Positions 1-64,000 of a DNA stretch of 64,000 nt are shown piece by piece (position 1 is the first letter of the stretch; each line of letters opens with the position of its first letter). The stretch covers positions 434,001-498,000 of the forward strand of contig NZ_CANMNK010000003.1 of NCBI RefSeq assembly GCF_947499265.1, given 5' to 3'. The DNA is from an uncultured Roseobacter sp. Lineage in GTDB: Bacteria > Pseudomonadota > Alphaproteobacteria > Rhodobacterales > Rhodobacteraceae. The notes under the pieces were generated by a model. The model saw only the letters and a program-made list of their open reading frames with translations, ran no database searches and was not told where the DNA came from. A program made the translations under genes and the position numbers.

Positions 1-111
1 GTCGAGATCGAGCACGAGACACGGCGTCTGGATCTGCGCCTCGTCCATGCCAATTGCGGCCGGAATGTCGTAGCCCACTTCAAAATCTTCGAATTTGACC
101 TGCTTGTTCAT
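1..111 (-). CDS. bhcC: beta-hydroxyaspartate aldolase, N-terminal fragment (bhcC), cut by window edge
   Basis: Only the first 37 codons are inside the window; the gene continues past position 1. The start is the ATG at 111, with a GGA-rich stretch just upstream and 12 bases after the end of bhcB. The visible end (IQTPCLVLDLD) is the typical opening of the D-threonine aldolase/alanine-racemase-like PLP family, to which beta-hydroxyaspartate aldolase belongs. In the beta-hydroxyaspartate cycle this enzyme condenses glycine with glyoxylate to give (2R,3S)-beta-hydroxyaspartate. The assignment rests mainly on gene order (bhcA-bhcB-this gene, divergent bhcR), because the catalytic part is not visible. 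A generic D-threonine aldolase is the alternative. Confidence 0.75.
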   Translation of the reverse strand, partial: MNKQVKFEDFEVGYDIPAAIGMDEAQIQTPCLVLDLD

Positions 112-123
112 ATCGCGTCCTCC

Positions 124-1095
124 TTAGCCCTTCATCCAGGGCAGTTTGTTCAAATCCACATTGCCGCCCGTGATGATCACCCCCACGCGCTTGCCCCGGA
201 ACACTTCCGGATTGCGCAGGATCGTCGCCATCGGCACGGCGCAGCTTGGTTCCATGACGATCTTCATCCGCTCCCAGGTCAGTTTCATCGCATCGATGAT
301 CTCCTGTTCGCTGGCCGTCAGCACATCGGTCACGAAGCTGGAAACGAAGTGCCAGGTATTCTCCTTCAGCGGCACCTTGAGGCCGTCCGCGATGGTCACC
401 GGCGCATCGTCGGCAATGATATGCCCCGCCCGGAAAGAGCGCGCGGCGTCATCCGCCTGATCGGGTTCCGCCGCGTAGATCTCCATCTTCGGTGCCAGGT
501 TGGAGAGCGTCAGACAGGTGCCCGAGATCATGCCACCACCGCCGATGGGCGCGATCACCGCGTCCATGTTATCAACCTGCTCCAGCAATTCCAGCGAACA
601 AGTCGCCTGCCCCGCAATCACGCGCGGGTCATTGTAGGGGTGCACAAATTCTGCCCCTGTCGCGTCCTGCACCTCGGCAAACACCGCCTCGCGGCTGGTG
701 GTCGAAGGCTCACATTCGGTAATAATCCCGCCGTAGCCGCGCACCGCCGCCTTCTTTGTTTCGGGCGCGGTGCGCGGCATAACCACGTGGCACGGGATCC
801 CGCGCCGACCTGCTGCATAACTGAGCGACAGCGCGTGGTTGCCCGAGGAATGGGTCGCCACGCCTTTCTCGGCCATCGCATCACTAAGGCCAAAGACCGC
901 GTTCGACGCGCCGCGGACCTTGAAGGCACCAGCTTTTTGAAAGTTCTCGCATTTGAAGAACAGCTCTGCCCCGGTCAGCTCGTTGAAATAGGTCGAGGTC
1001 AGCACCGGCGTGCGGTGGATATAGGGCTTGATCCGCTCATGCGCGGCACGCACGTGATCGATGGTCAGATCTGGTCCGGTCAATGTATCTAGCAT
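124..1095 (-). CDS. bhcB: beta-hydroxyaspartate dehydratase (threonine dehydratase-like)
   Basis: This 323-residue fold-type II PLP enzyme resembles threonine dehydratase and serine racemase. The Schiff-base lysine lies in QKAGAFKVRGA near residue 59, the Ser/Asn substrate loop is SSGNHA, and a glycine-rich phosphate-binding loop IGGGGM follows near residue 187. The length fits a catalytic domain without the regulatory ACT domain of biosynthetic IlvA. In the beta-hydroxyaspartate cycle the enzyme removes water from beta-hydroxyaspartate to give iminosuccinate. It lies 9 bases after bhcA and 12 bases before bhcC, so the three are probably one transcript. Identification as BhcB rather than another dehydratase comes from this context. 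Confidence 0.85.
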   Translation of the reverse strand: MLDTLTGPDLTIDHVRAAHERIKPYIHRTPVLTSTYFNELTGAELFFKCENFQKAGAFKVRGASNAVFGLSDAMAEKGVATHSSGNHALSLSYAAGRRGIPCHVVMPRTAPETKKAAVRGYGGIITECEPSTTSREAVFAEVQDATGAEFVHPYNDPRVIAGQATCSLELLEQVDNMDAVIAPIGGGGMISGTCLTLSNLAPKMEIYAAEPDQADDAARSFRAGHIIADDAPVTIADGLKVPLKENTWHFVSSFVTDVLTASEQEIIDAMKLTWERMKIVMEPSCAVPMATILRNPEVFRGKRVGVIITGGNVDLNKLPWMKG

Positions 1096-1104
1096 ACCGC
1101 CCCC

Positions 1105-2295
1105 CTACGCTGCTGTCTTGATCAACGCCGCACGGTGCGCACGGAAATAATCCTGGGCCGCCGCGACACCGCTGCCAAGCTCGATGGGATAGTCCAGATC
1201 AGCCATGGCCATTTCAATCGTTGCCAATCCCGACAACACCATCACATCCGTCAGGCTGCCCAAATGGCCGATGCGGAAGGCTTTGCCGTTCATCTCACCC
1301 AGGCCGATGCCGAAGGACACGCCATAGGCGTTGAACGCCTGATCCGTCAGTGCATTGCTGTCGAACCCTTCGGGCACATAAATCGCGCTGACCGTATCGG
1401 AGTATAGCGCGGGATTTTCCGCGACCAGCTTCAGCCCCCAGGCATCAACCGCACGCCGCACCCCTTCGGCCAGTCTGAAATGGCGCGCATAAACGCTTTC
1501 CAGACCCTCCTCAAAGAGCATCTTCAGGCTTTCGCGCATGCCATAGATCAGCTGCAGGGGCGGTGTATAGGGAAAACCGCCTGACGCATTGGCGCCCATC
1601 ATATCGCGAAAGTCAAAGAAGGTGCGCGGCAGCTTGGCCGCTTCCATGGCGGCCAGCGCTTTGGGGCTGACGCCAAGGATCGCCATGCCCGTCGCCAGCA
1701 TGAAGCCTTTCTGAGAGCCGGAGACCGCGATATCGACACCCCAGTCGTCCATCCGAAATTCCATCGACGCCAGCGAGCTTACGCAGTCCACAAACATCAT
1801 GCCTGGATGGCCGGCCGCATCCATCGCCGCACGTACCGCCGCGATGTCGGATTTCACCCCGGTCGCTGTTTCGTTGTGCGTGACCAAAACGGCCTTGATC
1901 TCATGGCTCTTATCCGCGCTCAGAACCGCCTCGAACCTGTCAGCAGGCGCCCCCGACCCCCATGCACAGTCAATAATGTGAACATCCAGACCATGGCGTT
2001 GGCAAAGATCGATCCAGCGGTGGCTGAACATGCCGTAGCGCGCCACCAGAACCTTGTCGCCCGGGCTGAGCGTATTGCAAATGGCCGCTTCCCATCCGCC
2101 GGTGCCACTGGCCGGAAACGTGATGACAGAGCCTTTCGTCGTTCCAAATACCTTCTTGGTGTCTTCCAAAATTGGCGCGAAGGTTTCGACAAAATCAGGC
2201 GCACGGTGGTCACGGGTCTGAACGTGCATCGCAGCACGCAGCCGATCGGGAATATTCGTTGGCCCGGGAATGAACACTGGGTTTTGGTCTGACAT
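1105..2295 (-). CDS. bhcA: L-aspartate:glyoxylate aminotransferase
   Basis: This is a 396-residue class V PLP aminotransferase of the serine-glyoxylate aminotransferase type. It opens with the family-typical PVFIPGPTNIPDRLR, and the PLP lysine is in SGSQKGFM. The ATG at 2295 is chosen over an in-frame start 36 bases upstream because AGGAG lies six to seven bases before it and the protein then begins at the conserved N-terminus. In the beta-hydroxyaspartate cycle it transfers the amino group of aspartate to glyoxylate, giving glycine and oxaloacetate. First gene of the bhcABC(D) operon and divergent from bhcR. A plain serine-glyoxylate aminotransferase of the serine cycle is the alternative, but the neighbours argue against it. 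Confidence 0.87.
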   Translation of the reverse strand: MSDQNPVFIPGPTNIPDRLRAAMHVQTRDHRAPDFVETFAPILEDTKKVFGTTKGSVITFPASGTGGWEAAICNTLSPGDKVLVARYGMFSHRWIDLCQRHGLDVHIIDCAWGSGAPADRFEAVLSADKSHEIKAVLVTHNETATGVKSDIAAVRAAMDAAGHPGMMFVDCVSSLASMEFRMDDWGVDIAVSGSQKGFMLATGMAILGVSPKALAAMEAAKLPRTFFDFRDMMGANASGGFPYTPPLQLIYGMRESLKMLFEEGLESVYARHFRLAEGVRRAVDAWGLKLVAENPALYSDTVSAIYVPEGFDSNALTDQAFNAYGVSFGIGLGEMNGKAFRIGHLGSLTDVMVLSGLATIEMAMADLDYPIELGSGVAAAQDYFRAHRAALIKTAA

Positions 2296-2502
2296 GTCGG
2301 TCTCCTCATACGTCATGCAGCAACATACCAATTAGTGCGCGCATTTCAATTTTCTCGAAAATGTTTTCCATTAACTAATTTAATTATTCATCACTCTGTT
2401 TTTAATAACTTTTACCTTTTTCAAAAATCGATTAAATGAATTTATTGAAATTATTTTTCATTCATGCCATAAATCCTGAAGCAGATTCTCAAGGACGTGT
2501 CC
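2296..2502. promoter_or_regulatory. AT-rich divergent promoter region between bhcA and bhcR
   Basis: About 200 bases separate the two divergent starts and are strikingly AT-rich against the GC-rich surroundings. An inverted repeat, ATTTTC-TC-GAAAAT, lies at 2349-2362, and further TTTC/GAAA half sites follow around 2430-2460. IclR-type regulators usually bind such palindromes in the shared promoter of the divergent operon, so this is the likely BhcR target. Actual binding is inferred. Confidence 0.6.
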
Positions 2503-3381
2503 GTGACAATTCAGAAACGCCAGCGTGGGAGACCAAAATCCCAATTTCGCGAAAGCTCCGCAGGGACACTGCAGTCGCTTGATCGCGCGCTTGGCATTCT
2601 GACGGCAGTGTCTCGGGCGGAACGGGCGACGCTGACCGATTTATCCATGTCGCTTGGTGTCCCGACCGCCACAACCCATCGCATTCTGACAACGTTGCAA
2701 AAGCACGGCTTTGTCGCCTTTGACGAGGAACGCCAGGATTGGGTCATTGGGATCGAGGCTTATCGGACGGGCGTGTCTTTCATGAACCGCACCGGGCTGA
2801 GCACGGTCAGCCGACCGGTCATGCGTCATCTGATGGAAAAGACCGGCGAAACCGCAAACCTCGCAATTCCCGATGGGGCTGAGGTGGTGTTTGTCGGTCA
2901 GGTCGAGACCTTCAATCCGATCCGCGCCTTTTTCGCACGTGGCACGCGCACCTCCATGCACGCCTCCGGGATCGGCAAGGCTATTTTGGCTGCGATGCCG
3001 CCCGAGCGGGTGCGCAAGTTGCTCATGACCTCCGGCCTCACGCCTTTCACCGACAACACGCTGGTCTCACCGGAGGCTCTGTTTGCCGACCTCAATGAAA
3101 CCCACGCACGCGGCTGGTCCTTTGATCGCGAAGAGCGTCATGCGGGCATGTCCTGCATCGGGTCGGTGATTTACGATGAACACGGTGACCCGGTTGCGGG
3201 TGTGTCGATTTCCGGGCCGAGCACGAGGTTTGACCCGCTGCGCGTGCCGGAGCTTGGTGCGACGGTTGCTGCGGCAGCCACGGAGATTACCGACCTGATT
3301 GGTGGTCGGTTGCCCGCAAAAGCCATAGGCTCAAATGGCGAATTCACAGCAACGACAACAGGCACGGGCCCGCTGGCCTAA
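2503..3381 (+). CDS. bhcR: IclR-family regulator of the beta-hydroxyaspartate cycle
   Basis: The protein has the IclR layout: an N-terminal winged helix (LSMSLGVPTATTHRILTTL) and a C-terminal effector domain with GIGKAILAAM and an AGMSCIG segment. BhcR is known as the glyoxylate-responsive regulator of the cycle. Two GTG starts are possible. The one at 2503 gives 292 residues and has AAGGA eight bases upstream; the one at 2497 is almost on top of that site. The N-terminus is basic (KRQRGRPKS), like an AT-hook, which could suit the AT-rich promoter next to it. It is divergent from bhcABC. Confidence 0.85.
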   Translation: MTIQKRQRGRPKSQFRESSAGTLQSLDRALGILTAVSRAERATLTDLSMSLGVPTATTHRILTTLQKHGFVAFDEERQDWVIGIEAYRTGVSFMNRTGLSTVSRPVMRHLMEKTGETANLAIPDGAEVVFVGQVETFNPIRAFFARGTRTSMHASGIGKAILAAMPPERVRKLLMTSGLTPFTDNTLVSPEALFADLNETHARGWSFDREERHAGMSCIGSVIYDEHGDPVAGVSISGPSTRFDPLRVPELGATVAAAATEITDLIGGRLPAKAIGSNGEFTATTTGTGPLA

Positions 3382-3680
3382 GATCGCAATTGGACCTGTG
3401 CAGAAGGAGAAACGGTTAAAACAAACGGAAAACGGATAAAATTCCCCCAAAGGTTGCACTAACGGGTTGTTTTTGAGGCAAGTTTTGCTTGCCAGCGCCT
3501 GCGAAACACCTAGCTTTACCAATGTAAATTCGGGGAATTGGTTTTGTTTGGCGCCCGAGGAGATTTGCGCCGAATGACACCACCAGACGCCCAACCGCGT
3601 TTCCAGAGTTTTCACAGAATGGCGCTCACCGCGCCTTACGACAGATCCGGGCGCTCATGCCCGTTCTTAAGGGAGGAAAT
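3382..3680. other. intergenic region between bhcR and the TRAP operon
   Basis: No convincing gene is present. It contains a perfect inverted repeat GGCAAG-TTTTG-CTTGCC at 3477-3493. No T-run follows the repeat, so it looks more like an operator or mRNA hairpin than an intrinsic terminator. The region ends with a strong GGGAGGAA ribosome binding site for the downstream gene and presumably carries the TRAP operon promoter. Confidence 0.4.
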
Positions 3681-4775
3681 ATGACAGATAATCTTAACCG
3701 CAGAAAGTTCCTGCGCGGCTCAGCCGTCGCAGGTGCGGCCGCTCTCGCCACGCCAGCCATTGCGGATGGCCACGGCACCACCTTGAAAATGCAAGCGGCC
3801 TGGGGCGGCGGTATTTTCCTGGAAAACGCGCAGTCCTTCGCGGCGCGCGTGAATGAAATGAGCGGCGGCTCACTGACCATCGAAGTCCTGTCGGTCGACG
3901 CCGTTGTGAAAACCAGCCAAATGCAGGACGCGGTGCACCGCGGCGTGCTGGATGCCGCGCATTACGTGCCCGCCTATTGGTACGGTAAATCCAAAGCGGC
4001 CTCGCTCTTTGGCACGGGCCCCTGCTTTGGCTGGTCGAGCCAGGAAGTGCTGGGCTGGGTCTATGCCGGTGGCGGTCAGGAGCTCTTTGACGAGCTGATG
4101 GCCGAGCTGCGCCTCAACGTTGTGTCGTTCTTCAACTCGCCGATGCCCGCACAGCCGATGGGCTGGTTCAAAGAGCAGATCACTGACGCCTCGCAGATGG
4201 AAGGTCTCAAGTACCGGACCGTTGGTCTGGCCGCGGACGTTCTGCTGGAAATGGGCATGTCGGTGGTGCAGCTGCCCGGCGGTGAGATTCAGCCGGCAAT
4301 GAAATCAGGCCTGATCGATGCGGCGGAGTTCAACAACCCCACATCCGACCGCGACTTCGGGATGCAGGACGTGTCCAAGCATTATCACCTCGCCTCTTTC
4401 CACCAGAGCCAGGAGTTCTTTGAGGTCACGATCAACAAGGACAAGTTCAACGCGCTTTCCGACGATCACAAGGCAATCATCAAGAACGCGTCCATGGCCG
4501 AAAACTCCGGTTTCTACTGGGGCAACACCAAGCGCTATTCCGATGACCTGCTGAAACTGCAGGAAGCCGATGGCGTGAACGTCTACCGCACACCGGATTC
4601 GGTGATGGCGGCCCAGCTGGCAGCCTGGGACAAGGTGACAGCACGTATCGCGGAGGACGATCCGTTCTTTGCCAAGGTGATGGAATCACAAAAGGCCTAC
4701 GCCAAGGACGTGATGAACTACCTGAACCTGAACCAACCTGACTACAAGCTGGCCTACAACCACTACTTCGGTTGA
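3681..4775 (+). CDS. TRAP transporter substrate-binding protein (DctP family)
   Basis: This is a 364-residue periplasmic binding protein of the DctP family. It starts at ATG 3681 behind GGGAGGAA; an upstream in-frame ATG at 3657 is less likely. The N-terminus carries a twin-arginine motif (NRRKFLRGSAV) followed by an Ala-rich segment, so export is probably by the TAT route. The core pattern, including YRTVGLAADVLLEMGM and an acidic AEFNNPTSD loop, resembles the subfamily that includes TakP-type 2-oxoacid binders. The substrate cannot be read from sequence. The downstream amidase and hydroxyacid dehydrogenase suggest an organic acid or its amide. Confidence 0.85.
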   Translation: MTDNLNRRKFLRGSAVAGAAALATPAIADGHGTTLKMQAAWGGGIFLENAQSFAARVNEMSGGSLTIEVLSVDAVVKTSQMQDAVHRGVLDAAHYVPAYWYGKSKAASLFGTGPCFGWSSQEVLGWVYAGGGQELFDELMAELRLNVVSFFNSPMPAQPMGWFKEQITDASQMEGLKYRTVGLAADVLLEMGMSVVQLPGGEIQPAMKSGLIDAAEFNNPTSDRDFGMQDVSKHYHLASFHQSQEFFEVTINKDKFNALSDDHKAIIKNASMAENSGFYWGNTKRYSDDLLKLQEADGVNVYRTPDSVMAAQLAAWDKVTARIAEDDPFFAKVMESQKAYAKDVMNYLNLNQPDYKLAYNHYFG

Positions 4776-4841
4776 TCTAGTGTAAGTGCAGATCGAGATC
4801 GGGCGCCCAGGCGGGTGCCCGGCCTCTACAGCTGACGATCG

Positions 4842-4860
4842 GGCCCTGACCAGCAGGGCC
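4842..4860 (+). repeat. intercistronic hairpin between TRAP binding-protein and permease genes
   Basis: A perfect 7-bp inverted repeat, GGCCCTG-ACCAG-CAGGGCC, sits in the 114-base gap after the binding-protein gene. A second, wobble-containing repeat (GGGCGCCC/GGGTGCCC) lies just upstream near 4800-4820. Such hairpins commonly protect the binding-protein message and lower permease expression. No T-run follows, so it is not a classical terminator. Confidence 0.55.
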
Positions 4861-4889
4861 TGCCCAGCCACGACAGGGAAATCAAAACC

Positions 4890-5480
4890 ATGAAATTCGT
4901 TCACGCCATAGAAGGATTGAGCCTTTGGGTCGGTCGAGCCTTCGGCTGGTGCATCCTGATCCTGACGCTCTCGGTGTCCTATGAGGTCTTTGTACGCTAC
5001 GTGCTCAATGCGCCCACGGTCTGGGCGTTCGACATGATGATCCAGATGTATGGCGCGCTGTTTCTGATGTGTGGCGCTTATGCCCTGGCGCAGGACACGC
5101 ATGTGCGGGCGGATGTGGTCTACCGTCTCTTCCCGGTCAAGGTGCAGGCGAGCCTTGATTTCCTCCTCTACTTCCTGTTTTTCTTTCCGGGCGTCACCGC
5201 CCTTGTCTGGTTCGGCTATGAGATCGCCTCGGACAGCTGGCGCTATAAGGAAGTGAGCTTCAACAGCCCCGCCAGCATTCAGATCTACTTTTTCAAATCT
5301 CTGATCCCCGTCGCAGGCGCGCTTTTGATGATCCAGGGCGTCGCCGAGCTGGTGCGCTGTGTCATCGCCATCCGAAGCGGGGAATGGCCCGAGCGGCTGG
5401 CCGATGTGAAAGAGACCGAAGATCTGCTCTCGGACGCAGATATCGCTGAAATCCAAGCCATCCATCCCGGCAAGCAATAA
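4890..5480 (+). CDS. TRAP transporter small permease subunit (DctQ family)
   Basis: The 196-residue protein has four predicted membrane segments, near residues 17-36, 47-68, 90-110 and 135-155. The second is preceded by the DctQ-typical VFVRYVLNAPTVWAFD segment. The C-terminal tail is acidic and cytoplasmic. It forms the membrane complex with the DctM protein encoded 30 bases downstream and works with the binding protein upstream. No odd features. Confidence 0.88.
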   Translation: MKFVHAIEGLSLWVGRAFGWCILILTLSVSYEVFVRYVLNAPTVWAFDMMIQMYGALFLMCGAYALAQDTHVRADVVYRLFPVKVQASLDFLLYFLFFFPGVTALVWFGYEIASDSWRYKEVSFNSPASIQIYFFKSLIPVAGALLMIQGVAELVRCVIAIRSGEWPERLADVKETEDLLSDADIAEIQAIHPGKQ

Positions 5481-5510
5481 CGACGCGCCAGCAGGAAGAA
5501 AGATACAAAA

Positions 5511-6878
5511 ATGACAAATCCCGAAGTCGCCCTGTTGATGCTGGGCCTGTTTATTCTGCTGGTTTTGCTTGGGTTTCCGATTGCCTTCACGCTTTTGGCG
5601 ATGGGCGTGGCCTTTGGCTACTACGCCTATCATCAGGGCGGCCCCATCGAGAGCTTCAGCGATATCTTCAACAACAACATCTTCTATCTGCTGAACCAGA
5701 ACACCTATTCGGTGATGGAAAACCCGACGCTGGTGGCGATCCCCTTGTTTCTGTTCATGGGCTACGTGGTCGAACGCGCCAACATCGTTGACAAGCTCTT
5801 CTTCTCGCTCTACCAGGCCGCGCGCAATCTGCCCGGCTCACTGGCGATTGCCGCCCTGCTGACCTGTGCGGTCTTCTCCACCGCCTCCGGCATTGTGGGT
5901 GCCGTTGTGACGCTGATGGGGCTGCTGGCTTTCCCCGCCATGGCCAATGCAAATTACAATAAAAGCTTCGCCTCCGGCGTGATCTGCGCGGGCGGTACGC
6001 TTGGCATCCTGATCCCGCCGTCGATCATGCTGATCGTCTATTCCGCCATCGCGGATCTGTCGCCTCTGCGGCTCTACGCGGCGGCGGTCTTCCCGGGGCT
6101 GCTGCTGGCCGGGCTCTACATCGTCTACGTGATCGTGCGCGTCTGGTTCAATCCTGCGCTGGCGCCAAAGCCGCAGATGGATGACGTGCCGCCCCCGCGC
6201 GAAATCTACTGGAACCTGCTGGTCAGCTTCGTGCCGCTCACCGTGTTGATTGCGCTGGTGCTGGGCTCGATCCTAGGCGGCCTCGCAACACCGGCGGAAG
6301 CGGCAGCCATGGGTGCCCTCGGCGGCATGATCCTGGCCGTGCTCTACCGGTCGATGACCTGGACCAAGCTCAAGGAAAGCGTGTTTCTGACGGCCAAGGC
6401 CACGGCCATGGTCTGCTGGCTTTTCGTCGGGTCGTGGACCTTTGCGAGCGTCTTCTCCTACCTCGGCGGGCACGACATCATCGCCGATTGGGTCGGCGGG
6501 ATGGACCTGGAGCCCTGGCAGTTCCTGGTGCTGGCGCAGATCATCATCTTCCTGCTCGGCTGGCCGCTCGAATGGTCCGAGATCCTGATCATCTTCGTGC
6601 CGATCTTCCTGCCGCTTTTGGAAGTCTTCGGCGTGAACCCCTATTTCTTTGCGATGCTGGTAGCATTGAACCTGCAGACCTCCTTCCTGACCCCGCCCAT
6701 GGCCATGTCGGCCTACTACCTAAAAGGGGTGCTCAAGAAGCAGATCGAGTTGATGGAAATCTTCCGGGGCATCATGCCGTACCTTGGCATCGTGATCTTC
6801 ACCATGGTGTTGATGTATCAGTTCCCCGGCATCGCGCTGTGGTTCCCAGACTATCTCTTTGGTGAATACATTCCGTGA
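5511..6878 (+). CDS. TRAP transporter large permease subunit (DctM family)
   Basis: This 455-residue, multi-spanning inner-membrane protein is the ion-coupled transport subunit of the TRAP system. It has the DctM hallmarks: VAIPLFLFMGYVVE near residue 75, GTLGILIPPSIMLIVY near residue 160 and a late LTPPMAMSAYYLKG segment. The stop codon overlaps the GTG start of the amidase gene (GTGA at 6875-6878). This ties the amidase to the transporter and implies that the imported compound is its substrate. Confidence 0.9.
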   Translation: MTNPEVALLMLGLFILLVLLGFPIAFTLLAMGVAFGYYAYHQGGPIESFSDIFNNNIFYLLNQNTYSVMENPTLVAIPLFLFMGYVVERANIVDKLFFSLYQAARNLPGSLAIAALLTCAVFSTASGIVGAVVTLMGLLAFPAMANANYNKSFASGVICAGGTLGILIPPSIMLIVYSAIADLSPLRLYAAAVFPGLLLAGLYIVYVIVRVWFNPALAPKPQMDDVPPPREIYWNLLVSFVPLTVLIALVLGSILGGLATPAEAAAMGALGGMILAVLYRSMTWTKLKESVFLTAKATAMVCWLFVGSWTFASVFSYLGGHDIIADWVGGMDLEPWQFLVLAQIIIFLLGWPLEWSEILIIFVPIFLPLLEVFGVNPYFFAMLVALNLQTSFLTPPMAMSAYYLKGVLKKQIELMEIFRGIMPYLGIVIFTMVLMYQFPGIALWFPDYLFGEYIP

Positions 6879-8218
6879 GCAAGATCAAACCTCATAGTCT
6901 GAGTGCGACGGAGGCGGCATCCCATATCGCCTCCGGTCGATTGAAATCCGTGCAATTGGTACAATCCTGCCTCGACCGGATTGCGGAGACCGATGGTGCG
7001 ATACATGCCTGGGCCCATCTTGATCCCGAAGCGGCGCTGACCCAGGCAGAGGCCTGCGACCGTCAGCGCCAGCGCGGGTTGGCGACCGGCCCTCTGCACG
7101 GGCTGCCCGTCGGGCTCAAAGACATCATCGACACCCGCGACATGCCCACCCAACGCGGCACGCCGATCTTTGCGGGGCGTCAGCCGGACGAGGATGCGCG
7201 GATCGTCGAGATGCTGCGCGAGGCCGGGGCGGTGATCATGGGCAAGACGGTCACAACGGAGCTGGCCTTCGTCCATGCCAATGAAACGCGCAACCCGCAC
7301 AATCCGGACCACTCCCCTGGGGGATCTTCCAGCGGGTCGGCGGCGGCGGTGGCGGCAGGCCATGTGCCGCTGGCCATCGGCACTCAAACCAACGGCTCCG
7401 TCATCCGGCCAGCCTCTTTCTGCGGCACCTTCGGGTTTAAACCAACGCGGGGGACCATCCCGCGCAGCGGTGTGTTGCAAACTTCCGTGTCGCTGGACCA
7501 GATCGGCACCTTCGCACGCACGTTGGAAGACGCCGCCCTGCTCGCCGACGCCATCAGCAGCTACGACCAACGCGACAGCGAAAGCTTCGTGCATGCGCGG
7601 CCTGCCATGGCGGCGGGCGCGCGCAAGGACGCTGAGATGGAGCCGGATTTCGTCTGGTTCAACCTGCCCTTCAATGATCGCCTATCGGAAGCCGCCCACG
7701 ACGGGCTGGACGGTGTGATGGAGATACTCGGAAAGCGTGTCACCCGCATGGACCCCGCCAGTCAACTTGGGGAACTTGTCGCAGTACAGGCCCGCATCCA
7801 TGAATATGAAATCGCGCGCCATCAGGCAGAGATCTTTGACCGACATTGGGATCAGGTGAGCAAGACGCTGAAACCCATCATCACCCGCGCGCGCCAGATC
7901 AGTACGGCGGAATACGAAGACGCCCTGGCGGTGAAAGCTTCCGCTGAGGCGTTTTTCGAGGATTTCTTCACCGAATACGATTCGATCATCGCCCCCGCCG
8001 CAGCGGGCGAGGCGCCACGGTTTGGGGATGGGACAGGAGATCCGATTTTCTGCACACTCTGGACATTGGCGGGCCTGCCTTGCGTGACGCTGCCGCTGCT
8101 TGTCGGGGAGACCGGCCTGCCGGTCGGCGTGCAACTGATCGGCCCCGCGCATAAAGACGACCGGCTATTGCGCACTGCGCGCTGGCTGCAAAACCATATT
8201 GCGGCTGCTGCCGCCTGA
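6875..8218 (+). CDS. amidase-signature family hydrolase
   Basis: This 447-residue cytoplasmic hydrolase belongs to the amidase-signature family. The Ser-cisSer-Lys triad can be read: Lys82 in GLKDIIDT, the cis-Ser in the SPGGSSSGSAAAVAAG stretch (about Ser152), and the nucleophile near Ser175 in QTNGSVIRPA. The start is GTG 6875, overlapping the stop of the DctM gene, so translation is coupled. The family hydrolyses amides, ureides and carbamates, and the substrate here is unknown. Together with the TRAP genes and the hydroxyacid dehydrogenase it suggests uptake and hydrolysis of an amide. It is not GatA: no gatB or gatC lies nearby and it is shorter. Confidence 0.85.
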   Translation: MSKIKPHSLSATEAASHIASGRLKSVQLVQSCLDRIAETDGAIHAWAHLDPEAALTQAEACDRQRQRGLATGPLHGLPVGLKDIIDTRDMPTQRGTPIFAGRQPDEDARIVEMLREAGAVIMGKTVTTELAFVHANETRNPHNPDHSPGGSSSGSAAAVAAGHVPLAIGTQTNGSVIRPASFCGTFGFKPTRGTIPRSGVLQTSVSLDQIGTFARTLEDAALLADAISSYDQRDSESFVHARPAMAAGARKDAEMEPDFVWFNLPFNDRLSEAAHDGLDGVMEILGKRVTRMDPASQLGELVAVQARIHEYEIARHQAEIFDRHWDQVSKTLKPIITRARQISTAEYEDALAVKASAEAFFEDFFTEYDSIIAPAAAGEAPRFGDGTGDPIFCTLWTLAGLPCVTLPLLVGETGLPVGVQLIGPAHKDDRLLRTARWLQNHIAAAAA

Positions 8219-8234
8219 CCGAAAGGACGCAAAG

Positions 8235-8429
8235 ATGTCATATACCGTCAAACTGATCGTCGGGCTCATCGGCACCGCGTTGCTGGTGATCTTTGTAGGC
8301 GAGCTCTCGCACAGCATCTCAACCGGTTTTGCCGGGTTCTGGGGGGGCTTTCCCTTCATGGTCATTGTGATCATCGTCTGCGCCATGGCGATCTATGACT
8401 ATTGGGACGAGTGCATTCGAAAGAAGTGA
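8235..8429 (+). CDS. small two-span membrane protein of unknown function
   Basis: This 64-residue protein starts at ATG 8235 behind GAAAGGA. It has two hydrophobic segments (about residues 6-23 and 34-52) and a charged C-terminal tail, YDYWDECIRKK. It sits 16 bases after the amidase and 3 bases before the dehydrogenase, so it belongs to the same operon. I do not recognise a characterised family. It could be an accessory subunit of the transporter or a small regulator. The good ribosome binding site and tight spacing support it as a real gene. Confidence 0.7.
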   Translation: MSYTVKLIVGLIGTALLVIFVGELSHSISTGFAGFWGGFPFMVIVIIVCAMAIYDYWDECIRKK

Positions 8430-8432
8430 CCC

Positions 8433-9392
8433 ATGACCAAACCTCGCCTTTGGATCACGCGTCGCCTGTCCGACGCCACCCTCGCCCGCGCCGAGAGGGA
8501 CTATGATACTGTCGTCAACCATGCCGACACGCCCGGCAGTGCACAGGACCTGATTGCGGCGAGTGCCGAATTTGATGCGATCATCCCCTGCCACTCCGAG
8601 CATTTCAGCGCCGAAGTCGCCGCCCAATTGGACCCGCGCCTGAAGATCATCGCCAATCATTCCGTGGGCGTCGATCATTGCGACCTACCCAGCCTGAAAG
8701 CGAGGGGCATTGCGGTGACCAATACGCCGGATGTGCTGTCGGACGCCACAGCCGAGCTTGCCATGCTGCTGATGCTGGGGGCCGCACGCCATGCGGTGGC
8801 GGGCGACCGGATCGTGCGGACAGGCGCGTGGGATTTCTGGTCCCCCTCCTTCATGGTCGGCAAGCAACTCACCGGCGCGCGGCTGGGGATCGTCGGGATG
8901 GGGCGTGTGGGCCGCGCGTTTGCTGCCAAGGCCCGTGGCTTTGACATGGACATCCACTACTACAACCGCAGCCCCCTGCCCGACCCGCAGGCGCAGGGCG
9001 CGACCTATCATAACAGTGTCGAAAGCCTTCTCGCTGTCGCCGATTTTCTGTCGCTGCACTGCCCGGCCACGCCGGAAACAATCGACTTGATGAACGCCGA
9101 AAGGTTTGCCCTGCTGCCGAAAGGCGCGGTTCTGGTGAACGCCGCACGCGGCGCGCTGGTCGATGAAGACGCGCTGCTGGCCGCCCTGTCCAGCGGGCAT
9201 CTGTCAGCGGCGGGCCTGGATTGTTTCAAGGTCGAACCGGGCGGAAACCCTGACTTTGCCGCCCATGAAAACATCTTCATGCTACCGCACATCGGCTCAG
9301 CCACCACAAAGACCCGTGACGCCATGGGCTTCCGGGCGCTCGACAATCTGGATGCGTTTTTTGCCGGGAAGACGCCACAAGACCTGCTGTGA
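8433..9392 (+). CDS. D-isomer-specific 2-hydroxyacid dehydrogenase (glyoxylate/hydroxypyruvate reductase-like)
   Basis: This is a 319-residue NAD(P)-dependent dehydrogenase. The Rossmann motif is GIVGMGRVGRAFA near residue 153. The catalytic set is Arg in NAARGALVDE, Glu in KVEPGGNP and His in LPHIGSA. It would interconvert a 2-oxoacid and a D-2-hydroxyacid. Last gene of the TRAP-amidase operon, so the likely flow is import, amide hydrolysis, then redox at the hydroxyacid carbon. Glyoxylate or hydroxypyruvate would connect it to the bhc cluster, but that link is an inference from position only. Confidence 0.85.
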   Translation: MTKPRLWITRRLSDATLARAERDYDTVVNHADTPGSAQDLIAASAEFDAIIPCHSEHFSAEVAAQLDPRLKIIANHSVGVDHCDLPSLKARGIAVTNTPDVLSDATAELAMLLMLGAARHAVAGDRIVRTGAWDFWSPSFMVGKQLTGARLGIVGMGRVGRAFAAKARGFDMDIHYYNRSPLPDPQAQGATYHNSVESLLAVADFLSLHCPATPETIDLMNAERFALLPKGAVLVNAARGALVDEDALLAALSSGHLSAAGLDCFKVEPGGNPDFAAHENIFMLPHIGSATTKTRDAMGFRALDNLDAFFAGKTPQDLL

Positions 9393-9395
9393 TGG

Positions 9396-10910
9396 TCAGG
9401 CGCTGAAAAGCTGCCCGTATTCTGCACGCAGGACATTCTTTTGCACCTTGCCCATCGTGTTGCGTGGCAGTTCCGGCAGGACAATCAATTTGCGCGGGTG
9501 CTTGAAGCGGGCCAGATCCGCACGCGCCGCGCGGTCGATCCTTTCCAGATCCGGGTCCTGGCCTTTCTCCGGCACCAGAAACCCAACCACCGTCTCCCCG
9601 AAGTCCGGATGCGGCACACCGATGACGGCGCTTTCGAGCACGCCGGGCTGATCATCCAGCAGAACTTCGATCTCCTTGGGGTAAATGTTGTAGCCACCTG
9701 AAATAATCAGATCTTTGTTGCGGCCCACGATCTGCACATAGCCCTGATCGTCGATCAGCCCGAGATCGCCGGTGATAAAGAACCCATCCGCGCGCAGCTC
9801 TTCGCGGGTCTTTTCGGGCATCTGCCAATAGCCTTTGAACACATTCGGACCCCGCACCTCGATCTGACCAATCTCCCCTTGCGGCAGCGCGTCACCTGTC
9901 GCCGGATCGGTGATCTTGAGCTCAACCCCCGGCAGCGGGAACCCGACCGTCCCGGCCCGCCGCGCGCCGTCATAGGGGTTGGAGGTGTTCATATTGGTTT
10001 CGGTCATGCCGTAGCGTTCCAGAATGCGGTGGCCGGTGCGGGCCTCAAACTGCACATGGGTTTCGGCCAGCAAAGGCGCGCTGCCGGAGATGAAGAGGCG
10101 CATATGCGCCACCAGATCCCGGTCAAATCGCGCATCGTCCAGAAGGCGCGTGTAGAACGTCGGCACGCCCATCATCGCGCTGGCCTGCGGTAAAAGGTCA
10201 ATGACCGCCTCCACATCGAATTTGGGCAGGAAGATCATCGCGCCACCCGTCAGCAAGGACACATTGGTCGCGACAAAAAGCCCATGCGTGTGAAAGATCG
10301 GCAACGCGTGCAGCAGCACGTCTTCTTTGGTGAACTGCCAGACATCAACCAGTGTTTGCGCATTTGACAGCAGGTTCGTCTGCGTCAGCATCGCCCCCTT
10401 CGAGCGTCCGGTGGTGCCGGATGTATAGAGGAAGGCCGCCAGATCATCCGCGCCGCGTGCCACCGTGTCGAACTGCGTCTGCATGCCCGCCGCACTTTGC
10501 TGCAGCGTACCTGCGCCTGCTGCATCCAGCGTCAGGATGGAGGCACCCGCGGACTGCGCAACCGGCTTCAGATCATCGGCCTTGGATGGGTCACAAATCA
10601 AAAGCCGCGCGCCGCTGTTCTCCACGAAATAGGACACTTCGGAAGCGGTGTAGCCGGTGTTCAGTGGCAAATAGACAATGCCCGCCTGGATGCAGGCGGC
10701 ATAGACGGCAAGGGATTGCGGTGATTTCTCTGCCTGCAGGGCCAGCCGGTCCCCCGGTTGCAGGCCAGCAGCGATAAAGGCGTTGGCGTATTGGGCGGCC
10801 CGCGCCAGAAAGGCCGCGTGGGTCACGACCGATCCGTCCTGAAGGTGCAGGAACACCGTGTCTTTCCTTGCATGGCAGCCAAAGAGCGTGTCGAAAAGCG
10901 GATTTGCCAT
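9396..10910 (-). CDS. matB: malonyl-CoA synthetase
   Basis: This 504-residue member of the AMP-forming acyl-CoA synthetase family has the P-loop-like core YTSGTTGRSKGAM near residue 163, ERYGMTETNM near residue 296, the hinge FITGDLGLID and the C-terminal lysine region RNTMGKVQK. It activates malonate to malonyl-CoA. The assignment as MatB follows from its position 9 bases after malonyl-CoA decarboxylase and from the matPQM-like transporter of the same operon. It converges on the hydroxyacid dehydrogenase gene with only three bases between. A related short-chain acyl-CoA ligase would be the alternative without this context. Confidence 0.9.
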   Translation of the reverse strand: MANPLFDTLFGCHARKDTVFLHLQDGSVVTHAAFLARAAQYANAFIAAGLQPGDRLALQAEKSPQSLAVYAACIQAGIVYLPLNTGYTASEVSYFVENSGARLLICDPSKADDLKPVAQSAGASILTLDAAGAGTLQQSAAGMQTQFDTVARGADDLAAFLYTSGTTGRSKGAMLTQTNLLSNAQTLVDVWQFTKEDVLLHALPIFHTHGLFVATNVSLLTGGAMIFLPKFDVEAVIDLLPQASAMMGVPTFYTRLLDDARFDRDLVAHMRLFISGSAPLLAETHVQFEARTGHRILERYGMTETNMNTSNPYDGARRAGTVGFPLPGVELKITDPATGDALPQGEIGQIEVRGPNVFKGYWQMPEKTREELRADGFFITGDLGLIDDQGYVQIVGRNKDLIISGGYNIYPKEIEVLLDDQPGVLESAVIGVPHPDFGETVVGFLVPEKGQDPDLERIDRAARADLARFKHPRKLIVLPELPRNTMGKVQKNVLRAEYGQLFSA

Positions 10911-10919
10911 CTCGTTGTC

Positions 10920-12164
10920 CTAGTGCTGTGTCTTTTCCATCGCCGCCGCCAGAGACTGCACCCGGGCCGAGGCCGCAACCCTATGCTCAGCGGCATAGCC
11001 TTCGTGGTTTTGTGCAATCAGGGACAGATCGTAAAGATAATTCACCATCACACCGAAAGATTGCGCCATCCCATTGGGTGACAGATCTGCGCCCGCATGC
11101 ACATCATGCACCAGCGCACCATTGCCCAGATGAAAGCGCGCAACCGGATCGCGGGGGCTGCCATCGCGCCGTTTTTCGGCCAGTAAATAATGTGCGGCGA
11201 CCTGGCATTGCATGTCGGCGTCATCTGTCGTTTCGACCCCAGCCGCGCGCGCCCATGTGGCCAGGCCCGGAATGGGCGAGAGCGTCACGAATGTCTCAAG
11301 CCCGGGCAATTCCCGCGACAAGTCGGCCACCACCTGTTTGATCAACGAGTTGCCAAAAGAGATCCCCGCCAACCCGGACTGGCAGTTCGAGATCGAATAG
11401 AATACCGCCGTGTCCGCATCGACCGCCGGCAGCGCTTCGCGTTTTTCGGAGAGCAGCTCCTGGACGGATCCGGGCACACCACGCGTCAGCGCGATCTCGA
11501 CGAATATCAGCGGCTCATTGGGCATGGCCGGATGAAAAAACGCAAAGCAGCGGCGGTCGCCCGGTTGGACCCGGCGGCGCAAATCCTCCCAGCTGTCGAT
11601 CGCATGCACGGCCTCATAGGCGATGATTTTCTCCAACACATCCGCCGGGCTTTCCCAATCAATCGGGCGCAGAACCAGAAAACCACGATTGAACCACGAC
11701 GACAGAAGGTGGCGCAGATCCTGATCAACAGGACCAAATTCGGGGTGCTCAGCAGCAAAGCCCAAAAGATCATCCCGCATTTGGACAAGCTGCGCCGTGG
11801 CACCCGGCACCTGGTTGAGGCGGCGCGCCAACTCCTGACGTTTTGGCTCAGCGGCGATGGAGAACGCGCGATAGCTCTGTTTGGAGGGATCTGCCTCAAA
11901 GGCGCTGAGGGTTGCGCGCACGGCTTCCGGATCAATGCCCATCTCATCGGCCAGAAACGCGAAAAACGCCTGCTTTTCCCCCCGGTCCATCCCTGCGTAG
12001 CGGTCGAGAATGTGGCTCGCGGTCACGGCCCCCGATATTTCACCCGAACTGCCCAGCAGGTCGGTGCACAGTTCTTGGATGGAGCGCCCGGTGAGATCTG
12101 GCTCCAGAGCGCTGCGGTATCGCCGCTCAAACACCGTGGAGAGGATATCCGCGAACCAGCTCAA
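10920..12164 (-). CDS. matA: malonyl-CoA decarboxylase
   Basis: This is a 414-residue malonyl-CoA decarboxylase with an N-terminal helical domain and a C-terminal GNAT-like catalytic domain. The conserved C-terminal features include a CFAFFHPAMPNEPLIFVE strand, a YSISNCQSGLAGISFG segment and an LSPIPG motif. It converts malonyl-CoA to acetyl-CoA and CO2. The reading frame is open to a GTG at 12221, but a TTG at 12164 overlaps the stop of the permease gene (TTGA) and gives the N-terminus MSWFADILSTVF, so I prefer it. Neither start has a strong ribosome binding site. With MatB it feeds imported malonate into acetyl-CoA. Confidence 0.88.
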   Translation of the reverse strand: MSWFADILSTVFERRYRSALEPDLTGRSIQELCTDLLGSSGEISGAVTASHILDRYAGMDRGEKQAFFAFLADEMGIDPEAVRATLSAFEADPSKQSYRAFSIAAEPKRQELARRLNQVPGATAQLVQMRDDLLGFAAEHPEFGPVDQDLRHLLSSWFNRGFLVLRPIDWESPADVLEKIIAYEAVHAIDSWEDLRRRVQPGDRRCFAFFHPAMPNEPLIFVEIALTRGVPGSVQELLSEKREALPAVDADTAVFYSISNCQSGLAGISFGNSLIKQVVADLSRELPGLETFVTLSPIPGLATWARAAGVETTDDADMQCQVAAHYLLAEKRRDGSPRDPVARFHLGNGALVHDVHAGADLSPNGMAQSFGVMVNYLYDLSLIAQNHEGYAAEHRVAASARVQSLAAAMEKTQH

Positions 12165-13477
12165 AACGAGGGGCCCATCACCGCGTCGGGCAACCAGGTG
12201 GCGAGCCCCGGGAAGAGACACAGCAGGATGATCGCGATGACCATGCAGGCCACAAACGGCAGTGACCCCTTGAGGATGGTTTTCAATGAAATATCCGGTG
12301 CGATCCCGTTGATCACATAGAGGTTAAGACCCACCGGCGGGCTGATCAGACCGATCTCCATGTTGATCGTGAGCACCACCGCAAACCAGATCGGATCAAA
12401 CCCGGCGGTGGTGATGATCGGCAGCAGAATGGGCGCGGCCATCAGGATCACCGCCACGGGCGGCAGAAAGAAACCGGCGATCAGCAGGAAGACATTCACT
12501 GTGCCCATCAGTACCCAACGGTTCACCTCCAGCGTGCCGATCCATTCGGCTATGGATTGGGTGATGAAGAGGCTGGAGAGCATGTAGGAAAACACACCGG
12601 CGGCGGCGATGATGAAGAGGATCATCACGCTTTCCTTGGTGCTGTCGCGCAGCACATGCCAGAGCGCGGAAGGACTCCAGAGTTTGTAGATGACCATCGC
12701 GATGATCAGACACAAAAGCGCACCCACAGCGGCAGTTTCCGAGGGCGTCGCGATGCCGCCGTACATGGCGTAGAGCACGCCGATGATGATGCCCAGAAAC
12801 GGCAGAACGCGTGGGAGGATTTCCAGCTTTTCGCGCCAGGAATAGCTGCGGGCGGTCAGCAGGTTCGCATTGCCAGATTGCCATGTGGAATAGAGCGACC
12901 ACGCCATGAAGAGCGCCACCAGCATCAGCCCCGGAATGACACCGGCGAGGAACAATCGGCCAATCGAGGTCTCGGTCGCGATACCGTAGACGATCATCGT
13001 GACCGAGGGTGGGATCAGGATACCAAGGGTGCCCCCTGCAGCGATGGAGCCCGCGGCGACACCGTCGGGGTAGCCGCGTTTGCGCATCTCGGGGATGCCC
13101 ATCTTGCCAATGGCAGCACAGGTGGCCGGGCTGGAGCCGGACATCGCGGCAAAGAGCGCGCAGGCCCCGAGGTTGGAGATCACCAAGCCACCGGGCACGC
13201 GCGTGAGCCAGCGTTCGAGTGCTTCGTAAAGATCGGCGCCCGCCCGGGTTGAGGCGATGGAAGACCCCATGATGATGAACATGGGGATCGAGAGCAGCGC
13301 GAAGTTATCGAGCTTGCCGAACAGAATCTCGGGCATCAGCTCAAGGCTGCGCATGCCATCGAAGATCATCAGGAACCCGGCGGAGACAATCAGCAGCCCA
13401 ATGGCAACTGAAACGCCAGAAAACAGCACGATGATGGTGGAGACAGCCACCAGCGCGCCGAGCACAAGCGGGTCCAT
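12161..13477 (-). CDS. matM: TRAP large permease subunit, probable malonate transporter (MatM-like)
   Basis: This 438-residue DctM-family membrane protein has the motifs LSIPMFIIMGSSIAST, GTLGILIPPSVTMIVYG and, late, GLISPPVGLNLYVI. It overlaps the small permease gene by one base (TGATG at 13477), and its own stop overlaps the likely start of matA. The order P-Q-M-A-B matches the matPQMAB malonate operon described in Sinorhizobium meliloti. Substrate specificity for malonate is inferred from that gene order. Confidence 0.85.
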   Translation of the reverse strand: MDPLVLGALVAVSTIIVLFSGVSVAIGLLIVSAGFLMIFDGMRSLELMPEILFGKLDNFALLSIPMFIIMGSSIASTRAGADLYEALERWLTRVPGGLVISNLGACALFAAMSGSSPATCAAIGKMGIPEMRKRGYPDGVAAGSIAAGGTLGILIPPSVTMIVYGIATETSIGRLFLAGVIPGLMLVALFMAWSLYSTWQSGNANLLTARSYSWREKLEILPRVLPFLGIIIGVLYAMYGGIATPSETAAVGALLCLIIAMVIYKLWSPSALWHVLRDSTKESVMILFIIAAAGVFSYMLSSLFITQSIAEWIGTLEVNRWVLMGTVNVFLLIAGFFLPPVAVILMAAPILLPIITTAGFDPIWFAVVLTINMEIGLISPPVGLNLYVINGIAPDISLKTILKGSLPFVACMVIAIILLCLFPGLATWLPDAVMGPSF

Positions 13478-14025
13478 CAGCCGTCCTCCAGACCGAAGGG
13501 TTTTTCGGTGCCGCTCAGGACACCAAAGAGATCAGCAACCAGCTGCAACAGCAGCAGACCGAAGCCCACGGGTAGTGCCAGATAGGGGATCCACAGTCGC
13601 ACGCCCCAGACCGTGTCGGACTTCCACCCCCGATCCCAGGCAAAATGCCAATAGTCATATCCATACCACAGCATGACACCAATGATCGCGATGGAAAGCG
13701 ACAGCGTCAGCACCGCCAACGCGCGGCGCGCCTGCCTCGGCAGCGCCAGCGGGATCAGATCCACGTTTACGTGGCCCCGCAACCGCTGCACATAGGGCAG
13801 GCCCACCAGTGTCGCGCCGATCACCAGATAAATTACCATTTCCGTCTGCCAGACGGTCGATCCGTTGAGCACGAAGCGTACGAAGATCATCTGGCAGGTG
13901 ATCGCAACGGCCGCGACGATCATGGCAGCAGAACACCAGCCAGCAAGGGTCGACAGAGCCGCGACAGCGCGCAGGAATGGGTGATCCCCGACGCGGGTCT
14001 CGGCAACGGAGTTTTGACCAGACAT
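13477..14025 (-). CDS. matQ: TRAP small permease subunit (MatQ-like)
   Basis: This 182-residue DctQ-family protein has four membrane segments and the family-typical MIFVRFVLNGSTVWQTE around residue 45. It forms the membrane complex with the DctM protein, whose gene overlaps its stop by one base. It starts 62 bases after the end of the binding-protein gene. Part of the probable malonate TRAP system. Confidence 0.85.
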   Translation of the reverse strand: MSGQNSVAETRVGDHPFLRAVAALSTLAGWCSAAMIVAAVAITCQMIFVRFVLNGSTVWQTEMVIYLVIGATLVGLPYVQRLRGHVNVDLIPLALPRQARRALAVLTLSLSIAIIGVMLWYGYDYWHFAWDRGWKSDTVWGVRLWIPYLALPVGFGLLLLQLVADLFGVLSGTEKPFGLEDG

Positions 14026-14087
14026 GGGGAGTATCCTGAAGAAGCAGAAAAGAAAACGGGCGGTGATGTCTCACCGCCCGGAACAGA

Positions 14088-15074
14088 TCATTCTACGGCC
14101 AAAGCCATATCGAGCAATGCCTGACCATCCGGCACCTCATCGACGAAAGCCTTGAACGAGGTCTCCTTGGCGATCTCCTGCCACGCGGCGAAGTCCTCGG
14201 CCGTCATTTCGGCAATTTCCACACCCGCGTCCTGGAACACTTTCACCGAGGCCGCGTCCTGTTTCTTGGCTTCTTCCAGGTAGAAGGCTTCAGCCTTGGC
14301 GGAAGCCTCCAGAAGCGCCGCCTGCTGGCCCTCGGTCAGCCCGTCAAAGGTGGATTTGTTCATCAGAACCGGCTGGTACATGAACCACAGCGCCACGTCC
14401 GAGGCGGGTGTGTAGCAGGCGACCTGCTCGTAGATCCGGTAGGATACAAACGACGACGACGAGGTATTCGCGGCCGTCAGCACCCCGGTTTGCATCGCAT
14501 TGTAGATCTCCGAGGACGCCATCGAGGCAATCGACGCCCCTGCCCCCGCAAGCATCTGCTCAAAGGCCTTGCCCGCCGCCCGCGTTTGCTGACCCACAAC
14601 ATCTTCGGGCTTGGTGATGCATTTATCCTTGCCGACAAAACCACCGGCGAGATAGCCGTGGACCAGCACCATCACATCGTCATCGGCCATTTTCGCTTCG
14701 AGTTCCGCCATGAAGGGGCTGTCGCTCAGCCGCGCTGCGTGATCGTGGTTTTTGACCAGACCCGGCATCAACGTTAGGTTATAGGCCGGCTGCTGGCCGC
14801 CCGCATAGCTCAGCGGCAGCACGGTCATGTCCAGCTGCCCCCGGCTCAGGGGTTTATATTGCTCACGCGGCTTAAAAAGGGATTTCGATCCGAAAATCTT
14901 GATCTCCAGATCGACATCGGCGGCGGCAACTTCATCAGCGATGATCTGTGCCACCTGATGGCGCACATCCTTATTGGACCATTGATGCGACAGACGCAAT
15001 TCTGTTGCCTGCGCCGAGGCGGCAACCGTTGCAAGAGCAGCTGCAAGAGCTGCGGAAAGCAGTTTCATTTTCAT
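14088..15074 (-). CDS. matP: TRAP substrate-binding protein, probable malonate binder (MatP-like)
   Basis: This 328-residue periplasmic protein has an ordinary Sec signal peptide (about residues 1-23, ending ASAQA). The ATG at 15074 is preferred because GGGAGG lies seven bases before it; an ATG six bases upstream overlaps that site. The mature part is DctP-like (LRLSHQW near the N-terminus, then KIFGSKSLFKPREQ). First gene of the matPQMAB-like operon and divergent from the GntR regulator. Malonate as ligand is inferred from matA and matB downstream. Confidence 0.83.
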   Translation of the reverse strand: MKMKLLSAALAAALATVAASAQATELRLSHQWSNKDVRHQVAQIIADEVAAADVDLEIKIFGSKSLFKPREQYKPLSRGQLDMTVLPLSYAGGQQPAYNLTLMPGLVKNHDHAARLSDSPFMAELEAKMADDDVMVLVHGYLAGGFVGKDKCITKPEDVVGQQTRAAGKAFEQMLAGAGASIASMASSEIYNAMQTGVLTAANTSSSSFVSYRIYEQVACYTPASDVALWFMYQPVLMNKSTFDGLTEGQQAALLEASAKAEAFYLEEAKKQDAASVKVFQDAGVEIAEMTAEDFAAWQEIAKETSFKAFVDEVPDGQALLDMALAVE

Positions 15075-15154
15075 TGTCATCCTCCCAGAGTGCTGGCGTT
15101 CGATGCCCAGCTCATGGGTCAGCATTCAGACTCTCGCATCCAGAGTCAATATTT

Positions 15155-15164
15155 TTGTATACAA
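15155..15164. promoter_or_regulatory. palindromic operator TTGTATACAA for the GntR regulator
   Basis: A perfect 10-bp palindrome, TTGTATACAA, lies in the 133-base gap between matP and the divergent GntR gene. Its TGT/ACA arms match the type of site bound by FCD-class GntR regulators. It sits about 80 bases upstream of matP and 44 bases upstream of the regulator gene, so it could control both. Confidence 0.6.
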
Positions 15165-15207
15165 TAATGGGATTGTTGCGTGCGCAAATCTTTCTTATAG
15201 TTCGCAT

Positions 15208-15864
15208 ATGGACATCAGACACGCAGACAGGATCGCCGACGCATTGGAAGAACTGGTCTTTACCGGACAGTTCAATGACGGTGATCGTTTGGACGAGATT
15301 AGGCTGGCCAAGCAATTCGGCGTCTCCCGCACCCCGATCCGCGAAGCGCTGCAGCGCCTGGTTGCCTCCGGCATTGCCGAGCAACTGCCCCGGCGCGGCG
15401 TCTTCGTAAGGCAACCCGGTCCCGTCGAATTGATGGAAATGTTTGAAACCATGGCCGAGATCGAAGGGGTCTGTGGGCGCTTGGCAGCCCTGCGAATTTC
15501 GGACGCGGCGCTGGCCGAGCTGGAAGGCGCAAACGCCCGATGCCGTGACGCCATCGCCTCACAGGATACCGACGGCTATTATCGTGAAAACGAGCATTTT
15601 CACCACACCATCTATGCCCAGTCAGGCAACAGTTATCTCGCGGGACAGGCGTTGCGCCTGCACCGTCGGCTCAAGCCCTTTCGGCGCTTGCAACTGCGCT
15701 TGCGCGGGCGCATGGCGCAATCCATGGCCGAACATGAAGAGATTGTCGCATCACTCAAAGCCGGAGACGCACCGCGCGCGGCAAATGCGCTGCGGGATCA
15801 TGTGGGCATTCAGGGTGAAAAATTCCGCCACCTCATGACGGAACTGCGCACCGCGGCGCAGTAG
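15208..15864 (+). CDS. GntR-family (FCD subclass) regulator of malonate genes
   Basis: This 218-residue protein has an N-terminal winged helix with the GntR signature RLAKQFGVSRTPIREALQRL and a C-terminal all-helical FCD domain. The metal-ligand pattern includes Asp/His in ENEHFHHTIY near residue 130 and a later His in DHVGIQGEKF. The ATG at 15208 follows a long untranslated leader; an open frame reaching back to 15103 lacks a ribosome site and would cover the operator. By analogy with GtrA of the S. meliloti mat operon it should regulate matPQMAB in response to malonate or malonyl-CoA. Confidence 0.83.
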   Translation: MDIRHADRIADALEELVFTGQFNDGDRLDEIRLAKQFGVSRTPIREALQRLVASGIAEQLPRRGVFVRQPGPVELMEMFETMAEIEGVCGRLAALRISDAALAELEGANARCRDAIASQDTDGYYRENEHFHHTIYAQSGNSYLAGQALRLHRRLKPFRRLQLRLRGRMAQSMAEHEEIVASLKAGDAPRAANALRDHVGIQGEKFRHLMTELRTAAQ

Positions 15865-15880
15865 GGCCCGGGCAGTAGGC

Positions 15881-16009
15881 TTAATCGTCCAGCCGCACCG
15901 CCTGCCCGGTGGTCTGTTCCTCGGCGGAAAAGCCAGCCTCTTTCAGCGCGAAATTTGCACCGATGGAAATCACCACCATGGCGAGCGCTGCGAGGACAAT
16001 CTCTCTCAT
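15881..16009 (-). CDS. 42-residue membrane protein coupled to formate dehydrogenase gamma subunit
   Basis: This short frame starts at ATG 16009, which overlaps the TGA of the gamma-subunit gene (ATGA), and ends at TAA 15881. The product has one N-terminal hydrophobic segment (LAALAMVVISIGANFAL) and a short polar tail ending AVRLDD. Start-stop coupling to the last fdh gene and codon use like the surroundings argue that it is translated. It could be a small assembly or anchor protein for the formate dehydrogenase. I do not recognise a named family. Confidence 0.55.
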   Translation of the reverse strand: MREIVLAALAMVVISIGANFALKEAGFSAEEQTTGQAVRLDD

Positions 16010-17187
16010 GTGGAACTTGCCTCTGACTTGGCCTTTTCGACCTCCGCCGTCCAGATGCTGTGGTGCTCACGCGCCCACTGCAATTCGACCTCGCCCTTGC
16101 CCATCGCGTCATAGGCGCCTTCCATACCGACAGAACCGATGTAGATATGCGCAATGACAATCACCATCAGCACGAAGCTGACAATCGCGTGCCAAAGCTG
16201 CGCGTATTGCATTTCCTCATGCGGGGCGAGCGCGGTATTCAGCTCTCCCAACCCCACCAGTTGCGGCAATCCCAGCGCATTGAGCTTGTCAAAGGTGGCC
16301 GCGAACATCGGCAGCTCAAACGGGAAGAGCAGTGACAAGCCGGAGGCGGCAATAGACCCGCCCAGAATGATCACCGACCAGAATATGAATTTTTGACCGG
16401 CGTTGAACTTCTTCGCGGGCGGGTGACCGCCGCCGAGGATACCGCCGCCTTTGAGGATCCAGTTGATATCGGTACGGTCGGGCAGGTTGTGCACAACCCA
16501 GAAAACAAAGACCAGCACCAGCGCCAGGATAAAGGCCCAGGCGACATTGTTGTGGATCCATTTGGAGGCCACAGCCACGGTGGCAAAGGCCTCATGTCCG
16601 AAGAGCGGGATGAAAAACTTGCGCCCTGCCAGCGTGATGATGCCGGTGATCCCCAGGAGGATGAAGGACCCCGCCAGCAGCCAATGCGCAAACCGTTCCG
16701 CCGATTTGAACCGCAGGATGGTCTGACCGGTCTTTTCACCATCGATCCGGATTTTGCCCCGGATCAGATAGAAGAGCACCAGCAACACGACCATCACCCC
16801 CAAAGACCCCATGCCATAGGTCAGCAAAGGACCTTCGCGGAACAGCAGCCAGCGCATCCCGCCATCCTGGATCAGCACATCCACAGCGGGCCCGCGCGCT
16901 TGCGTTGTGATGGCCGCGGAATTGTAGCGATAAGCACGCCAGAGATCAGGGTCTGATGCCCCGCCCAACGTGCCAAGCTGGTCGGAAATCGGTGCTGCAT
17001 TGTCAGGGCTGCCGGTGACGCCACTGCGGAAACTGTCATCCAGTTTCAGCCCTTCTTGACGTTTCATGATGTCTTCGAGGGTTTGCGCCCCACCTGTCGC
17101 GCTGCGATCTGTTGGCTCGGCCTCTTGTGCCTGCGCCGAGACCGTCAGCGTCATTGTGAACACCAGGAGGCAAAGAAGACGAAGCAT
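16006..17187 (-). CDS. formate dehydrogenase gamma (cytochrome b) subunit
   Basis: This 393-residue protein has a signal peptide (residues about 1-20), a periplasmic N-terminal part, a single span near 125-145, and then a four-helix cytochrome b domain. That domain has histidines in SAERFAHWLLAG, KWIHNNVAWAF, FVFWVVHNLPD and LWHAIVSFVLM. It takes electrons from the iron-sulfur subunit and passes them to the quinone pool. The start is ATG 17187 with GGAG upstream; the frame is open further to 17781, but that part lies over the beta-subunit gene. The N-terminal extension before the first membrane span is longer than in E. coli FdnI/FdoI and is typical of the FDH3-type gamma subunits. Confidence 0.88.
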   Translation of the reverse strand: MLRLLCLLVFTMTLTVSAQAQEAEPTDRSATGGAQTLEDIMKRQEGLKLDDSFRSGVTGSPDNAAPISDQLGTLGGASDPDLWRAYRYNSAAITTQARGPAVDVLIQDGGMRWLLFREGPLLTYGMGSLGVMVVLLVLFYLIRGKIRIDGEKTGQTILRFKSAERFAHWLLAGSFILLGITGIITLAGRKFFIPLFGHEAFATVAVASKWIHNNVAWAFILALVLVFVFWVVHNLPDRTDINWILKGGGILGGGHPPAKKFNAGQKFIFWSVIILGGSIAASGLSLLFPFELPMFAATFDKLNALGLPQLVGLGELNTALAPHEEMQYAQLWHAIVSFVLMVIVIAHIYIGSVGMEGAYDAMGKGEVELQWAREHHSIWTAEVEKAKSEASST

Positions 17188-17266
17188 TGGAAACTCCAGT
17201 TTGGCTAAGACACCCGGGGCGGCCCGATGGAGCCGCCCCTGAGAAAGTTCATGTGGTGGCAGGTTG

Positions 17267-17863
17267 TCAGCCGCCTTTTTGATCGTAGGCGGTGCCCCAC
17301 CCCCAGGCGCCGGACCCGAACCCACGGGCAACAACGCGCTCGCGGTAGATGCTGGAAACAACATCGCCGTCCCCGGCCAGCAGCGCCTTGGTGGCACACA
17401 TCTCCGCACAGATCGGCAGCTTGCCTTCTGCGATGCGGTTGCGACCATATTTCGCAAACTCCGCCGTGGAGTTGTTTTCCTCTGGTCCCCCGGCACAGAA
17501 GGTACATTTGTCCATCTTGCCACGGGATCCGAAGTTGCCCGCCTGCGGAAACTGCGGCGCGCCGAAGGGGCACGCATAGAAACAGTATCCGCAGCCGATG
17601 CAGAGGTCTTTGGAGTGCAGAACGACACCTTCTTCGTTCTGATAAAAGCAATCCACCGGGCAGACGGCCATACAGGGCGCGTCCGAACAGTGCATGCAGG
17701 CCACGGAAATCGACCGTTCTCCGGGCGAGCCGTCATTGATGGTGACGACCTTCCGGCGGTTGATGCCCCATGGCACTTCATGTTCGTTTTTACAGGCTGT
17801 CACGCAGGCATTGCATTCGATGCAGCGTTCAGCGTCGACGAGAAATTTTGCTCTAGCGGCCAT
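17267..17863 (-). CDS. formate dehydrogenase beta (four-cluster ferredoxin) subunit
   Basis: This 198-residue iron-sulfur protein has four cysteine groups, CIECNACVTAC, CMHCSDAPCMAVCP, CIGCGYCFYACP and CTFC...CAEMC. They are enough for four [4Fe-4S] clusters as in DMSO-reductase-family beta subunits. It moves electrons from the molybdopterin subunit to the cytochrome b subunit. It has no membrane anchor, unlike FdnH. The gene lies 15 bases after the catalytic subunit gene. Confidence 0.92.
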   Translation of the reverse strand: MAARAKFLVDAERCIECNACVTACKNEHEVPWGINRRKVVTINDGSPGERSISVACMHCSDAPCMAVCPVDCFYQNEEGVVLHSKDLCIGCGYCFYACPFGAPQFPQAGNFGSRGKMDKCTFCAGGPEENNSTAEFAKYGRNRIAEGKLPICAEMCATKALLAGDGDVVSSIYRERVVARGFGSGAWGWGTAYDQKGG

Positions 17864-17878
17864 TTTTCATGTCCTCCC

Positions 17879-20776
17879 TTATGCTGCCCAGATTTTGCAG
17901 AGAGTCGCTTTCGTCTCCTGCATCTGGGTTACGCTGTCATAGCCGTAGGTCTGCGCGGTGTTGGTGCTTTCCCCTAGAACGTAGGGGTCGGCGCCTTCGG
18001 GATATTTATCCCTCAGATCAACACCCTCCAGATGCCCCCCGAAGTGGAAGGGCATGAAGGCCACACCGGCCTCGACCCGCTCGGTGACCATGGCCATGAC
18101 TTTGACCTTGCCACCTTCGGGCCCTTCGACCCAGACCTGCTCGCCGTCCCGGATACCAAGGTTGTTGGCATCGCGGGTGTTCACTTCGACAAACATGTCC
18201 TGCTGCAGTTCCGCAAGCCACGGGTTGGAGCGCGTCTCGTCCCCGCCGCCTTCATATTCGACCAGCCGCCCGGAGGTCAGCACAATCGGATAATCCGCGG
18301 AGAAATCCTTGTCCTGGATCGACTTATACATCGTCGGCAGGCGCCAGAATTTCTTGTCCTCATAGGTCGGATAATCGGCCACGAGGTCACGACGGTTGGT
18401 ATAGAGCGGCTCGCGGTGCACCGGCACCGGATCCGGGAAGGTCCAGACCACGGCCCGCGCCTTGGCGTTGCCGAAGGGCGCGCAGCCATGCTTGATCGCC
18501 ACCCGCTGGATGCCGCCCGAGAGGTCGGTTTTCCAGTTGGTCTTGGGCCCTGCCACCGCATCAATCGCGGCGCGTTCCTCTGCGGTCAGATCACCGTCCC
18601 AGCCGAGATCCATGAGCATCTGCATGGTGAATTCAGGATAGCCATCCTGAATTTCCGCGCCAGGGTTGGAGACCCCTTCCGCCAGCAGATTGTCACCATC
18701 GCGTTCCACGCCAAAGCGCGCACGGAAGGCCAGGCCACCTTCGGCCACCGGGATCGACATATCATAGAGATTTGCAGTACCCGGATGGTTCATCTCGGCG
18801 GTCCCCCAGCTTGGCCATGGCAGACCGTAGAAGTCCCCATCTGCCGGGCCTCCGACCGCCCGCAGGGTGGTGCGGTCAAAGGTATGCTGGTTCGCCATGT
18901 GCATTTTCAGACGTTCCGGCGATTGACCGGTATATCCGATGGTCCACATGCCGCGGTTGAATTCGCGGGTGATGTCCTCGACCACCGGCTCGTCACCATC
19001 CATCGCGATGTTGCGGAAGATCTTGTCGTGGAAGCCGAACTTCTTGGCAAACATCGAAATGATCGTGTGATCGGGCAGCGATTCAAACAGCGGATCAACC
19101 ACCTTGTCACGCCACTGCAGCGACCGGTTGGAGGCCGTGACGGATCCGCGTGTCTCGAACTGCGTGCAGGCCGGCAGCAGGTACACACCATCCTGACGGT
19201 CCTGAAGCACCGCCGTCACCGTTGGATAGGGGTCCACGACGACCAGCATGTCCAACTTCTCCATCGCCGTCTTCATCTCTTTCTGACGGGTCTGCGAGTT
19301 CGGCGCGTGCCCCCAGAGGACCATGGCGCGGGTGTTATCGGGCTGGTCGATGTTTTCCGCATCCTCCAGCACCCCGTCGATCCAACGCGAAACCGGGATG
19401 CCGGTCTCATTGATCATCATCCGGTCGCCGCCATCCTTGCCAGCGCCTTCCATGACGGCAAAACGGCCCTTCAGCCAATCCAGATCCTCTTCCCAGACAC
19501 GGGCCCAATGCGCCCATGATCCGTCCGAGAGGCCATAGTAGCCTGGCAGCGTGTTGGCCAGAACGCCAAGGTCCGTGGCGCCTTGCACGTTGTCGTGGCC
19601 GCGGAAAATATTGGTGCCGCCACCCGCGGTGCCCATGTTGCCCAGGGCCAGCTGCAGCACGCAATAGGCACGGGTGTTGTTATTGCCGTTGGTGTGCTGC
19701 GTGCCGCCCATGCACCAGATGACGGTGCCGGGGCGGTTGTTGGCCAGGGTGCGCGCGACGCGCTTGAGCTGGCTGCCCGGCGCACCGGTGACCCGCTCCA
19801 CCTCTTCAGGTGTCCATTTGGCCACTTCGGTTTTGATTTGATCCATGCCCCAGACACGGGTGCGGATGAACTCCTTGTCTTCCCACTCGTTGTCAAAGAT
19901 GTGCCAGAGGATCCCCCAAACGAGTGCGACGTCAGTGCCCGGACGGAAGCGCACATATTCATCCGCATGCGCCGCTGTCCGTGTAAACCGCGGATCGCAA
20001 ACGATAAAGGGCGCGTTGTTCTGTTCCTTGGCTTTGAGCATGTGCAGCAGCGACACAGGGTGCGCTTCTGCTGGGTTGCCCCCGATCAGGAACATCGCCT
20101 TGGAATTGTGGATGTCGTTGTAGCTGTTGGTCATGGCGCCGTAGCCCCATGTATTCGCCACACCGGCCACCGTGGTGGAGTGACAAATCCGCGCCTGGTG
20201 GTCGACGTTATTGGTGCCCCAGTAGGCAGCGAATTTGCGGAACAGATAGGCCTGTTCATTGTTCGATTTCGCGGATCCCAGCCAATAAACTGAATCCGGT
20301 CCGCTTTCTTCGCGGATCTTCATCATGCCATCGCCGATCTCGTTGATGGCCTCTTCCCAGGAAATGCGTTTCCACTCCCCGCCTTCCTTCTTCATCGGAT
20401 ACTTCAGGCGACGCTCGCCATGAGCGTGCTCGCGTACGGCGGCCCCTTTGGCGCAATGGGCCCCAAGGTTGAAGGGGCTGTCCCAGCCGGGCTCCTGCCC
20501 GGTCCAGACGCCATTGGCCACCTCGGCAATTACCGTGCAGCCCACGGAACAGTGCGTGCAGACCGATTTGATGGTCTCAACCGCACCGCCCACAGCAGCG
20601 GCAGCCGACGCTTGGGTGACAGAGCCCCCCGTTGCGGAAATGGCAGCCAAGCCGCCGATGGCGAGACCAGATCCGCGCAAAAACGCCCGGCGGTCCACTG
20701 ATTTCGATCCGACCTCGGACAGGATGTTGGTGCGTCCTGCGCGATGCGAGACCCGATTGGTCTTTTTCCTTAGCAT
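17879..20776 (-). CDS. formate dehydrogenase catalytic subunit (Mo/W-bis-MGD, cysteine type)
   Basis: This is a 965-residue molybdopterin oxidoreductase. A twin-arginine signal (VDRRAFLRGSG, residues 28-37) sends the folded enzyme to the periplasm. One [4Fe-4S] cluster is bound by Cys73, Cys76, Cys80 and Cys108. The active-site segment RICHS has Cys198 where selenocysteine occurs in E. coli FdnG, followed by the invariant His199. The C-terminal third is the molydopterin dinucleotide-binding domain. It oxidises formate to CO2. The ribosome site GGGAGGA is strong. Surrounding genes supply its chaperone, electron acceptors and probably cofactor insertion; Mo and W transporters are encoded nearby. 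Confidence 0.93.
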   Translation of the reverse strand: MLRKKTNRVSHRAGRTNILSEVGSKSVDRRAFLRGSGLAIGGLAAISATGGSVTQASAAAAVGGAVETIKSVCTHCSVGCTVIAEVANGVWTGQEPGWDSPFNLGAHCAKGAAVREHAHGERRLKYPMKKEGGEWKRISWEEAINEIGDGMMKIREESGPDSVYWLGSAKSNNEQAYLFRKFAAYWGTNNVDHQARICHSTTVAGVANTWGYGAMTNSYNDIHNSKAMFLIGGNPAEAHPVSLLHMLKAKEQNNAPFIVCDPRFTRTAAHADEYVRFRPGTDVALVWGILWHIFDNEWEDKEFIRTRVWGMDQIKTEVAKWTPEEVERVTGAPGSQLKRVARTLANNRPGTVIWCMGGTQHTNGNNNTRAYCVLQLALGNMGTAGGGTNIFRGHDNVQGATDLGVLANTLPGYYGLSDGSWAHWARVWEEDLDWLKGRFAVMEGAGKDGGDRMMINETGIPVSRWIDGVLEDAENIDQPDNTRAMVLWGHAPNSQTRQKEMKTAMEKLDMLVVVDPYPTVTAVLQDRQDGVYLLPACTQFETRGSVTASNRSLQWRDKVVDPLFESLPDHTIISMFAKKFGFHDKIFRNIAMDGDEPVVEDITREFNRGMWTIGYTGQSPERLKMHMANQHTFDRTTLRAVGGPADGDFYGLPWPSWGTAEMNHPGTANLYDMSIPVAEGGLAFRARFGVERDGDNLLAEGVSNPGAEIQDGYPEFTMQMLMDLGWDGDLTAEERAAIDAVAGPKTNWKTDLSGGIQRVAIKHGCAPFGNAKARAVVWTFPDPVPVHREPLYTNRRDLVADYPTYEDKKFWRLPTMYKSIQDKDFSADYPIVLTSGRLVEYEGGGDETRSNPWLAELQQDMFVEVNTRDANNLGIRDGEQVWVEGPEGGKVKVMAMVTERVEAGVAFMPFHFGGHLEGVDLRDKYPEGADPYVLGESTNTAQTYGYDSVTQMQETKATLCKIWAA

Positions 20777-20854
20777 GTTGTCCTCCCTTGCTGCCCCGGT
20801 AAGGTGGCTGGGTTATCTATTGTCGCTCAGCCCATAGCTGAGACGTGAAAGGCT

Positions 20855-21046
20855 TCAGAAGCGCGTGCTGTCGAAATACGCTCGCGTATGTGCCGTGTCC
20901 TGCATGGTGTCGGCAGAGGGATCCACCTCGGATGCCGCAGCAGCGCTTGAGCCTGCGGCGACCGCCGCAATGGCGGCAGGGGCTGCCGTGCCCGCCAATT
21001 TCAGGAAATCCCGGCGGTTGGTATCGCCTTCAGATGTCTTTGCCAT
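20855..21046 (-). CDS. formate dehydrogenase region TAT-target small protein
   Basis: This 63-residue protein begins with a twin-arginine motif (TNRRDFLKLAG) and an Ala-rich stretch. It ends in a short tail, DTAHTRAYFDSTRF. Small proteins of this layout are regularly found just upstream of formate dehydrogenase catalytic genes. The role is not known; they may help export or assembly. The gene has good ribosome-site spacing and lies between torD and the catalytic subunit gene. The start at ATG 21046 excludes a long out-of-context extension. Confidence 0.8.
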   Translation of the reverse strand: MAKTSEGDTNRRDFLKLAGTAAPAAIAAVAAGSSAAAASEVDPSADTMQDTAHTRAYFDSTRF

Positions 21047-21099
21047 ATCACTTCTCCCTTTCGTCTTGTCCTGAGCGGCGTCCCGCCCCTTGTGGCAGA

Positions 21100-21708
21100 T
21101 CAATCTGCCGTCAGTCTGAATGCTTCTTTCTCGATGGCCATGAATTCGCGCCCGACCGCACCAACAGACGCATAGAGAACCGACGCCTTTGCCGCCTCCA
21201 GGTCCGTGTAGAAATGCGTGGCCCATGGGGCGATGTGGTTGTTAAAGAATGTCCGCTGCTGATCGAGTGCCGCGGGTTGGCCGAACCGGCCCACGATCAT
21301 ACCGCCCATCATCTCCATCAGCGCGGCCATGCTGTCTTCGGGCTCAAAGACGTTATCCGCCCGCGCCATCTGATGCGCCACCATGTCCTGGCGCAGTTTG
21401 GCCAGAGGCTTTTCGTTCAGGAAACCGGTCAGATAGTAGCTGGCATAGGGCAGCAATTCACCGCGCCCCAGGCCGATAAACAATGCGTTGAACTCACGTT
21501 CGGCTGACTTCGGTTTGGTGGCCTTGGCCACGCGCGCCAGACCGTTGATCGCCTGACCGATGGGGCTGTCGTCGCCCGCAAGCCCTGCTGTCTGGTCCAG
21601 CAACATCTGATCCGCAGGGCGCGCCAGCAGCAAGCCGAGATAATTGTAGAGATCAGCCCGCAGGCGATCTTCGGGCGCGATATCCAATGTCTCGGCGGTT
21701 GCGGTCAT
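21100..21708 (-). CDS. TorD-family molybdoenzyme maturation chaperone
   Basis: This 202-residue, all-helical cytoplasmic protein of the TorD/DmsD family carries the typical YNYLGLLLARP start and an EFNALFIGLGRGELLPYASYYLTG core. It should bind the TAT signal of the formate dehydrogenase catalytic subunit until the cofactor is inserted. Its start overlaps the stop of the DUF3306 gene (ATGA at 21705-21708), so it is part of the fdh operon. Confidence 0.85.
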   Translation of the reverse strand: MTATAETLDIAPEDRLRADLYNYLGLLLARPADQMLLDQTAGLAGDDSPIGQAINGLARVAKATKPKSAEREFNALFIGLGRGELLPYASYYLTGFLNEKPLAKLRQDMVAHQMARADNVFEPEDSMAALMEMMGGMIVGRFGQPAALDQQRTFFNNHIAPWATHFYTDLEAAKASVLYASVGAVGREFMAIEKEAFRLTAD

Positions 21709-22307
21709 GTGGTCGCCTCCTCGAAGCGGAAACGCATCCGGCGCGGCGCGGGTGCCTCATCCATCGCTTCGTCCATCGCGGGTGTCGGTGCCTCTGCAAT
21801 CGGCTCTGCCGTTGCCACATTTTCTTCGACCAAAGCTTGGGCGTCACTTTCCGGCGTTTCCTCCGCCAGATCAGGCGCTTCAGCCACCTGTTCCGCGGCC
21901 TCTTTCTGGCGCGCCATCTCTTCAAGATGCGCCATCATGCCCTTGCCAACCTGATAGGCGGTTTTGATCGGCTCAGCCGCCAGCATGGCCGCGCGGTAAT
22001 CATCATCATATTCATTCAGACCATCGACACAGGCCAAAACCGGATTACTACGCCACAGCTTGCGCAGCGCCTTATTCTGCAAATGGCGGGGCACATCCCG
22101 CGCCATGAAGGCGGCAAAGTCATCGCCCGCCTCCAGACCATCCGGGTCCGGCAGCCCCATTTCCTGAAGCAATGTTTCGTCGTCTTTTTCCGCGTGATCC
22201 GCGGCGCGCTCAGCTTCCGCCGCCAGCTCTTGCGCACGCAGTTCAGCCTGCGCCTCAGCCTGCACCGCCGCGCGGCGACGCGCCCAGAATGACGGCTGCC
22301 CGCTCAT
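21705..22307 (-). CDS. DUF3306-type formate dehydrogenase accessory protein
   Basis: This 200-residue protein opens with FWARRRAAVQAEAQAE and has a core LPDPDGLEAGDDFAAFMARDVPRHLQNKALRKLWRSNP, split here into two recognisable pieces: GDDFAAFMARDVPRHLQNKA and LRKLWRSNP. These fit the DUF3306 family found in fdh loci. The remainder is acidic and Ala/Glu-rich, likely disordered. The function is unknown. It overlaps both neighbours by four bases. Confidence 0.78.
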   Translation of the reverse strand: MSGQPSFWARRRAAVQAEAQAELRAQELAAEAERAADHAEKDDETLLQEMGLPDPDGLEAGDDFAAFMARDVPRHLQNKALRKLWRSNPVLACVDGLNEYDDDYRAAMLAAEPIKTAYQVGKGMMAHLEEMARQKEAAEQVAEAPDLAEETPESDAQALVEENVATAEPIAEAPTPAMDEAMDEAPAPRRMRFRFEEATT

Positions 22308-22873
22308 TCTGCAGCCTCCCGTGGCCCGCTGGTTGGCGCGCGGTATACATCCGTGGCCTGTGCGATCCGGGCATCGCCGATGCCGTCATCCTTGCGGTCG
22401 ACATGCAGCTTGTCACGGCGGCGCTTGATGAATTCTTCCTCGACATGGTGGTCGTCGACGAACGCCCCGACCCATGCATGAACAGCAGCGGGCATCGCCA
22501 CGCGCTCCACGGTCTCTTCACCGCTGTCGCAATAATCCTGTGCTTCATAGGGCGACACGGTCACGTGCAGAATGCTCAGGGGCATTTCGGCGTTGTCGAC
22601 CGTCCGCATCACCACGTAAACCGATGGCTGGTCCGCCTGAAGCTCATGCGCATAGGCTTCGGTATCGGAAACATAGAGTGTCAGCTCATGAGTGGAGGCA
22701 TGGTACTCAGTGGTCTCGCCCTCTTCGCGCAAAAGTTTCCAAGAGGCCTGCGGCGCGCCCGGAATAACCGAGGTTGCGGTCCAAACCCACTTCGCCCAGG
22801 CGGTGACACCCGGCGACCGGCGCAACACAACACCAAGCTTCACAGATTGTGAATTTGGATAGACGACTCCCAA
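22304..22873 (-). CDS. DUF3305-type formate dehydrogenase accessory protein
   Basis: This 189-residue protein has the DUF3305 pattern: an early LGVVLRRSPGVTAWAKWVW segment, a central SVYVVMR strand, an SPYEAQDY motif and a basic FIKRRRDK tail. The start appears to be TTG 22873 with GGGGAG a few bases upstream; a later start would remove conserved residues. It is the first gene of the minus-strand fdh operon. Its role is unknown, but it is found with DUF3306 and the polyferredoxin in many proteobacterial fdh clusters. Confidence 0.75.
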   Translation of the reverse strand: MGVVYPNSQSVKLGVVLRRSPGVTAWAKWVWTATSVIPGAPQASWKLLREEGETTEYHASTHELTLYVSDTEAYAHELQADQPSVYVVMRTVDNAEMPLSILHVTVSPYEAQDYCDSGEETVERVAMPAAVHAWVGAFVDDHHVEEEFIKRRRDKLHVDRKDDGIGDARIAQATDVYRAPTSGPREAAE

Positions 22874-23198
22874 AACTTCTCCCCAAGCGCGCTGTACTTG
22901 TCCTTACCTTACCAAATCATCCCCGTTATCCTAGAAAAATATGCATGCACCTGTACACATTCCGTTGTTGCCAAGTCGTTGGTGTCTCTTGCATTTTGCC
23001 AAAGGCATGAAATCTCTGCCCTTTGTCGATCCTGCATTTGCAACGTCCTGGAATTAAATGGATAATAGCAGGCAGATAATTCATGGCTTGAAACACCTGC
23101 GGGGTCGAATCCAGTTTACGAGGCCCTAAATTCCTGAATAGCTATGCATCGGCGCAGCGCGGGACCCCGCAACAGCGCATCGCGTCATTGGGGGAGAG
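22874..23198. promoter_or_regulatory. divergent promoter region between the two fdh transcripts
   Basis: These 325 bases lie between the DUF3305 gene (minus) and the polyferredoxin gene (plus) and are less GC-rich than the genes. They must hold both promoters. I see no FNR-type TTGAT-N4-ATCAA box and no strong terminator. A GGGGGAGAG ribosome site precedes position 23199. No small open frame in it is convincing. Confidence 0.5.
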
Positions 23199-25154
23199 AT
23201 GACCAAAACCATTATCCTGTGTGACTGCCTCGGCAGCCAGACCGTTGATGCGCAGAGCGTTGCGGAAGCAACCGGGCTGACCTGTTCCAAGATGTTCACC
23301 CATGCCTGCGGCGCGCAGATCGAAGAGACGGCAGCACTGATGGCCAAGGGCGAGACGATGGTTGCCTGCCAGCAAGAAGCACCGCTTTTCAGAGAGTTGG
23401 CCGAAGAGATTGAGGTCGCTGAGCCTGCGTTTGTCGATCTGCGCGACCGCGCGGGCTGGAGCGATGAGGGATCGCAGGCCGCCCCGAAAATGGCCGCGCT
23501 CGCCGCAGAGGCGTTACTGCCAACGCCGAATGAACGCACGGTGGATGTGGTTTCCAACGGGGCCTGCCTGATCATCGGGTCGGGTGACGTTGCACAGCAG
23601 GCCGCGCGGGATCTGTCCAAAACGCTGGCGGTGACCTTGCTGACCCCCACGCCGGTGGACACCAGCCCCGGCCTGCCCTTCGATAGTGTCAGCGGGACCC
23701 TCGCGCGCGCCACCGGCACGCTTGGGCGGTTCAGCCTGCGCATCGATAAGTTCCAGCAGATCATCGCCGGAGGGCGCGGGGCAGCGGCTTGGACCCCCGC
23801 CAGTGACGGTGCGCTCTCGGAATGCGATGTCATTCTGGACCTGAGCGGCGAGACGCCTCTGTTCCCGGCGCCCGAAAAACGTGACGGCTATCTGCGGGCC
23901 GATCCCGGCAGTCAGACCGCAGTGGCGCAGGCCGTACTCGACGCCTCGACCATGATCGGCACCTTTGAAAAACCGCTCTATGTCCGGTTGGAGGCATCGC
24001 TTTGCGCACATTCGCGGGCGGAACAGGCGGCCTGTTCAAAGTGCCTCAACATCTGTCCCACGGGTGCGATCACTTCCGCCGGGGAGCATGTGGCCATCGA
24101 TCCGATGATTTGCGCAGGCTGCGGCGCCTGTGCCGCCCTGTGCCCATCGGAGGCCATCACCTATGACGCGCCGCCCGTCTCCAGTCTGTTTGCCCGTCTG
24201 AACACACTGGCCAGCACCTACCGCAAAGCGGGCGGAACGAACCCGCGCGTGCTGGTGCATGACGGGGAATTCGGATCGGAATTGATCTCTCTCGCGGCCC
24301 GGTATGGCCGGGGTTTGCCGGCGGATGTCATTCCTTTGTCGGTATCGGCGCTTTCCGGGTTTGGTCATGCCGAAATGCTGGCTGCCCAGGCCTGCGGTTT
24401 CTGCACTGTTTCGATTGTGCTCGGTCCCCGCAGCGAACGCCCCGTGCTTGAGGATGAAGCCACGCTGGCCCGCGCCATCGCTGGGCGGGATGCCATTGCG
24501 CTGATTGATGTCAACGACCCTGATGCGCTCAGCGACACCTTATACGCTGCAGAACCCGGAGCCGCCGTTGAAACGCCGATCCTGCCGCTCGGATCAAGGC
24601 GTCAGGTGACGCGCCTGGCCGCACAGGCGCTGCAACCGGAGGCCGAAACCATTCCCCTCCCAGCCGCAGCGCCTTATGGGGCCATTCTGGTGGATCAGGA
24701 TGCCTGCACCCTGTGCCTGTCCTGCGTATCCCTTTGCCCGGCAGGCGCTTTGGGCGACAATCCGGACAAGCCGCAATTGCGCTTCCAGGAAAGCGCCTGC
24801 CTGCAATGCGGATTGTGCAGCAACATCTGTCCGGAAGACGCCATCACCCTGACCCCACAGTTGAACCTGACAGACGCGGCCTTTACCCAGGCGGTAGTGA
24901 ATGAGGAGGAACCTTTTCCCTGCGTCGAGTGCGGCGCGCTCTTCGGGTCAAAGTCCACGGTCGAGCGGATCATGGAAAAGCTCGCCGGCAAGCATTCCAT
25001 GTTTGCCAATCCGCAAACCGCGCGCATGATCCAGATGTGCGACAATTGCCGCATTCAGGCGCAATATCATTCGCAAAACAATCCCTTTGCCAGCAAAGAG
25101 CGCCCGCGTGTCCGCACCACGGATGACTACCTGAGCAAGCGCAAGGATCACTGA
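23199..25154 (+). CDS. polyferredoxin (4Fe-4S) accessory protein of formate dehydrogenase
   Basis: This 651-residue soluble protein has several ferredoxin motifs: CSKCLNICPTG and CAGCGACAALCPSEA around residues 280-320, then CTLCLSCVSLCPAGA and CLQCGLCSNICPEDA around residues 505-555. More cysteine pairs occur near the C-terminus (CVECG, CDNCR). The N-terminal half has cysteines C8, C10, C29 and C37 but no standard fold I can name. It is found next to DUF3305/DUF3306 in fdh loci and may supply electrons or clusters during formate dehydrogenase maturation. It ends 7 bases inside the convergent cytochrome gene. Confidence 0.8.
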   Translation: MTKTIILCDCLGSQTVDAQSVAEATGLTCSKMFTHACGAQIEETAALMAKGETMVACQQEAPLFRELAEEIEVAEPAFVDLRDRAGWSDEGSQAAPKMAALAAEALLPTPNERTVDVVSNGACLIIGSGDVAQQAARDLSKTLAVTLLTPTPVDTSPGLPFDSVSGTLARATGTLGRFSLRIDKFQQIIAGGRGAAAWTPASDGALSECDVILDLSGETPLFPAPEKRDGYLRADPGSQTAVAQAVLDASTMIGTFEKPLYVRLEASLCAHSRAEQAACSKCLNICPTGAITSAGEHVAIDPMICAGCGACAALCPSEAITYDAPPVSSLFARLNTLASTYRKAGGTNPRVLVHDGEFGSELISLAARYGRGLPADVIPLSVSALSGFGHAEMLAAQACGFCTVSIVLGPRSERPVLEDEATLARAIAGRDAIALIDVNDPDALSDTLYAAEPGAAVETPILPLGSRRQVTRLAAQALQPEAETIPLPAAAPYGAILVDQDACTLCLSCVSLCPAGALGDNPDKPQLRFQESACLQCGLCSNICPEDAITLTPQLNLTDAAFTQAVVNEEEPFPCVECGALFGSKSTVERIMEKLAGKHSMFANPQTARMIQMCDNCRIQAQYHSQNNPFASKERPRVRTTDDYLSKRKDH

Positions 25155-25879
25155 GTTTGCAAAGGCGCACCAAGATCCGCTGGGGTGATCCCGGAGACAT
25201 AGGCAAGGATCGCCTCAAGATCCTTCTGCGTCATCTCCATTGGCACGATGGGGGGCGGCAGCGTGGGGTCAAAGGGGTCCGTAATGTCTTCGATCTGTGT
25301 GAAACTCGGGTGCGGATTGCGCAGATGAAACGTTGCAAACCGATCATCCCAGTCGCTCAGGCCTCGCAACACCGCAAAGGACGGGGTGGCGCCCATACCG
25401 TTCATCCGGTTCTTTTCGTTGATCACGTGGCACCGACCACACATGCTGAGCGAAAGGGTTTCACCTGCGATCGGGTCCCCGTCGTAGCGCAAGACCGGCG
25501 TGACCGCCACCGCCTTCACCTGCACGGAAAAACGGCTGCCGTCGGGCGCGACAAAGCTCTCAATTGTGCGCTTGCCAATGTCGGACCGCAGCCAGGTCGC
25601 AAAGCGTTCAGCCCCCTCCCCGCCATCATGCTCAAAGCCCCACCGCGCACCCAGCCCTTCAAAGAGCGCGCGCCCCTCGGTGGTAAACCGCATCCCCGCG
25701 GCCTCGCTCTCGCCCACGCGGGTGATGCGAACGCCGGTTTTCAACACAAACCGCGGCACCACAAATTGGGCGAAACCCGATTGCTCCAGCAGGGTCGGAA
25801 CCGCGAGCCGCAACTCTTCTTGTGCAGCAACGGGCCGCATCGCACAAATCACCAGCAAAGCCGCCAAGATCCCCCGCAC
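25148..25879 (-). CDS. fusion of a shortened TupA-like binding domain with a c-type cytochrome
   Basis: The protein is about 243 residues with a signal peptide. The N-terminal half resembles the two ends of the tungstate-binding protein TupA encoded at 29159-29965. LRLAVPTLLEQSGF matches its KLAVTTSFENSG start, and AERFATWLRSDIGKRTIESF matches the final helix before its C-terminus. The ligand-binding middle is missing. The C-terminal half carries one heme c site (CGRCH) with a possible Met ligand in NRMNGMGATPSF. The start is either GTG 25879 behind GGGAGGG or TTG 25891. Position next to the formate dehydrogenase genes suggests a periplasmic electron carrier or a cofactor-linked sensor; function is inferred. 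Confidence 0.75.
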   Translation of the reverse strand: MRGILAALLVICAMRPVAAQEELRLAVPTLLEQSGFAQFVVPRFVLKTGVRITRVGESEAAGMRFTTEGRALFEGLGARWGFEHDGGEGAERFATWLRSDIGKRTIESFVAPDGSRFSVQVKAVAVTPVLRYDGDPIAGETLSLSMCGRCHVINEKNRMNGMGATPSFAVLRGLSDWDDRFATFHLRNPHPSFTQIEDITDPFDPTLPPPIVPMEMTQKDLEAILAYVSGITPADLGAPLQTQ

Positions 25880-25986
25880 AAACCCTCCCAAATTCAGCTG
25901 GTAAGGGGTTCAACGTAGAACCAGCCTCGCCAAACCGTCAAGTTTTCCAAAGCATCCCCTCTCAAAACAGCCAAAAGGAGCCCAGA

Positions 25987-26187
25987 ATGAGCGATGATTT
26001 CAACATGTCCATGCGCAAATTCCTCAAGCAGGTCGGTGTGACCTCCCAGCAAGCGATCGAAGAAGCCATGCGCACCGCCGGTGACACCAGCGGCAAGACG
26101 TTCAGCGCCAAAGTGGTGCTGACGGTTGAGGGTCTTGATCTCGAACACACAGTGACGGGCCAGATCACTGGCCAGGAAGACGGATAA
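25987..26187 (+). CDS. small conserved protein of fdh loci (DUF6494-like)
   Basis: This 66-residue soluble protein starts at ATG 25987 behind AAGGAG. It has an N-terminal helix pattern (MSMRKFLKQVGVTSQQAIEE) and a C-terminal strand pair. I believe it belongs to the family databases call DUF6494, from memory. It sits 6 bases before the mrp-like gene, so it heads a second fdh-associated transcript. Function unknown. Confidence 0.7.
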   Translation: MSDDFNMSMRKFLKQVGVTSQQAIEEAMRTAGDTSGKTFSAKVVLTVEGLDLEHTVTGQITGQEDG

Positions 26188-26193
26188 CCCCAC

Positions 26194-27261
26194 ATGAGCC
26201 TGACGCGCGACGACGTTTTGAACGTTCTGAAGACGGTAACCGATCCGGTGACCGAAACCGATGTCATGGCCGCAGGGCTGGTCAAGGCGCTGACGGTCAG
26301 CGACACCTCTGACGTGCGTTTCGTGCTTGAAGTGCCCCCCTCGCAGGCCACGCTTTACGCGGATGTTCAGGCCGCAGCGGAAACCGCTGTGAAGGCGATG
26401 CCCGGCGTCGGTACCGTCTCTGTCGTCATGACGGCGCATAGCACGCCCGCCGCCCCACCGGATTTGAAACCGCAAAAATCCACCCCCAGCGGCCCGCAGA
26501 AAATCCCCGGTATTGACCGGATCATCGCCATCGCCTCTGGCAAGGGGGGGGTTGGCAAATCCACCGTGGCATCGAACATCGCCTGCGCACTGGCCGCCGA
26601 AGGGCGGCGCGTCGGCCTACTGGACGCGGATGTCTACGGGCCCTCGCAACCGCGCATGTTGGGGGTCTCCGGGCGTCCCGCGTCCCCGGATGGCAAGACC
26701 ATTCTGCCGATGCGCAATTTCGGCGTGACCATGATGTCCATCGGGCTGATGACAAACGATGACCAAGCGGTGGTCTGGCGCGGTCCGATGCTGATGGGCG
26801 CATTGCAACAGATGATGACCCAGGTGCAATGGGGCGCGCTGGATGTGCTGATCGTCGATCTGCCGCCCGGCACCGGTGATGTTCAGATGACGCTGACGCA
26901 GAAGTTCCAGGTCGATGGCGCGGTGGTCGTCTCAACACCGCAGGATGTGGCGCTGCTGGATGCACGCAAGGGTATCGATATGTTCAACCAGTTGGGCACA
27001 CCCCTTCTGGGCATGATCGAAAACATGTCGACGCATATCTGTTCCAACTGCGGACACGAAGAGCATGTCTTTGGCCATGGCGGTGTGGCCAGCGAGGCGG
27101 CAAAACTCGGCGTGCCGCTGCTGGCGGAAATCCCGTTGCATCTTGATATCCGGATGGCCGCGGATGGCGGTGCCCCGATCGTGGTGTCCAAGCCGGACAG
27201 CGCTCAGGCGGATGCGTTTCGCGCGGTCGCCCGCACCCTGATCACCGATGGGACAGCATGA
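26194..27261 (+). CDS. Mrp/ApbC-type iron-sulfur cluster carrier ATPase
   Basis: This 355-residue P-loop ATPase has a DUF59/MIP18-like N-terminal domain, a deviant Walker A (GKGGVGKST, about residues 115-123), Asp in the LIVDLPPGTGD switch, and the cluster-binding cysteines CSNC near residue 282. It carries and transfers Fe-S clusters. Its place in an fdh transcript suggests delivery to the many clusters of formate dehydrogenase or its polyferredoxin. It overlaps the next gene by four bases. Confidence 0.88.
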   Translation: MSLTRDDVLNVLKTVTDPVTETDVMAAGLVKALTVSDTSDVRFVLEVPPSQATLYADVQAAAETAVKAMPGVGTVSVVMTAHSTPAAPPDLKPQKSTPSGPQKIPGIDRIIAIASGKGGVGKSTVASNIACALAAEGRRVGLLDADVYGPSQPRMLGVSGRPASPDGKTILPMRNFGVTMMSIGLMTNDDQAVVWRGPMLMGALQQMMTQVQWGALDVLIVDLPPGTGDVQMTLTQKFQVDGAVVVSTPQDVALLDARKGIDMFNQLGTPLLGMIENMSTHICSNCGHEEHVFGHGGVASEAAKLGVPLLAEIPLHLDIRMAADGGAPIVVSKPDSAQADAFRAVARTLITDGTA

Positions 27262-27962
27262 GCGGACCGCAATTCCCACCGCTTTTCCAGGCGCTTGCAA
27301 CTGCGGGTGCGGATCCGATGGCCGTGGCCTGCGCGGAGGCACGCGCGGGCTGTGACGCGGGTCTCGTTGCCTATGACATCACACTGGACGCCTTGCGCGC
27401 GGCCATCGTCTTTGCCCCCGAGGTTCCGTTGCGCGAGGCGATGATCATGCTGCCCATTTGCGGGATCGGTTTTCAGAATGCGCTAGGCGCATTGGCCCCG
27501 CCCGAGGTTTCCGTACATCTGGAATGGGGCGGCGGCATCCGGGTGAATGGCGCCAGGTGCGGTGCCCTGCAGGTAATGGCCGCCCCGGAGAACCCGGACA
27601 TCGAACCCGATTGGCTGGTCGTTGGCCTGACGCTCACCCTCTGGTCGGAGGGGTCAGAAAAGGGCACCAGGCCAGATGAAACCACGCTCTTTGACGAAGG
27701 CTGCAGCGAGGTGGATGCCACTGGTTTGCTTGAAGCCTGGGCGCGCCACACGCTGGTCTGGATCAACCGATGGGGTGACGAAGGTGTCAAACCGGTGCAT
27801 GACGAATGGACTGGCCTGGCCCATGGCATCGGCGAAAGCGCAACGATTAGCACGCAGTCGGGCAGGTTTTTGGGCGTCGATGAAAGCTTCGGAATGCTGT
27901 TGCAGGGCGCGGATGAGACAGCGATGATACCGATCACCCAAACCCTGACGCCCGCGACCTGA
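27258..27962 (+). CDS. degenerate biotin/lipoate ligase-like protein with DUF4444-like C-terminus
   Basis: This 234-residue protein follows the biotin/lipoate protein ligase fold (AIVFAPEVPLREAMIMLPI, then HLEWGGGIRVNGARCGAL). The ligase signature KWPND is replaced by EWGGG, and the catalytic lysine of the following GRKLAG-type motif is absent (GARCGA). No GRGRxGR adenylate loop is visible. The C-terminal part fits DUF4444. It is therefore probably not an active ligase. Coupled to the Mrp gene by a four-base overlap and followed 10 bases later by another fdh-linked gene. Confidence 0.75.
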   Translation: MSGPQFPPLFQALATAGADPMAVACAEARAGCDAGLVAYDITLDALRAAIVFAPEVPLREAMIMLPICGIGFQNALGALAPPEVSVHLEWGGGIRVNGARCGALQVMAAPENPDIEPDWLVVGLTLTLWSEGSEKGTRPDETTLFDEGCSEVDATGLLEAWARHTLVWINRWGDEGVKPVHDEWTGLAHGIGESATISTQSGRFLGVDESFGMLLQGADETAMIPITQTLTPAT

Positions 27963-27972
27963 TGGAGGTTTC

Positions 27973-28467
27973 ATGAAACTGGCCCGTGCCATTCACTTCG
28001 ACGACAGCGACACCCGCGTCTTTCACAGCCCCGCGCGCACCGGCGAGTGGTGCATTTCGGGCGGGTTCGAGTTTTCCAACTGGTCGGACGGCGATCTGAC
28101 CGGCAAGGCAAAACAGGCCTTCACCAATGGCTGGATGGGGGTCGAAACCTTTGGCCGCGCCAGTTTTGTCGCCGTCACCCAGATCGAGGAAAGCGAGCGC
28201 GACGCGATTGCGGCCGCCCTCGCGCAGCATTTCGTCGACATCTATGGCGCGCCTTCTGTCGAGGCCGCAATGGGGGTGGCGATGGAAGAAATCAGCCAGA
28301 TGGTCGCGCTCTGTGAAAATCAGGAATTCAACACGCTGCTCACCGTCACGCGCGAATTGACCGACGCCGGTGTGAAAGAGAGCTACCGCGTGATCGAACC
28401 GCAGGAAGCTGGCATCGAACAATTCGCGATCCATGGGTCGCTGGACGGCGAACCTCATCAGCATTAG
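27973..28467 (+). CDS. fdh-associated conserved protein (DUF6505-like)
   Basis: This 164-residue soluble protein contains the stretch SPARTGEWCISGGFEFS near residue 20 and a helical C-terminal half. I associate it, from memory, with the DUF6505 family that accompanies formate dehydrogenase genes in alphaproteobacteria. It is the last gene of the DUF6494-mrp-ligase-like transcript. No catalytic motif or signal peptide is visible. Confidence 0.65.
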   Translation: MKLARAIHFDDSDTRVFHSPARTGEWCISGGFEFSNWSDGDLTGKAKQAFTNGWMGVETFGRASFVAVTQIEESERDAIAAALAQHFVDIYGAPSVEAAMGVAMEEISQMVALCENQEFNTLLTVTRELTDAGVKESYRVIEPQEAGIEQFAIHGSLDGEPHQH

Positions 28468-28556
28468 AGGCAGCTGAGCCAAAACCCGTTGATGCTGACA
28501 AACAACCGAACATCAACAAGCGTCGCGAAGTAGGGGACGGCAAGCGGGACAAAACC

Positions 28557-28569
28557 GCCGTTTAGCGGC
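28557..28569 (-). terminator. weak possible terminator after the lipoprotein gene
   Basis: Read on the minus strand, a short GCCG-CTAAA-CGGC hairpin is followed by GGTTTTGTC, nine bases after the lipoprotein stop codon. The stem is only four base pairs and the T-run is short, so termination would be inefficient. Confidence 0.3.
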
Positions 28570-28577
28570 TCATGGTG

Positions 28578-29036
28578 TTATGGTCTTGGGACTCCAATGC
28601 GGAAATACCTGCCTCGCCCGTCTGGCGACGCATCGGAGGTAACATCAATGTTCGGTGGTATGTCCACACCCCAATTCGCTGCATTCTTCGTAACACCTGT
28701 TGCGAGTTCGGAAACTGTTTCATCGATGCTTAATTCAGACTTAAAGACCAGAGAACATCCATAGTCGCTGACCTTTATTGATAGATCCGCGAATTTGTGG
28801 AAGTAGGTTCCGGTTTTTTGGTCTTGGACAAACGGCTCACCTGCAATTGCTTGCGGGACCTTCTCGAAGTTTGGTGCTGTGGTCAGACAAATCTCTGTGA
28901 AGAAGTTACCTGCAAAACTTGGTGGCAGTAGGTCTGAGCCTGGGCGGGCATTTGGGCTTTGTGGAATCCATTGACCCTCCGCACAGCCAGCTAGTACGAG
29001 GGAAAACAAAATGACAGTGCATCTTGGGTTGAGCAT
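28578..29036 (-). CDS. putative lipoprotein of unknown function
   Basis: This 152-residue protein has a signal peptide ending in the lipobox LAGC (Cys18), so it should be a membrane-attached lipoprotein. Two further cysteines may form a disulfide. I recognise no domain. The gene stands alone between the fdh genes and tupA. Its base composition is clearly more AT-rich than its neighbours, which suggests a younger or transferred gene. The possible weak terminator at 28557-28569 follows it. Confidence 0.65.
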   Translation of the reverse strand: MLNPRCTVILFSLVLAGCAEGQWIPQSPNARPGSDLLPPSFAGNFFTEICLTTAPNFEKVPQAIAGEPFVQDQKTGTYFHKFADLSIKVSDYGCSLVFKSELSIDETVSELATGVTKNAANWGVDIPPNIDVTSDASPDGRGRYFRIGVPRP

Positions 29037-29158
29037 TCCTTAAGTCCAATAACTTGCAGGCACAGGCTCTCCGGCTACCACGTTCCAACGGGCGCTGATA
29101 GATGTCACTTTGGGCTCAAAGCAGTCATTGCGTCTCAGCCACCCTCACCGCGCTGGGA

Positions 29159-29965
29159 TTACTCAGGCGCTGCGTTGAAGGTAAAGAGCGTCTCGCCGTT
29201 GATCGTGTAGCTGTTGATCAGCTCTGCGGCGCGCGGGCTGACCAGCCAGTCTTCCAGTTGCACCGCCAGATCATTGCGCACATGTGCGTGCTTTTCGGGG
29301 TTCACGGCCAGAAAGGCGTATTGATTGAACAGCGCGGCATCCCCCGCATAAAGCAGATCGAGGTTGGCCTTGTTACCAAAGTTCAGCCAGCTCGCCCGAT
29401 CGGCCAGAATATAGGCGTCCAGACCCGCCGCCGTGTTCAGGCTTGCGCCCATGCCAGCGCCCACCGCACGATACCAGGCGCCGAAGGTCTCAGGCGCAAG
29501 ATCGGCAGCCCGCCACAACGCGATTTCCTTTTTGTGGGTGCCGCTGTCATCGCCGCGGCTGACAAAGGCGGGTTTGGTCACACCGATGCGTTTCAGGGCC
29601 TCGGCTGCGGATGTCGCCTGGCCAACGCCCGCGGGATCATCTTTGGGGCCGATGAAAACAAAATCGTTGTACATGATCTCGCGGCGGTAGGTGCCATAGC
29701 CTTCGGCCACGAATTTTTCCTCCGCCGCACGGGAGTGCACAAGGATCGCGTCCACGTCCCCCGCCTGCCCCAGACGCAGCGCCTGCCCGGTGCCGACGAC
29801 CAGTAACTGCACATCCAGATCAAGGTCTTCCTTGATGGCTGGCAATAGGACGTCGGCCAGACCTGAGTTCTCAAACGACGTCGTCACCGCCAGTTTGATA
29901 TCCTCTGCCAGAACGGTGGTGCTCAATGAAAGCGCGGTGAACAATGCAGCGATGCGCGTGATCAT
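29159..29965 (-). CDS. tupA: tungstate ABC transporter substrate-binding protein
   Basis: This 268-residue periplasmic protein has a Sec signal (cleavage near ALA-ED, residue 21). It shows the TupA hallmarks: TTSFENSGL at the mature N-terminus, GTGQALRLGQAGDVDAILVH, and SRGDDSGTHKKE near residue 147, which supplies oxyanion-binding serines and threonines. TupA binds tungstate with very high affinity. Here tupA is the last gene of tupB-tupC-tupA and overlaps tupC by four bases. Tungstate would serve the formate dehydrogenase encoded upstream in the window. Confidence 0.88.
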   Translation of the reverse strand: MITRIAALFTALSLSTTVLAEDIKLAVTTSFENSGLADVLLPAIKEDLDLDVQLLVVGTGQALRLGQAGDVDAILVHSRAAEEKFVAEGYGTYRREIMYNDFVFIGPKDDPAGVGQATSAAEALKRIGVTKPAFVSRGDDSGTHKKEIALWRAADLAPETFGAWYRAVGAGMGASLNTAAGLDAYILADRASWLNFGNKANLDLLYAGDAALFNQYAFLAVNPEKHAHVRNDLAVQLEDWLVSPRAAELINSYTINGETLFTFNAAPE

Positions 29966-30675
29966 GCGATGATGTCTCCTCTGAAAAACGCCTGCAATTC
30001 GGCGGTCTGCGGCGCGCTGAAAAAACCCGTTGCGAGACCGGTTTCATGTACGACGCCATGCAACATGAAGATTGCATCACGCGCCAACCGTTTGGCTTGA
30101 CCTAGATCATGTGTGGTCATGATAATGCGGGTTTTTTCGGAAAGAGCCGTTTGCAGGATGCTTTCAATGTCACGCGTCGAGGCGCCGTCCAGATTGGCGC
30201 AGGGTTCATCCAGAAACAGCACATCCGGCTTGCGGATGAGCGCCCGCGCCAGCGCCAGTTTCTGCTTTTCTCCGCCGGAAAGCCGTGTGGCCTGCAGACC
30301 CATGCGCTCCTCCAACCCGATGCGCTTGGCCCAACGGGCGATGCGCGTCTCGACTTCCGCGCGTGGCGTAGCGATCAGTTGCAGCGGATATCGCAGGTTA
30401 TCAGCAACGGTCCGGCGCAGCATGATCGGCGTCTGAAAGACGTAGGATTGGCGGTGGCGTGCTTCCTCCTCGGCGACCGCCCATGTCGCCGAGCCGCTGC
30501 TGAGCCGTTCGACACCGTGCATCACCCGCAGCAGCGTGGTTTTGCCGCTGCCATTTGGGCCGACAATCATGGTCAGGCCCTCGGATTTCAGCGTCAGATC
30601 AACCGGCCCCAGCAGGCGTTTGCCGCGCCGTCGCACGGCCACATCCTTGAGGATTAGGGGAAGGATCGTGCTCAC
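29962..30675 (-). CDS. tupC: tungstate ABC transporter ATP-binding protein
   Basis: This 237-residue ABC ATPase has Walker A (GPNGSGKTT, near residue 39), signature LSGGEKQKLALARAL, Walker B (VLFLDEPCANLD) and the H-loop in TTHDLGQA. It starts with GTG 30675, overlapping the tupB stop (GTGA). It powers tungstate import through TupB. Confidence 0.9.
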   Translation of the reverse strand: MSTILPLILKDVAVRRRGKRLLGPVDLTLKSEGLTMIVGPNGSGKTTLLRVMHGVERLSSGSATWAVAEEEARHRQSYVFQTPIMLRRTVADNLRYPLQLIATPRAEVETRIARWAKRIGLEERMGLQATRLSGGEKQKLALARALIRKPDVLFLDEPCANLDGASTRDIESILQTALSEKTRIIMTTHDLGQAKRLARDAIFMLHGVVHETGLATGFFSAPQTAELQAFFRGDIIA

Positions 30676-31376
30676 CAGCGCCCCTCCCGTTCCGTGCGGG
30701 ACAGCCAGTGGATGCAGATGTTGATGCCAATGGCCAAGGCAATCAGCACAAAGCCCAGAGCCAGCGCCAGGGCAAAATCGCCCTTGCCCGTCTCCAGCGC
30801 GATGGCCGTGGTCAGCACGCGGGTGGCATTATCGATATTGCCGCCGACGATCATGATCGCCCCCACCTCACCAATCGCCCGCCCGAAACCCGCCAGTGAG
30901 GCGGTCAGCAGGTTGCGCCGCCCGTCCCAGATCAGCGTCTTGATCCGCTGCCAGGGGCTGGTGTTGAGCGAGATCAGCAGATCGTGGTATTCCGCCCAAA
31001 GCTCGCGCATCGCCTGATGGGTGATGGAGGCAATGAGCGGCGTGATGATGATCACCTGCGCGATGATCATCGCCGTGGGCGTGAAGAGCAGGCCGAGCAC
31101 ACCAAAGGGCCCGGAGCGCGACAGCAGGATATAGACAATCAGCCCGACAACGACCGGCGGCAGCCCCATCAAGGCGTTCAGCAATGAAATGACCAGCCGC
31201 CGGAACCGGAACCGCCGGATCGCCAGAAATGTGCCAAGCGGCAGAGCAATGGCCGATGCGATGAGCAGTGCCGAGAGGCTCACCTGCAGCGAGCGCAGGC
31301 TGATCTGCATCAGGTCGGAATCGAGGGTCACAACCAGCCAGAACGCGGCGACCAGCCCTTCATAGATATCGTTCAT
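30672..31376 (-). CDS. tupB: tungstate ABC transporter permease
   Basis: This 234-residue inner-membrane protein has about five spans. Its EAA loop, AGFGRAIGEVGAIMIVGG near residue 160, contacts TupC. It begins 80 bases after the ThDP-Rieske gene on the same strand with no clear terminator between, so the tup genes may be read from the Rieske operon as well. tupB-first, tupA-last order is the reverse of the more common tupABC. Confidence 0.9.
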   Translation of the reverse strand: MNDIYEGLVAAFWLVVTLDSDLMQISLRSLQVSLSALLIASAIALPLGTFLAIRRFRFRRLVISLLNALMGLPPVVVGLIVYILLSRSGPFGVLGLLFTPTAMIIAQVIIITPLIASITHQAMRELWAEYHDLLISLNTSPWQRIKTLIWDGRRNLLTASLAGFGRAIGEVGAIMIVGGNIDNATRVLTTAIALETGKGDFALALALGFVLIALAIGINICIHWLSRTEREGRW

Positions 31377-31456
31377 GTCTCAGGCCGGGTCATCTGCAAC
31401 GCGTTCAAAAATCAGTTGCACAGTCCTATGACATGCCCGCCTGCTGCGCAATCGGA

Positions 31457-33436
31457 TCAGACCAAATCCGCGTCTGTCATGATCTCCACCAACGCCGGGC
31501 CGACATGCTCCAGCGCTTCCTTGATCGCGCTTTCGATGTCCGCCGCATCCGTGACTTTCACCCCGTAGCCACCACAGAGGCGGGCAAAGGCGGCAAAGCC
31601 GGGGTTCTGCAGGTCGGTTTCCCAGACCGGCCATTCACCGGAGCGCTGTTCCTTGGAGATCTTGCCCAATTCGCCGTTGTGCAGCAGGATATGGGTGATA
31701 TCCATGCCGTATTTGACGGCGGTGGTGAACTCCATCGGGTACTGGCCAAAGCCGCCATCGCCCGAGATGGACACGACCTTGCATCCCTTCAGATCATCCT
31801 TGTCCTGCGTTGCCGCCCAGGCCCCCATGGCGGCGGGCAAACCGAAGCCGATGGAGCCCAGATAGCCGGACATCAGCACCCTTTGTGTGCCCTTTGTCTC
31901 CAGATAGCGGCCAAAGGAATAGGTGTTGTTGCCCACATCCACCGCAAAGATCGTGTTATCGGGCACCAGCCGGCCCAGAGCCTCGAAGATGGCGAAGGAA
32001 TGGATACCTTTGCCCAGATCTTCAGCCAACCGCTGCTGTTTCTCGCGCCGCCAGATGTCCCAACGGTCGGCCAGTTCGGCGATCTGGTCCGTCGCCCCTG
32101 GATTTTTGCAATCGGCGCGGGTGATCGCATCACAAAAGGCGCCGACATCGCCCCAGATGGGCAGCGCCACGGGATGGAATTTACCCAGTTGCATGCGCTC
32201 ATGGTCAACCTGAATGATCTCCTTGCTGCGCTCAATCCCGGTGTGATTGGAGAAGCTGGTGCCAAGCGCGATGATCAGATCGGCCTCATTCATGAACCAG
32301 CTGGCAATCGGCGTGCCGGAGCGCCCCAACACACCGCCCGCACAGGCGTGGCTGTCGGGCAAGAGCCCCTTGGCCTTGAAAGTGGTCAGCACCGGCGCGC
32401 CCAGTGTTTCGGCCAGACCGGCGATATCGTCGCGCACCGGATATGCGCCATGACCCACGATGATGATCGGCCGTTTGGCGGCCTTGATCATCGCGGCGGC
32501 CTTGTCGATCTCGCTTTGCGCAGGCGTCACCGGGGCGGCGGTCACACGGCCTTGCGGCGCACTTGCAGCCTGATCGGAAGGGTTGGTCTGCACGTCATCG
32601 GGAAAGATCAGATGCGCGACATTCTGCTCCACAATTGCCGTCTTGCAGGCCAGTGATGCCAGCTCCGCATGGTTGGAGCTGCCCAAAACCGGTTGCGAAA
32701 AGCTGGTGACCGCCTGGAACGCCGACAAGAGGTCGATGTCCTGAAACGCCCCCGGCCCCATCACCTGCGTCTGTACCTGCCCGGTCAACGCCAGCACCGG
32801 CGCGCGGTCCACCTTGGCATCCCAGAGGCCGGTCAACAGGTTTGTGGCCCCCGGACCCGCGATGGTCAGACAGGCCGCAGGCGTGCCCGTGAGCTTACCA
32901 TAGGCCGAAGCCGCAAAGGCTGCTGCCCCCTCATGACGGATCCCGAAGTAGCGCAGTTTGCCATCACCCACCGCCAGACGGATCGCATCCGACAGACCAA
33001 GATTGGAATGCCCCACCATGCCAAAGACCGATTGCACACCCCAGTTGGTCAGCGTCTCCACCATGACATCGGTGACCGTGCGCTCATGCGGTGGTTCGGG
33101 TGCGATACCAACGAAAATCTCACCGTCACGGATATCGACGGGGTACATCTGTTGGCCGGTGTCCTCGTGCCCACCGGGTGGCTTGCCGGTCAGCGGGTCG
33201 AAATCCCAGCCATGCCAGGGGCAGCGGATCCAACATTTGTCGTCGATACCCTTCTCGATGGAGCCTTCGCCCAACGGACCGCGCTGGTGCGGGCAATGGT
33301 TGTTCATCGCCGCCCATCGCCCGTCGAAATGCACAAGGCAGATGGACGTGGTGCGCGCCGTGACGGTTTTCACCCGGCCCTCCGGCAGATCATCAATCTG
33401 GCCCACACTGATCCAGTCGAGGGTTTCATCACTCAT
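31457..33436 (-). CDS. Rieske domain fused to a ThDP-dependent (pyruvate oxidase/acetolactate synthase-like) enzyme
   Basis: This 659-residue fusion starts at ATG 33436 with GGAG upstream. Residues about 1-110 form a Rieske [2Fe-2S] domain with Cys48-Pro-His50 and Cys72-Pro-Trp-His75. The rest is a full ThDP enzyme. The catalytic Glu lies in GIRHEGAAAFAASAYG, the middle domain follows, and the cofactor motif starts at GDGGFGQYPMEF and ends near LLHNGELGK. It looks closest to pyruvate oxidase and acetolactate synthase. A Rieske domain could accept electrons from an oxidative decarboxylation, but the substrate is unknown. It overlaps the upstream 93-residue gene by eight bases. Confidence 0.85.
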   Translation of the reverse strand: MSDETLDWISVGQIDDLPEGRVKTVTARTTSICLVHFDGRWAAMNNHCPHQRGPLGEGSIEKGIDDKCWIRCPWHGWDFDPLTGKPPGGHEDTGQQMYPVDIRDGEIFVGIAPEPPHERTVTDVMVETLTNWGVQSVFGMVGHSNLGLSDAIRLAVGDGKLRYFGIRHEGAAAFAASAYGKLTGTPAACLTIAGPGATNLLTGLWDAKVDRAPVLALTGQVQTQVMGPGAFQDIDLLSAFQAVTSFSQPVLGSSNHAELASLACKTAIVEQNVAHLIFPDDVQTNPSDQAASAPQGRVTAAPVTPAQSEIDKAAAMIKAAKRPIIIVGHGAYPVRDDIAGLAETLGAPVLTTFKAKGLLPDSHACAGGVLGRSGTPIASWFMNEADLIIALGTSFSNHTGIERSKEIIQVDHERMQLGKFHPVALPIWGDVGAFCDAITRADCKNPGATDQIAELADRWDIWRREKQQRLAEDLGKGIHSFAIFEALGRLVPDNTIFAVDVGNNTYSFGRYLETKGTQRVLMSGYLGSIGFGLPAAMGAWAATQDKDDLKGCKVVSISGDGGFGQYPMEFTTAVKYGMDITHILLHNGELGKISKEQRSGEWPVWETDLQNPGFAAFARLCGGYGVKVTDAADIESAIKEALEHVGPALVEIMTDADLV

Positions 33437-33710
33437 GGGGCTCTCCTGCATCGGTTGGCGTGGTGAAAAAGTCATAGATTTTTTGGACAATGCTCAGCAC
33501 CGCAAAGCAACCCAGCGCCCAGATCAGTAGCTCGAACGGGGCGGCATTGGTGCCGCGCACCCATTGCGCGACCAGACCGCCCTGTGGGCGCAACTCTTCC
33601 AACCCGAAGAGGCCCGGACGGTCCCAAAGCGACAGATACCAGAAGCGCGAAAGGTAGAAGAAAATCGCGGCCAGAACGGCGGCAATGAGCAGCATAACAA
33701 CGCGGCGCAT
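33429..33710 (-). CDS. small two-span membrane protein of the Rieske operon
   Basis: This 93-residue protein starts at ATG 33710 and overlaps the stop of the upstream gene (TGATG). Hydrophobic segments lie at about residues 4-22 and 57-75, with a loop LWDRPGLFGLEELRPQGG between them. It overlaps the ThDP-Rieske gene by eight bases, so translation is likely coupled. I recognise no family. It may anchor or scaffold the soluble Rieske enzymes at the membrane. Confidence 0.7.
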   Translation of the reverse strand: MRRVVMLLIAAVLAAIFFYLSRFWYLSLWDRPGLFGLEELRPQGGLVAQWVRGTNAAPFELLIWALGCFAVLSIVQKIYDFFTTPTDAGEPHE

Positions 33711-34471
33711 CAGTCCAGCACCTCCAGCGTATCGGGATCCATCCGCAAGACAAGGAGATCTCCGCGCCGCTCGACATCCCCCTCCAGAGAGATGAATTGC
33801 GCCACGTAATGGTATGCTTTTTCGGGTAAATGCTCTCCGTTCGGGCCCGTCACCAGCAGGAATTCGGAGCCGTCCACGGGTTGGGTCGAGACAAAGACGG
33901 GTGGTACCTTGCCCAACAAGCACAGGTTCGCGCAGGCCTTATGCGCCAACCCGCGCCCCGGGCGCATGGCCCCGGCAAGACATTTGCCGTCACAAATCTC
34001 GCCCGCGAGCTTCCAGCGGCCCAACGGAACGGTCTCAATCTGCGGCACCTCACCCTCTGCCGCACTGATCCCATTGGCACCGCCGCGCAGTTGCAGCATA
34101 TCGAGCGCACCCCGCTGCAGCATGGTGCCCGAAACCTGTGCGAGCTGCCCTTCCAGCGGGATCGCCCGGCTCTCGACGTTGGTCTTGCCACCGCCCGCAA
34201 GCATCAACGTGTGGCCCGCCGGGATACGCTCATTGCCTTCGGTCACGCGCAGCAGCGGATAAGGCGTGAGCTCCACCACACCGGTCACCGTTTGACGGCC
34301 GTAATCGAACCGAAATGCGCCATCGCCGGGATCATCCTGCGCCACCCCGAGCGCCAGGCCAAACCCGGAGAGCCCGCTGATGAAGAGCACACAGACCGCC
34401 AGCAACAGACCGCGCAGGGCCTTGGGTGTCGGCAGGTATCCGACGAAGAAAGGCTTGTCGTTATCGCTCAT
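33710..34471 (-). CDS. membrane-anchored protein with paired CxxxC motifs, Rieske operon
   Basis: This 253-residue protein has one N-terminal membrane span (about residues 19-41) and a long periplasmic part. A distinctive segment contains EICDGKCLAGAM and, after a GRGLAHKACANLCLLG stretch, a second CxxxC pair followed by KVPPVFV. The two CxxxC pairs and an adjacent His could bind a metal, a cluster or form disulfides. I do not know a characterised homologue. It overlaps the YedZ-like Rieske gene by four bases and the 93-residue gene by one. Confidence 0.7.
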   Translation of the reverse strand: MSDNDKPFFVGYLPTPKALRGLLLAVCVLFISGLSGFGLALGVAQDDPGDGAFRFDYGRQTVTGVVELTPYPLLRVTEGNERIPAGHTLMLAGGGKTNVESRAIPLEGQLAQVSGTMLQRGALDMLQLRGGANGISAAEGEVPQIETVPLGRWKLAGEICDGKCLAGAMRPGRGLAHKACANLCLLGKVPPVFVSTQPVDGSEFLLVTGPNGEHLPEKAYHYVAQFISLEGDVERRGDLLVLRMDPDTLEVLD

Positions 34472-35529
34472 GATATCCCCTCCTGGCCCGGCGCGGGCAC
34501 GGGTTCGACATAGGTGCCCGGCGGGTTTGCCTTGACGTCCACCAGGACGGCGGTGCCCTCGGTCTTCAGATTATAGGTCGGTACCTTCTCGGTGAAGGGA
34601 GCGGGCGACCGGCCGGAAGCCACGTCATATTGGAAACCGTGCCAGGGACAGGTCACCAGACAATCGATGATCTTCCCCTCACCCAAAGGCCCGTTCTGAT
34701 GCGCACAGGCGTTGGAAATGGCGCTGAGCTTGCCAGCGTTGAGATACACGGCGACACGGTCGCCGCCCGCCAGCAACTTGATCTTGGCAAACCCGTCTTT
34801 CATCTCCGAAACATCACAGACATGCACCCATTCGGTTGTCGGCGCCAGGAGCGCCTGATCCGCGCGCCGCTCCTGCAGCGCCGCCATCAGATGCAGCCCG
34901 CCGACCAAGACCGCGCCACCCATGAAAATCCCCGTGAAAACATGGTTCTGCTGGTCTTGCAGGATGCCGAAAGACACATGCGCGACAACCGACAGATAGG
35001 CGGGGTAGATCAGGTAATGGATGCGTTTCCACAGCGGCGGGCTGAGGAATTTCATCCAGAAATCATGACTCGTGGCCGCCAGCACGATCAGAATGAAGAG
35101 CGCAAAGATCCCGAAGGCCTCAAACGGAAACCCGGCGAGTTGGCTGTAGCTGGTATTGGCAAAGAGCAGCGCCTCGTATTTGTTCGACGACGAAAAGGCA
35201 AAATACCAATCCACGATATAGCCCGCGTGGGTGATCGCCACGAAGGTGGTCATCACACCGAAATGCCGCCGGTTGTAGAGCAGCGGCAGGAACCGCGGAT
35301 CGAGCCGCGCCAGAGGTCCGATGCACAAGATCACCGTCAGCATGACAAAGGCGCAGGCCCCGAAGGCGCGGGCATTGTGCACCTGGCTGTTGATCGGGCG
35401 CTCATGGCTCAGAATGTCCGGCGCGGCGTAGAGGAAGACATAAAGAAAGAGCGCGACCCCCAGCAGCATCACCGCGTCATAGATATACTTGTTCGTGTTC
35501 CACTGAACGGGAATGTACTTGACGCTCAT
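34468..35529 (-). CDS. ferric-reductase/YedZ-like membrane cytochrome fused to a C-terminal Rieske domain
   Basis: This 353-residue protein starts at ATG 35529. Residues about 15-215 form a six-span ferric-reductase-like (YedZ/MsrQ-like) membrane domain with candidate heme ligands His89, His101, His155, His171 and His184. Residues about 233-335 form a Rieske [2Fe-2S] domain with Cys275-Ala-His277 and Cys294-Pro-Trp-His297. It could link cytosolic or periplasmic Rieske electron carriers to heme and the quinone pool. Overlaps both neighbours by four bases. Confidence 0.85.
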   Translation of the reverse strand: MSVKYIPVQWNTNKYIYDAVMLLGVALFLYVFLYAAPDILSHERPINSQVHNARAFGACAFVMLTVILCIGPLARLDPRFLPLLYNRRHFGVMTTFVAITHAGYIVDWYFAFSSSNKYEALLFANTSYSQLAGFPFEAFGIFALFILIVLAATSHDFWMKFLSPPLWKRIHYLIYPAYLSVVAHVSFGILQDQQNHVFTGIFMGGAVLVGGLHLMAALQERRADQALLAPTTEWVHVCDVSEMKDGFAKIKLLAGGDRVAVYLNAGKLSAISNACAHQNGPLGEGKIIDCLVTCPWHGFQYDVASGRSPAPFTEKVPTYNLKTEGTAVLVDVKANPPGTYVEPVPAPGQEGIS

Positions 35530-35903
35530 TGGCTGACCTCCGCTGGCGCGGACAGGCGCACCGGGGCAATCTCCACCGGCCAGGTCTGGCGCAGGGTGAG
35601 CCCGGTCACAATGATCACGCAGATGCCAATGGGCAGGATCCATCCAACGGCATAATGCGATTTGCGCGGCGGATCATAGCGCCGGGTCCAGAGCTCCCGG
35701 CCCGTCTCGTAGAGATACCACCGCCACAAAACCAGCGGCCAGATGACCAGAATGCCAGGAATGAGCAGCGGCCTGAAAATATAGGCCTCGCGTGCATCCT
35801 CATCGATCCGGTCCATGCCGATGGTCAGAAAAATCGCGGCCACCACCGCCCCGATGCTGCCCCAGATCCGCAGCCCCATCAGGATCGCCTCTGCCTGGTT
35901 CAT
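35526..35903 (-). CDS. three-span membrane protein of the Rieske operon
   Basis: This 125-residue protein starts at ATG 35903; an upstream extension to 35954 would overlap the preceding gene further. It has three hydrophobic segments, near residues 8-30, 41-60 and 83-102, with a charged loop YDPPRKSHYA. No known family is apparent. Four-base overlaps on both sides (ATGA) make it an integral part of the operon, probably a membrane partner of the YedZ-like protein. Confidence 0.7.
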   Translation of the reverse strand: MNQAEAILMGLRIWGSIGAVVAAIFLTIGMDRIDEDAREAYIFRPLLIPGILVIWPLVLWRWYLYETGRELWTRRYDPPRKSHYAVGWILPIGICVIIVTGLTLRQTWPVEIAPVRLSAPAEVSQ

Positions 35904-37510
35904 GCAACGCCTCCGAAAGTCACGCCTGAGATCTCCGACATCTCCTTTTTCCACGTGGTCAGGTCATCATGATTGAACTGCGACAGGTGACTGTGACCAC
36001 AGGCCCGGGCCATCACCTGCATCAATTCGACCGATGCCTCAAAGAAGTTTGCCAACTGGCGCGCGGATTTCTCGACAACGATACGGTTGACCAGATGCGG
36101 CTTTTGCGTGGCAATGCCCACGGGGCAATTGTTGGTATGACAAGCGCGCATGGCCAGACAGCCGATGGCCTGCATCGCCGAATTCGAAATGGCAATCGCA
36201 TCCGCGCCAAGCGCCATGGCCTTGATGAAATCCGCGGGTTTGCGCAGGCCGCCGGTGATGACCAGCGTCACGTCGCCCCGCTCCAACCGGTCCAGATGCG
36301 CCCGCGCACGGGCCAGCGCGGGGATGGTCGGCACCGAGATATTGTCGCGGAAAATCACCGGGGCGGCCCCTGTGCCGCCGCCGCGCCCGTCCAGAATGAT
36401 ATAATCCACCCCGACAGCGAGGGCCGCGTCGATGTCTTTCTCGATATGCTGGGCGCTGAGCTTGTAGCCGACGGGAATGCCGCCCGTGCGGTCGCGCACC
36501 TCATCGGCGAAATCCTTGATCTGCGCGGGATCGGTCCAATCGGGAAACCGCGGCGGCGAGATCGCGTCCTGCCCTTCATCCAGGCTGCGGACTTCGGCGA
36601 TCTTGCCCTGGACCTTGGCACCCGGCAGATGCCCGCCGGTGCCCGTCTTGGCGCCCTGCCCGCCCTTGAAGTGAAAGGCCTGCACCTTGTCGAGCTTGTC
36701 CCAGCTGAAACCAAAACGCGCGGACGCGAGTTCGTAGAAATACCGCGCATTGGCCTCCTGCTCTTCGGGCAGCATGCCGCCTTCGCCGGAACAGATGCCC
36801 GTGCCCGCAATCTCAGCGCCGCGCGCCAGGGCAATCTTGGCAGGCTCAGAGAGCGCGCCAAACGACATGTCAGACACGAACAGCGGAATATCCAGCCGCA
36901 GCGGTTTTTGCGCATTCGGGCCGATCACCACCTCGGTGCCCACCGGCGTGTCCTCCAACAGCGGCGGTTTCGCCAGTTGCGCGGTCAGCAGCTGGATGTC
37001 ATCCCAATCCGGCAATTCCGCGCGCAGCACCCCCATGGCATCGACAACGCCGTGATGCCCGGTCTTGCTGAGCCCGTCGCGAGCATATTGCTGGATCAAA
37101 CCGGTGTAGGGCTCGCCTGTGTCGCCATGGCTCGGGTCTGCATATAGGCCCAGATAAGCATCGCGGTTGTAGGGCTGCGGATTGTCAAAACCCCATTGGT
37201 TGATCTCATCGGCATCAACCATGATCCGGTCGTCTTCGATCCAGGATTTGAACTTCGGCAGCGCTTCGTCATTGGCATAGGACGACACACCGCTGTCCAG
37301 CCGGTAATCCCAATCGTGCACGCCACAGATCAGATCCTTGCCACGCACATGGCCATCCGCCATCAGCGCACCCCGGTGCAGACAGCGCCCGTAGAACACC
37401 GAAACCTCATCGTCGAACCGCACCACCACCAGATCAACCTCGCCCACCAACGCATATTGAGGATCACGGTCCGGCAAGGTGGAAAGGGTTGCAACGAGCG
37501 TCGGTATCAT
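35900..37510 (-). CDS. Rieske domain fused to a glutamate-synthase-like FMN/3Fe-4S domain
   Basis: This 536-residue fusion begins at ATG 37510, preceded by AAGGA; an ATG at 37528 is possible. Residues about 1-105 form a Rieske domain with Cys43-Leu-His45 and Cys62-Gly-Val-His65. Residues about 150-500 match the FMN-binding domain of glutamate synthase, with the 3Fe-4S ligands Cys451, Cys457 and Cys462 in CLAMRACHTNNCPVGIATQ. There is no glutaminase domain, so it is not a complete GltB. It is the first gene of the six-gene operon. The reaction is unknown; archaeal-type GltS, N-methylglutamate synthase subunits and other FMN enzymes share this fold. Confidence 0.85.
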   Translation of the reverse strand: MIPTLVATLSTLPDRDPQYALVGEVDLVVVRFDDEVSVFYGRCLHRGALMADGHVRGKDLICGVHDWDYRLDSGVSSYANDEALPKFKSWIEDDRIMVDADEINQWGFDNPQPYNRDAYLGLYADPSHGDTGEPYTGLIQQYARDGLSKTGHHGVVDAMGVLRAELPDWDDIQLLTAQLAKPPLLEDTPVGTEVVIGPNAQKPLRLDIPLFVSDMSFGALSEPAKIALARGAEIAGTGICSGEGGMLPEEQEANARYFYELASARFGFSWDKLDKVQAFHFKGGQGAKTGTGGHLPGAKVQGKIAEVRSLDEGQDAISPPRFPDWTDPAQIKDFADEVRDRTGGIPVGYKLSAQHIEKDIDAALAVGVDYIILDGRGGGTGAAPVIFRDNISVPTIPALARARAHLDRLERGDVTLVITGGLRKPADFIKAMALGADAIAISNSAMQAIGCLAMRACHTNNCPVGIATQKPHLVNRIVVEKSARQLANFFEASVELMQVMARACGHSHLSQFNHDDLTTWKKEMSEISGVTFGGVA

Positions 37511-37737
37511 AGTCAAAATCCTTGTCATACCTGGGGTCTTGGCCGCACCGCTGCGGGCACATATGCCTGAGTTTTCCCAAGATGCTATGCAATCTGTCGC
37601 CATGCCAAATCACAATTTCTGCCTGCAGGGTATTTTTGGCGCTATTGCGCCTGTTGTTGTTTTTCCGCGTCAGTGCGGTGGTGCTGGAGGGTAAGGTGCT
37701 CGCGTGGCAACCAGACGCCGATTGACTACCCCCCGCG

Positions 37738-39252
37738 TTACGGACCTGATCGGCCAGACAACAGCGGATTGTTTTTGACCGCCCGCACCCCTGCGCGCGC
37801 AATCGCGACGATTGTCAAAAGGGTCAGTGTCCAGAAAAACCAGGTGATCGGACCGCGCACCAGGATCGTCGGATCGCTCCCCGACATCAGCATGGATTGG
37901 CGGAAGTTATCCTCCAGCAAGGGCCCCAGAATGAAAGCAATCAGAAAGGGCGCCGCCGGGATGTGATAACGCACCATCAGATATCCGACCCAGCCCATCG
38001 CGAACATCACGCCCACGTCGAAGATGTTGTTGTTCACCGCAAAGACGCCGTAGATGCACAGCACCAGCACCGCCGGGATCAGGATGCGTTTGGGGATGTC
38101 GGCCACATATTTGAACCCGCGAATGGCCACGGAGCCGATCATGAAGAGGAAGACGGAACTGACGATCAACCCGATAAAGAGGCCATAGATGATGTCCACA
38201 TTCAGGATGAACATCATCGGGCCGGGCTGCAGACCGTGGATCATGAAAGCCCCGATGATGATTGCGGTGATGACGTCGCCCGGCACCCCAAGGGCCAGCA
38301 GCGGGATCAGGGTGGCACCCGCGACACCGTTGTTGCCCGCCTCGGAAGCCGCGACGCCTTCGATTTCGCCCTTGCCGAAGTTTTCCTTGTTTTTCGAGGT
38401 GCGGCGCGCCTCCGAATAGCTGAGGAAAGCCGATGGGGCGGCACCGATGCCCGGGATGGACCCCAGAAAGACGCCGATGAAACTACCGCGCACGATGGAT
38501 TTGAAGCTGCGTCGGTAGTCGGCGAAAGAAACCCAGTTCTTGCCCAGCGAACGGGTCTTGCCGACATGCGCCGTGGGATGCCAGACCATCGCCAGAATTT
38601 CGGGGATCGCGAAAAGCCCGATCAGGACAGCGATGAAATTGAGGCCCCCCATCATGTTCGGATCACCGAAGGTGAAGCGGTTGGTGCCATAGACCAGATC
38701 AAGCCCGATGGTGGCCAGCAAGAGCCCCAGGAGCGCCGATAGCGCGCCACGCAACAGGCTTTCCCCCGACACGCCCGCGATGATGGTCAGGGAAAACAGG
38801 ATCAGCGTGAAAAATTCCGGCGGCCCAAAGCTGAGCGCGAAAGACGCCAGCCAGCCCGCAAAGAGAATGAGCGCGAGGTTGGAGATCACATCTGCCGTGC
38901 AGGACGCCCAGAGCGCCATGCCCAGCGCCCGGCCCGCCTCGCCCTTTTCCGCCATGGGGTAGCCGTCGAGGATCGTGGCCGAAGAGGCCGGTGTGCCCGG
39001 TGTCTTGATCAGGATTGCCGGGATCGACCCGCCAAAAATGCCGCCCTTGTAGACGCCGAGCAGCAGCAGAATGCCGGTGATCGGCTGCATGGCAAAGGTG
39101 AAGGGCAGCGTTAGCGCCACGGCCATGGTGGCAGACATGCCGGGGATCGCCCCGCCGACCACGCCGATGGCGACACCGACAAAAAGCGCAAGGAACGCTT
39201 CGATGTTGCCGACAAGGCTCAGACCCGCCGCGATGCTGTCGAGAAAACTCAT
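37738..39252 (-). CDS. tripartite tricarboxylate transporter large permease (TctA)
   Basis: This 504-residue, about 12-span membrane protein has the TctA signature: GGAIPGMSATMAVALTLP near residue 34 and GGSIPAILIKTPGTPASSAT near residue 73. It imports a carboxylate together with TctB and TctC. It overlaps the tctB gene by four bases. The substrate is unknown. The LysR gene is divergent from the binding-protein gene, and the SDH/fumarase-like genes nearby suggest a substituted di- or tricarboxylate. Confidence 0.9.
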   Translation of the reverse strand: MSFLDSIAAGLSLVGNIEAFLALFVGVAIGVVGGAIPGMSATMAVALTLPFTFAMQPITGILLLLGVYKGGIFGGSIPAILIKTPGTPASSATILDGYPMAEKGEAGRALGMALWASCTADVISNLALILFAGWLASFALSFGPPEFFTLILFSLTIIAGVSGESLLRGALSALLGLLLATIGLDLVYGTNRFTFGDPNMMGGLNFIAVLIGLFAIPEILAMVWHPTAHVGKTRSLGKNWVSFADYRRSFKSIVRGSFIGVFLGSIPGIGAAPSAFLSYSEARRTSKNKENFGKGEIEGVAASEAGNNGVAGATLIPLLALGVPGDVITAIIIGAFMIHGLQPGPMMFILNVDIIYGLFIGLIVSSVFLFMIGSVAIRGFKYVADIPKRILIPAVLVLCIYGVFAVNNNIFDVGVMFAMGWVGYLMVRYHIPAAPFLIAFILGPLLEDNFRQSMLMSGSDPTILVRGPITWFFWTLTLLTIVAIARAGVRAVKNNPLLSGRSGP

Positions 39253-39740
39253 GGCAGCCTCAGAAACTCACCCTGCGGGATGGCGACCCCCGCCACATGG
39301 GCAAAAAATGCATAAAGCACCAGCGGCACAATTACCGCGCAGACAATGGCGGTGATCGGGTGGCGCGTGCGGACCAGAAACGCAGAGGCGACAAACACCA
39401 GCATGGAGGTCAGTACCATACCGAGCCTGGGCAGCAGGAACATCGTCAGCCCCATGAGCACGGCCATGGCCGCAAGTCTGAGCCAGGCCGCGCCGGTATC
39501 CTCGATCGGGTCATTGACCGGTTCATCCGTACCTTGCATCTGCAAACCGGAAAAGATCAGACCAAGCCCCGTCAAGCCGGTGAACCCCGCGAGCGCGTAG
39601 GGCCAAAAGAGCGGCGACAGGACGATATTGCCCACATTGCTGGGCGAGGAAACCCATTGCGGAATGGCGAAAAGGGCAAGGAACGCAGCCACGATCAGGG
39701 CACCGCCCCCCAGACGCAACTGCACCTGTCGTTGTGTCAT
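39249..39740 (-). CDS. tripartite tricarboxylate transporter small permease (TctB)
   Basis: This 163-residue protein has four membrane segments in the TctB arrangement, with a polar loop QGTDEPVNDPIEDTG in the middle. It pairs with TctA, whose start overlaps its stop (ATGA). It is separated from the binding-protein gene by an intrinsic terminator-like hairpin. Confidence 0.82.
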   Translation of the reverse strand: MTQRQVQLRLGGGALIVAAFLALFAIPQWVSSPSNVGNIVLSPLFWPYALAGFTGLTGLGLIFSGLQMQGTDEPVNDPIEDTGAAWLRLAAMAVLMGLTMFLLPRLGMVLTSMLVFVASAFLVRTRHPITAIVCAVIVPLVLYAFFAHVAGVAIPQGEFLRLP

Positions 39741-39774
39741 CTACACCCCTCCCATCCGGAGTCCGCACCATAAA

Positions 39775-39805
39775 AAACGCCGGACCATCGCGCGGTCCGG
39801 CGTTT
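39775..39805 (-). terminator. intrinsic terminator between tctC and tctB
   Basis: A perfect 12-bp stem, AAACGCCGGACC / GGTCCGGCGTTT, with a seven-base loop lies 29 bases after tctC on the minus strand and is followed by TTTTTTA. It is inside the tctCBA operon, so it should lower permease transcription relative to the binding protein. Confidence 0.85.
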
Positions 39806-39834
39806 CAGCGTCGTGGATCGGCAAGGCCGCCCGC

Positions 39835-40809
39835 CTAGCCTTCAATCCTCATGCCCAAATCGTCAACAAGTTTCCGGAAGGTGTCGTATTGCGCCCGGAT
39901 GAATTCGTTTGCCTCCTCGGGCGACATGACCCGAATGATCGACCCGCGCGCCTCCATGGAGCTGACGAACTCCTCATCCGCAGCGGCGGCTGTCATCCAC
40001 TCGCCCCATTTGTCGGCAACCTCATCCGGCAACCCTGCAGGCCCGGCGATGCCCGTCCAGCCGACCATCTGCTCCAGCTCCGGATGCCCCAGCGATGTCG
40101 CCGTCGGCGCATCAAAACCCTCGACGGGCTCGGCGGTGGTGACCATCAGCGCCCGCATCTGGCCATTGGCCACAAAGCTCGCCAGCGCCGAGCTGTTGGT
40201 GCAGAGGAAATCCGCCGTCCCATTCAGAACAGCTGTGGCCGCAGCCCCGCCGCCCTGCTGCGGAATATGCGTCGCAGCATTGGCCGCATCTTCCAGCCCG
40301 AAGGCATTTAGGACCATCGCCGCCGCCAGATGCGGCCCCGAGCCGACACCGGAAGACGAAAAGCTCAGACCATCGCCCTTGGCCGCCGCCAGCACGTCCT
40401 CCATCGACATCAGGTCGGAGGTCGCAGAGACCACGCAGGCAAAGGGGTTGATCTCGTAAACGGTGACAAAGCGGAAATCGTCGAGCGTATAGGGCAGCGT
40501 CGCTTTCATCGCCGGGTTCACCGAATGCGATCCCACGCGCGCAAAGAGCATCGTGTAGCCATCCTCCTTGGCGTTTTGCACGGCAACCGATCCTGTCGCC
40601 CCCCCCGCGCCCGTCACATTCGCCATGACCAGAGGCTTGCCCACCGCCGCCCCCAGCGGCTCTGCAATTGTCCGCGCGGAGATATCGGTGGCACCGCCCG
40701 CACCGTAGGGAATAACCATATTAATGGGCCGTTCAGGATACTCCGCAAGCGCCGCGCCAGCGATCCCAAGGCTCAAAGCGCAGACCGCGCCGAGTGTTCT
40801 AAAAGACAT
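39835..40809 (-). CDS. tripartite tricarboxylate transporter binding protein (TctC/Bug family)
   Basis: This 324-residue periplasmic protein has a signal peptide (cleavage near ALA-EY, residue 23). The Bug-family pattern is clear: YPERPINMVIPYGAGGATD at the mature start, then an NVTGAGGATGSVAV segment. It binds a carboxylate for the TctAB permease. The ATG at 40809 follows GGGAGGAA; an in-frame ATG 27 bases upstream is disfavoured. Divergent from the LysR gene. Confidence 0.9.
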   Translation of the reverse strand: MSFRTLGAVCALSLGIAGAALAEYPERPINMVIPYGAGGATDISARTIAEPLGAAVGKPLVMANVTGAGGATGSVAVQNAKEDGYTMLFARVGSHSVNPAMKATLPYTLDDFRFVTVYEINPFACVVSATSDLMSMEDVLAAAKGDGLSFSSSGVGSGPHLAAAMVLNAFGLEDAANAATHIPQQGGGAAATAVLNGTADFLCTNSSALASFVANGQMRALMVTTAEPVEGFDAPTATSLGHPELEQMVGWTGIAGPAGLPDEVADKWGEWMTAAAADEEFVSSMEARGSIIRVMSPEEANEFIRAQYDTFRKLVDDLGMRIEG

Positions 40810-40925
40810 CGTATTCCTCCCAGTATGACCGGCCATTCGGACCCCCCGGGCGAAGCCGATGGCGCCCTTGACAATTGGTAACGTTAAGACATGCTTTATA
40901 GAAGTAATAATAAATTACAAAATCC

Positions 40926-40940
40926 GTTAGCCAAGCTAAC
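40926..40940. promoter_or_regulatory. LysR-type operator (T-N11-A) between tctC and lysR
   Basis: The perfect inverted repeat GTTAGC-CAA-GCTAAC contains a T-N11-A LysR box and lies 18 bases before the LysR gene start. A second palindrome, TAACGTTA, lies at 40879-40886, closer to tctC. Together they look like recognition and activation sites for the divergent regulator. Confidence 0.6.
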
Positions 40941-40958
40941 ACAAAAGGCACATATCCC

Positions 40959-41867
40959 ATGTCCATTCGCACCTTGCGAACGCTTATCGCCGTGCATGAT
41001 CACAAAACCTTCAGCGCGGCGGCGGATGCCGTCTACGTGACCCATGCCGCGGTCAGCCAGCAGATGCGCGGTCTGGAAGAAAGCTGGGGCGTGCAGCTTT
41101 TTGATCGATCGAAACGCACGCCGGAACTGACGCCATTGGGCCGTGCATTGGTGGCCAAAGCGCGCGATGTGGTTCGGGACTATGATCAGATGCTGCCTTC
41201 CGTGCTGGGCGAAAGCAGCGTCAGCGGCGAGGTCAAACTGGGCGCGCTGCCGACCACACTGACGACGCTGGTGCCCTCTGCCATATCGATGCTGGTGAAA
41301 ACCTACCCCCAAGTGCATGTCCGGCTCTTTCCCGGTCTGACGAACCAATTGATGTCGCAGCTGGAACGCGGGGCGCTGGATGCCGCCCTTGTAACCCGTC
41401 CCCAATTGATGCCGCCGGGGTTTGAATTCCGCGAGATTGCAGAGGAGCCCCTGCAACTGCTGGCCTCTCTGGACACTGGCAGCGATGATCCGTTTGAGCT
41501 GCTCGCGAAACACCCCTTTATCCGCTTTAACCGCGAGGCCGTGGTGGGCCATATGATCGAAAGCTGGCTGCAACGAAAAAACATCCGCGTGAACGAGGCG
41601 ATGGAACTGGACAGTCTGGAAGCGATTTCAAGCATGGTCTACGCCAATCTTGGCGTCGCAATCGCGCCCAGACGCGCGGTGCAGCCAAACAACCCCCTGC
41701 CGCTCAAGCGTTTACCCCTTGGCGAAGACGCGCCCATCCGGCGTCTGGGCCTCGCCTACCCGCAGGATACCGCGCGCGGTCGGGTTCTGAGCGAATTGCA
41801 CAGCATCTGCCTGCGCTCGGTCACCATCGGTGCCTTCGGCCCCTCCCCTCTGGCCACCGCTGAATGA
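40959..41867 (+). CDS. LysR-family regulator of the tctCBA genes
   Basis: This 302-residue regulator has an N-terminal HTH (FSAAADAVYVTHAAVSQQMRGLEESWG, read as FSAAADAVYVTHAAVSQQ then MRGLEESWG) and a periplasmic-binding-like effector domain from about residue 90. It is divergent from tctC with a matching operator in between, so it probably activates the transporter when the substrate is present. It overlaps the exporter gene downstream by four bases. Confidence 0.87.
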   Translation: MSIRTLRTLIAVHDHKTFSAAADAVYVTHAAVSQQMRGLEESWGVQLFDRSKRTPELTPLGRALVAKARDVVRDYDQMLPSVLGESSVSGEVKLGALPTTLTTLVPSAISMLVKTYPQVHVRLFPGLTNQLMSQLERGALDAALVTRPQLMPPGFEFREIAEEPLQLLASLDTGSDDPFELLAKHPFIRFNREAVVGHMIESWLQRKNIRVNEAMELDSLEAISSMVYANLGVAIAPRRAVQPNNPLPLKRLPLGEDAPIRRLGLAYPQDTARGRVLSELHSICLRSVTIGAFGPSPLATAE

Positions 41868-42607
41868 CATCCCAGGAAATGACATTTCTGATCATTGGCG
41901 GTCTCGCGGGCGGCTTCATCAACGGGCTTGCCGGATTTGGCACGTCCCTTTTTGCGCTGGGGTTTTTCCTGACGGTGGTACCCGCCGTTGAAGCGGTTGC
42001 GATCACGGTTGCCATTTCAGTGGTCAGCGGATTGCAGGGGTTGTGGATCGTGCGCCATTCGCTGACACAGAACCCGCGGCGCCTTGCGCGCTTCCTCTTC
42101 CCGGCCATCCTTGGCATCCCGCTGGGCGTCGCCTCGCTGAAGCAAATCGATGTCTCCGTGCTGAAATACCTCATCGCCTTCTTTCTTATTCTCTACGGCG
42201 GTTTTTTCACTTTCCGGCGCACCTTGCCCAAAATCGACCGGCCCACGCCGTTCATCGATTGCACGATTGGGTTCTGCGCCGGAATCCTGGGCGGTGCGGC
42301 ATCGCTGTCGGGCGCGTTGCCCACCATGTGGTGTTCCATGCGCGCCTGGCCCAAATATGAAACACGCGCTGTGTTGCAGCCCTTTAACGTGACCGTGCTG
42401 GCCCTGACGGCCCTCGTACTGGCCTGGGGTGGCGCCTATCATCAGCGCACATTATTGCAACTCTGTATCGCAGTACCTTCCGCGATCCTGGCGGCACAGG
42501 TCGGGATCATCGTCTTTCGCAGGCTGACGGACGACGTCTTTCGCAGATTGCTGATCGCGATCTGCCTGATCTCAGGCACCGTCTTGCTCTTGCGTGAGCT
42601 TCTTTAA
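41864..42607 (+). CDS. TauE/SafE-family membrane protein
   Basis: This 247-residue membrane protein has about eight spans and TauE/SafE features (GLAGGFINGLAGFGTSLFAL at the start, GFCAGILGGAASLSGALP in the middle). The family exports or imports sulfonates and other organic anions. It is translationally coupled to the LysR gene (ATGA). It may export an overflow product of the carboxylate pathway or be a second permease. It converges on the hydro-lyase operon. Confidence 0.82.
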   Translation: MTSQEMTFLIIGGLAGGFINGLAGFGTSLFALGFFLTVVPAVEAVAITVAISVVSGLQGLWIVRHSLTQNPRRLARFLFPAILGIPLGVASLKQIDVSVLKYLIAFFLILYGGFFTFRRTLPKIDRPTPFIDCTIGFCAGILGGAASLSGALPTMWCSMRAWPKYETRAVLQPFNVTVLALTALVLAWGGAYHQRTLLQLCIAVPSAILAAQVGIIVFRRLTDDVFRRLLIAICLISGTVLLLRELL

Positions 42608-42633
42608 CGCCAAAGCCCCCGCACCAAGCGCCG

Positions 42634-43302
42634 TTAGCCGATAACCTCGTCGGAACGATCATCGGTTTCGCCATAGCGCTTCAACACCGCAGGTTTCGTG
42701 CCTTCATAAACCCGGTCAAGATTTTGCACAATCTTGGCGTTTTCACGCTCAAACAAACACTCACCGGCCATGTTCGACGCCACGATGAACGGCCCCATGC
42801 GGCGCGCCCGGATCACCCACATCGCCTGCGCGATGCCCAGTTCTTCATGCCAATGCACGGCCTCCACGGTCTCCACCCCGCGCCCCAGCAGCGCACCGGT
42901 GCCGTAGCCGACCGTGGACAGATAGACCGCGCCATTCGGCACGAAATATTCTTTGTAGTCCTTGGACGACATGCCGCCCTTGCCGATGATCAGCCGGGCG
43001 CCGGTCTTGGCCATCCATTCGGGCAACCACTTGGCAAAACGGAAGCTCGCCGTGGCCGTCACCGCCCCCAGATCAAAGGAGCCATCCTCGCGGATCACCG
43101 CCGCAGGGGAGCAATGGAAGTTCGCAGCACTTTGCGAGGGCAGTTCCATCGGGATGTTGGCCTTGTCCTCCAGCGCGCGCATGTAAACGCCTTCGCGCGC
43201 GGTGTAGATCAACCCATCAAGGTAGACGATATCCCCCAACCGCAGATCGGCAATCGCTTCGGCGGTGGGGGTGGCGGAAAGGGTGACTTCGCGGATTTTC
43301 AT
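42634..43302 (-). CDS. class I fumarase/tartrate dehydratase-like beta subunit
   Basis: This 222-residue protein matches the C-terminal (beta) part of class I fumarases: an early LRLGDIVYLDGLIYTAREG, then GKGGMSSKDYKEYF and the GYGTGAL region. It forms the active site with the alpha subunit. The start is ATG 43302, overlapping the alpha-subunit stop. Members of this family hydrate fumarate, mesaconate or tartrate-related acids. The co-transcribed SDH-like genes point to a substituted fumarate, by inference. Confidence 0.85.
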   Translation of the reverse strand: MKIREVTLSATPTAEAIADLRLGDIVYLDGLIYTAREGVYMRALEDKANIPMELPSQSAANFHCSPAAVIREDGSFDLGAVTATASFRFAKWLPEWMAKTGARLIIGKGGMSSKDYKEYFVPNGAVYLSTVGYGTGALLGRGVETVEAVHWHEELGIAQAMWVIRARRMGPFIVASNMAGECLFERENAKIVQNLDRVYEGTKPAVLKRYGETDDRSDEVIG

Positions 43303-44255
43303 TCTGCCGCCTCCCGCACCGGATCCCAATCAATGGTTTCGCGGCGCTGATAATCGGTGAACCAATCCGGATCCGTGCGATGTTCGACCCGCCCATCGGG
43401 GAAGACACGCGCCACTGCCCGCCGGGAGGAGAGGCAAAACGCATGCACCGACATCTGCATGCCGCCGGTGTGGCAGTAGCCCACTTCAATATTGCAGTCT
43501 ATCACCATGTTTTTGCCAACAAATCCCATGGCACCCATACCGATTGAGTTACCCAGCTCTTTGAATTCATCCTCCATCTCCGCAATCCTTGGGTCCGAAT
43601 TCCGGCTGCCCACCGTCCGCAAAACAGAGGCCCGTTTGCCCAGCACCATGCAGGTGTCTTTCGATCCCCCCAGCCCGATGCCGATAATCGCGGGCTGACA
43701 CGCGAGGCCGCGCTTGCCAAACGCCACGAGGCTGTCGAGATAGAACCGTTTGATCCCCTGAATGCCGTCCGACGGGAAGAGCATCCGGTAGTCGGTGCCA
43801 AATAGCCCGCCTTTGTGCACCGTGATCAGGTCAATCCACTCCCCCTCCGGCTCAAAGCCATATTCAATCTCCGGCGCGCCGATGCCGACGTTGTTGTTGT
43901 GATCCGTGCGCCAGAGCGGATGCACCCGGTTGGGGCGCAGCGGCACGCCGGTGGTGGCATTGGCCGTGGCCCGCCGCAGCGCCGCTTCCAAGGCAATCGG
44001 GCCGCCTTCGATGCGGGCATCATTGCCCATTTTCACAAACCAGCGCGGCACGCCCGTGTCGCCACACATCGCGCGGCGGTCTTCCTTGGCGGCCTCGTAA
44101 TTCTCCAGCATGGCCTGCAAGACAAATGACGACAGATCACCGTCTTCGGTTTTTGCTGCCGCGCGCAGCCCGTCCAGATAGTCTTGCGGAATTTCGATGG
44201 CCGCCTTGTCCATCAGGGTTTCCGCGGTCGTTTGAATGAGGTCAATTGAGATCAT
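43299..44255 (-). CDS. class I fumarase/tartrate dehydratase-like alpha subunit
   Basis: This 318-residue protein is the [4Fe-4S]-binding alpha part of a class I hydro-lyase. The three cluster cysteines are Cys64 in AMCGDTGVP, one in KDTCMV and one in GYCHTGGMQ. Two-subunit forms include L-tartrate dehydratase and archaeal-type fumarase; single-chain relatives include FumA and mesaconase. Overlaps the SdhA-like gene and the beta-subunit gene by four bases each. Substrate unresolved. Confidence 0.87.
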   Translation of the reverse strand: MISIDLIQTTAETLMDKAAIEIPQDYLDGLRAAAKTEDGDLSSFVLQAMLENYEAAKEDRRAMCGDTGVPRWFVKMGNDARIEGGPIALEAALRRATANATTGVPLRPNRVHPLWRTDHNNNVGIGAPEIEYGFEPEGEWIDLITVHKGGLFGTDYRMLFPSDGIQGIKRFYLDSLVAFGKRGLACQPAIIGIGLGGSKDTCMVLGKRASVLRTVGSRNSDPRIAEMEDEFKELGNSIGMGAMGFVGKNMVIDCNIEVGYCHTGGMQMSVHAFCLSSRRAVARVFPDGRVEHRTDPDWFTDYQRRETIDWDPVREAAE

Positions 44256-46009
44256 TGTGCCGCCACCAGGGTTTCTGGCTCGCCTTCGGGCAGGATCGTC
44301 TCGCCCGGGCGAACAATCGAAAAATCAACGTCTTGGCGCGTGACATTCACCTTGTCACCAGCGCGTTCCGCAACTGTGAAATAGGACGCGGCCATATCCC
44401 CGGCTTCGGGGAAATCTTCGCGGTAGTGCGCACCGCGCGAGTTTTCCCGTGCCAGCCCCGCCAGAGCGATCACTTCGGAGACATCGCAGAGGCTCGCCAT
44501 GTTCAACCAGTCATGCCACGTCAGATTGAACGCCAGCGTGTCCGATGCCACACCGACATCCATGAGGTCGCGGCGAATGGCCCGCACCCGGCTCAAACCG
44601 CGCGTCATCCCGGCCGCGTCCCGCATCACGCCCACATCTTCCCACATCGCCTCCTGCAGGCGATTGCGCAGTGGCTGTACCAAATCAGGGGGCCGGGAAA
44701 GCGGGTGGCGCGCGCGTTCATATTCTGCCATCAGCAGGCTTTCATCAGGATCACGCAGCCTCGGCATTTTGCGGATGTCCGCACCCATCGTGTCACCCGC
44801 GATCCCGCCATAGACGGTGGAATTGGCAACACCGTTGCCGCCCAGCCTGTTGGAGCCATGCGCGCCGCCCGCATCCTCACCCGCGACATAAAGGCCATGA
44901 AGCCCCGTGCGCGTATCCGTGTCCACCACCACGCCGCCCATGAAGTAATGCGCGGTTGGCACCACTTCGACCAGACCACCCGCAAGGTCAAACCCGCTGT
45001 CCTCGCAGCGCTTCACCATACCCTTGAACCTGGCGCGCACGTTGTCGGGGCCGAGGTGGGACATGGAGATAAACATGCCTACCTGATCGGGATCATTGCT
45101 CTTGCGCATTTCCGCATAGATGCCGCGGCTGACCACATCGCGCGTTGCGCGTTCGCCTTTGCCGTCATAATCGAACATGAAGCGCTGCCCCGCCGCGTTC
45201 AGCAACTGCCCGCCGGCGCCGCGCAGCCCCTCCTCCAGCACCGTGCCGGTCATGCGACTGTGCGCACCCGCCAGAAGCCCGGTGGGGTGGAATTGCACCA
45301 TCTCCATATCCCGCAGTGGCAGCCCGACGCGCAGCGCCATGGCCAGCCCATCCATCGTCTTGTCGCCACTGGGGGTGTGGTATTTGTACATGGTCGGGCC
45401 GCCGCCCGTGGCCATCAACACGGTCTTGGCCCGCACAAAGCGGAACCTGCCGGTGCGCATATCAATCATCAATACCCCTGCCAGCGCACTGCCATCTTTG
45501 GTCGGGATCAGGCCAACCGCGCGATGCTCCTGCAGCTTTTCGACCGGGCGGCTTAGCACCTGTTCCATCAGCCGGTTGATGATCTCGATGCCCGTCAGAT
45601 CACCCTTGTGCACCGTGCGGTCCGCCGTCTGCCCGGCAAAGGCTTTCTGATGCAAGGTGCCATCGGCATTGCGGTCAAAGAAGCAGCCAATCTCGTTTTC
45701 CAGCTCGCGGATGCGCACAACCGCCTGTTCGCACAGCCGCCAGGCCATGTCCTGATTGGGCAGCCATTTACCACCCTCAATCGTGTCCATGAAATGCCGC
45801 TCGACCGTGTCGCCGCCGCCCAGGGCCACGTTATAGCCGCCCTGCACCATCCGCGTGCACCCGCATTTGCCGATCAGACCTTTGACAGCAATCGTGATCT
45901 TGGTGCCTTCAGGGGCGGCTTGCTGCGTATGTAGCGCCGCAAAGAGCCCCGCGCCCCCAGTGCCGAGGATCAGAATATCCGTGTCGTGGCGGTCGATGTC
46001 TCTGCTCAT
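44252..46009 (-). CDS. succinate dehydrogenase/fumarate reductase-like flavoprotein
   Basis: This 585-residue FAD protein has a dinucleotide motif (ILGTGGAGLFAAL), the substrate loop FHPTGLLAGAHSRMTGTVLE with RGAGG, HYFMGGVVVDTDT, and HGSNRLGGN. In place of the SdhA motif SHTVAAQGG it has GCTRMVQGG, so Cys51 replaces the His that carries covalent FAD. The flavin is therefore probably not covalently bound in the usual way. Start ATG 46009. It forms a complex with the Fe-S and two membrane subunits upstream. The likely substrate is a substituted succinate or related acid. Confidence 0.85.
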   Translation of the reverse strand: MSRDIDRHDTDILILGTGGAGLFAALHTQQAAPEGTKITIAVKGLIGKCGCTRMVQGGYNVALGGGDTVERHFMDTIEGGKWLPNQDMAWRLCEQAVVRIRELENEIGCFFDRNADGTLHQKAFAGQTADRTVHKGDLTGIEIINRLMEQVLSRPVEKLQEHRAVGLIPTKDGSALAGVLMIDMRTGRFRFVRAKTVLMATGGGPTMYKYHTPSGDKTMDGLAMALRVGLPLRDMEMVQFHPTGLLAGAHSRMTGTVLEEGLRGAGGQLLNAAGQRFMFDYDGKGERATRDVVSRGIYAEMRKSNDPDQVGMFISMSHLGPDNVRARFKGMVKRCEDSGFDLAGGLVEVVPTAHYFMGGVVVDTDTRTGLHGLYVAGEDAGGAHGSNRLGGNGVANSTVYGGIAGDTMGADIRKMPRLRDPDESLLMAEYERARHPLSRPPDLVQPLRNRLQEAMWEDVGVMRDAAGMTRGLSRVRAIRRDLMDVGVASDTLAFNLTWHDWLNMASLCDVSEVIALAGLARENSRGAHYREDFPEAGDMAASYFTVAERAGDKVNVTRQDVDFSIVRPGETILPEGEPETLVAAQ

Positions 46010-46011
46010 AT

Positions 46012-46350
46012 TCACACCACCTGCAAAAAGAAGGTGCCGGAGATCAGCACAGCGACCCCGATAGCGCCCGCTGCCAGTGTCTTTTGCGGCGCAGACCACG
46101 GCAACCATTCCATCGCCATCAGCCGCAGCCCGCCAAATACATGCACGGCGAGCAGAAAGATCAACCCAAACTCTGCTATTTTAACAATAGGTTGCTCGGC
46201 AAAGCTCAGAAACTGGTTCAGCTTTTGCGGTTGCGTCAGCGCCCAGGACAGCACCCAGAAATGCAGCGGCAGAAAGAGTGCAAGCGCCAGCCCGGACACC
46301 CGGTGCAGCACAAAGGCCAGCCATAGGGGATGCGCGCGCGCGGGTCTCAT
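46012..46350 (-). CDS. SdhC/D-like cytochrome b membrane subunit
   Basis: This 112-residue protein has three spans. The SdhC-like entry FVLHRVSGLALALFLPLHFW and a later LAVHVFGGLRLMAM provide histidines that could ligate heme b. I use ATG 46350, which overlaps the upstream stop (ATGA); an ATG 15 bases earlier is possible. Second membrane anchor of the SDH-like complex. Confidence 0.8.
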   Translation of the reverse strand: MRPARAHPLWLAFVLHRVSGLALALFLPLHFWVLSWALTQPQKLNQFLSFAEQPIVKIAEFGLIFLLAVHVFGGLRLMAMEWLPWSAPQKTLAAGAIGVAVLISGTFFLQVV

Positions 46351-46688
46351 ACGCCCCCCGGCCATGTCACAGCGACCAGCGCCTGTGTGCCCAGGCCCAG
46401 CAACAGCAGACCAATGCTCCAGGTCAAACCAACCAACGTCGTGCCCCTCAGCCCGAAGGTTTCATACACGATCACCCGCAGCCCGATGGCCGCATGCAGC
46501 GAGACCGCAAGGACAAAGGAACCGTAGAACAGGAACCAAAAAAGGGACCCCTGCGTCCGGCCTAAAATTTCCTCCGCCGTCAGCCCACCCTGCACCGCGT
46601 AGATCATCACCGCGATATGGCCGAGCGTCAGCGGCACCATGATCAGCGCGGAGAGGCGTTGCAGCATATAGAGCCTGAGATCAAGCAT
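46347..46688 (-). CDS. SdhC/D-like membrane anchor subunit
   Basis: This 113-residue, three-span protein has RLSALIMVPLTLGHIAVMIY near the start and VSLHAAIGLRVIVYE later, resembling SdhC/FrdC-type anchors with candidate heme or quinone-site histidines. It starts 3 bases after the Fe-S subunit stop and overlaps the second anchor gene. Confidence 0.8.
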   Translation of the reverse strand: MLDLRLYMLQRLSALIMVPLTLGHIAVMIYAVQGGLTAEEILGRTQGSLFWFLFYGSFVLAVSLHAAIGLRVIVYETFGLRGTTLVGLTWSIGLLLLGLGTQALVAVTWPGGV

Positions 46689-46691
46689 CAG

Positions 46692-47423
46692 CTACTTGCG
46701 CCTCCCGAAAAACGACCTGGTGGTTTCGCGTTTGAGACCGGCGATGGCGGACATGGGATCAAGGTCATTGGGGCAAAACACCGTACAGCTGCCCATGGAA
46801 TGGCAATTGTGGCACCCGCCCGTTCCGGACACCGCATCTAGGATGGCGCTCCGGCCCTCGTGTTTGGCGTCCTTCAACAGGGTCCACGCCCGCTGCAGCG
46901 CCGCGGGTCCGAGGTAATCGGGATTGCCCGCCACCGTGTCGCAGGCCGCATAGCAAATGGAGCAGTTGATGCATTCGATACCGGCGCTGGCCTCAACCCG
47001 CGCGCCGTCTGCGGGGTCAATGCCCGGGATCGGATCGTCACGACTGGCGCTTGGCCTATGGGCACCGCCCGCAGCGATCCACTTGTCAAAAAATGGATCC
47101 ATATCCGCCGCCAAGTCCTTGATCACAGGCAGGTTTCGCAGCGGCGCAATTTCAACGTGACGGTCCCTCAACACCTTTTTGACATGGGTGCGGCAGGTCC
47201 AGCGCGGTTGCCCGTTCACCATCATCGCGCAGGAGCCGCACATGCCGACACGGCAGGCAAAACGGTAGGTCAGGGTCGCATCTGCGTATTGTTGGATCCA
47301 CGACACCACATCGAGAATGGTCTGATTTTCAAGCGCAGGCACCTCAAACTGCTGAAAACTGCCACCCTCTGCGTCGCCGCGCCAAACGGAGACTTCCAAA
47401 GGGGCTGTATCTGCATCCACCAC
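46692..47423 (-). CDS. succinate dehydrogenase/fumarate reductase-like iron-sulfur subunit
   Basis: This 243-residue protein has a [2Fe-2S] motif (CRVGMCGSC with a later Cys), a [4Fe-4S] motif CINCSICYAAC and a final CHNCHSMGSCTVFCP motif for the third cluster. It carries electrons from the flavoprotein to the membrane anchors. The start is GTG 47423, with AGGA a few bases upstream; an adjacent GTG at 47420 is equally possible. First gene of the operon, divergent from the nitroreductase. Distinct from housekeeping SDH, whose genes usually sit in a TCA cluster. Confidence 0.87.
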   Translation of the reverse strand: MVDADTAPLEVSVWRGDAEGGSFQQFEVPALENQTILDVVSWIQQYADATLTYRFACRVGMCGSCAMMVNGQPRWTCRTHVKKVLRDRHVEIAPLRNLPVIKDLAADMDPFFDKWIAAGGAHRPSASRDDPIPGIDPADGARVEASAGIECINCSICYAACDTVAGNPDYLGPAALQRAWTLLKDAKHEGRSAILDAVSGTGGCHNCHSMGSCTVFCPNDLDPMSAIAGLKRETTRSFFGRRK

Positions 47424-47508
47424 GCGTTCCTGACTTGTGACTGTTCACATTGCGATTATGATATAACCGCCAGAAATGCTAACGAGAAGGAATATGTTCT
47501 TATGTTTT

Positions 47509-47527
47509 TTGTAAGAAATACTTACAA
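47509..47527. promoter_or_regulatory. inverted repeat TTGTAAG-N5-CTTACAA in divergent promoter
   Basis: A perfect seven-base inverted repeat with a five-base spacer lies 18 bases before the nitroreductase start and about 85 bases before the SDH-like operon. Its placement and symmetry suggest a regulator binding site that controls one or both genes. Confidence 0.55.
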
Positions 47528-47544
47528 TAAAGGATCACTTCTGC

Positions 47545-48333
47545 ATGGCTGACGCTCCGCTCAGAAGCCTGTTCCAACAGCGTTTCGGAGAAGCCCCGGA
47601 CCTACCGGAAATTCTGGCAACAAACCCGGAGATCACCCGCCTGGCCGCGCGCGGGTCCTGCCGCCATTTCACACCCGATCAAATCGATCCGGCCATATTG
47701 GAAACACTTTGCGCCGCGGCACTCTGCGCCCCGTCCAAGAGCGATCTACAACAACGCGATATCCTGATCGTGACCGATCCTGGGCTGTTGCGGGACCTCA
47801 AATCCCTGCTCGACGCGCAGGAATGGATTGCCGATGTGCCCGCAATGGCTGTCTTTCTGGCGAACAACCGTCGCCAGCGACAGCTGCAGGCCTGGCACGC
47901 GCAGCCCTTTCCCAACGATCATTTGGACGCCTTCTTCAACGCCAGCGTGGACGCGGGCATCGCGCTTGCATTCTTCATGGTTGCGGCAGAGGCGGCAGGT
48001 CTGGGGTGCTGTCCGATCAGCACCATCCGCAATCACCTCAAAGAGGTAAGAGGCCTGCTCAATCTGCCGGATCATGTCTTCCCTGTTGCGGGAATGGCGG
48101 TGGGACACCCCCTTCAAACGCCAGAGATCAGCGCGCGCTTGCCGTTGGCAAAAACAGTACACCACAACCAGTTCGTTGATATCACCAAAGAGGAAGTGTC
48201 GGCTTACGACACGCGGCGGCTTGCAGGCGCCGATGGTTCGGGCTGGTCTGCAGCCAAGGCGAAAATGTATGCGTCCCCGCAACGTACGGATTTCGCCGAT
48301 TTCATCCGCGAGATCGGCTTCAAACTCGACTGA
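47545..48333 (+). CDS. nitroreductase-family flavoprotein
   Basis: This 262-residue FMN protein of the nitroreductase family has RGSCRHFTPDQIDP near residue 36 as the FMN-binding start, a central ALAFFMVAAEAAGLGCCPIS helix pair and a GMAVGHP strand. Members reduce nitro compounds, flavins or quinones with NAD(P)H. It is divergent from the SDH-like operon, sharing a promoter region, so it may be co-regulated. The physiological substrate is unknown. Confidence 0.85.
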   Translation: MADAPLRSLFQQRFGEAPDLPEILATNPEITRLAARGSCRHFTPDQIDPAILETLCAAALCAPSKSDLQQRDILIVTDPGLLRDLKSLLDAQEWIADVPAMAVFLANNRRQRQLQAWHAQPFPNDHLDAFFNASVDAGIALAFFMVAAEAAGLGCCPISTIRNHLKEVRGLLNLPDHVFPVAGMAVGHPLQTPEISARLPLAKTVHHNQFVDITKEEVSAYDTRRLAGADGSGWSAAKAKMYASPQRTDFADFIREIGFKLD

Positions 48334-48338
48334 GCACC

Positions 48339-49655
48339 TTAAAGCACTGTATCAAAAGTCTTTTTCAACTTCGACACGATTTCATCCACGTGGCAGTCTT
48401 CCATGATAAAGGGCGGTGCCAGCAGCACATGGTCGCCGTTCTGCCCGTCCACGGTGCCCCCCATCGGATAGCAGGCCAAGCCGTTTTCCATCGCGACCTG
48501 CTTGATCTTTTTGTTGATCCCTTTTTCCGGGGCAAAGGGGCGTTTGCTGGCCCGATCCTCGACAATCTCCAGCCCCTGAAACAGGCCACGCCCGCGAATG
48601 TCACCGATATGTGGGTGCTGACCAAACGCGCCCTGCAATGCATCATGCAATTTCGCCCCCATCTCCGCAGAACGATCCACCAACCCGCCGGTCAGTTTTT
48701 TCAGAACCGCATTGCCCGCCGCACAGGCGGTCGGGTGGCCGATGTAGGTGTGGCCATGTTGAAAGAAACCGGATCCATCCGCGATGGCCTGATGGATTTG
48801 CGCGGTACACATCATCGCGCCGATGGGCTGATACCCGGCCCCGAGGCCCTTGGCGATGGTCACGATATCGGCCGTGATCCCCTCCTGCTCATGGGCAAAG
48901 AGGCTGCCGGTCCGACCCATGCCACACATGACCTCGTCAAGGATCAGCAAAATGCCGTATTGATCGCAAATCTCGCGGACGCGTTTGAAATAGCCCTCCA
49001 CCGGAGGGACGGCCCCAAGCGTCGCCCCAACGACGGGTTCGGCGACAAAACCGATGACCGTCTCAGGCCCAAGGCGCTGCAGTTCCGCCTCCAGCTCATT
49101 GGCGACTCGCTGACCGTAATCAAAGGCACTCTCTCCTTCCTGCTGACCGCGATAGGCATAACAGGGCGAGATCAGCGCGGTGTCCACCATGATCGGCGCA
49201 AAGGCCTGTTTGCGCCAGACGTTGCCACCGGTTGCCAGCGCGCCAAGCGTATTGCCGTGATAGCTCTGCCGCCGGGCGATGAAGTGACGCCGGGCGGGTT
49301 GCCCGATTTCCACAAAATACTGTCGCGCCAGTTTCAGCGCGGCTTCGACGGCTTCAGAACCACCGGAGACGAAGTAGACCTTATCCAGATCACCGGGGGC
49401 TGCAGCGACCAGACGGTCGGCAAGCTCTTCGGCGGGGTCGGAGGTAAAAAAGCTCGTATGCGCATAGGCCAGTTGTGCGACCTGTTCCTGAATGGCGGCA
49501 ATGACATCCGCATCGCCGTGGCCGAGGCAAGACACCGCCGCCCCACCTGATCCATCAAAATATTCTTTACCATCAGCATCATAGAGGTACGCGCCTTTAC
49601 CTATAGACGCGCGTCGAAGATTGGCCTTAGAGTGACGGGCGAATACATGTGACAT
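48339..49655 (-). CDS. class III PLP aminotransferase
   Basis: This 438-residue aminotransferase has the PLP lysine in TIAKGLGAGYQPIGAM near residue 265, LILDEVMCGMGRTG before it, and SGGSEAVEAALKLARQY near residue 98. It belongs to the omega-amino acid/amine:pyruvate transaminase group. I choose ATG 49655 because GGGAGG lies seven bases before it; an ATG 57 bases upstream is also in frame. Gene ends 5 bases from the convergent nitroreductase. The amine donor is unknown. Confidence 0.87.
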   Translation of the reverse strand: MSHVFARHSKANLRRASIGKGAYLYDADGKEYFDGSGGAAVSCLGHGDADVIAAIQEQVAQLAYAHTSFFTSDPAEELADRLVAAAPGDLDKVYFVSGGSEAVEAALKLARQYFVEIGQPARRHFIARRQSYHGNTLGALATGGNVWRKQAFAPIMVDTALISPCYAYRGQQEGESAFDYGQRVANELEAELQRLGPETVIGFVAEPVVGATLGAVPPVEGYFKRVREICDQYGILLILDEVMCGMGRTGSLFAHEQEGITADIVTIAKGLGAGYQPIGAMMCTAQIHQAIADGSGFFQHGHTYIGHPTACAAGNAVLKKLTGGLVDRSAEMGAKLHDALQGAFGQHPHIGDIRGRGLFQGLEIVEDRASKRPFAPEKGINKKIKQVAMENGLACYPMGGTVDGQNGDHVLLAPPFIMEDCHVDEIVSKLKKTFDTVL

Positions 49656-50160
49656 TCGAAACCTCCCTAGTTTAGCTGCCTTTTGTGAAACATACGGGGC
49701 CTGCGTTGACAATGCACTGAAACAAATGAGTCCTCGCCATGGGACTCATTGTGGCTGGGGAGCGTGCATGGCGCAGCCGCTTGATATCAGGATGCCTGAG
49801 AACGAAGCCTTACCGGGTGCCCCGAGGTATTCGTTGTGATATCACCGACACCTTTTTCAGCCCTCCACGCACGCGACCCTGAACCGGCGCGCACAAGTCG
49901 CAGCTCTGGTGTGACAATCGCAGACGGCCCCGCGCTCAACCGCGCCGCTGCAGGCTTGATCGCCCCCTCAAGAACGCCGCTTTTCTTTTCCTTTTACGCA
50001 GCCGCGCGTTTCTTTCTGGAAACGCTGAAGGGCATGCTTGCCCAAATCAAAGGCGAAGTCTTTTGCACAGGTCCTGCAGAGGCCGAACTGTGTAACCGCC
50101 GTTTACAACAAGTTCTGGACGGCTAAGCTACAACCAATAATCCACATAAGGGAGACAACA
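49656..50160. promoter_or_regulatory. divergent intergenic region with inverted repeat
   Basis: These 505 bases separate the aminotransferase (minus) from the TAXI binding protein (plus). A perfect nine-base inverted repeat, AATGAGTCC / GGACTCATT, with an eight-base loop lies at 49725-49750, about 70 bases upstream of the aminotransferase; it may be an operator. An open frame at 49836-50126 has no good ribosome site and an unconvincing composition. The region ends with AAGGGAGA before 50161. Confidence 0.45.
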
Positions 50161-51129
50161 ATGTTCAATGGATTAAAAATGACGGTCGCAGGTGCGGCAC
50201 TGGCGATGATGGCAGCGCCTGCCGCCATGGCCGAAGAGTTCATCACCATCGGTACGGGCGGTGTTACAGGGGTTTACTACCCTACAGGTGGCGCCATCTG
50301 CCGTCTGGTGAACAAGGGCCGCAAGGAGCATGGCATCCGCTGTTCCGTCGAATCAACCGGGGGTTCGGTCTACAACATCAACACCATCCGCGAAGGCGAG
50401 CTGGAATTCGGTGTGGCGCAGTCCGACTGGCAGTACCATGCGTATAACGGCACATCGAAGTTCGAAGATCAGGGCGCGTTCGAAGACCTGCGCGCTGTTT
50501 TCTCGGTGCACCCTGAACCCTTCACCGTCGTGGCACGCGCGGATTCGGGCATCAAAACCTTCGCCGATCTGAAGGGCAAACGCGTGAATATCGGCAACCC
50601 CGGCTCCGGCCAACGCGGCACGATGGAAGTTGTGCTCGACAAAATGGGGTGGTCGACGGGCGATCTGGCACTGGCCTCCGAATTGAAGGCGGCGGAACAA
50701 TCGGCAGCACTTTGCGACAACCAGATCGATGCAATGGTCTACACCGTGGGTCACCCCTCCGGCTCCATTCAGGAAGCGACAACGGCCTGCGATTCCGTGA
50801 TTGTTGAAGTTTCCGGCGCGGAAATCGAGGCGCTGATCGGTGAAAACTCCTACTACCGCTCCGCAACCATTCCGGGCGGCATGTATCGCGGGTCCGATGC
50901 GGACACCACCACCTTTGGTGTGGGCGCAACCTTCGTGACATCGGCAAGTGTTTCCGAAGATGCCGTTTATGCCGTTGTTGCTGCAGTCTTTGACAACTTC
51001 GAAGACTTCAAGAAACTGCACCCTGCATTCGCAAACCTGAAAGCAGAGGAAATGGCGACAGCGGGTCTGTCTGCGCCGCTGCACCCAGGCGCAGCGAAGT
51101 ACTACAAGGAAAAAGGCTGGATTGAATAA
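50161..51129 (+). CDS. TAXI-family TRAP substrate-binding protein
   Basis: This 322-residue periplasmic protein has a signal peptide (cleavage near AMA-EE, residue 23) and the TAXI signature [20 protein letters not shown] near residue 27. The mature chain has further typical blocks, such as [18 protein letters not shown]. The start is ATG 50161 behind AAGGGAGA. TAXI proteins bind glutamate-like and other carboxylates; specificity here is unknown. Partner of the fused permease downstream. Confidence 0.9.
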
Positions 51130-51147
51130 TCCACCGCAACGATCCCA

Positions 51148-51171
51148 CAGAGGGCGGACAGCCGCCCTCTG
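51148..51171 (+). repeat. strong intercistronic hairpin between TAXI binding protein and permease genes
   Basis: A perfect 10-bp stem, CAGAGGGCGG / CCGCCCTCTG, with an ACAG loop starts 19 bases after the binding-protein stop. No T-run follows. It probably stabilises the binding-protein message relative to the permease. Confidence 0.65.
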
Positions 51172-51240
51172 AAGCCCCGCCAAGAGGGCCCATTCTCAGA
51201 ACAAAAGCCGTAAACAGCGGCATCCCAGGGAGACAGTCAA

Positions 51241-53853
51241 ATGGCAGATAAGTCCAGCGGCGGCCGTGCGCTGACCGAAGAAGAACTTCAGGAGCTCGTA
51301 TCCTCGTCGGATGCCGGTGCCCGTGACCCCGCCGGTGCGGTGGGGACCTTTCTGGCTATCGTGGCCATTGTCTGGTCGCTGTTTCAGGTCATGCTGGCAT
51401 CGCCCCTGTCCAATCAGCTGTTGCCCGGTTCGGTGATCAACAACTCGCGCCAGATCCACCTGGCGTTTTCGATATTCCTGGCCTTCATGGCCTACCCGAT
51501 GCTCAAATCGAGCCCGCGTCATTACATCCCCATCCACGATTGGGTGCTGGCTATCGGCGGCGCGTTCATCGCGATGTATGGCTATATCTTCTACGACAAG
51601 ATCGTGAATTCCGGCGGCCTCGCCGATCATACGGATAAGTGGTTCGCGCTTGCCGGTCTGCTCATCCTGTTTGAGGGCGCGCGCCGCGCGTTGGGCCCGG
51701 CCATGGCGATCATCGCCACGATCTTCCTGCTCTATGTCTTCTTTGGCTCGTCCACGGCGGTGCCAGATGTCATCCGCTGGAAAGGCGCCTCGTTGCAAAA
51801 AGCCATGAGCCATATGTGGATCACCTCCGAGGGGGTCTTCGGGATCGCCCTAGGCGTGTCGACCAAATTCGTCTTCCTCTTCGTGCTTTTCGGCGCCCTG
51901 CTCGATAAGGCGGGGGCAGGGAATTACTTCATCAAAATGGCATTCGGGGCGCTGGGTCACCTCAAGGGGGGGCCCGCCAAGGCCGCTGTTGTGGGCTCTG
52001 CCGCGACCGGCCTGATTTCCGGTTCCTCCATCGCCAACGTGGTGACCACCGGCACTTTCACCATCCCGCTGATGAAGCGCGTAGGCTTTTCCGCCGAAAA
52101 AGGCGGCGCGGTCGAGGTGGCCTCTTCCGTGAACGGCCAGATCATGCCCCCCGTGATGGGCGCTGCGGCCTTCCTGATGGTGGAATATGTGGGCATCTCC
52201 TACGTCGAGGTGATCACCCACGCCTTCCTGCCCGCGACGATTTCCTACATCGCGCTGGTCTATATTGTGCATCTGGAAGCGGTGAAGAACAACATGCCTA
52301 CGCTGGGCAACCGTGTGGTGTCGATGGGCAAAACCATCGGCGGCATGGCGGCCTTCTTCGTGGGCTTCGCGGCGCTTTGCTACGGCGTGCAATACCCGGT
52401 GAAATGGATCACCTCGCTGCTGCCAAACTCCGGCTTGCTGCTGTCGGCGCTGGTCTTCCTGTCCTATGTGTTTTTGCTGTTCTTTGCGGCAAAGGTCCCG
52501 GACCTGCAGCCCGATGATCCAAACGCCGAAGAGATCGAATTGCCGGTTGTGGGCGAGATCTACAAGGCCGGTCTCTACTTCCTGCTGCCGATCATCGTGC
52601 TGGTCTACTTCCTGATGATCGAGCAGAAATCGCCCGGCCTCTCCGCCTTCTGGGCGACCTCGCTCTTGTTCGTGATCCTGCTCACTCAGAAACCGCTCAA
52701 GGCGATGTTCCGCGGTGAAAGCGCGATGGCAAATGCCTTCAAGGACGGCGTGGCCGACCTGCTGCAGGGCCTCATCGACGGCGCGCGCAACATGATCGGC
52801 ATCGGCTTGGCCACGGCCACAGCCGGTGTGATCGTGGGCACCGTGACGCTGACTGGTGTAGGTCAGGTCATGGCCGATCTGGTGGAATTCCTGTCTGGCG
52901 GCAACCTGATTCTGATGCTGATCATGGTGGGGCTTTTAAGCCTCATCCTCGGCATGGGTCTGCCCACCACGGCGAACTACATCGTGGTCTCCTCGCTGAT
53001 GGCGGGGGTTGTCGTCGAACTGGGCGCGCAATCCGGGCTGATCGTGCCACTCATCGCCGTGCACCTCTTCGTCTTCTACTTCGGGATTATGGCGGATGTG
53101 ACGCCACCCGTGGGGCTGGCAAGTTTCGCGGCGGCAGCGGTTTCCGGTGGGGACGCAATCCGCACCGGCTTCGTGGCCTTCTTCTATAGCTTGCGGACTG
53201 TGGCTCTGCCCTTTGTCTTCATCTTCAACACCGATCTGTTGCTGATCGATGTCGGATGGGCGCAGGGGATCTTGGTGTTCGTCACCGCCACCATTGCCAT
53301 TCTGGTCTTTACCGCCGGCACCATGGGCTATTTCCTGACCAAGAACCGCATCTATGAAAGCGTCGCGCTGGTGTTCATCGCCTTCATGCTGTTCCGTCCG
53401 GATTTCTTCATGGACCGCATCTCGCCACCCTTCCAGGACGTGGCCCCTGCGGCCTTTGCCGAACGGGTCGAGGCGGCGCCCGTTGGCCGCGAATTCAGGG
53501 TCGTTGTCAGCGGTCCGGACTTCGACACGGGCGAGATCAAGGAAACCACATTGCTGGTGCCCATCGGGGACGAACCTGAAGGCACGCGGATGGAAGCTTA
53601 CGGGCTGCTGACCCTCGAGGAAGGGGACCAGATCGCCCTGGAGGAGCCGCTCTTTGGCACGCCCTTCGCGGAAACCTTCCAGAGCTATGACTTCTACGGC
53701 GAGGAATTTGTCACCATCAAAGCGGTCAAAGCCCCGGCGGACCAGATGCCCAAGGAGCTGATGTTCCTGCCCGCATTGTTGCTGCTGGGTCTTATTGTCC
53801 TGCTGCAGCGCGGTCGGGCCGGGAAAGAAGAAACAGAAGGAGTGACCGCATGA
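51241..53853 (+). CDS. fused TRAP permease (DctQM type, TAXI system)
   Basis: This 870-residue membrane protein combines the small and large TRAP permease subunits. The N-terminal four spans (about residues 35-165) correspond to DctQ. The large DctM part follows with SGSSIANVVTTGTFTIPLMK near residue 260 and GLPTTANYIVVSSLMAGVV near residue 575. A soluble extension (about residues 735-835) and a final span end the chain. It forms a complete transporter with the TAXI protein. Its stop overlaps the usp gene by four bases. Confidence 0.9.
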   Translation: MADKSSGGRALTEEELQELVSSSDAGARDPAGAVGTFLAIVAIVWSLFQVMLASPLSNQLLPGSVINNSRQIHLAFSIFLAFMAYPMLKSSPRHYIPIHDWVLAIGGAFIAMYGYIFYDKIVNSGGLADHTDKWFALAGLLILFEGARRALGPAMAIIATIFLLYVFFGSSTAVPDVIRWKGASLQKAMSHMWITSEGVFGIALGVSTKFVFLFVLFGALLDKAGAGNYFIKMAFGALGHLKGGPAKAAVVGSAATGLISGSSIANVVTTGTFTIPLMKRVGFSAEKGGAVEVASSVNGQIMPPVMGAAAFLMVEYVGISYVEVITHAFLPATISYIALVYIVHLEAVKNNMPTLGNRVVSMGKTIGGMAAFFVGFAALCYGVQYPVKWITSLLPNSGLLLSALVFLSYVFLLFFAAKVPDLQPDDPNAEEIELPVVGEIYKAGLYFLLPIIVLVYFLMIEQKSPGLSAFWATSLLFVILLTQKPLKAMFRGESAMANAFKDGVADLLQGLIDGARNMIGIGLATATAGVIVGTVTLTGVGQVMADLVEFLSGGNLILMLIMVGLLSLILGMGLPTTANYIVVSSLMAGVVVELGAQSGLIVPLIAVHLFVFYFGIMADVTPPVGLASFAAAAVSGGDAIRTGFVAFFYSLRTVALPFVFIFNTDLLLIDVGWAQGILVFVTATIAILVFTAGTMGYFLTKNRIYESVALVFIAFMLFRPDFFMDRISPPFQDVAPAAFAERVEAAPVGREFRVVVSGPDFDTGEIKETTLLVPIGDEPEGTRMEAYGLLTLEEGDQIALEEPLFGTPFAETFQSYDFYGEEFVTIKAVKAPADQMPKELMFLPALLLLGLIVLLQRGRAGKEETEGVTA

Positions 53854-54281
53854 GCCGTCCCGTTCTATGCGCCGTCGATGTCAGCCACAAAGGCAGGGAT
53901 GCTGAAGTTCTCAAGATTGCGAAGCGCCTTGCCGATCTGGATGGCGCCTCTCTGGACGTTGTGACCGTTGTTCCGGATTTCGGGCAGAGCATTGTCAGCA
54001 CCTACTTCGAAGCGGATCACCATGAAAAGGCCGTTGCCGAAGCGCGACAATTGCTGAGCGATGAAATCACCGCAAGCCTTGGGGCGGACGCGGACGCGAT
54101 GGTGCGCCATATCGTGGCCACCGGAAACGCCTATGAGGAAATTCTGCATGTTGCCGCAGAAACCGGCTGCGGGCTGATTGTGATCGGGGCGCATAAGCCC
54201 GATTTCAAGGACTATCTGCTGGGGCCCAATGCGGCCCGGGTGGTGCGCCATTCCACCTGCAGCGTGCACGTCGTCCGCTAA
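53850..54281 (+). CDS. universal stress protein (UspA family)
   Basis: This 143-residue single-domain Usp has an N-terminal PVLCAVDVS strand and an ATP-type G-2x-G-9x-G(S/T)-like end (VIGAHKPDFKDYLLGPNAAR). Coupled by ATGA overlap to the TRAP permease. Usp proteins next to TRAP transporters, such as TeaD, regulate the transporter by binding ATP, so the same role is plausible here. Confidence 0.87.
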   Translation: MSRPVLCAVDVSHKGRDAEVLKIAKRLADLDGASLDVVTVVPDFGQSIVSTYFEADHHEKAVAEARQLLSDEITASLGADADAMVRHIVATGNAYEEILHVAAETGCGLIVIGAHKPDFKDYLLGPNAARVVRHSTCSVHVVR

Positions 54282-54304
54282 GACCCCTGTTTCTATAGAC
54301 CGTA

Positions 54305-54331
54305 ACGCGCCCGACATCGGGCGCGTTTTTT
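54305..54331 (+). terminator. intrinsic terminator after the TAXI-usp operon
   Basis: A nine-base-pair stem, ACGCGCCCG / CGGGCGCGT, with an ACAT loop followed by TTTTTT lies 23 bases after the usp stop codon. This is a textbook rho-independent terminator. Confidence 0.92.
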
Positions 54332-54356
54332 CGTACGAATCTCTTGAATTCTGCTT

Positions 54357-54378
54357 TATTTCTAATATTCATGAAATA
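54357..54378. promoter_or_regulatory. probable ArsR operator at the ars start
   Basis: The inverted repeat TATTTC-N10-GAAATA, with AATATT in the middle, overlaps the first base of the arsR-arsC gene. Its AT-rich nature and position are as expected for an autoregulatory ArsR site. Confidence 0.5.
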
Positions 54379-55223
54379 TGGAAATAGAATCCCTTGATCG
54401 CCTTTCTGCCCTCAGCCATCCGCACCGGCTTGCAGTCTTTCGCCTGTTGATGCGCCGCTACCCCGATGAGGTGCCCGCCGGCGAAATCGCCGAGGCGCTT
54501 GCCCTAAAACCCTCGACAACATCTGTTTACCTGTCATCGCTGGGCGATGCGAAACTCATCACACAACACCGGCTGGGCACCTCCTTGCGCTACCGCGCCC
54601 GGACCCAGGCTGCGGGCGAGCTGATCGATTTCCTCTTCAACGAATGCTGCCGCGGTCGCCCCGAGCTTTGTCCCCCTGTCCCCTCTTCCCCCCCAAAAGG
54701 AGCGCTGACGATGACTGACACCAGCTACAACGTTCTCTTTATCTGCACCGGCAATTCCGCACGATCCATCTTTGCAGAGGCGATCTTGCATGACCTGGAA
54801 GGATCCCGGTTCAAGGCCTATTCCGCAGGCACAAACCCAGGATCAGAACTCAACCCCCTCGCCGTGGAAATGCTGGCGTCCAAGGGGCATGACACATCCC
54901 TGTTACGCGCCAAGCATATCTCCGAATTTCAGACCCCGGAGGCGCCAAAGATGGATTTTGTGTTTACCGTTTGCAATCGCGCCGCCAACGAAGACTGCCC
55001 CGCCTGGGAGGGTCAGCCGATCAGCGGGCATTGGGGTCTGCCCGATCCAGTAAAGGCCGAGGGCAGCCTCGCTGAACGCAGGCTTGCATTTCAGCAGACC
55101 TATGGCGCGCTGAACAACCGTATCAAGGCCTTCGCCTCCCTGCCCATCGAGACACATAATCGCATATCGCTGCAAGCCGCCGTCGATGAGATCGGCGCGG
55201 TTGACCTGGAAGGAACCCATTAA
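54378..55223 (+). CDS. ArsR repressor fused to ArsC arsenate reductase (LMW phosphatase type)
   Basis: This 281-residue fusion has an ArsR winged helix in residues about 1-88. Cys90, Cys91 and Cys98 ([11 protein letters not shown]) form a likely arsenite-sensing site. From about residue 112 it is a low-molecular-weight-phosphatase-type ArsC with the P-loop CTGNSAR (Cys123 to Arg129) and an HWGLPDPV segment. Inside the gene, AAAAGGAG precedes ATG 54711 (codon 112), so ArsC alone may also be made. It would repress the ars genes and reduce arsenate. Its stop overlaps the GAPDH start by one base. Confidence 0.88.
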
Positions 55224-56221
55224 TGACCGTTTACGCCCTCAATGGACTGGGCCGCATTGGCAAGCTTGCCCTGCGGCCCCTGCTTGAACGCGGGGCGCAG
55301 ATCGCCTGGATCAACGATGCGGTGGGCGATGCGGCCATGCATGCCCATCTGCTGGAGTTTGACACGGTCCACGGGCGCTGGCCCGCGGCCTTCAGCGCGG
55401 ATGCAAACAGCATCACCGTGGATGGCACCCGGCTTGCCGTTCACAACGAGACTGAACTCGACAGGTTACCGCTTGAGGGCGTCGATGTGGTGATCGACTG
55501 CACCGGCGTTTTCAAGACCGAGGCGACGCTCGCCCCCTATTTCACCGCCGGTGTGAAAAAGGTCGTGGTCTCCGCGCCTGTGAAGGACGGACCCACCGCA
55601 AACATCGTCTACGGCGTGAACAATGACATCTATGACCCGAGCGTGCATGACATTGTCACCGCGGCCAGCTGCACCACCAATTGCATCGCGTCCGTGGTCA
55701 AGGTCGTGCACGAAAACCTTGGCATCAAGCACGGCTCAATCACCACGATCCATGACGTGACCAATACCCAAACCATCGTCGATCGTCCCGCCAAGGACCT
55801 GCGCCGGGCCCGCTCTGCCCTGAATTCGCTGATCCCGACCACCACGGGCAGCGCCACCGCAATCACGTTGATCTACCCGGAACTGACGGGGCGGTTGAAC
55901 GGTCATGCGGTGCGCGTGCCGCTGCTCAATGCGTCGCTGACCGATTGCGTGTTTGAGCTTGAGCGCGCCACCACGGTGGAGGCGGTAAACGGCCTCTTTG
56001 AAGCCGCCGCCAATGGCCCGTTAAAGGGCATTCTGGGTTATGAAACCCGCCCACTGGTCAGCACGGATTACACCAACGACCCGCGTTCCGGCATCGTCGA
56101 TGCCCCCTCGACCATGGTCGTGAATGGAACCCAGCTCAAGGTCTACGTCTGGTATGACAATGAATGGGGCTATGCCAACCGGCTCGTCGATGTGGCCTTC
56201 ATGGTGGGCGGATCCTTGTGA
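55223..56221 (+). CDS. glyceraldehyde-3-phosphate dehydrogenase of the ars operon
   Basis: This 332-residue GAPDH has [13 protein letters not shown] at the NAD site, the catalytic Cys in [11 protein letters not shown] near residue 152, and the [11 protein letters not shown] end. Position between arsR-arsC and arsJ identifies it as the ArsJ partner. It makes 1-arseno-3-phosphoglycerate from arsenate and glyceraldehyde-3-phosphate, which ArsJ then exports. It is not the central-glycolysis copy by context. Confidence 0.9.
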
Positions 56222-56223
56222 GC

Positions 56224-57492
56224 ATGGAACGCGCCGGGGCTGCTTACGTCGCCGTCACGGCGGCCTATTGGGCGTTCATGCTCACGGATGGGGCGCTGCG
56301 TATGCTGGTGCTGCTGCACTTTCACACGCTGGGCTTTTCGCCGGTGCAACTGGCCTATCTCTTTGTGCTTTATGAGGTCGCGGGCGTGGTTACCAACCTG
56401 AGTGCGGGATGGATTGCCGCGCGCTTTGGGCTGACCTCGACGCTTTATGCAGGGTTGGCCTTGCAGGTCGCGGCCTTGGTGGCGCTGGCGCAGTTGGACC
56501 CGTCGTGGACGGTTGCCGCCTCTGTGGTCTTCGTGATGGCCGTGCAGGGCGCGTCGGGCGTGGCCAAAGACCTTGCGAAGATGAGCGCCAAATCCGCCGT
56601 GAAGCTCCTGGCCCCGGCTGAACAAGGCGGTCTCTTTCGCTGGGTCGCGCTGCTGACCGGATCGAAAAATGCGGTCAAGGGCTTCGGCTTTCTGATCGGT
56701 GCGGTGCTGCTGGGGCTGGTCGGGCTGAAAACTGCTGTGCTGGGCATGGCTGCCATCCTGGCGCTGATCCTTGTGGCCATCGTCGCAAAAATGCCCGGCG
56801 GCCTGCCCGTTGGGCGCAAGGACGCGAAGTTCCGCGAAGTATTCTCCAAGAACGCCAACGTCAACTGGCTGAGCTTTGCTCGGGTGTTCCTCTTTGCCGC
56901 CCGAGATGTCTGGTTCGTGGTCGGCATCCCGATCTATTTCTACGCGGTGCTCTTCGATGGGTCAGAGGCCGGAAACCGCGCGGCGTTTTTCACCATTGGC
57001 AGTTTTATGGCGCTGTGGATCATCCTCTACGGTGCGGTGCAGGCCGCAGCCCCCCGGCTCCTCAAAGCGCGCGCGCGAGACGAGGCGGAGATCATCAAAA
57101 GCGCCCGACATTGGGGCGCGAGCCTGATTGCGATCCCCGCGCTGCTTGCCGCCCTGGTCTATGTCACGCCTGAACCTGCGGGGTGGCTGACGCTGACCAT
57201 CATCGCCGGGTTGCTGGTGTTTGGCGGGCTCTTTGCCATCAACTCAGCCCTGCACTCCTATCTGATCCTGGCGTTCAGTTCGGGCGAGCGGGTCACGATG
57301 GATGTGGGGTTTTACTATATGGCGAACGCGGCGGGGCGCCTGCTGGGGACGGTGCTCTCTGGCCTAAGCTATCAGATCGGCGGGCTGCCCCTATGCCTTG
57401 GTACCGCCGCTCTGCTCTTGATCCTCAGCACGCTGGGCGCCGCGCGCCTGCAGCACGTCGCACCCACGTCCCTCACACCAGAACGCGGCTAA
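56224..57492 (+). CDS. arsJ: organoarsenical efflux permease ArsJ
   Basis: This 422-residue, 11-12-span MFS protein lies directly downstream of the GAPDH gene. It starts at ATG 56224; an in-frame GTG at 56218 overlaps the GAPDH stop. Membrane segments and an internal FREVFSKNANVNWLSFARV loop fit ArsJ. It exports 1-arseno-3-phosphoglycerate, which breaks down outside to arsenate. Together the three genes give arsenate resistance. Confidence 0.88.
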   Translation: MERAGAAYVAVTAAYWAFMLTDGALRMLVLLHFHTLGFSPVQLAYLFVLYEVAGVVTNLSAGWIAARFGLTSTLYAGLALQVAALVALAQLDPSWTVAASVVFVMAVQGASGVAKDLAKMSAKSAVKLLAPAEQGGLFRWVALLTGSKNAVKGFGFLIGAVLLGLVGLKTAVLGMAAILALILVAIVAKMPGGLPVGRKDAKFREVFSKNANVNWLSFARVFLFAARDVWFVVGIPIYFYAVLFDGSEAGNRAAFFTIGSFMALWIILYGAVQAAAPRLLKARARDEAEIIKSARHWGASLIAIPALLAALVYVTPEPAGWLTLTIIAGLLVFGGLFAINSALHSYLILAFSSGERVTMDVGFYYMANAAGRLLGTVLSGLSYQIGGLPLCLGTAALLLILSTLGAARLQHVAPTSLTPERG

Positions 57493-58157
57493 CCCGTGCT
57501 GGTGGCTAAAATCCGGCTGATCTCCTTCAAAGATCGACCGGAGGTCTGATGCCAGTCGGTAAACGCCGCCTGCACCGCTTTCATCGCGCCTTTTGACGTG
57601 GGCGGTTTGTCGATCACACCCTCGGCAATCAACCTGGCAACCACATCGCGCGACAGGATATACCCGTCCACCCCCATGAACCGCAGAAAATACTGCCCCG
57701 TGGTGCCCCCGAGCCGCGTGCCATTGGTTTTCAGATGTGCGAGCAGACCCGCGAAATCCTCAACCGGCCAATTGCCGATGAAAGCGCCAAAACTGCCGTG
57801 AGCCTCCGCCTCTGCTCGGACGAACACAGCATTTTCCTGCACTGCCCGGATTTTCGGCCCGTGGCGCACGATATCCGTGTTAGTGATCAAGGCGTCAAAC
57901 CACACATCATCCATCATCGAGCAGGGGCCAGGCTCAAACCCCTTGAAGGCCGTCTCAAACCCCGGCCACATCGCATCGACAACCTTCCAGTTGAAACCAG
58001 CATTGAAGATCGCGCGCGTCATCGCCGCCAGCCAGCGATCATCTGGCGTGGCCTGCAGTTCAGCGCCCGATTTTGCGGGCGTAAACCCGTCAAATATGGC
58101 TTCGACGGACCCTTTGCGCCCGACACTGATTACCAGAATATCGTCCAATGTCCGCAT
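57489..58157 (-). CDS. DNA-3-methyladenine glycosylase I-like protein
   Basis: This 222-residue helical protein resembles the Tag family: TRAIFNAGFNWKVVDAMWPG followed by FETAFKGFEP. It lacks the N-terminal Cys/His zinc ligands and the YHDxEWG motif of E. coli Tag, so the activity may differ. The ATG at 58157 has AGGAGG five bases upstream; a GTG at 58163 overlaps that site. It ends 4 bases inside arsJ (convergent). Confidence 0.7.
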   Translation of the reverse strand: MRTLDDILVISVGRKGSVEAIFDGFTPAKSGAELQATPDDRWLAAMTRAIFNAGFNWKVVDAMWPGFETAFKGFEPGPCSMMDDVWFDALITNTDIVRHGPKIRAVQENAVFVRAEAEAHGSFGAFIGNWPVEDFAGLLAHLKTNGTRLGGTTGQYFLRFMGVDGYILSRDVVARLIAEGVIDKPPTSKGAMKAVQAAFTDWHQTSGRSLKEISRILATSTG

Positions 58158-58224
58158 CCTCACCTCCTTTGGTTCAGGTCACGAGTTTACCCCGGCCCGC
58201 GCTTGCGAAACAGAATGATTGTGT

Positions 58225-58238
58225 CACAACCGGTTGTG
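58225..58238. promoter_or_regulatory. 14-bp perfect palindrome CACAACCGGTTGTG upstream of modA
   Basis: This palindrome lies between the divergent Tag-like gene and modA, about 80 bases before modA. It does not look like the E. coli ModE site. It could be an operator for a molybdate-responsive or other regulator. Confidence 0.5.
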
Positions 58239-58317
58239 CGAAAATCGCACCTCCTTTTCAACGGCTTGAGCGGGCAAAGCCTTGAAACATCGCGGCGCGT
58301 GCAAGAGGGTGTCAGGT

Positions 58318-59187
58318 ATGAGTTTCGAATTCGGGTTCACAACGGTGAGGGATCACCGCCTGCGGTTGCGCCAGCAGAAAACAGACGGCGCGTCTGTGGT
58401 GCCGGGCTGGGCAGACGTGCTGCGTGGTATCAGTCTGGCGATGATCGTTGGCTTTGGAGGGGTCGCTGCAACCACTGCATCGGCAGGGGATGTCACGGTC
58501 TTTGCCGCCGCCAGCCTGAAAACCGCGCTGGATGAGGTGGCGCAAGGGTTTGAACGTGAGACCGGACATGAAGTTGCCATGTCTTATGCGGGCACGCCGG
58601 TGCTCGCGCGGCAGATATCGCTGGGCGCGCCTGCGGATGTCTTCATTTCTGCCAGTGCGGATTGGATGGACTGGTTGCAAGAGGCGCAAGCCATCGACAA
58701 TGACAGCCGCTTTGACCTTCTGGGCAATCAGCTTGTCCTGATCGCCCATGGCAACACATCACCGCCGGTTGACCTGCAGGCGACCGCCCTGATGCCGCGG
58801 CTTCAGCAAGATCGCATTGCCATGGCGCTGGTCGAGGCCGTGCCCGCCGGGATCTACGGCAAGGCGGCCCTGGAACACCTCGGGGTTTGGGAGGTCCTCT
58901 CCGCACAGATTGCGCAGACGGATAATGCGCGCGCGGCGCTGGCGCTGGTGGCCACCGGCGAGGCGCCTTTTGGCATCGTCTACGCAACGGACGCAAAGGC
59001 CGAACCACGGGTCAGCGTGATTGCAAGCTTCCCCGCCGCGAGCCACCCCGATATCCGCTACCCGGTTGCCGCTGTGGCGGGCCGCGGGTCTGCCCCGGCC
59101 GATCAGTTTATTGAGCATCTGCGCAGCGAAGCCGCTATTTCCGCTTTCGAAACCCAGGGGTTCGTGGTTCTGGAGCCGCCCGCGTGA
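58318..59187 (+). CDS. modA: molybdate ABC transporter substrate-binding protein
   Basis: This 289-residue protein has the ModA signatures VTVFAAASLKTALDEVA, SYAGTPVLARQI, GAPADVFISAS and a late GEAPFGIVYATDA. It binds molybdate in the periplasm. The start is uncertain: ATG 58318 behind AGG gives a long polar N-terminus before the signal-like hydrophobic stretch ISLAMIVGFGGVAATTASA. An internal GTG just before that stretch could be the true start. It overlaps modB by four bases. Confidence 0.88.
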   Translation: MSFEFGFTTVRDHRLRLRQQKTDGASVVPGWADVLRGISLAMIVGFGGVAATTASAGDVTVFAAASLKTALDEVAQGFERETGHEVAMSYAGTPVLARQISLGAPADVFISASADWMDWLQEAQAIDNDSRFDLLGNQLVLIAHGNTSPPVDLQATALMPRLQQDRIAMALVEAVPAGIYGKAALEHLGVWEVLSAQIAQTDNARAALALVATGEAPFGIVYATDAKAEPRVSVIASFPAASHPDIRYPVAAVAGRGSAPADQFIEHLRSEAAISAFETQGFVVLEPPA

Positions 59188-59879
59188 CGGATTGGCTGGG
59201 TCCTGAGGAATGGCGCGCGGTTGCGCTCTCGCTCAAAGTGTCATTCTGGGCGACCTTGCTGAGCTTGCCGCTCGGGCTCTGGGTTGCCTACCTGCTTGCA
59301 CGCCGCGAGTTTCCCGGCAAACAGATCGTCAACGGTCTGGTGCATCTGCCCCTGATCCTGCCGCCGGTGGTCACCGGCTATCTGCTGCTCACCACCTTCG
59401 GCACCCAAGGGCCCATCGGCGGTTTTCTGGAAAGCTTTGGCGTGGTCTTTGCCTTTCGCTGGACCGGCGCTGCGCTGGCGGCGGCCGTCATGGCCTTTCC
59501 ATTGATGGTGCGCGCGATACGCTTGTCCATCGAAGCGGTAGATCCGAAACTGGAACAGGCCGCGGGCACGCTGGGGGCGTCGCGCGTGTGGGTGTTCCTG
59601 ACGATCACCCTGCCCCTGATCCTGCCCGGCATCATCGCCGGCGCGATCCTCGCCTTTGCCAAGGCCATGGGTGAGTTTGGCGCCACCATCACCTTTGTAT
59701 CCAACATTCCCGGGCAAACCCAGACCGTGCCTTCGGCGATCTATGCCTTCCTGCAGGTGCCGGGCGGCGAAGCCTCCGCCTGGCGGCTGGTCATTGTCTC
59801 CGTCGTGGTCGCGATGAGCGCGCTGTTGCTCTCGGAATGGCTGGCCCGACGCGCCGCTGCCAAGGTGGGGGGCATATGA
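59184..59879 (+). CDS. modB: molybdate ABC transporter permease
   Basis: This 231-residue inner-membrane protein has about five spans and the EAA loop, AKAMGEFGATITFVSN near residue 155. It starts with GTG 59184 overlapping the modA stop (GTGA) and its stop overlaps modC (ATGA). It forms the molybdate channel. Confidence 0.92.
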   Translation: MTDWLGPEEWRAVALSLKVSFWATLLSLPLGLWVAYLLARREFPGKQIVNGLVHLPLILPPVVTGYLLLTTFGTQGPIGGFLESFGVVFAFRWTGAALAAAVMAFPLMVRAIRLSIEAVDPKLEQAAGTLGASRVWVFLTITLPLILPGIIAGAILAFAKAMGEFGATITFVSNIPGQTQTVPSAIYAFLQVPGGEASAWRLVIVSVVVAMSALLLSEWLARRAAAKVGGI

Positions 59880-60976
59880 CGCTTTCCGTTGCCTTTGCCC
59901 ATGACTTCGACGGGTTTGATGTGGATGTGGCGTTTGAGGCCCCTGCCGGGATCACCGTGCTTTTCGGGCGATCCGGGGCCGGAAAATCAACCATTGTAGA
60001 CGCCGTGGCGGGCCTCTTGAGACCGCGAGAGGGCCGGATTGCCTCCCAAGACTGGGTGCTTTTTGACAGCGCCGAAGGGCAATGGACGCCTCCCCACAAA
60101 CGCAGGCTGGGCTATATCTTTCAGGACGCGCGGCTCTTTCCGCATCTCAGCGTGCGCCAGAACCTCGCCTATGGTCAGTGGTTCGCCCCCAAATCTGCGC
60201 CGCGAGAGGACATGGACCGGATTGTCGAGATGTTGGGGATCGGGCACCTGCTGCGCCGCAGACCTGCCGCGCTCTCGGGCGGAGAGAAGCAGCGCGTTGC
60301 TATTGGCCGCGCCCTTTTGGCCGGCCCGAAACTGATTTTGGCAGACGAACCGCTGGCCGCGCTGGATGAGCAGCGCAAGGCGGAAATCCTGCCCTATTTC
60401 GAGCGCATGCGCGATGAGGTATCGGTGCCGATCCTCTATGTCAGCCACGCTGCGGCCGAGGTTGCCCGGATCGCAACAACGATTGTCGCGCTTGACGGGG
60501 GGCGCGTGACGCGCCAGGGGCCCGCCGCGGACGTGCTGAGCGATCCCGCCGTCACCCCGCTTGGGGTGCGTTCCGCGGGCGCTATGGTAGAGGCGCGCGT
60601 CAAAGAGCATCACAACGATGGTCTGTCGACGCTGGAGGCCGAGGGCGCATCGCTTTTGTTGCCACGGGTAAGCCAAGCCCCCGGCACGCCGCTGCGCGTC
60701 TGGATCGAAGCGCAGGACGTGATGCTGGCGACGGAACGCCCGCAAGGGATTTCCGCGCTCAATATATTAGAGGTGACCGTGCGGGAGCTGCGTTTGGGCG
60801 CAGGTCCCGGCGCGATGGTTCAACTGTCCTTTGGCAATGCGCTTATTCTGGCGCGGGTCACCCGACGGTCCGCGCAGGCCCTGGCGCTGGCACCGGGGCG
60901 CCAGGTCTTTGCCGTGCTCAAAGCGGTATCGGTTGCACGCGATGCCATCGGAGAGCTGCCGCGAAAGCCAGTGTAA
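59876..60976 (+). CDS. modC: molybdate ABC transporter ATP-binding protein
   Basis: This 366-residue ATPase has Walker A (GRSGAGKST, near residue 31), the signature LSGGEKQRVAIGRALL, Walker B (LILADEPLAALDEQ) and the H-loop YVSHAAAEV. The C-terminal MOP/TOBE domain (about residues 290-360) binds molybdate and may regulate transport. The ATG at 59876 is coupled to modB. Confidence 0.92.
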   Translation: MTLSVAFAHDFDGFDVDVAFEAPAGITVLFGRSGAGKSTIVDAVAGLLRPREGRIASQDWVLFDSAEGQWTPPHKRRLGYIFQDARLFPHLSVRQNLAYGQWFAPKSAPREDMDRIVEMLGIGHLLRRRPAALSGGEKQRVAIGRALLAGPKLILADEPLAALDEQRKAEILPYFERMRDEVSVPILYVSHAAAEVARIATTIVALDGGRVTRQGPAADVLSDPAVTPLGVRSAGAMVEARVKEHHNDGLSTLEAEGASLLLPRVSQAPGTPLRVWIEAQDVMLATERPQGISALNILEVTVRELRLGAGPGAMVQLSFGNALILARVTRRSAQALALAPGRQVFAVLKAVSVARDAIGELPRKPV

Positions 60977-60993
60977 TCCTGCACCGCCATGCC

Positions 60994-61020
60994 TTCAGGG
61001 CACCGCCACGGCGCCCTGAA
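60994..61020. repeat. inverted repeat between convergent modC and GNAT gene
   Basis: An eight-base repeat, TTCAGGGC / GCCCTGAA, with an 11-base loop lies in the 59-base gap between the convergent genes. No T-run accompanies it on either strand. It may help to end transcription with a factor. Confidence 0.4.
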
Positions 61021-61035
61021 AGCAAGGATGGCGCC

Positions 61036-61635
61036 TCAGACAGCTCTAAGGTCCTTGACGTAGAGCAGCCAGTTTTCACCTGCATAGTCCCATCCCTCTT
61101 TGACGATGCTTTCCTGCGCCGCCACTCGAAATCCGAAGCTTTCATACAGGGATCGCGCGGGGTTGATGTCCCCCGTGATCAGGCTCAGGTGCTGGTATCC
61201 GCGCGCACGGGCCCTGGTCTCGGCGGCACTCAAAAGCGCCGTGCCTGCCCCCCTGCGCCGCGCCGCCTTGACCGTCGCCAGAACATTCACATACCAGCTC
61301 GGCACCACAAGATTTTCCAGTTTTACCAGAGGCTTGAAGAGCTCTGGCACTGTTGCCAGATCCGTTTGGGATGTCTTTTCGGTCAGAGGATAGGAGACAA
61401 GCGCCGAGATCACCTCGCCCTCATCGCGGATGACATCCGCATTGCGGAAGGAAAACCCACCTGTCTCCCGTGCCGCGCGCGCCGCGCCAATATCCATCAG
61501 GCTTTCATCCCCCTGGCGCATGCCCTCCCACACCACGAGCGGCAGGCCGTCGCCCGCGATGACGATCAATTCGGCCAGACGCGCCGCGTCATCCTGGGTC
61601 GCGGGTTCCGGGGTTTGGGTCAGATTGTCCAACAT
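61036..61635 (-). CDS. GNAT-family N-acetyltransferase
   Basis: This 199-residue protein has the GNAT core: a VNVLATVKAARRRGAGTALL acetyl-CoA loop near residue 115 and SLYESFGFRVAAQESI near the end. It begins at ATG 61635 behind AAGGAG. The acceptor substrate is unknown. A GC-rich stem-loop (arms 61655-61661 and 61675-61681) lies just upstream in the gap to the small secreted gene. Confidence 0.85.
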   Translation of the reverse strand: MLDNLTQTPEPATQDDAARLAELIVIAGDGLPLVVWEGMRQGDESLMDIGAARAARETGGFSFRNADVIRDEGEVISALVSYPLTEKTSQTDLATVPELFKPLVKLENLVVPSWYVNVLATVKAARRRGAGTALLSAAETRARARGYQHLSLITGDINPARSLYESFGFRVAAQESIVKEGWDYAGENWLLYVKDLRAV

Positions 61636-61696
61636 GGTTTACTCCTTAAATACCGCACGCGACCCGACCGGGGCCGCGTGCGTAAATGTGCCTCAT

Positions 61697-61870
61697 TCAG
61701 TCTTCGAAATAGTCAGCGCTGTCGCGTACCGTCGCGATGTCCGCATCATTGGCCTGCAGCGCCTGACCAGCAGGCGCATGTCTGTCGACACAGGGTTTGT
61801 CACCCCCCGCCACGGTCGTGCTGGCGTAGGCGATGAATGCAATTGCGGTGAGAATGTTGATCTTTAACAT
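61697..61870 (-). CDS. 57-residue secreted protein of unknown function
   Basis: This short frame starts at ATG 61870 behind AAAAGGAAA and ends at TGA 61697. The N-terminal 21 residues form a signal peptide (NILTAIAFIAYASTTVAGG) and the mature part is acidic, with one cysteine, ending RDSADYFED. I recognise no family. The signal peptide and ribosome site support a real gene. It lies 36 bases after the homocysteine methyltransferase-like gene on the same strand and may share its transcript. Confidence 0.6.
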   Translation of the reverse strand: MLKINILTAIAFIAYASTTVAGGDKPCVDRHAPAGQALQANDADIATVRDSADYFED

Positions 61871-61906
61871 GGTCTTTCCTTTTAAAAAAACAGTCGTTGA
61901 ACGCGT

Positions 61907-62851
61907 TCAGGCCGCGCTCATTTTCCGGTGTTGTGCAGCGATGCAGCCGACGTGTCTGTGATCTGTGCCACAGCACCCCCCGATAACTTTGAGGTTGGGC
62001 AGAATGCTGAGCAGCTCACCATTCAGCGCGCCCAATTCTTCGGGATCACCCGCATCCAGGGTCTCGCTGGCATCAAGCTCCGCGTGGCTCATCCGGGAGG
62101 CATTGGCGCGCACGCCGCCAATCCGCGCCGCCCAATCCGCTGTGCCATCCATCGCATCGCGGAAATGATCCGGATGAGCGCAGTTGATCATATAGTAAAG
62201 CGGCCCCGCATGTGTGATCGCGTCCACTTCGGCAATGGCGTCGGGCAAGGGCTGACCGGACGGCAGATGTCCGTCCGTTTCCAGGGTGAAGGAAATGACG
62301 ACCGGCACGCTATTGTCGCGCGCTGCCAGGGCAATACCTGCGGCCTCGCCCGCATGGGTCAGGGTCATCGCACTGATCATATCCACGCCCGCGTCAGCCA
62401 GCGCAGTTATCTGGGTGCTGTGCAGCTCCCGCGCGTCTTCCGCCTGAAACTGGGTTTCGGTGGTATAGGCATCGCCCCCCGGCCCCACGACGCCGTTTAG
62501 AAGGATCGGCAGGCGAGAGGTTTCATGCCGGTCCCGGATCACCCGCATGAAATCAACCGCGCGCGCATTGAGGGCGATGACCTCATCAAGGCTCATCCCC
62601 AGCGCATCGGCCCAGGCCGCACCCGCCCGCCATGTGGGCGTATCGAGCACAAAACCACGCCCGGTTTCGCGCGCCAGCGTTATGTACCGCTTGGCGTAGG
62701 CGGTCAGTTCCGCGCGTCCCCGCGCATCGTCGAGCAGGCTTGCCGCCGAGAAGCACGGCAGGTCGAACCCTTTCTCAAAAATCATATACGTCTCCAACCC
62801 GCCGTCAGACAGATAGAACCGGGACGTGTTTGCAAATTTTTCCAATCGCAT
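61907..62851 (-). CDS. homocysteine S-methyltransferase-family protein
   Basis: This 314-residue (beta/alpha)8-barrel protein has SDGGLETYM at the start, a first zinc cysteine in YYMINCAHPDHF, and the paired cysteines in IGGCCGTDHRH. The zinc set binds and activates a thiol acceptor such as homocysteine. Methyl donors in the family include S-methylmethionine and betaines. The ATG at 62851 has GGAG eight bases upstream; upstream in-frame starts would add a poor, low-complexity leader. Divergent from a TetR gene, likely its regulator. Confidence 0.83.
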   Translation of the reverse strand: MRLEKFANTSRFYLSDGGLETYMIFEKGFDLPCFSAASLLDDARGRAELTAYAKRYITLARETGRGFVLDTPTWRAGAAWADALGMSLDEVIALNARAVDFMRVIRDRHETSRLPILLNGVVGPGGDAYTTETQFQAEDARELHSTQITALADAGVDMISAMTLTHAGEAAGIALAARDNSVPVVISFTLETDGHLPSGQPLPDAIAEVDAITHAGPLYYMINCAHPDHFRDAMDGTADWAARIGGVRANASRMSHAELDASETLDAGDPEELGALNGELLSILPNLKVIGGCCGTDHRHVGCIAAQHRKMSAA

Positions 62852-63037
62852 TTTCAAACTCCATTTTTTGCAATACGACTGATGTAGCCGAGCGGGTTGC
62901 ATCATGGACAGTGAACGCGTGGTGCATCGCGGCAGAATTTTTTTATGAATAAAACACAATCGGTTAGCGTAACTGAATCATGGGTTTCACCGGATAAGCG
63001 ATGTCAACTGGACTCGCGGTACACTTAGGAGGGTGAC

Positions 63038-63646
63038 ATGAGCGCAAAGCAGGAAACAAAATCCCTCATCCTCGACATCGCGGAAAGCGCTGTCTTGGCG
63101 AAAGGGTTTGAGGCCACGTCGATTGAGGAGATTGCAGCAGCGGCAGAGATTTCCCGGAGCGGATTTTTCTACCACTTCAAGGACAAGAACGAACTCGCCC
63201 GCGCGATGATCGAACGCTACATCGAAAACGAGGATAAGCTTTATAACGACCTTTTCGACCGGGCGCGCCAGCTGCATGATGATCCACTGCACGCGATGCT
63301 GATCGGTCTCAAACTGTTGGCGGAGTTGCTGGATGATATGCCGAACGGGCACCCCGGCTGTGTGATCGCGTCGACCACCTATCAGGACCGTCTGTTTGAT
63401 GCAGGCGTCCGGGAGTTGAACCGCCAGGCCATTCTGGGTTGGCGCAAAAGATTTCGCGGCATGTTCGAAGAAATTGCCGAGGCTCACCCGCTCCGTGTTG
63501 AGGTGAACATGGATGCGCTTGGCGACATGGTGTCGAGTGTCGTCGAAGGCGGGCTGGTGCTGGAACGCGCCCTGGGCGAGCCGCGCACGGTGTCGTCACA
63601 GATCATGCATCTGCGCACCTATATTCGCCTGTTGTTTCTGGGATAG
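63038..63646 (+). CDS. TetR-family regulator
   Basis: This 202-residue protein has an N-terminal HTH (TSIEEIAAAAEISRSGFFYHFKDKNEL, read as TSIEEIAAAAEISRSGFFYH then FKDKNEL) and a helical ligand domain of a subgroup with a GHPGCVIAS segment. Starts at ATG 63038 with AGGAGGG upstream. Divergent from the methyltransferase gene, with 186 bases between, so it probably represses that gene. No clear palindromic operator was found in the gap. Confidence 0.85.
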   Translation: MSAKQETKSLILDIAESAVLAKGFEATSIEEIAAAAEISRSGFFYHFKDKNELARAMIERYIENEDKLYNDLFDRARQLHDDPLHAMLIGLKLLAELLDDMPNGHPGCVIASTTYQDRLFDAGVRELNRQAILGWRKRFRGMFEEIAEAHPLRVEVNMDALGDMVSSVVEGGLVLERALGEPRTVSSQIMHLRTYIRLLFLG

Positions 63647-63657
63647 CTGCGCCGCGA

Positions 63658-64000
63658 TCAGGATTTGAGCAGCGCGTCGACCTCCGCCCGATCCGGCATC
63701 GAGGGTGCCGTGCCCGCGCGCGTCACCGAAATCCCGGCTGTGGCACATCCGATCCTGACCGCGTCGAGTGCGGATTGTCCTTCGGCCAGCGCCGCCGCAA
63801 AGCCGCCGTTGAAGGCGTCCCCGGCGCCGGTTGTTTCAACCACCGCGCCCGCCTTGATGGCCGGGACCAACCCGTGCCCGTCCAGAAACGCCCCCTTTTC
63901 ACCCATCGTGATGATGGGTTTCGCAACGCCAAGGTCGCGCAAGGCTTTGGCGGCGCGGGCAGCATCCTCTTCGGTCTCCACCATGATCCCGGTCAGGGCT
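63658..64000 (-). CDS. ribokinase/PfkB-family sugar kinase, C-terminal part (cut by window edge)
   Basis: The visible 113 codons contain the family C-terminal signature TTGAGDAFNGGFAAALAEG with the catalytic Asp, and the IITMGEKGAF strand before it. The start lies beyond position 64000. The kinase phosphorylates a sugar or nucleoside with ATP; ribose is the most likely guess but cannot be confirmed here. It converges on the TetR gene, 11 bases apart. Confidence 0.83.
   Translation of the reverse strand, partial: ALTGIMVETEEDAARAAKALRDLGVAKPIITMGEKGAFLDGHGLVPAIKAGAVVETTGAGDAFNGGFAAALAEGQSALDAVRIGCATAGISVTRAGTAPSMPDRAEVDALLKS

Follow-up and report, generated by a model that had tools for sequence, protein, structure and literature searches.

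Six overlapping genes with three Rieske fusions in an uncultured Roseobacter sp.: a possible transmembrane electron-transfer system

In an uncultured Roseobacter sp. (GCF_947499265.1, contig NZ_CANMNK010000003.1), a set of six overlapping genes encodes three proteins with fused Rieske domains, and much of this set recurs in other bacteria. Our leading interpretation, held tentatively and with somewhat less than even confidence, is that the six genes form one transmembrane electron-transfer system, in which electrons would pass from the enzymes F and A to the membrane protein C, on to protein D and finally to an acceptor in the periplasm, likeliest in stress repair or redox balance. All coordinates are positions in the window, the whole 64,000-nt stretch of DNA that was analysed. 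The ORFs were located on the minus strand at 31457-37510, as a first-pass annotation of the same DNA had placed them, and are listed with the neighbouring transporter genes.

37738..40836, minus strand: tripartite tricarboxylate transporter TctA, TctB and a third gene (TctA and TctB by Pfam; the third labelled TctC by position alone)
35900..37510, minus strand: gene A, Rieske [2Fe-2S] domain plus glutamate-synthase-type FMN/[3Fe-4S] domain, 536 aa (Pfam, conserved ligands)
35526..35903, minus strand: gene B, 125 aa, a small protein in which hydropathy predicts three membrane spans
34468..35529, minus strand: gene C, YedZ/MsrQ-class ferric-reductase-like membrane domain plus C-terminal Rieske domain, 353 aa (Pfam, AlphaFold2)
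33710..34471, minus strand: gene D, one span plus a large, putatively periplasmic part with the motif DxxC-x4-M-x7-HxxCxxxC, 253 aa (alignment, AlphaFold2)
33429..33710, minus strand: gene E, 93 aa, a small protein in which hydropathy predicts two membrane spans
31457..33436, minus strand: gene F, Rieske domain plus PoxB-like ThDP enzyme, 659 aa (Pfam, NCBIfam, PDB match)
29159..31376, minus strand: tungstate-type ABC transporter, TupB, TupC and TupA-like (NCBIfam; permease subfamily above its cut-off, TupB and TupA equivalogs under theirs, TupC labelled by position)

Successive ORFs from A to F overlap by 4, 4, 4, 1 and 8 bases. The earlier description of one overlapping transcript thus stands for the overlaps at all junctions; a single transcript goes beyond what an arrangement of reading frames can establish, and a promoter scan of the locus gave a signal no higher than in shuffles. 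The three-span and two-span proteins noticed at first reading correspond to B and E. The full CxH/CxxH ligand sets noticed then are complete in the alignments of A, C and F, and Pfam gave no match in these three proteins to the non-heme iron catalytic domain of Rieske oxygenases. The host genome contains nine Rieske matches, and in 200,000 simulations with nine evenly scattered matches, three of them lay within 4.3 kb 37 times. The grouping of three Rieske domains at this locus is more than chance.

The genes also co-occur and co-locate far beyond chance. Among 292 genomes of the host's order, this one included, the Rieske-YedZ fusion (C) was detected in 31, the Rieske-ThDP fusion (F) in 26 and the Rieske-GltS fusion (A) in 30, with Fisher's test giving p 9e-27 to 1.5e-23; when the genomes were collapsed by hand into 112 genera, p was 3e-9 to 1.1e-7. 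The first-pass annotation had named fusions occurring mostly apart as the outcome that would speak against a common system, and all three were found together in 22 of the 38 order genomes having any of them. A, C, D and F were all present at 34 of the 80 named F loci, in five relative gene orders. The unit divides into an enzyme module, AF, and a membrane module, BCD(E), which can be separated. Of the 31 genomes with C, 5 had BCD(E) but neither A nor F; of the 30 with A, 5 had neither C nor F, so that each module can do without the other in some genomes. AF and BCD(E) lie at separate sites in four genomes (G059, G169, G230 and G259). The AF pair extends to haloarchaea, where the plasmids with AF had no C in the stretches examined, and among plasmid records no full-length C match was found beyond Rhizobium. 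These separations and single occurrences would fit two unrelated gene sets that are neighbours by chance, but the four genomes still contain both modules, co-occurrence remains significant by genus, and the genes stand in five relative orders; we consider chance neighbourhood, already disfavoured, very improbable.

Protein C matched the Pfam families Ferric_reduct (47 bits (46.8); cut-off 28) and Rieske (57 bits). In an alignment of 43 rows, comprising the window and 42 of 44 relatives (a doubtful match, L150, and a truncated one, L201, were omitted), the Rieske ligands C275/H277/C294/H297 and the histidines H89, H101, H155, H171 and H184 were each kept in 43/43 rows; in a separate set of 33 rows, R87 and R88 were invariant. 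Hydropathy predicted five spans, and the AlphaFold2 model has six long helices in addition to a Rieske fold. According to the available text of PMC3591440, the YedZ/STEAP pattern consists of three histidines and an arginine signature. In our own mapping of C residues to NOX2 and YedZ/STEAP positions, C carries the Ferric_reduct domain, H101/H171/H184 and an arginine at the first position, as in the YedZ/STEAP class of the FRD superfamily. Since the first canonical FRD histidine is missing, C may hold a single heme. Basic residues follow the last span and occupy the loops that precede spans 3 and 5, and by the positive-inside rule this puts the Rieske domain in the cytosol, a probable orientation. 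The best Foldseek match of this domain was a CarAc-type ferredoxin (E 1.7e-7), and in the model it resembles most the soluble Rieske ferredoxins, an electron-shuttle type. As in MsrPQ (YedYZ), which reduces methionine sulfoxide in the periplasm, a YedZ/MsrQ-class heme membrane domain is accompanied by a partner with a putative periplasmic part, D. Unlike MsrQ, C carries a Rieske domain, scores well under the cut-off of the NCBIfam MsrQ model (33.6 bits against 130) and has two enzymes alongside; no Oxidored_molyb match (Pfam) for the molybdopterin subunit MsrP was found in any of the six genes, D included. C shares with NOX and the ferric reductases with long FRD forms a heme membrane domain to which an electron-input domain is joined at the C-terminal end, but the input domain of C is a Rieske domain rather than an FAD/NADPH domain, and the first canonical histidine is replaced as in YedZ/STEAP.

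B, D and E matched no Pfam family above cut-off; sub-threshold matches of B were PepSY_TM (15.5 bits) and Ni_hydr_CYTB (15.3 bits), and E had no match at L064-L067, loci with B, C and D. D has one membrane span by hydropathy, and D161, C164, M169, H177, C180 and C184 were kept in 36/36 rows (the window and 35 of 43 relatives). Of the membrane-anchored CxxxC-CxxxC protein described at first reading, the membrane anchor and C164/C180/C184 hold, while the first cysteine, C160, is not kept in remoter relatives. The AlphaFold2 model of D had a mean pLDDT of 88.4; its best PDB sequence match reached only E 0.1, and a fold search returned no match at E<=0.001. In 3/3 genomes examined, short proteins that begin with signal-like sequences and carry a D-like motif, though distant from D itself (E 1e-10 to 4e-9), stand in a row with SCO1/SenC, and the D domain therefore seems to be part of periplasmic metal or redox chemistry.

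F has no predicted membrane span and matched Rieske (60 bits) and three TPP_enzyme domains (111-121 bits) in Pfam. Its Rieske ligands C48/H50/C72/H75 were kept in 11/11 aligned sequences, in which E169, D560 and G561 were invariant and the GDG motif was SDG in four archaeal rows. F thus has the three ThDP-enzyme domains, catalytic Glu and GDG-type motif of the PoxB type. The N-terminal Rieske domain was present in the F matches of 26 genomes of the order and at the 80 named loci. The best PDB match across the ThDP domains was E. coli PoxB, the pyruvate:quinone oxidoreductase (3eya, 304.6 bits; AHAS, 260.2 bits). F differs from PoxB in its Rieske domain and lies under curated NCBIfam thresholds: the top model, 'pyruvate oxidase', gave 375 bits against a cut-off of 742, and F was under the cut-off of every family among the 25 listed of 59 matched. 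The best substrate lead for F would be a PoxB-type 2-oxoacid; the analyses gave no support for methylamines or amino acids.

A likewise has no predicted membrane span and a complete Rieske domain (Pfam, 43 bits; Glu_synthase, 301 bits). The Rieske ligands C43/H45/C62/H65 and the [3Fe-4S] motif CX5CX4C (C451, C457, C462) were invariant in 8/8 aligned sequences. A retains the FMN/[3Fe-4S] domain of GltS but differs in its added Rieske domain and altered synthase loop; Pfam gave no glutaminase (amidotransferase) domain in A and, apart from Glu_synthase, no glutamate synthase domain above cut-off. The loop QGAKPGEGGQLPG of the host's GltB-like protein is QGAKTGTGGHLPG in A, in haloarchaeal A and in the aligned CDGSH form (KPGEGGQ replaced by KTGTGGH), and A lacks this loop as it stands in GltB, where we take it to bind 2-oxoglutarate. 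In relatives of A, tandem CDGSH domains take the place of the N-terminal Rieske domain; the CDGSH motifs were observed in L069, L138 and L240, and the FMN domains are about 70% identical to that of A. Type 5 CISD proteins, reported from Vibrio and Pelagibacter in the available text of PMC3174974, combine tandem CDGSH and a GltS FMN domain, and A resembles them in having a [2Fe-2S] domain at its N-terminus but carries a Rieske domain instead. The retained core also bears on the direction of flow. Glutamate synthase works reductively (PMC8097209, available text), and A keeps its FMN/[3Fe-4S] core, which would suit electrons running from quinol or the periplasm through C and its Rieske domain into a reductive reaction of A, such as reductive amination, with the Rieske domain of F sensing or gating. 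The altered loop in all three forms, the separate GltB-like gene already present in the host genome (1514-codon frame) and the outward movement of electrons by FRE and NOX enzymes (PMC3591440, available text) argue against such reverse flow, which we judge improbable.

In the outward model that we favour, F, as a PoxB-like ThDP and probably FAD enzyme, would oxidise a 2-oxoacid or related carbonyl compound, and A, as a GltS-like FMN/[3Fe-4S] enzyme, a second compound. Each would hand single electrons through its own Rieske domain to that of C, which would sit where NOX and ferric reductases have their FAD/NADPH domain. The heme or hemes of C could then carry the electrons through the membrane to a metal site in D, with B and E as putative small subunits, and D would pass them to a periplasmic acceptor, the role being likeliest repair or redox balance under stress, like that of MsrQ for MsrP. 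Direction, substrates and acceptor are proposals drawn from sequence. The chain of enzymes, Rieske clusters, heme protein and quinones suggested at first reading remains the best model in outline, with the amendments that the modules also live apart and that, since the characterised YedZ/MsrQ member serves a periplasmic partner, quinone is no likelier an acceptor than a periplasmic one (D). Closer to the original suggestion would be quinone-coupled catabolism: F and A would oxidise carboxylates taken up from outside, C would pass the electrons on to the quinone pool, and D would serve in assembly or as an accessory. PoxB, to which F is closest among solved structures, reduces ubiquinone. In its available text, PMC8238504 terms MsrQ a quinone-binding subunit, which favours this explanation, as do the Tct genes that adjoin the unit in the host's genus (loci L039-L044, where the tungstate-type transporter adjoins it as well) and the TRAP transporter genes beside A in L059 (homologues at L060 and L061). 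The transporter type differs among genera, however (Tct, TRAP, antiporter, MFS), and D was found at 41/41 named loci with a credible C, a poor fit to a dispensable factor; we regard quinone-coupled catabolism as unlikely, though deserving attention.

A literature search found no description of the six-gene operon or its function, or of a Rieske-ThDP enzyme. The first-pass view that no described pathway has this combination holds for these; the FRD-Rieske and CDGSH-GltS fusions are already published. The available text of PMC3591440 notes FRD-Rieske fusions, the domain pair of C, with Rieske as one of several electron-transfer extensions, and gives no operon, partner or function for them. We propose, with slightly less confidence than the transmembrane route itself, an undescribed pathway in which the fused Rieske domain would be the common plug connecting a ThDP 2-oxoacid oxidase and a GltS-like FMN/[3Fe-4S] enzyme to a NOX/MsrQ-like heme wire; the wire would end in a periplasmic Cys/His/Met metal protein of a new class. 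The pathway would be at least partly common to Alphaproteobacteria, Gammaproteobacteria, haloarchaea and an actinobacterium. If this is true, bacteria would have a route carrying electrons from carbon compounds over the membrane without NAD(P)H, with Rieske as a reusable connector; D would add to periplasmic metal biology a domain for which no solved relative was found by sequence or fold; and two orphan fusion families, ThDP-Rieske and GltS-Rieske/CDGSH, would be explained. To our knowledge, no other ThDP enzyme hands its electrons to a built-in Rieske cluster, and F would in that case be the first. The question extends to abundant marine bacteria, since the CDGSH form is reported from Vibrio and Pelagibacter, and even should the direction be wrong, genetics has a clear target in the conserved set.

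Neighbouring genes hint at stress, through an antiporter and, rarely, ECF sigma/anti-sigma pairs. Oxidant or electrophile defence, in which AF, a K+/H+-type antiporter and ECF sigma control would form a regulon for detoxification or redox homeostasis, with BCD(E) as supply or outlet of the electrons, concerns purpose and is compatible with transmembrane electron transfer. It is favoured by the antiporter at 28/80 named loci, by ECF sigma and zf-HC2 anti-sigma homologues at 6/123 loci scanned (some genomes counted twice; domains verified in L171 only) and by genes for disulfide reductases of the MerA/lipoamide type in the vicinity of A or F, both in L229 and on haloarchaeal plasmids. Rhizobium L135 fits as well: there the neighbours of C and D are an ECF sigma gene, a pair of NrsF-like proteins (102 and 108 bits, under the cut-off of 300) and a protein with a chlorite-dismutase family annotation. 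Yet 52/80 named loci have no antiporter and 117/123 no zf-HC2 homologue (several loci being incomplete), the host genome has no antiporter match, and plasmid neighbourhoods are frequently mixed, so that we find a dedicated defence role quite unlikely. In favour of the transmembrane system, in 3/5 A-only genomes, all of one genus, the lone A adjoins MsrP and MsrQ (in L236, NCBIfam MsrP 432 bits against a cut-off of 207 and MsrQ 133 against 130), a neighbourhood that may reflect one inherited event.

The six open reading frames lie on the minus strand where the first-pass annotation had placed them, with all junctions overlapping, by 4, 4, 4, 1, and 8 bases along A–F.
31457–37510, minus strand: A, Rieske plus glutamate synthase (GltS)-like FMN domain; B, small membrane protein; C, YedZ/MsrQ-class heme domain plus Rieske; D, one-span Cys/His/Met protein; E, small membrane protein; F, Rieske plus ThDP enzyme.
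A Pfam search assigned Rieske and Glu_synthase domains to A, Ferric_reduct and Rieske domains to C, and Rieske and ThDP-enzyme domains to F, and gave no family above cut-off for B, D, and E. The ligand sets are full in all three Rieske domains, as had been read initially, and are invariant among aligned relatives (8/8 for A, 11/11 for F, and 43/43 for C). The genome holds nine Rieske matches, and three inside 4.3 kb were reached in 37 of 200,000 simulations, a clustering unlikely to arise by chance. Triplication of a single Rieske domain within the operon was considered and rejected: pairwise identities (31% for C versus F, 19–22% for A versus C and F) are no closer than those to certain other Rieske proteins of this genome, indicating no recent duplication. 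Promoter and terminator scans at the operon gave no informative signal, the promoter scan yielding no more than shuffled sequence.

Co-occurrence of the three fusions was analyzed across the order (292 genomes). C matched at full length (E below 1e-120) in 31 genomes, F was found in 26, and A matched 49 at E ≤ 1e-100, 30 of them with the Rieske part; those not counted as Rieske-type were G133 (two pieces), G010 (partial), and 17 others aligning only from residue 132 on. All three fusions were present in 22 of the 38 genomes holding any of them, and the partial sets were C only (5), A only (5), F only (1), C and F (2), C and A (2), and A and F (1). Fisher p values ranged from 9e-27 to 1.5e-23 by genome, and from 3e-9 to 1.1e-7 after collapse to 112 genera, with genus sets compiled by hand from the C, F, and A search matches. 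The genome scored as F only, G102, is among the 17, its F adjoining a CDGSH-type A, and the absence of F from G154, where the contig ends at E, may be an assembly gap. The three fusions, which the first-pass annotation had regarded as one candidate redox system, thus co-occur significantly, and the six-gene set is a real functional unit.

Within this unit, two modules were distinguishable: B, C, and D occur together, mostly with E, and the other pair is A with F. Both modules are present but stand at separate sites within each of the genomes G059, G169, G230, and G259. Gene orders were tallied by hand in the named F loci, which are the best 80 of 568 confirmed stretches, so that the counts describe near relatives of F, and many of which end early. 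Among these best 80 of 568, A was present in 53 (Rieske and CDGSH forms both counted), D in 41, and C in 42, or 41 after dropping L150, whose C match extends into the Rieske domain of F itself and is not credible. All four of these genes (A, C, D, and F) were present in 34, in the orders A-CD-F (17), A-F-CD (8), CD-A-F (3), F-A-CD (2), and DC-A divergent from F (4). The F alignment starts at residue 8 or earlier in all 26 genomes of the order and in all of the best 80 of 568 loci, indicating that the Rieske part of F is constant there. No enzyme was shared by the few neighbors scanned around BCD(E) copies that lack A and F.

The top PDB match of F was E. coli PoxB (304.6 bits), with acetohydroxyacid synthase (AHAS) at 260.2 bits, and the top NCBIfam model was pyruvate oxidase, at a score far under its cut-off. 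From these relationships we infer that F is a 2-oxoacid dehydrogenase whose electrons would exit through its Rieske domain. Amino acids or methylamines, on which growth profiling had been suggested, gained no support as substrates in the analyses run. In alignment, A retains the FMN barrel of glutamate synthase together with its CX5CX4C motif, and a Pfam search matched no glutaminase part. The synthase loop, which we take to be involved in 2-oxoglutarate binding in GltB, reads KTGTGGH in A versus KPGEGGQ in the GltB-like protein of the same genome. Two more stand-alone GltS-like FMN-domain genes are present in the window's genome (G000:C10:110951-111898 and G000:C6:312314-313288), the latter missing the CX5CX4C motif in alignment. 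In relatives of A, tandem CDGSH domains replace the Rieske domain, as read in two of the 17 uncounted matches (L069 and L240) and in a Vibrio plasmid protein (L138); this architecture matches the type 5 CISD proteins, tandem CDGSH plus GltS domain, of PMC3174974. The occurrence of two unrelated [2Fe-2S] domains at one position argues for an electron role.

In C, H101, H171, and H184 are invariant, as are H89, H155, and the arginines that stand in place of the first histidine of ferric-reductase-type domains (FRD). H101, H171, and H184 are taken to correspond to FRD positions 115, 209, and 222, and the arginine replacement is a signature that C shares with YedZ/STEAP proteins, according to PMC3591440. 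The AlphaFold2 model of C (mean pLDDT 81.9, pTM 0.70) shows six long helices and, after them, a Rieske fold, which is closest to soluble Rieske ferredoxins among the fold-search matches listed; these 50 matches included no membrane protein. The basic loops of C suggest that its Rieske domain is cytosolic. Electron feeding from the ThDP and FMN enzymes through the Rieske domains to the heme protein, as initially proposed, is the best model; the quinone acceptor included in that proposal is a live rival for the end of the chain. The combination had also been thought to belong to no described pathway. Neither the six-gene operon nor a Rieske–ThDP enzyme was found described in the one open-access library searched. 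FRD–Rieske and CDGSH–GltS fusions are already known from PMC3591440 and PMC3174974, respectively. We provisionally file the unit as a variant of FRD-type transmembrane electron-transfer systems.

D has a single span, and its second part is predicted well (AlphaFold2 mean pLDDT 88.4, pTM 0.78); no solved relative was found by sequence or fold search. The fold search gave weak matches, none at E ≤ 0.001, many of them OB-fold proteins (SilF, ssDNA-binding proteins, and LysRS); as a guess, D might consist of two OB-like domains. The motif DxxC-x4-M-x7-HxxCxxxC is retained in 36/36 aligned D sequences. Of 398 genomes searched across the phylum, 10 matched D, and in three of these the match was confined to the C-terminal part. 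In 3/3 genomes examined, D-like short proteins with signal-like starts stand in a row with SCO1/SenC:
L231:8286-10032, D-like protein, Cys short protein, and SCO1/SenC.
L232:7631-9183, the same set.
L233:8067-9851, the same set.
The first short protein of the set carries the motif DTWC...HHxCAxWC, and Pfam gave no family for the D-like protein (one tested) or the Cys protein (two tested). The association with SCO1/SenC suggests periplasmic metal or thiol chemistry.

Adjoining transporters were dropped as a substrate clue, since their type (Tct, TRAP, antiporter, MFS, or Mem_trans) varies between genera and none is safe. Tct and Tup transporter genes adjoin the six-gene unit in the window's genus; outside it, Tct matches were found only at L208 among the loci scanned (32–36% identity, 8–10 kb from F).
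Window 29159–31376, about 80 bases downstream of F: tungstate-type ABC transporter genes, retained in the window's genus.
An antiporter is present in 28 of the 80 named F loci (best 80 of 568) and has no match in the window's genome; at L045 it belongs to Pfam Na_H_Exchanger, the nearest NCBIfam model being a K+/H+ antiporter, below cut-off. Homologues of a zf-HC2 anti-sigma factor and an ECF sigma factor occur together in 6 of 123 loci scanned (Pfam-verified at L171), and the neighbors of C and D in Rhizobium L135 include an ECF sigma gene, two genes for NrsF-like proteins, and one whose product is annotated as chlorite-dismutase family. A adjoins MsrP and MsrQ in 3/5 A-only genomes, these three belonging to one genus; this is a second link of A with an FRD wire, perhaps arising as a single event. 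Together, the antiporter, the ECF/anti-sigma pair, MsrPQ, and the L135 neighbors point weakly to redox stress or repair as the purpose of the unit.

At L236, L237, and L238 (G032, G111, and G136), no more than about 4 kb separates the lone Rieske–GltS gene from msrP and msrQ, and at L236 a ClpB-like gene lies on its opposite side. The G102 locus has an MsrQ-like match (34%) and no MsrP. On the Rhizobium plasmids L135 (1704-11074) and L136, C, D, and small genes lie by a CoA transferase, OpgC, and an AHAS-like ThDP protein without a Rieske domain; OpgC and ThDP genes appear again at L232, beside the D-like protein. A DUF5996-type protein recurs near F in 14 of 123 loci by BLAST (including L206:9295-9978 and L211:9150-9986), and two of the three such proteins scanned matched in Pfam. 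Homologues of the ~220-aa protein at L181:12874-13557, which has a hydrophobic start and no Pfam match in two tested, recur at L068, L150, L159, L177, L179, L181, and L206.

Titles of the named loci (best 80 of 568) were mostly Alphaproteobacteria. Several Gammaproteobacteria among the matches listed have F, some together with A, and one of them, L209, combines F with C, D, and the antiporter. Campylobacteraceae and Thermoleophilia each appear as the title of a single MAG contig among the matches listed. Haloarchaeal plasmids carry F at 57–59% identity, with A at 60–62% in three of four, and a Mycobacteroides plasmid carries F at 52% identity.
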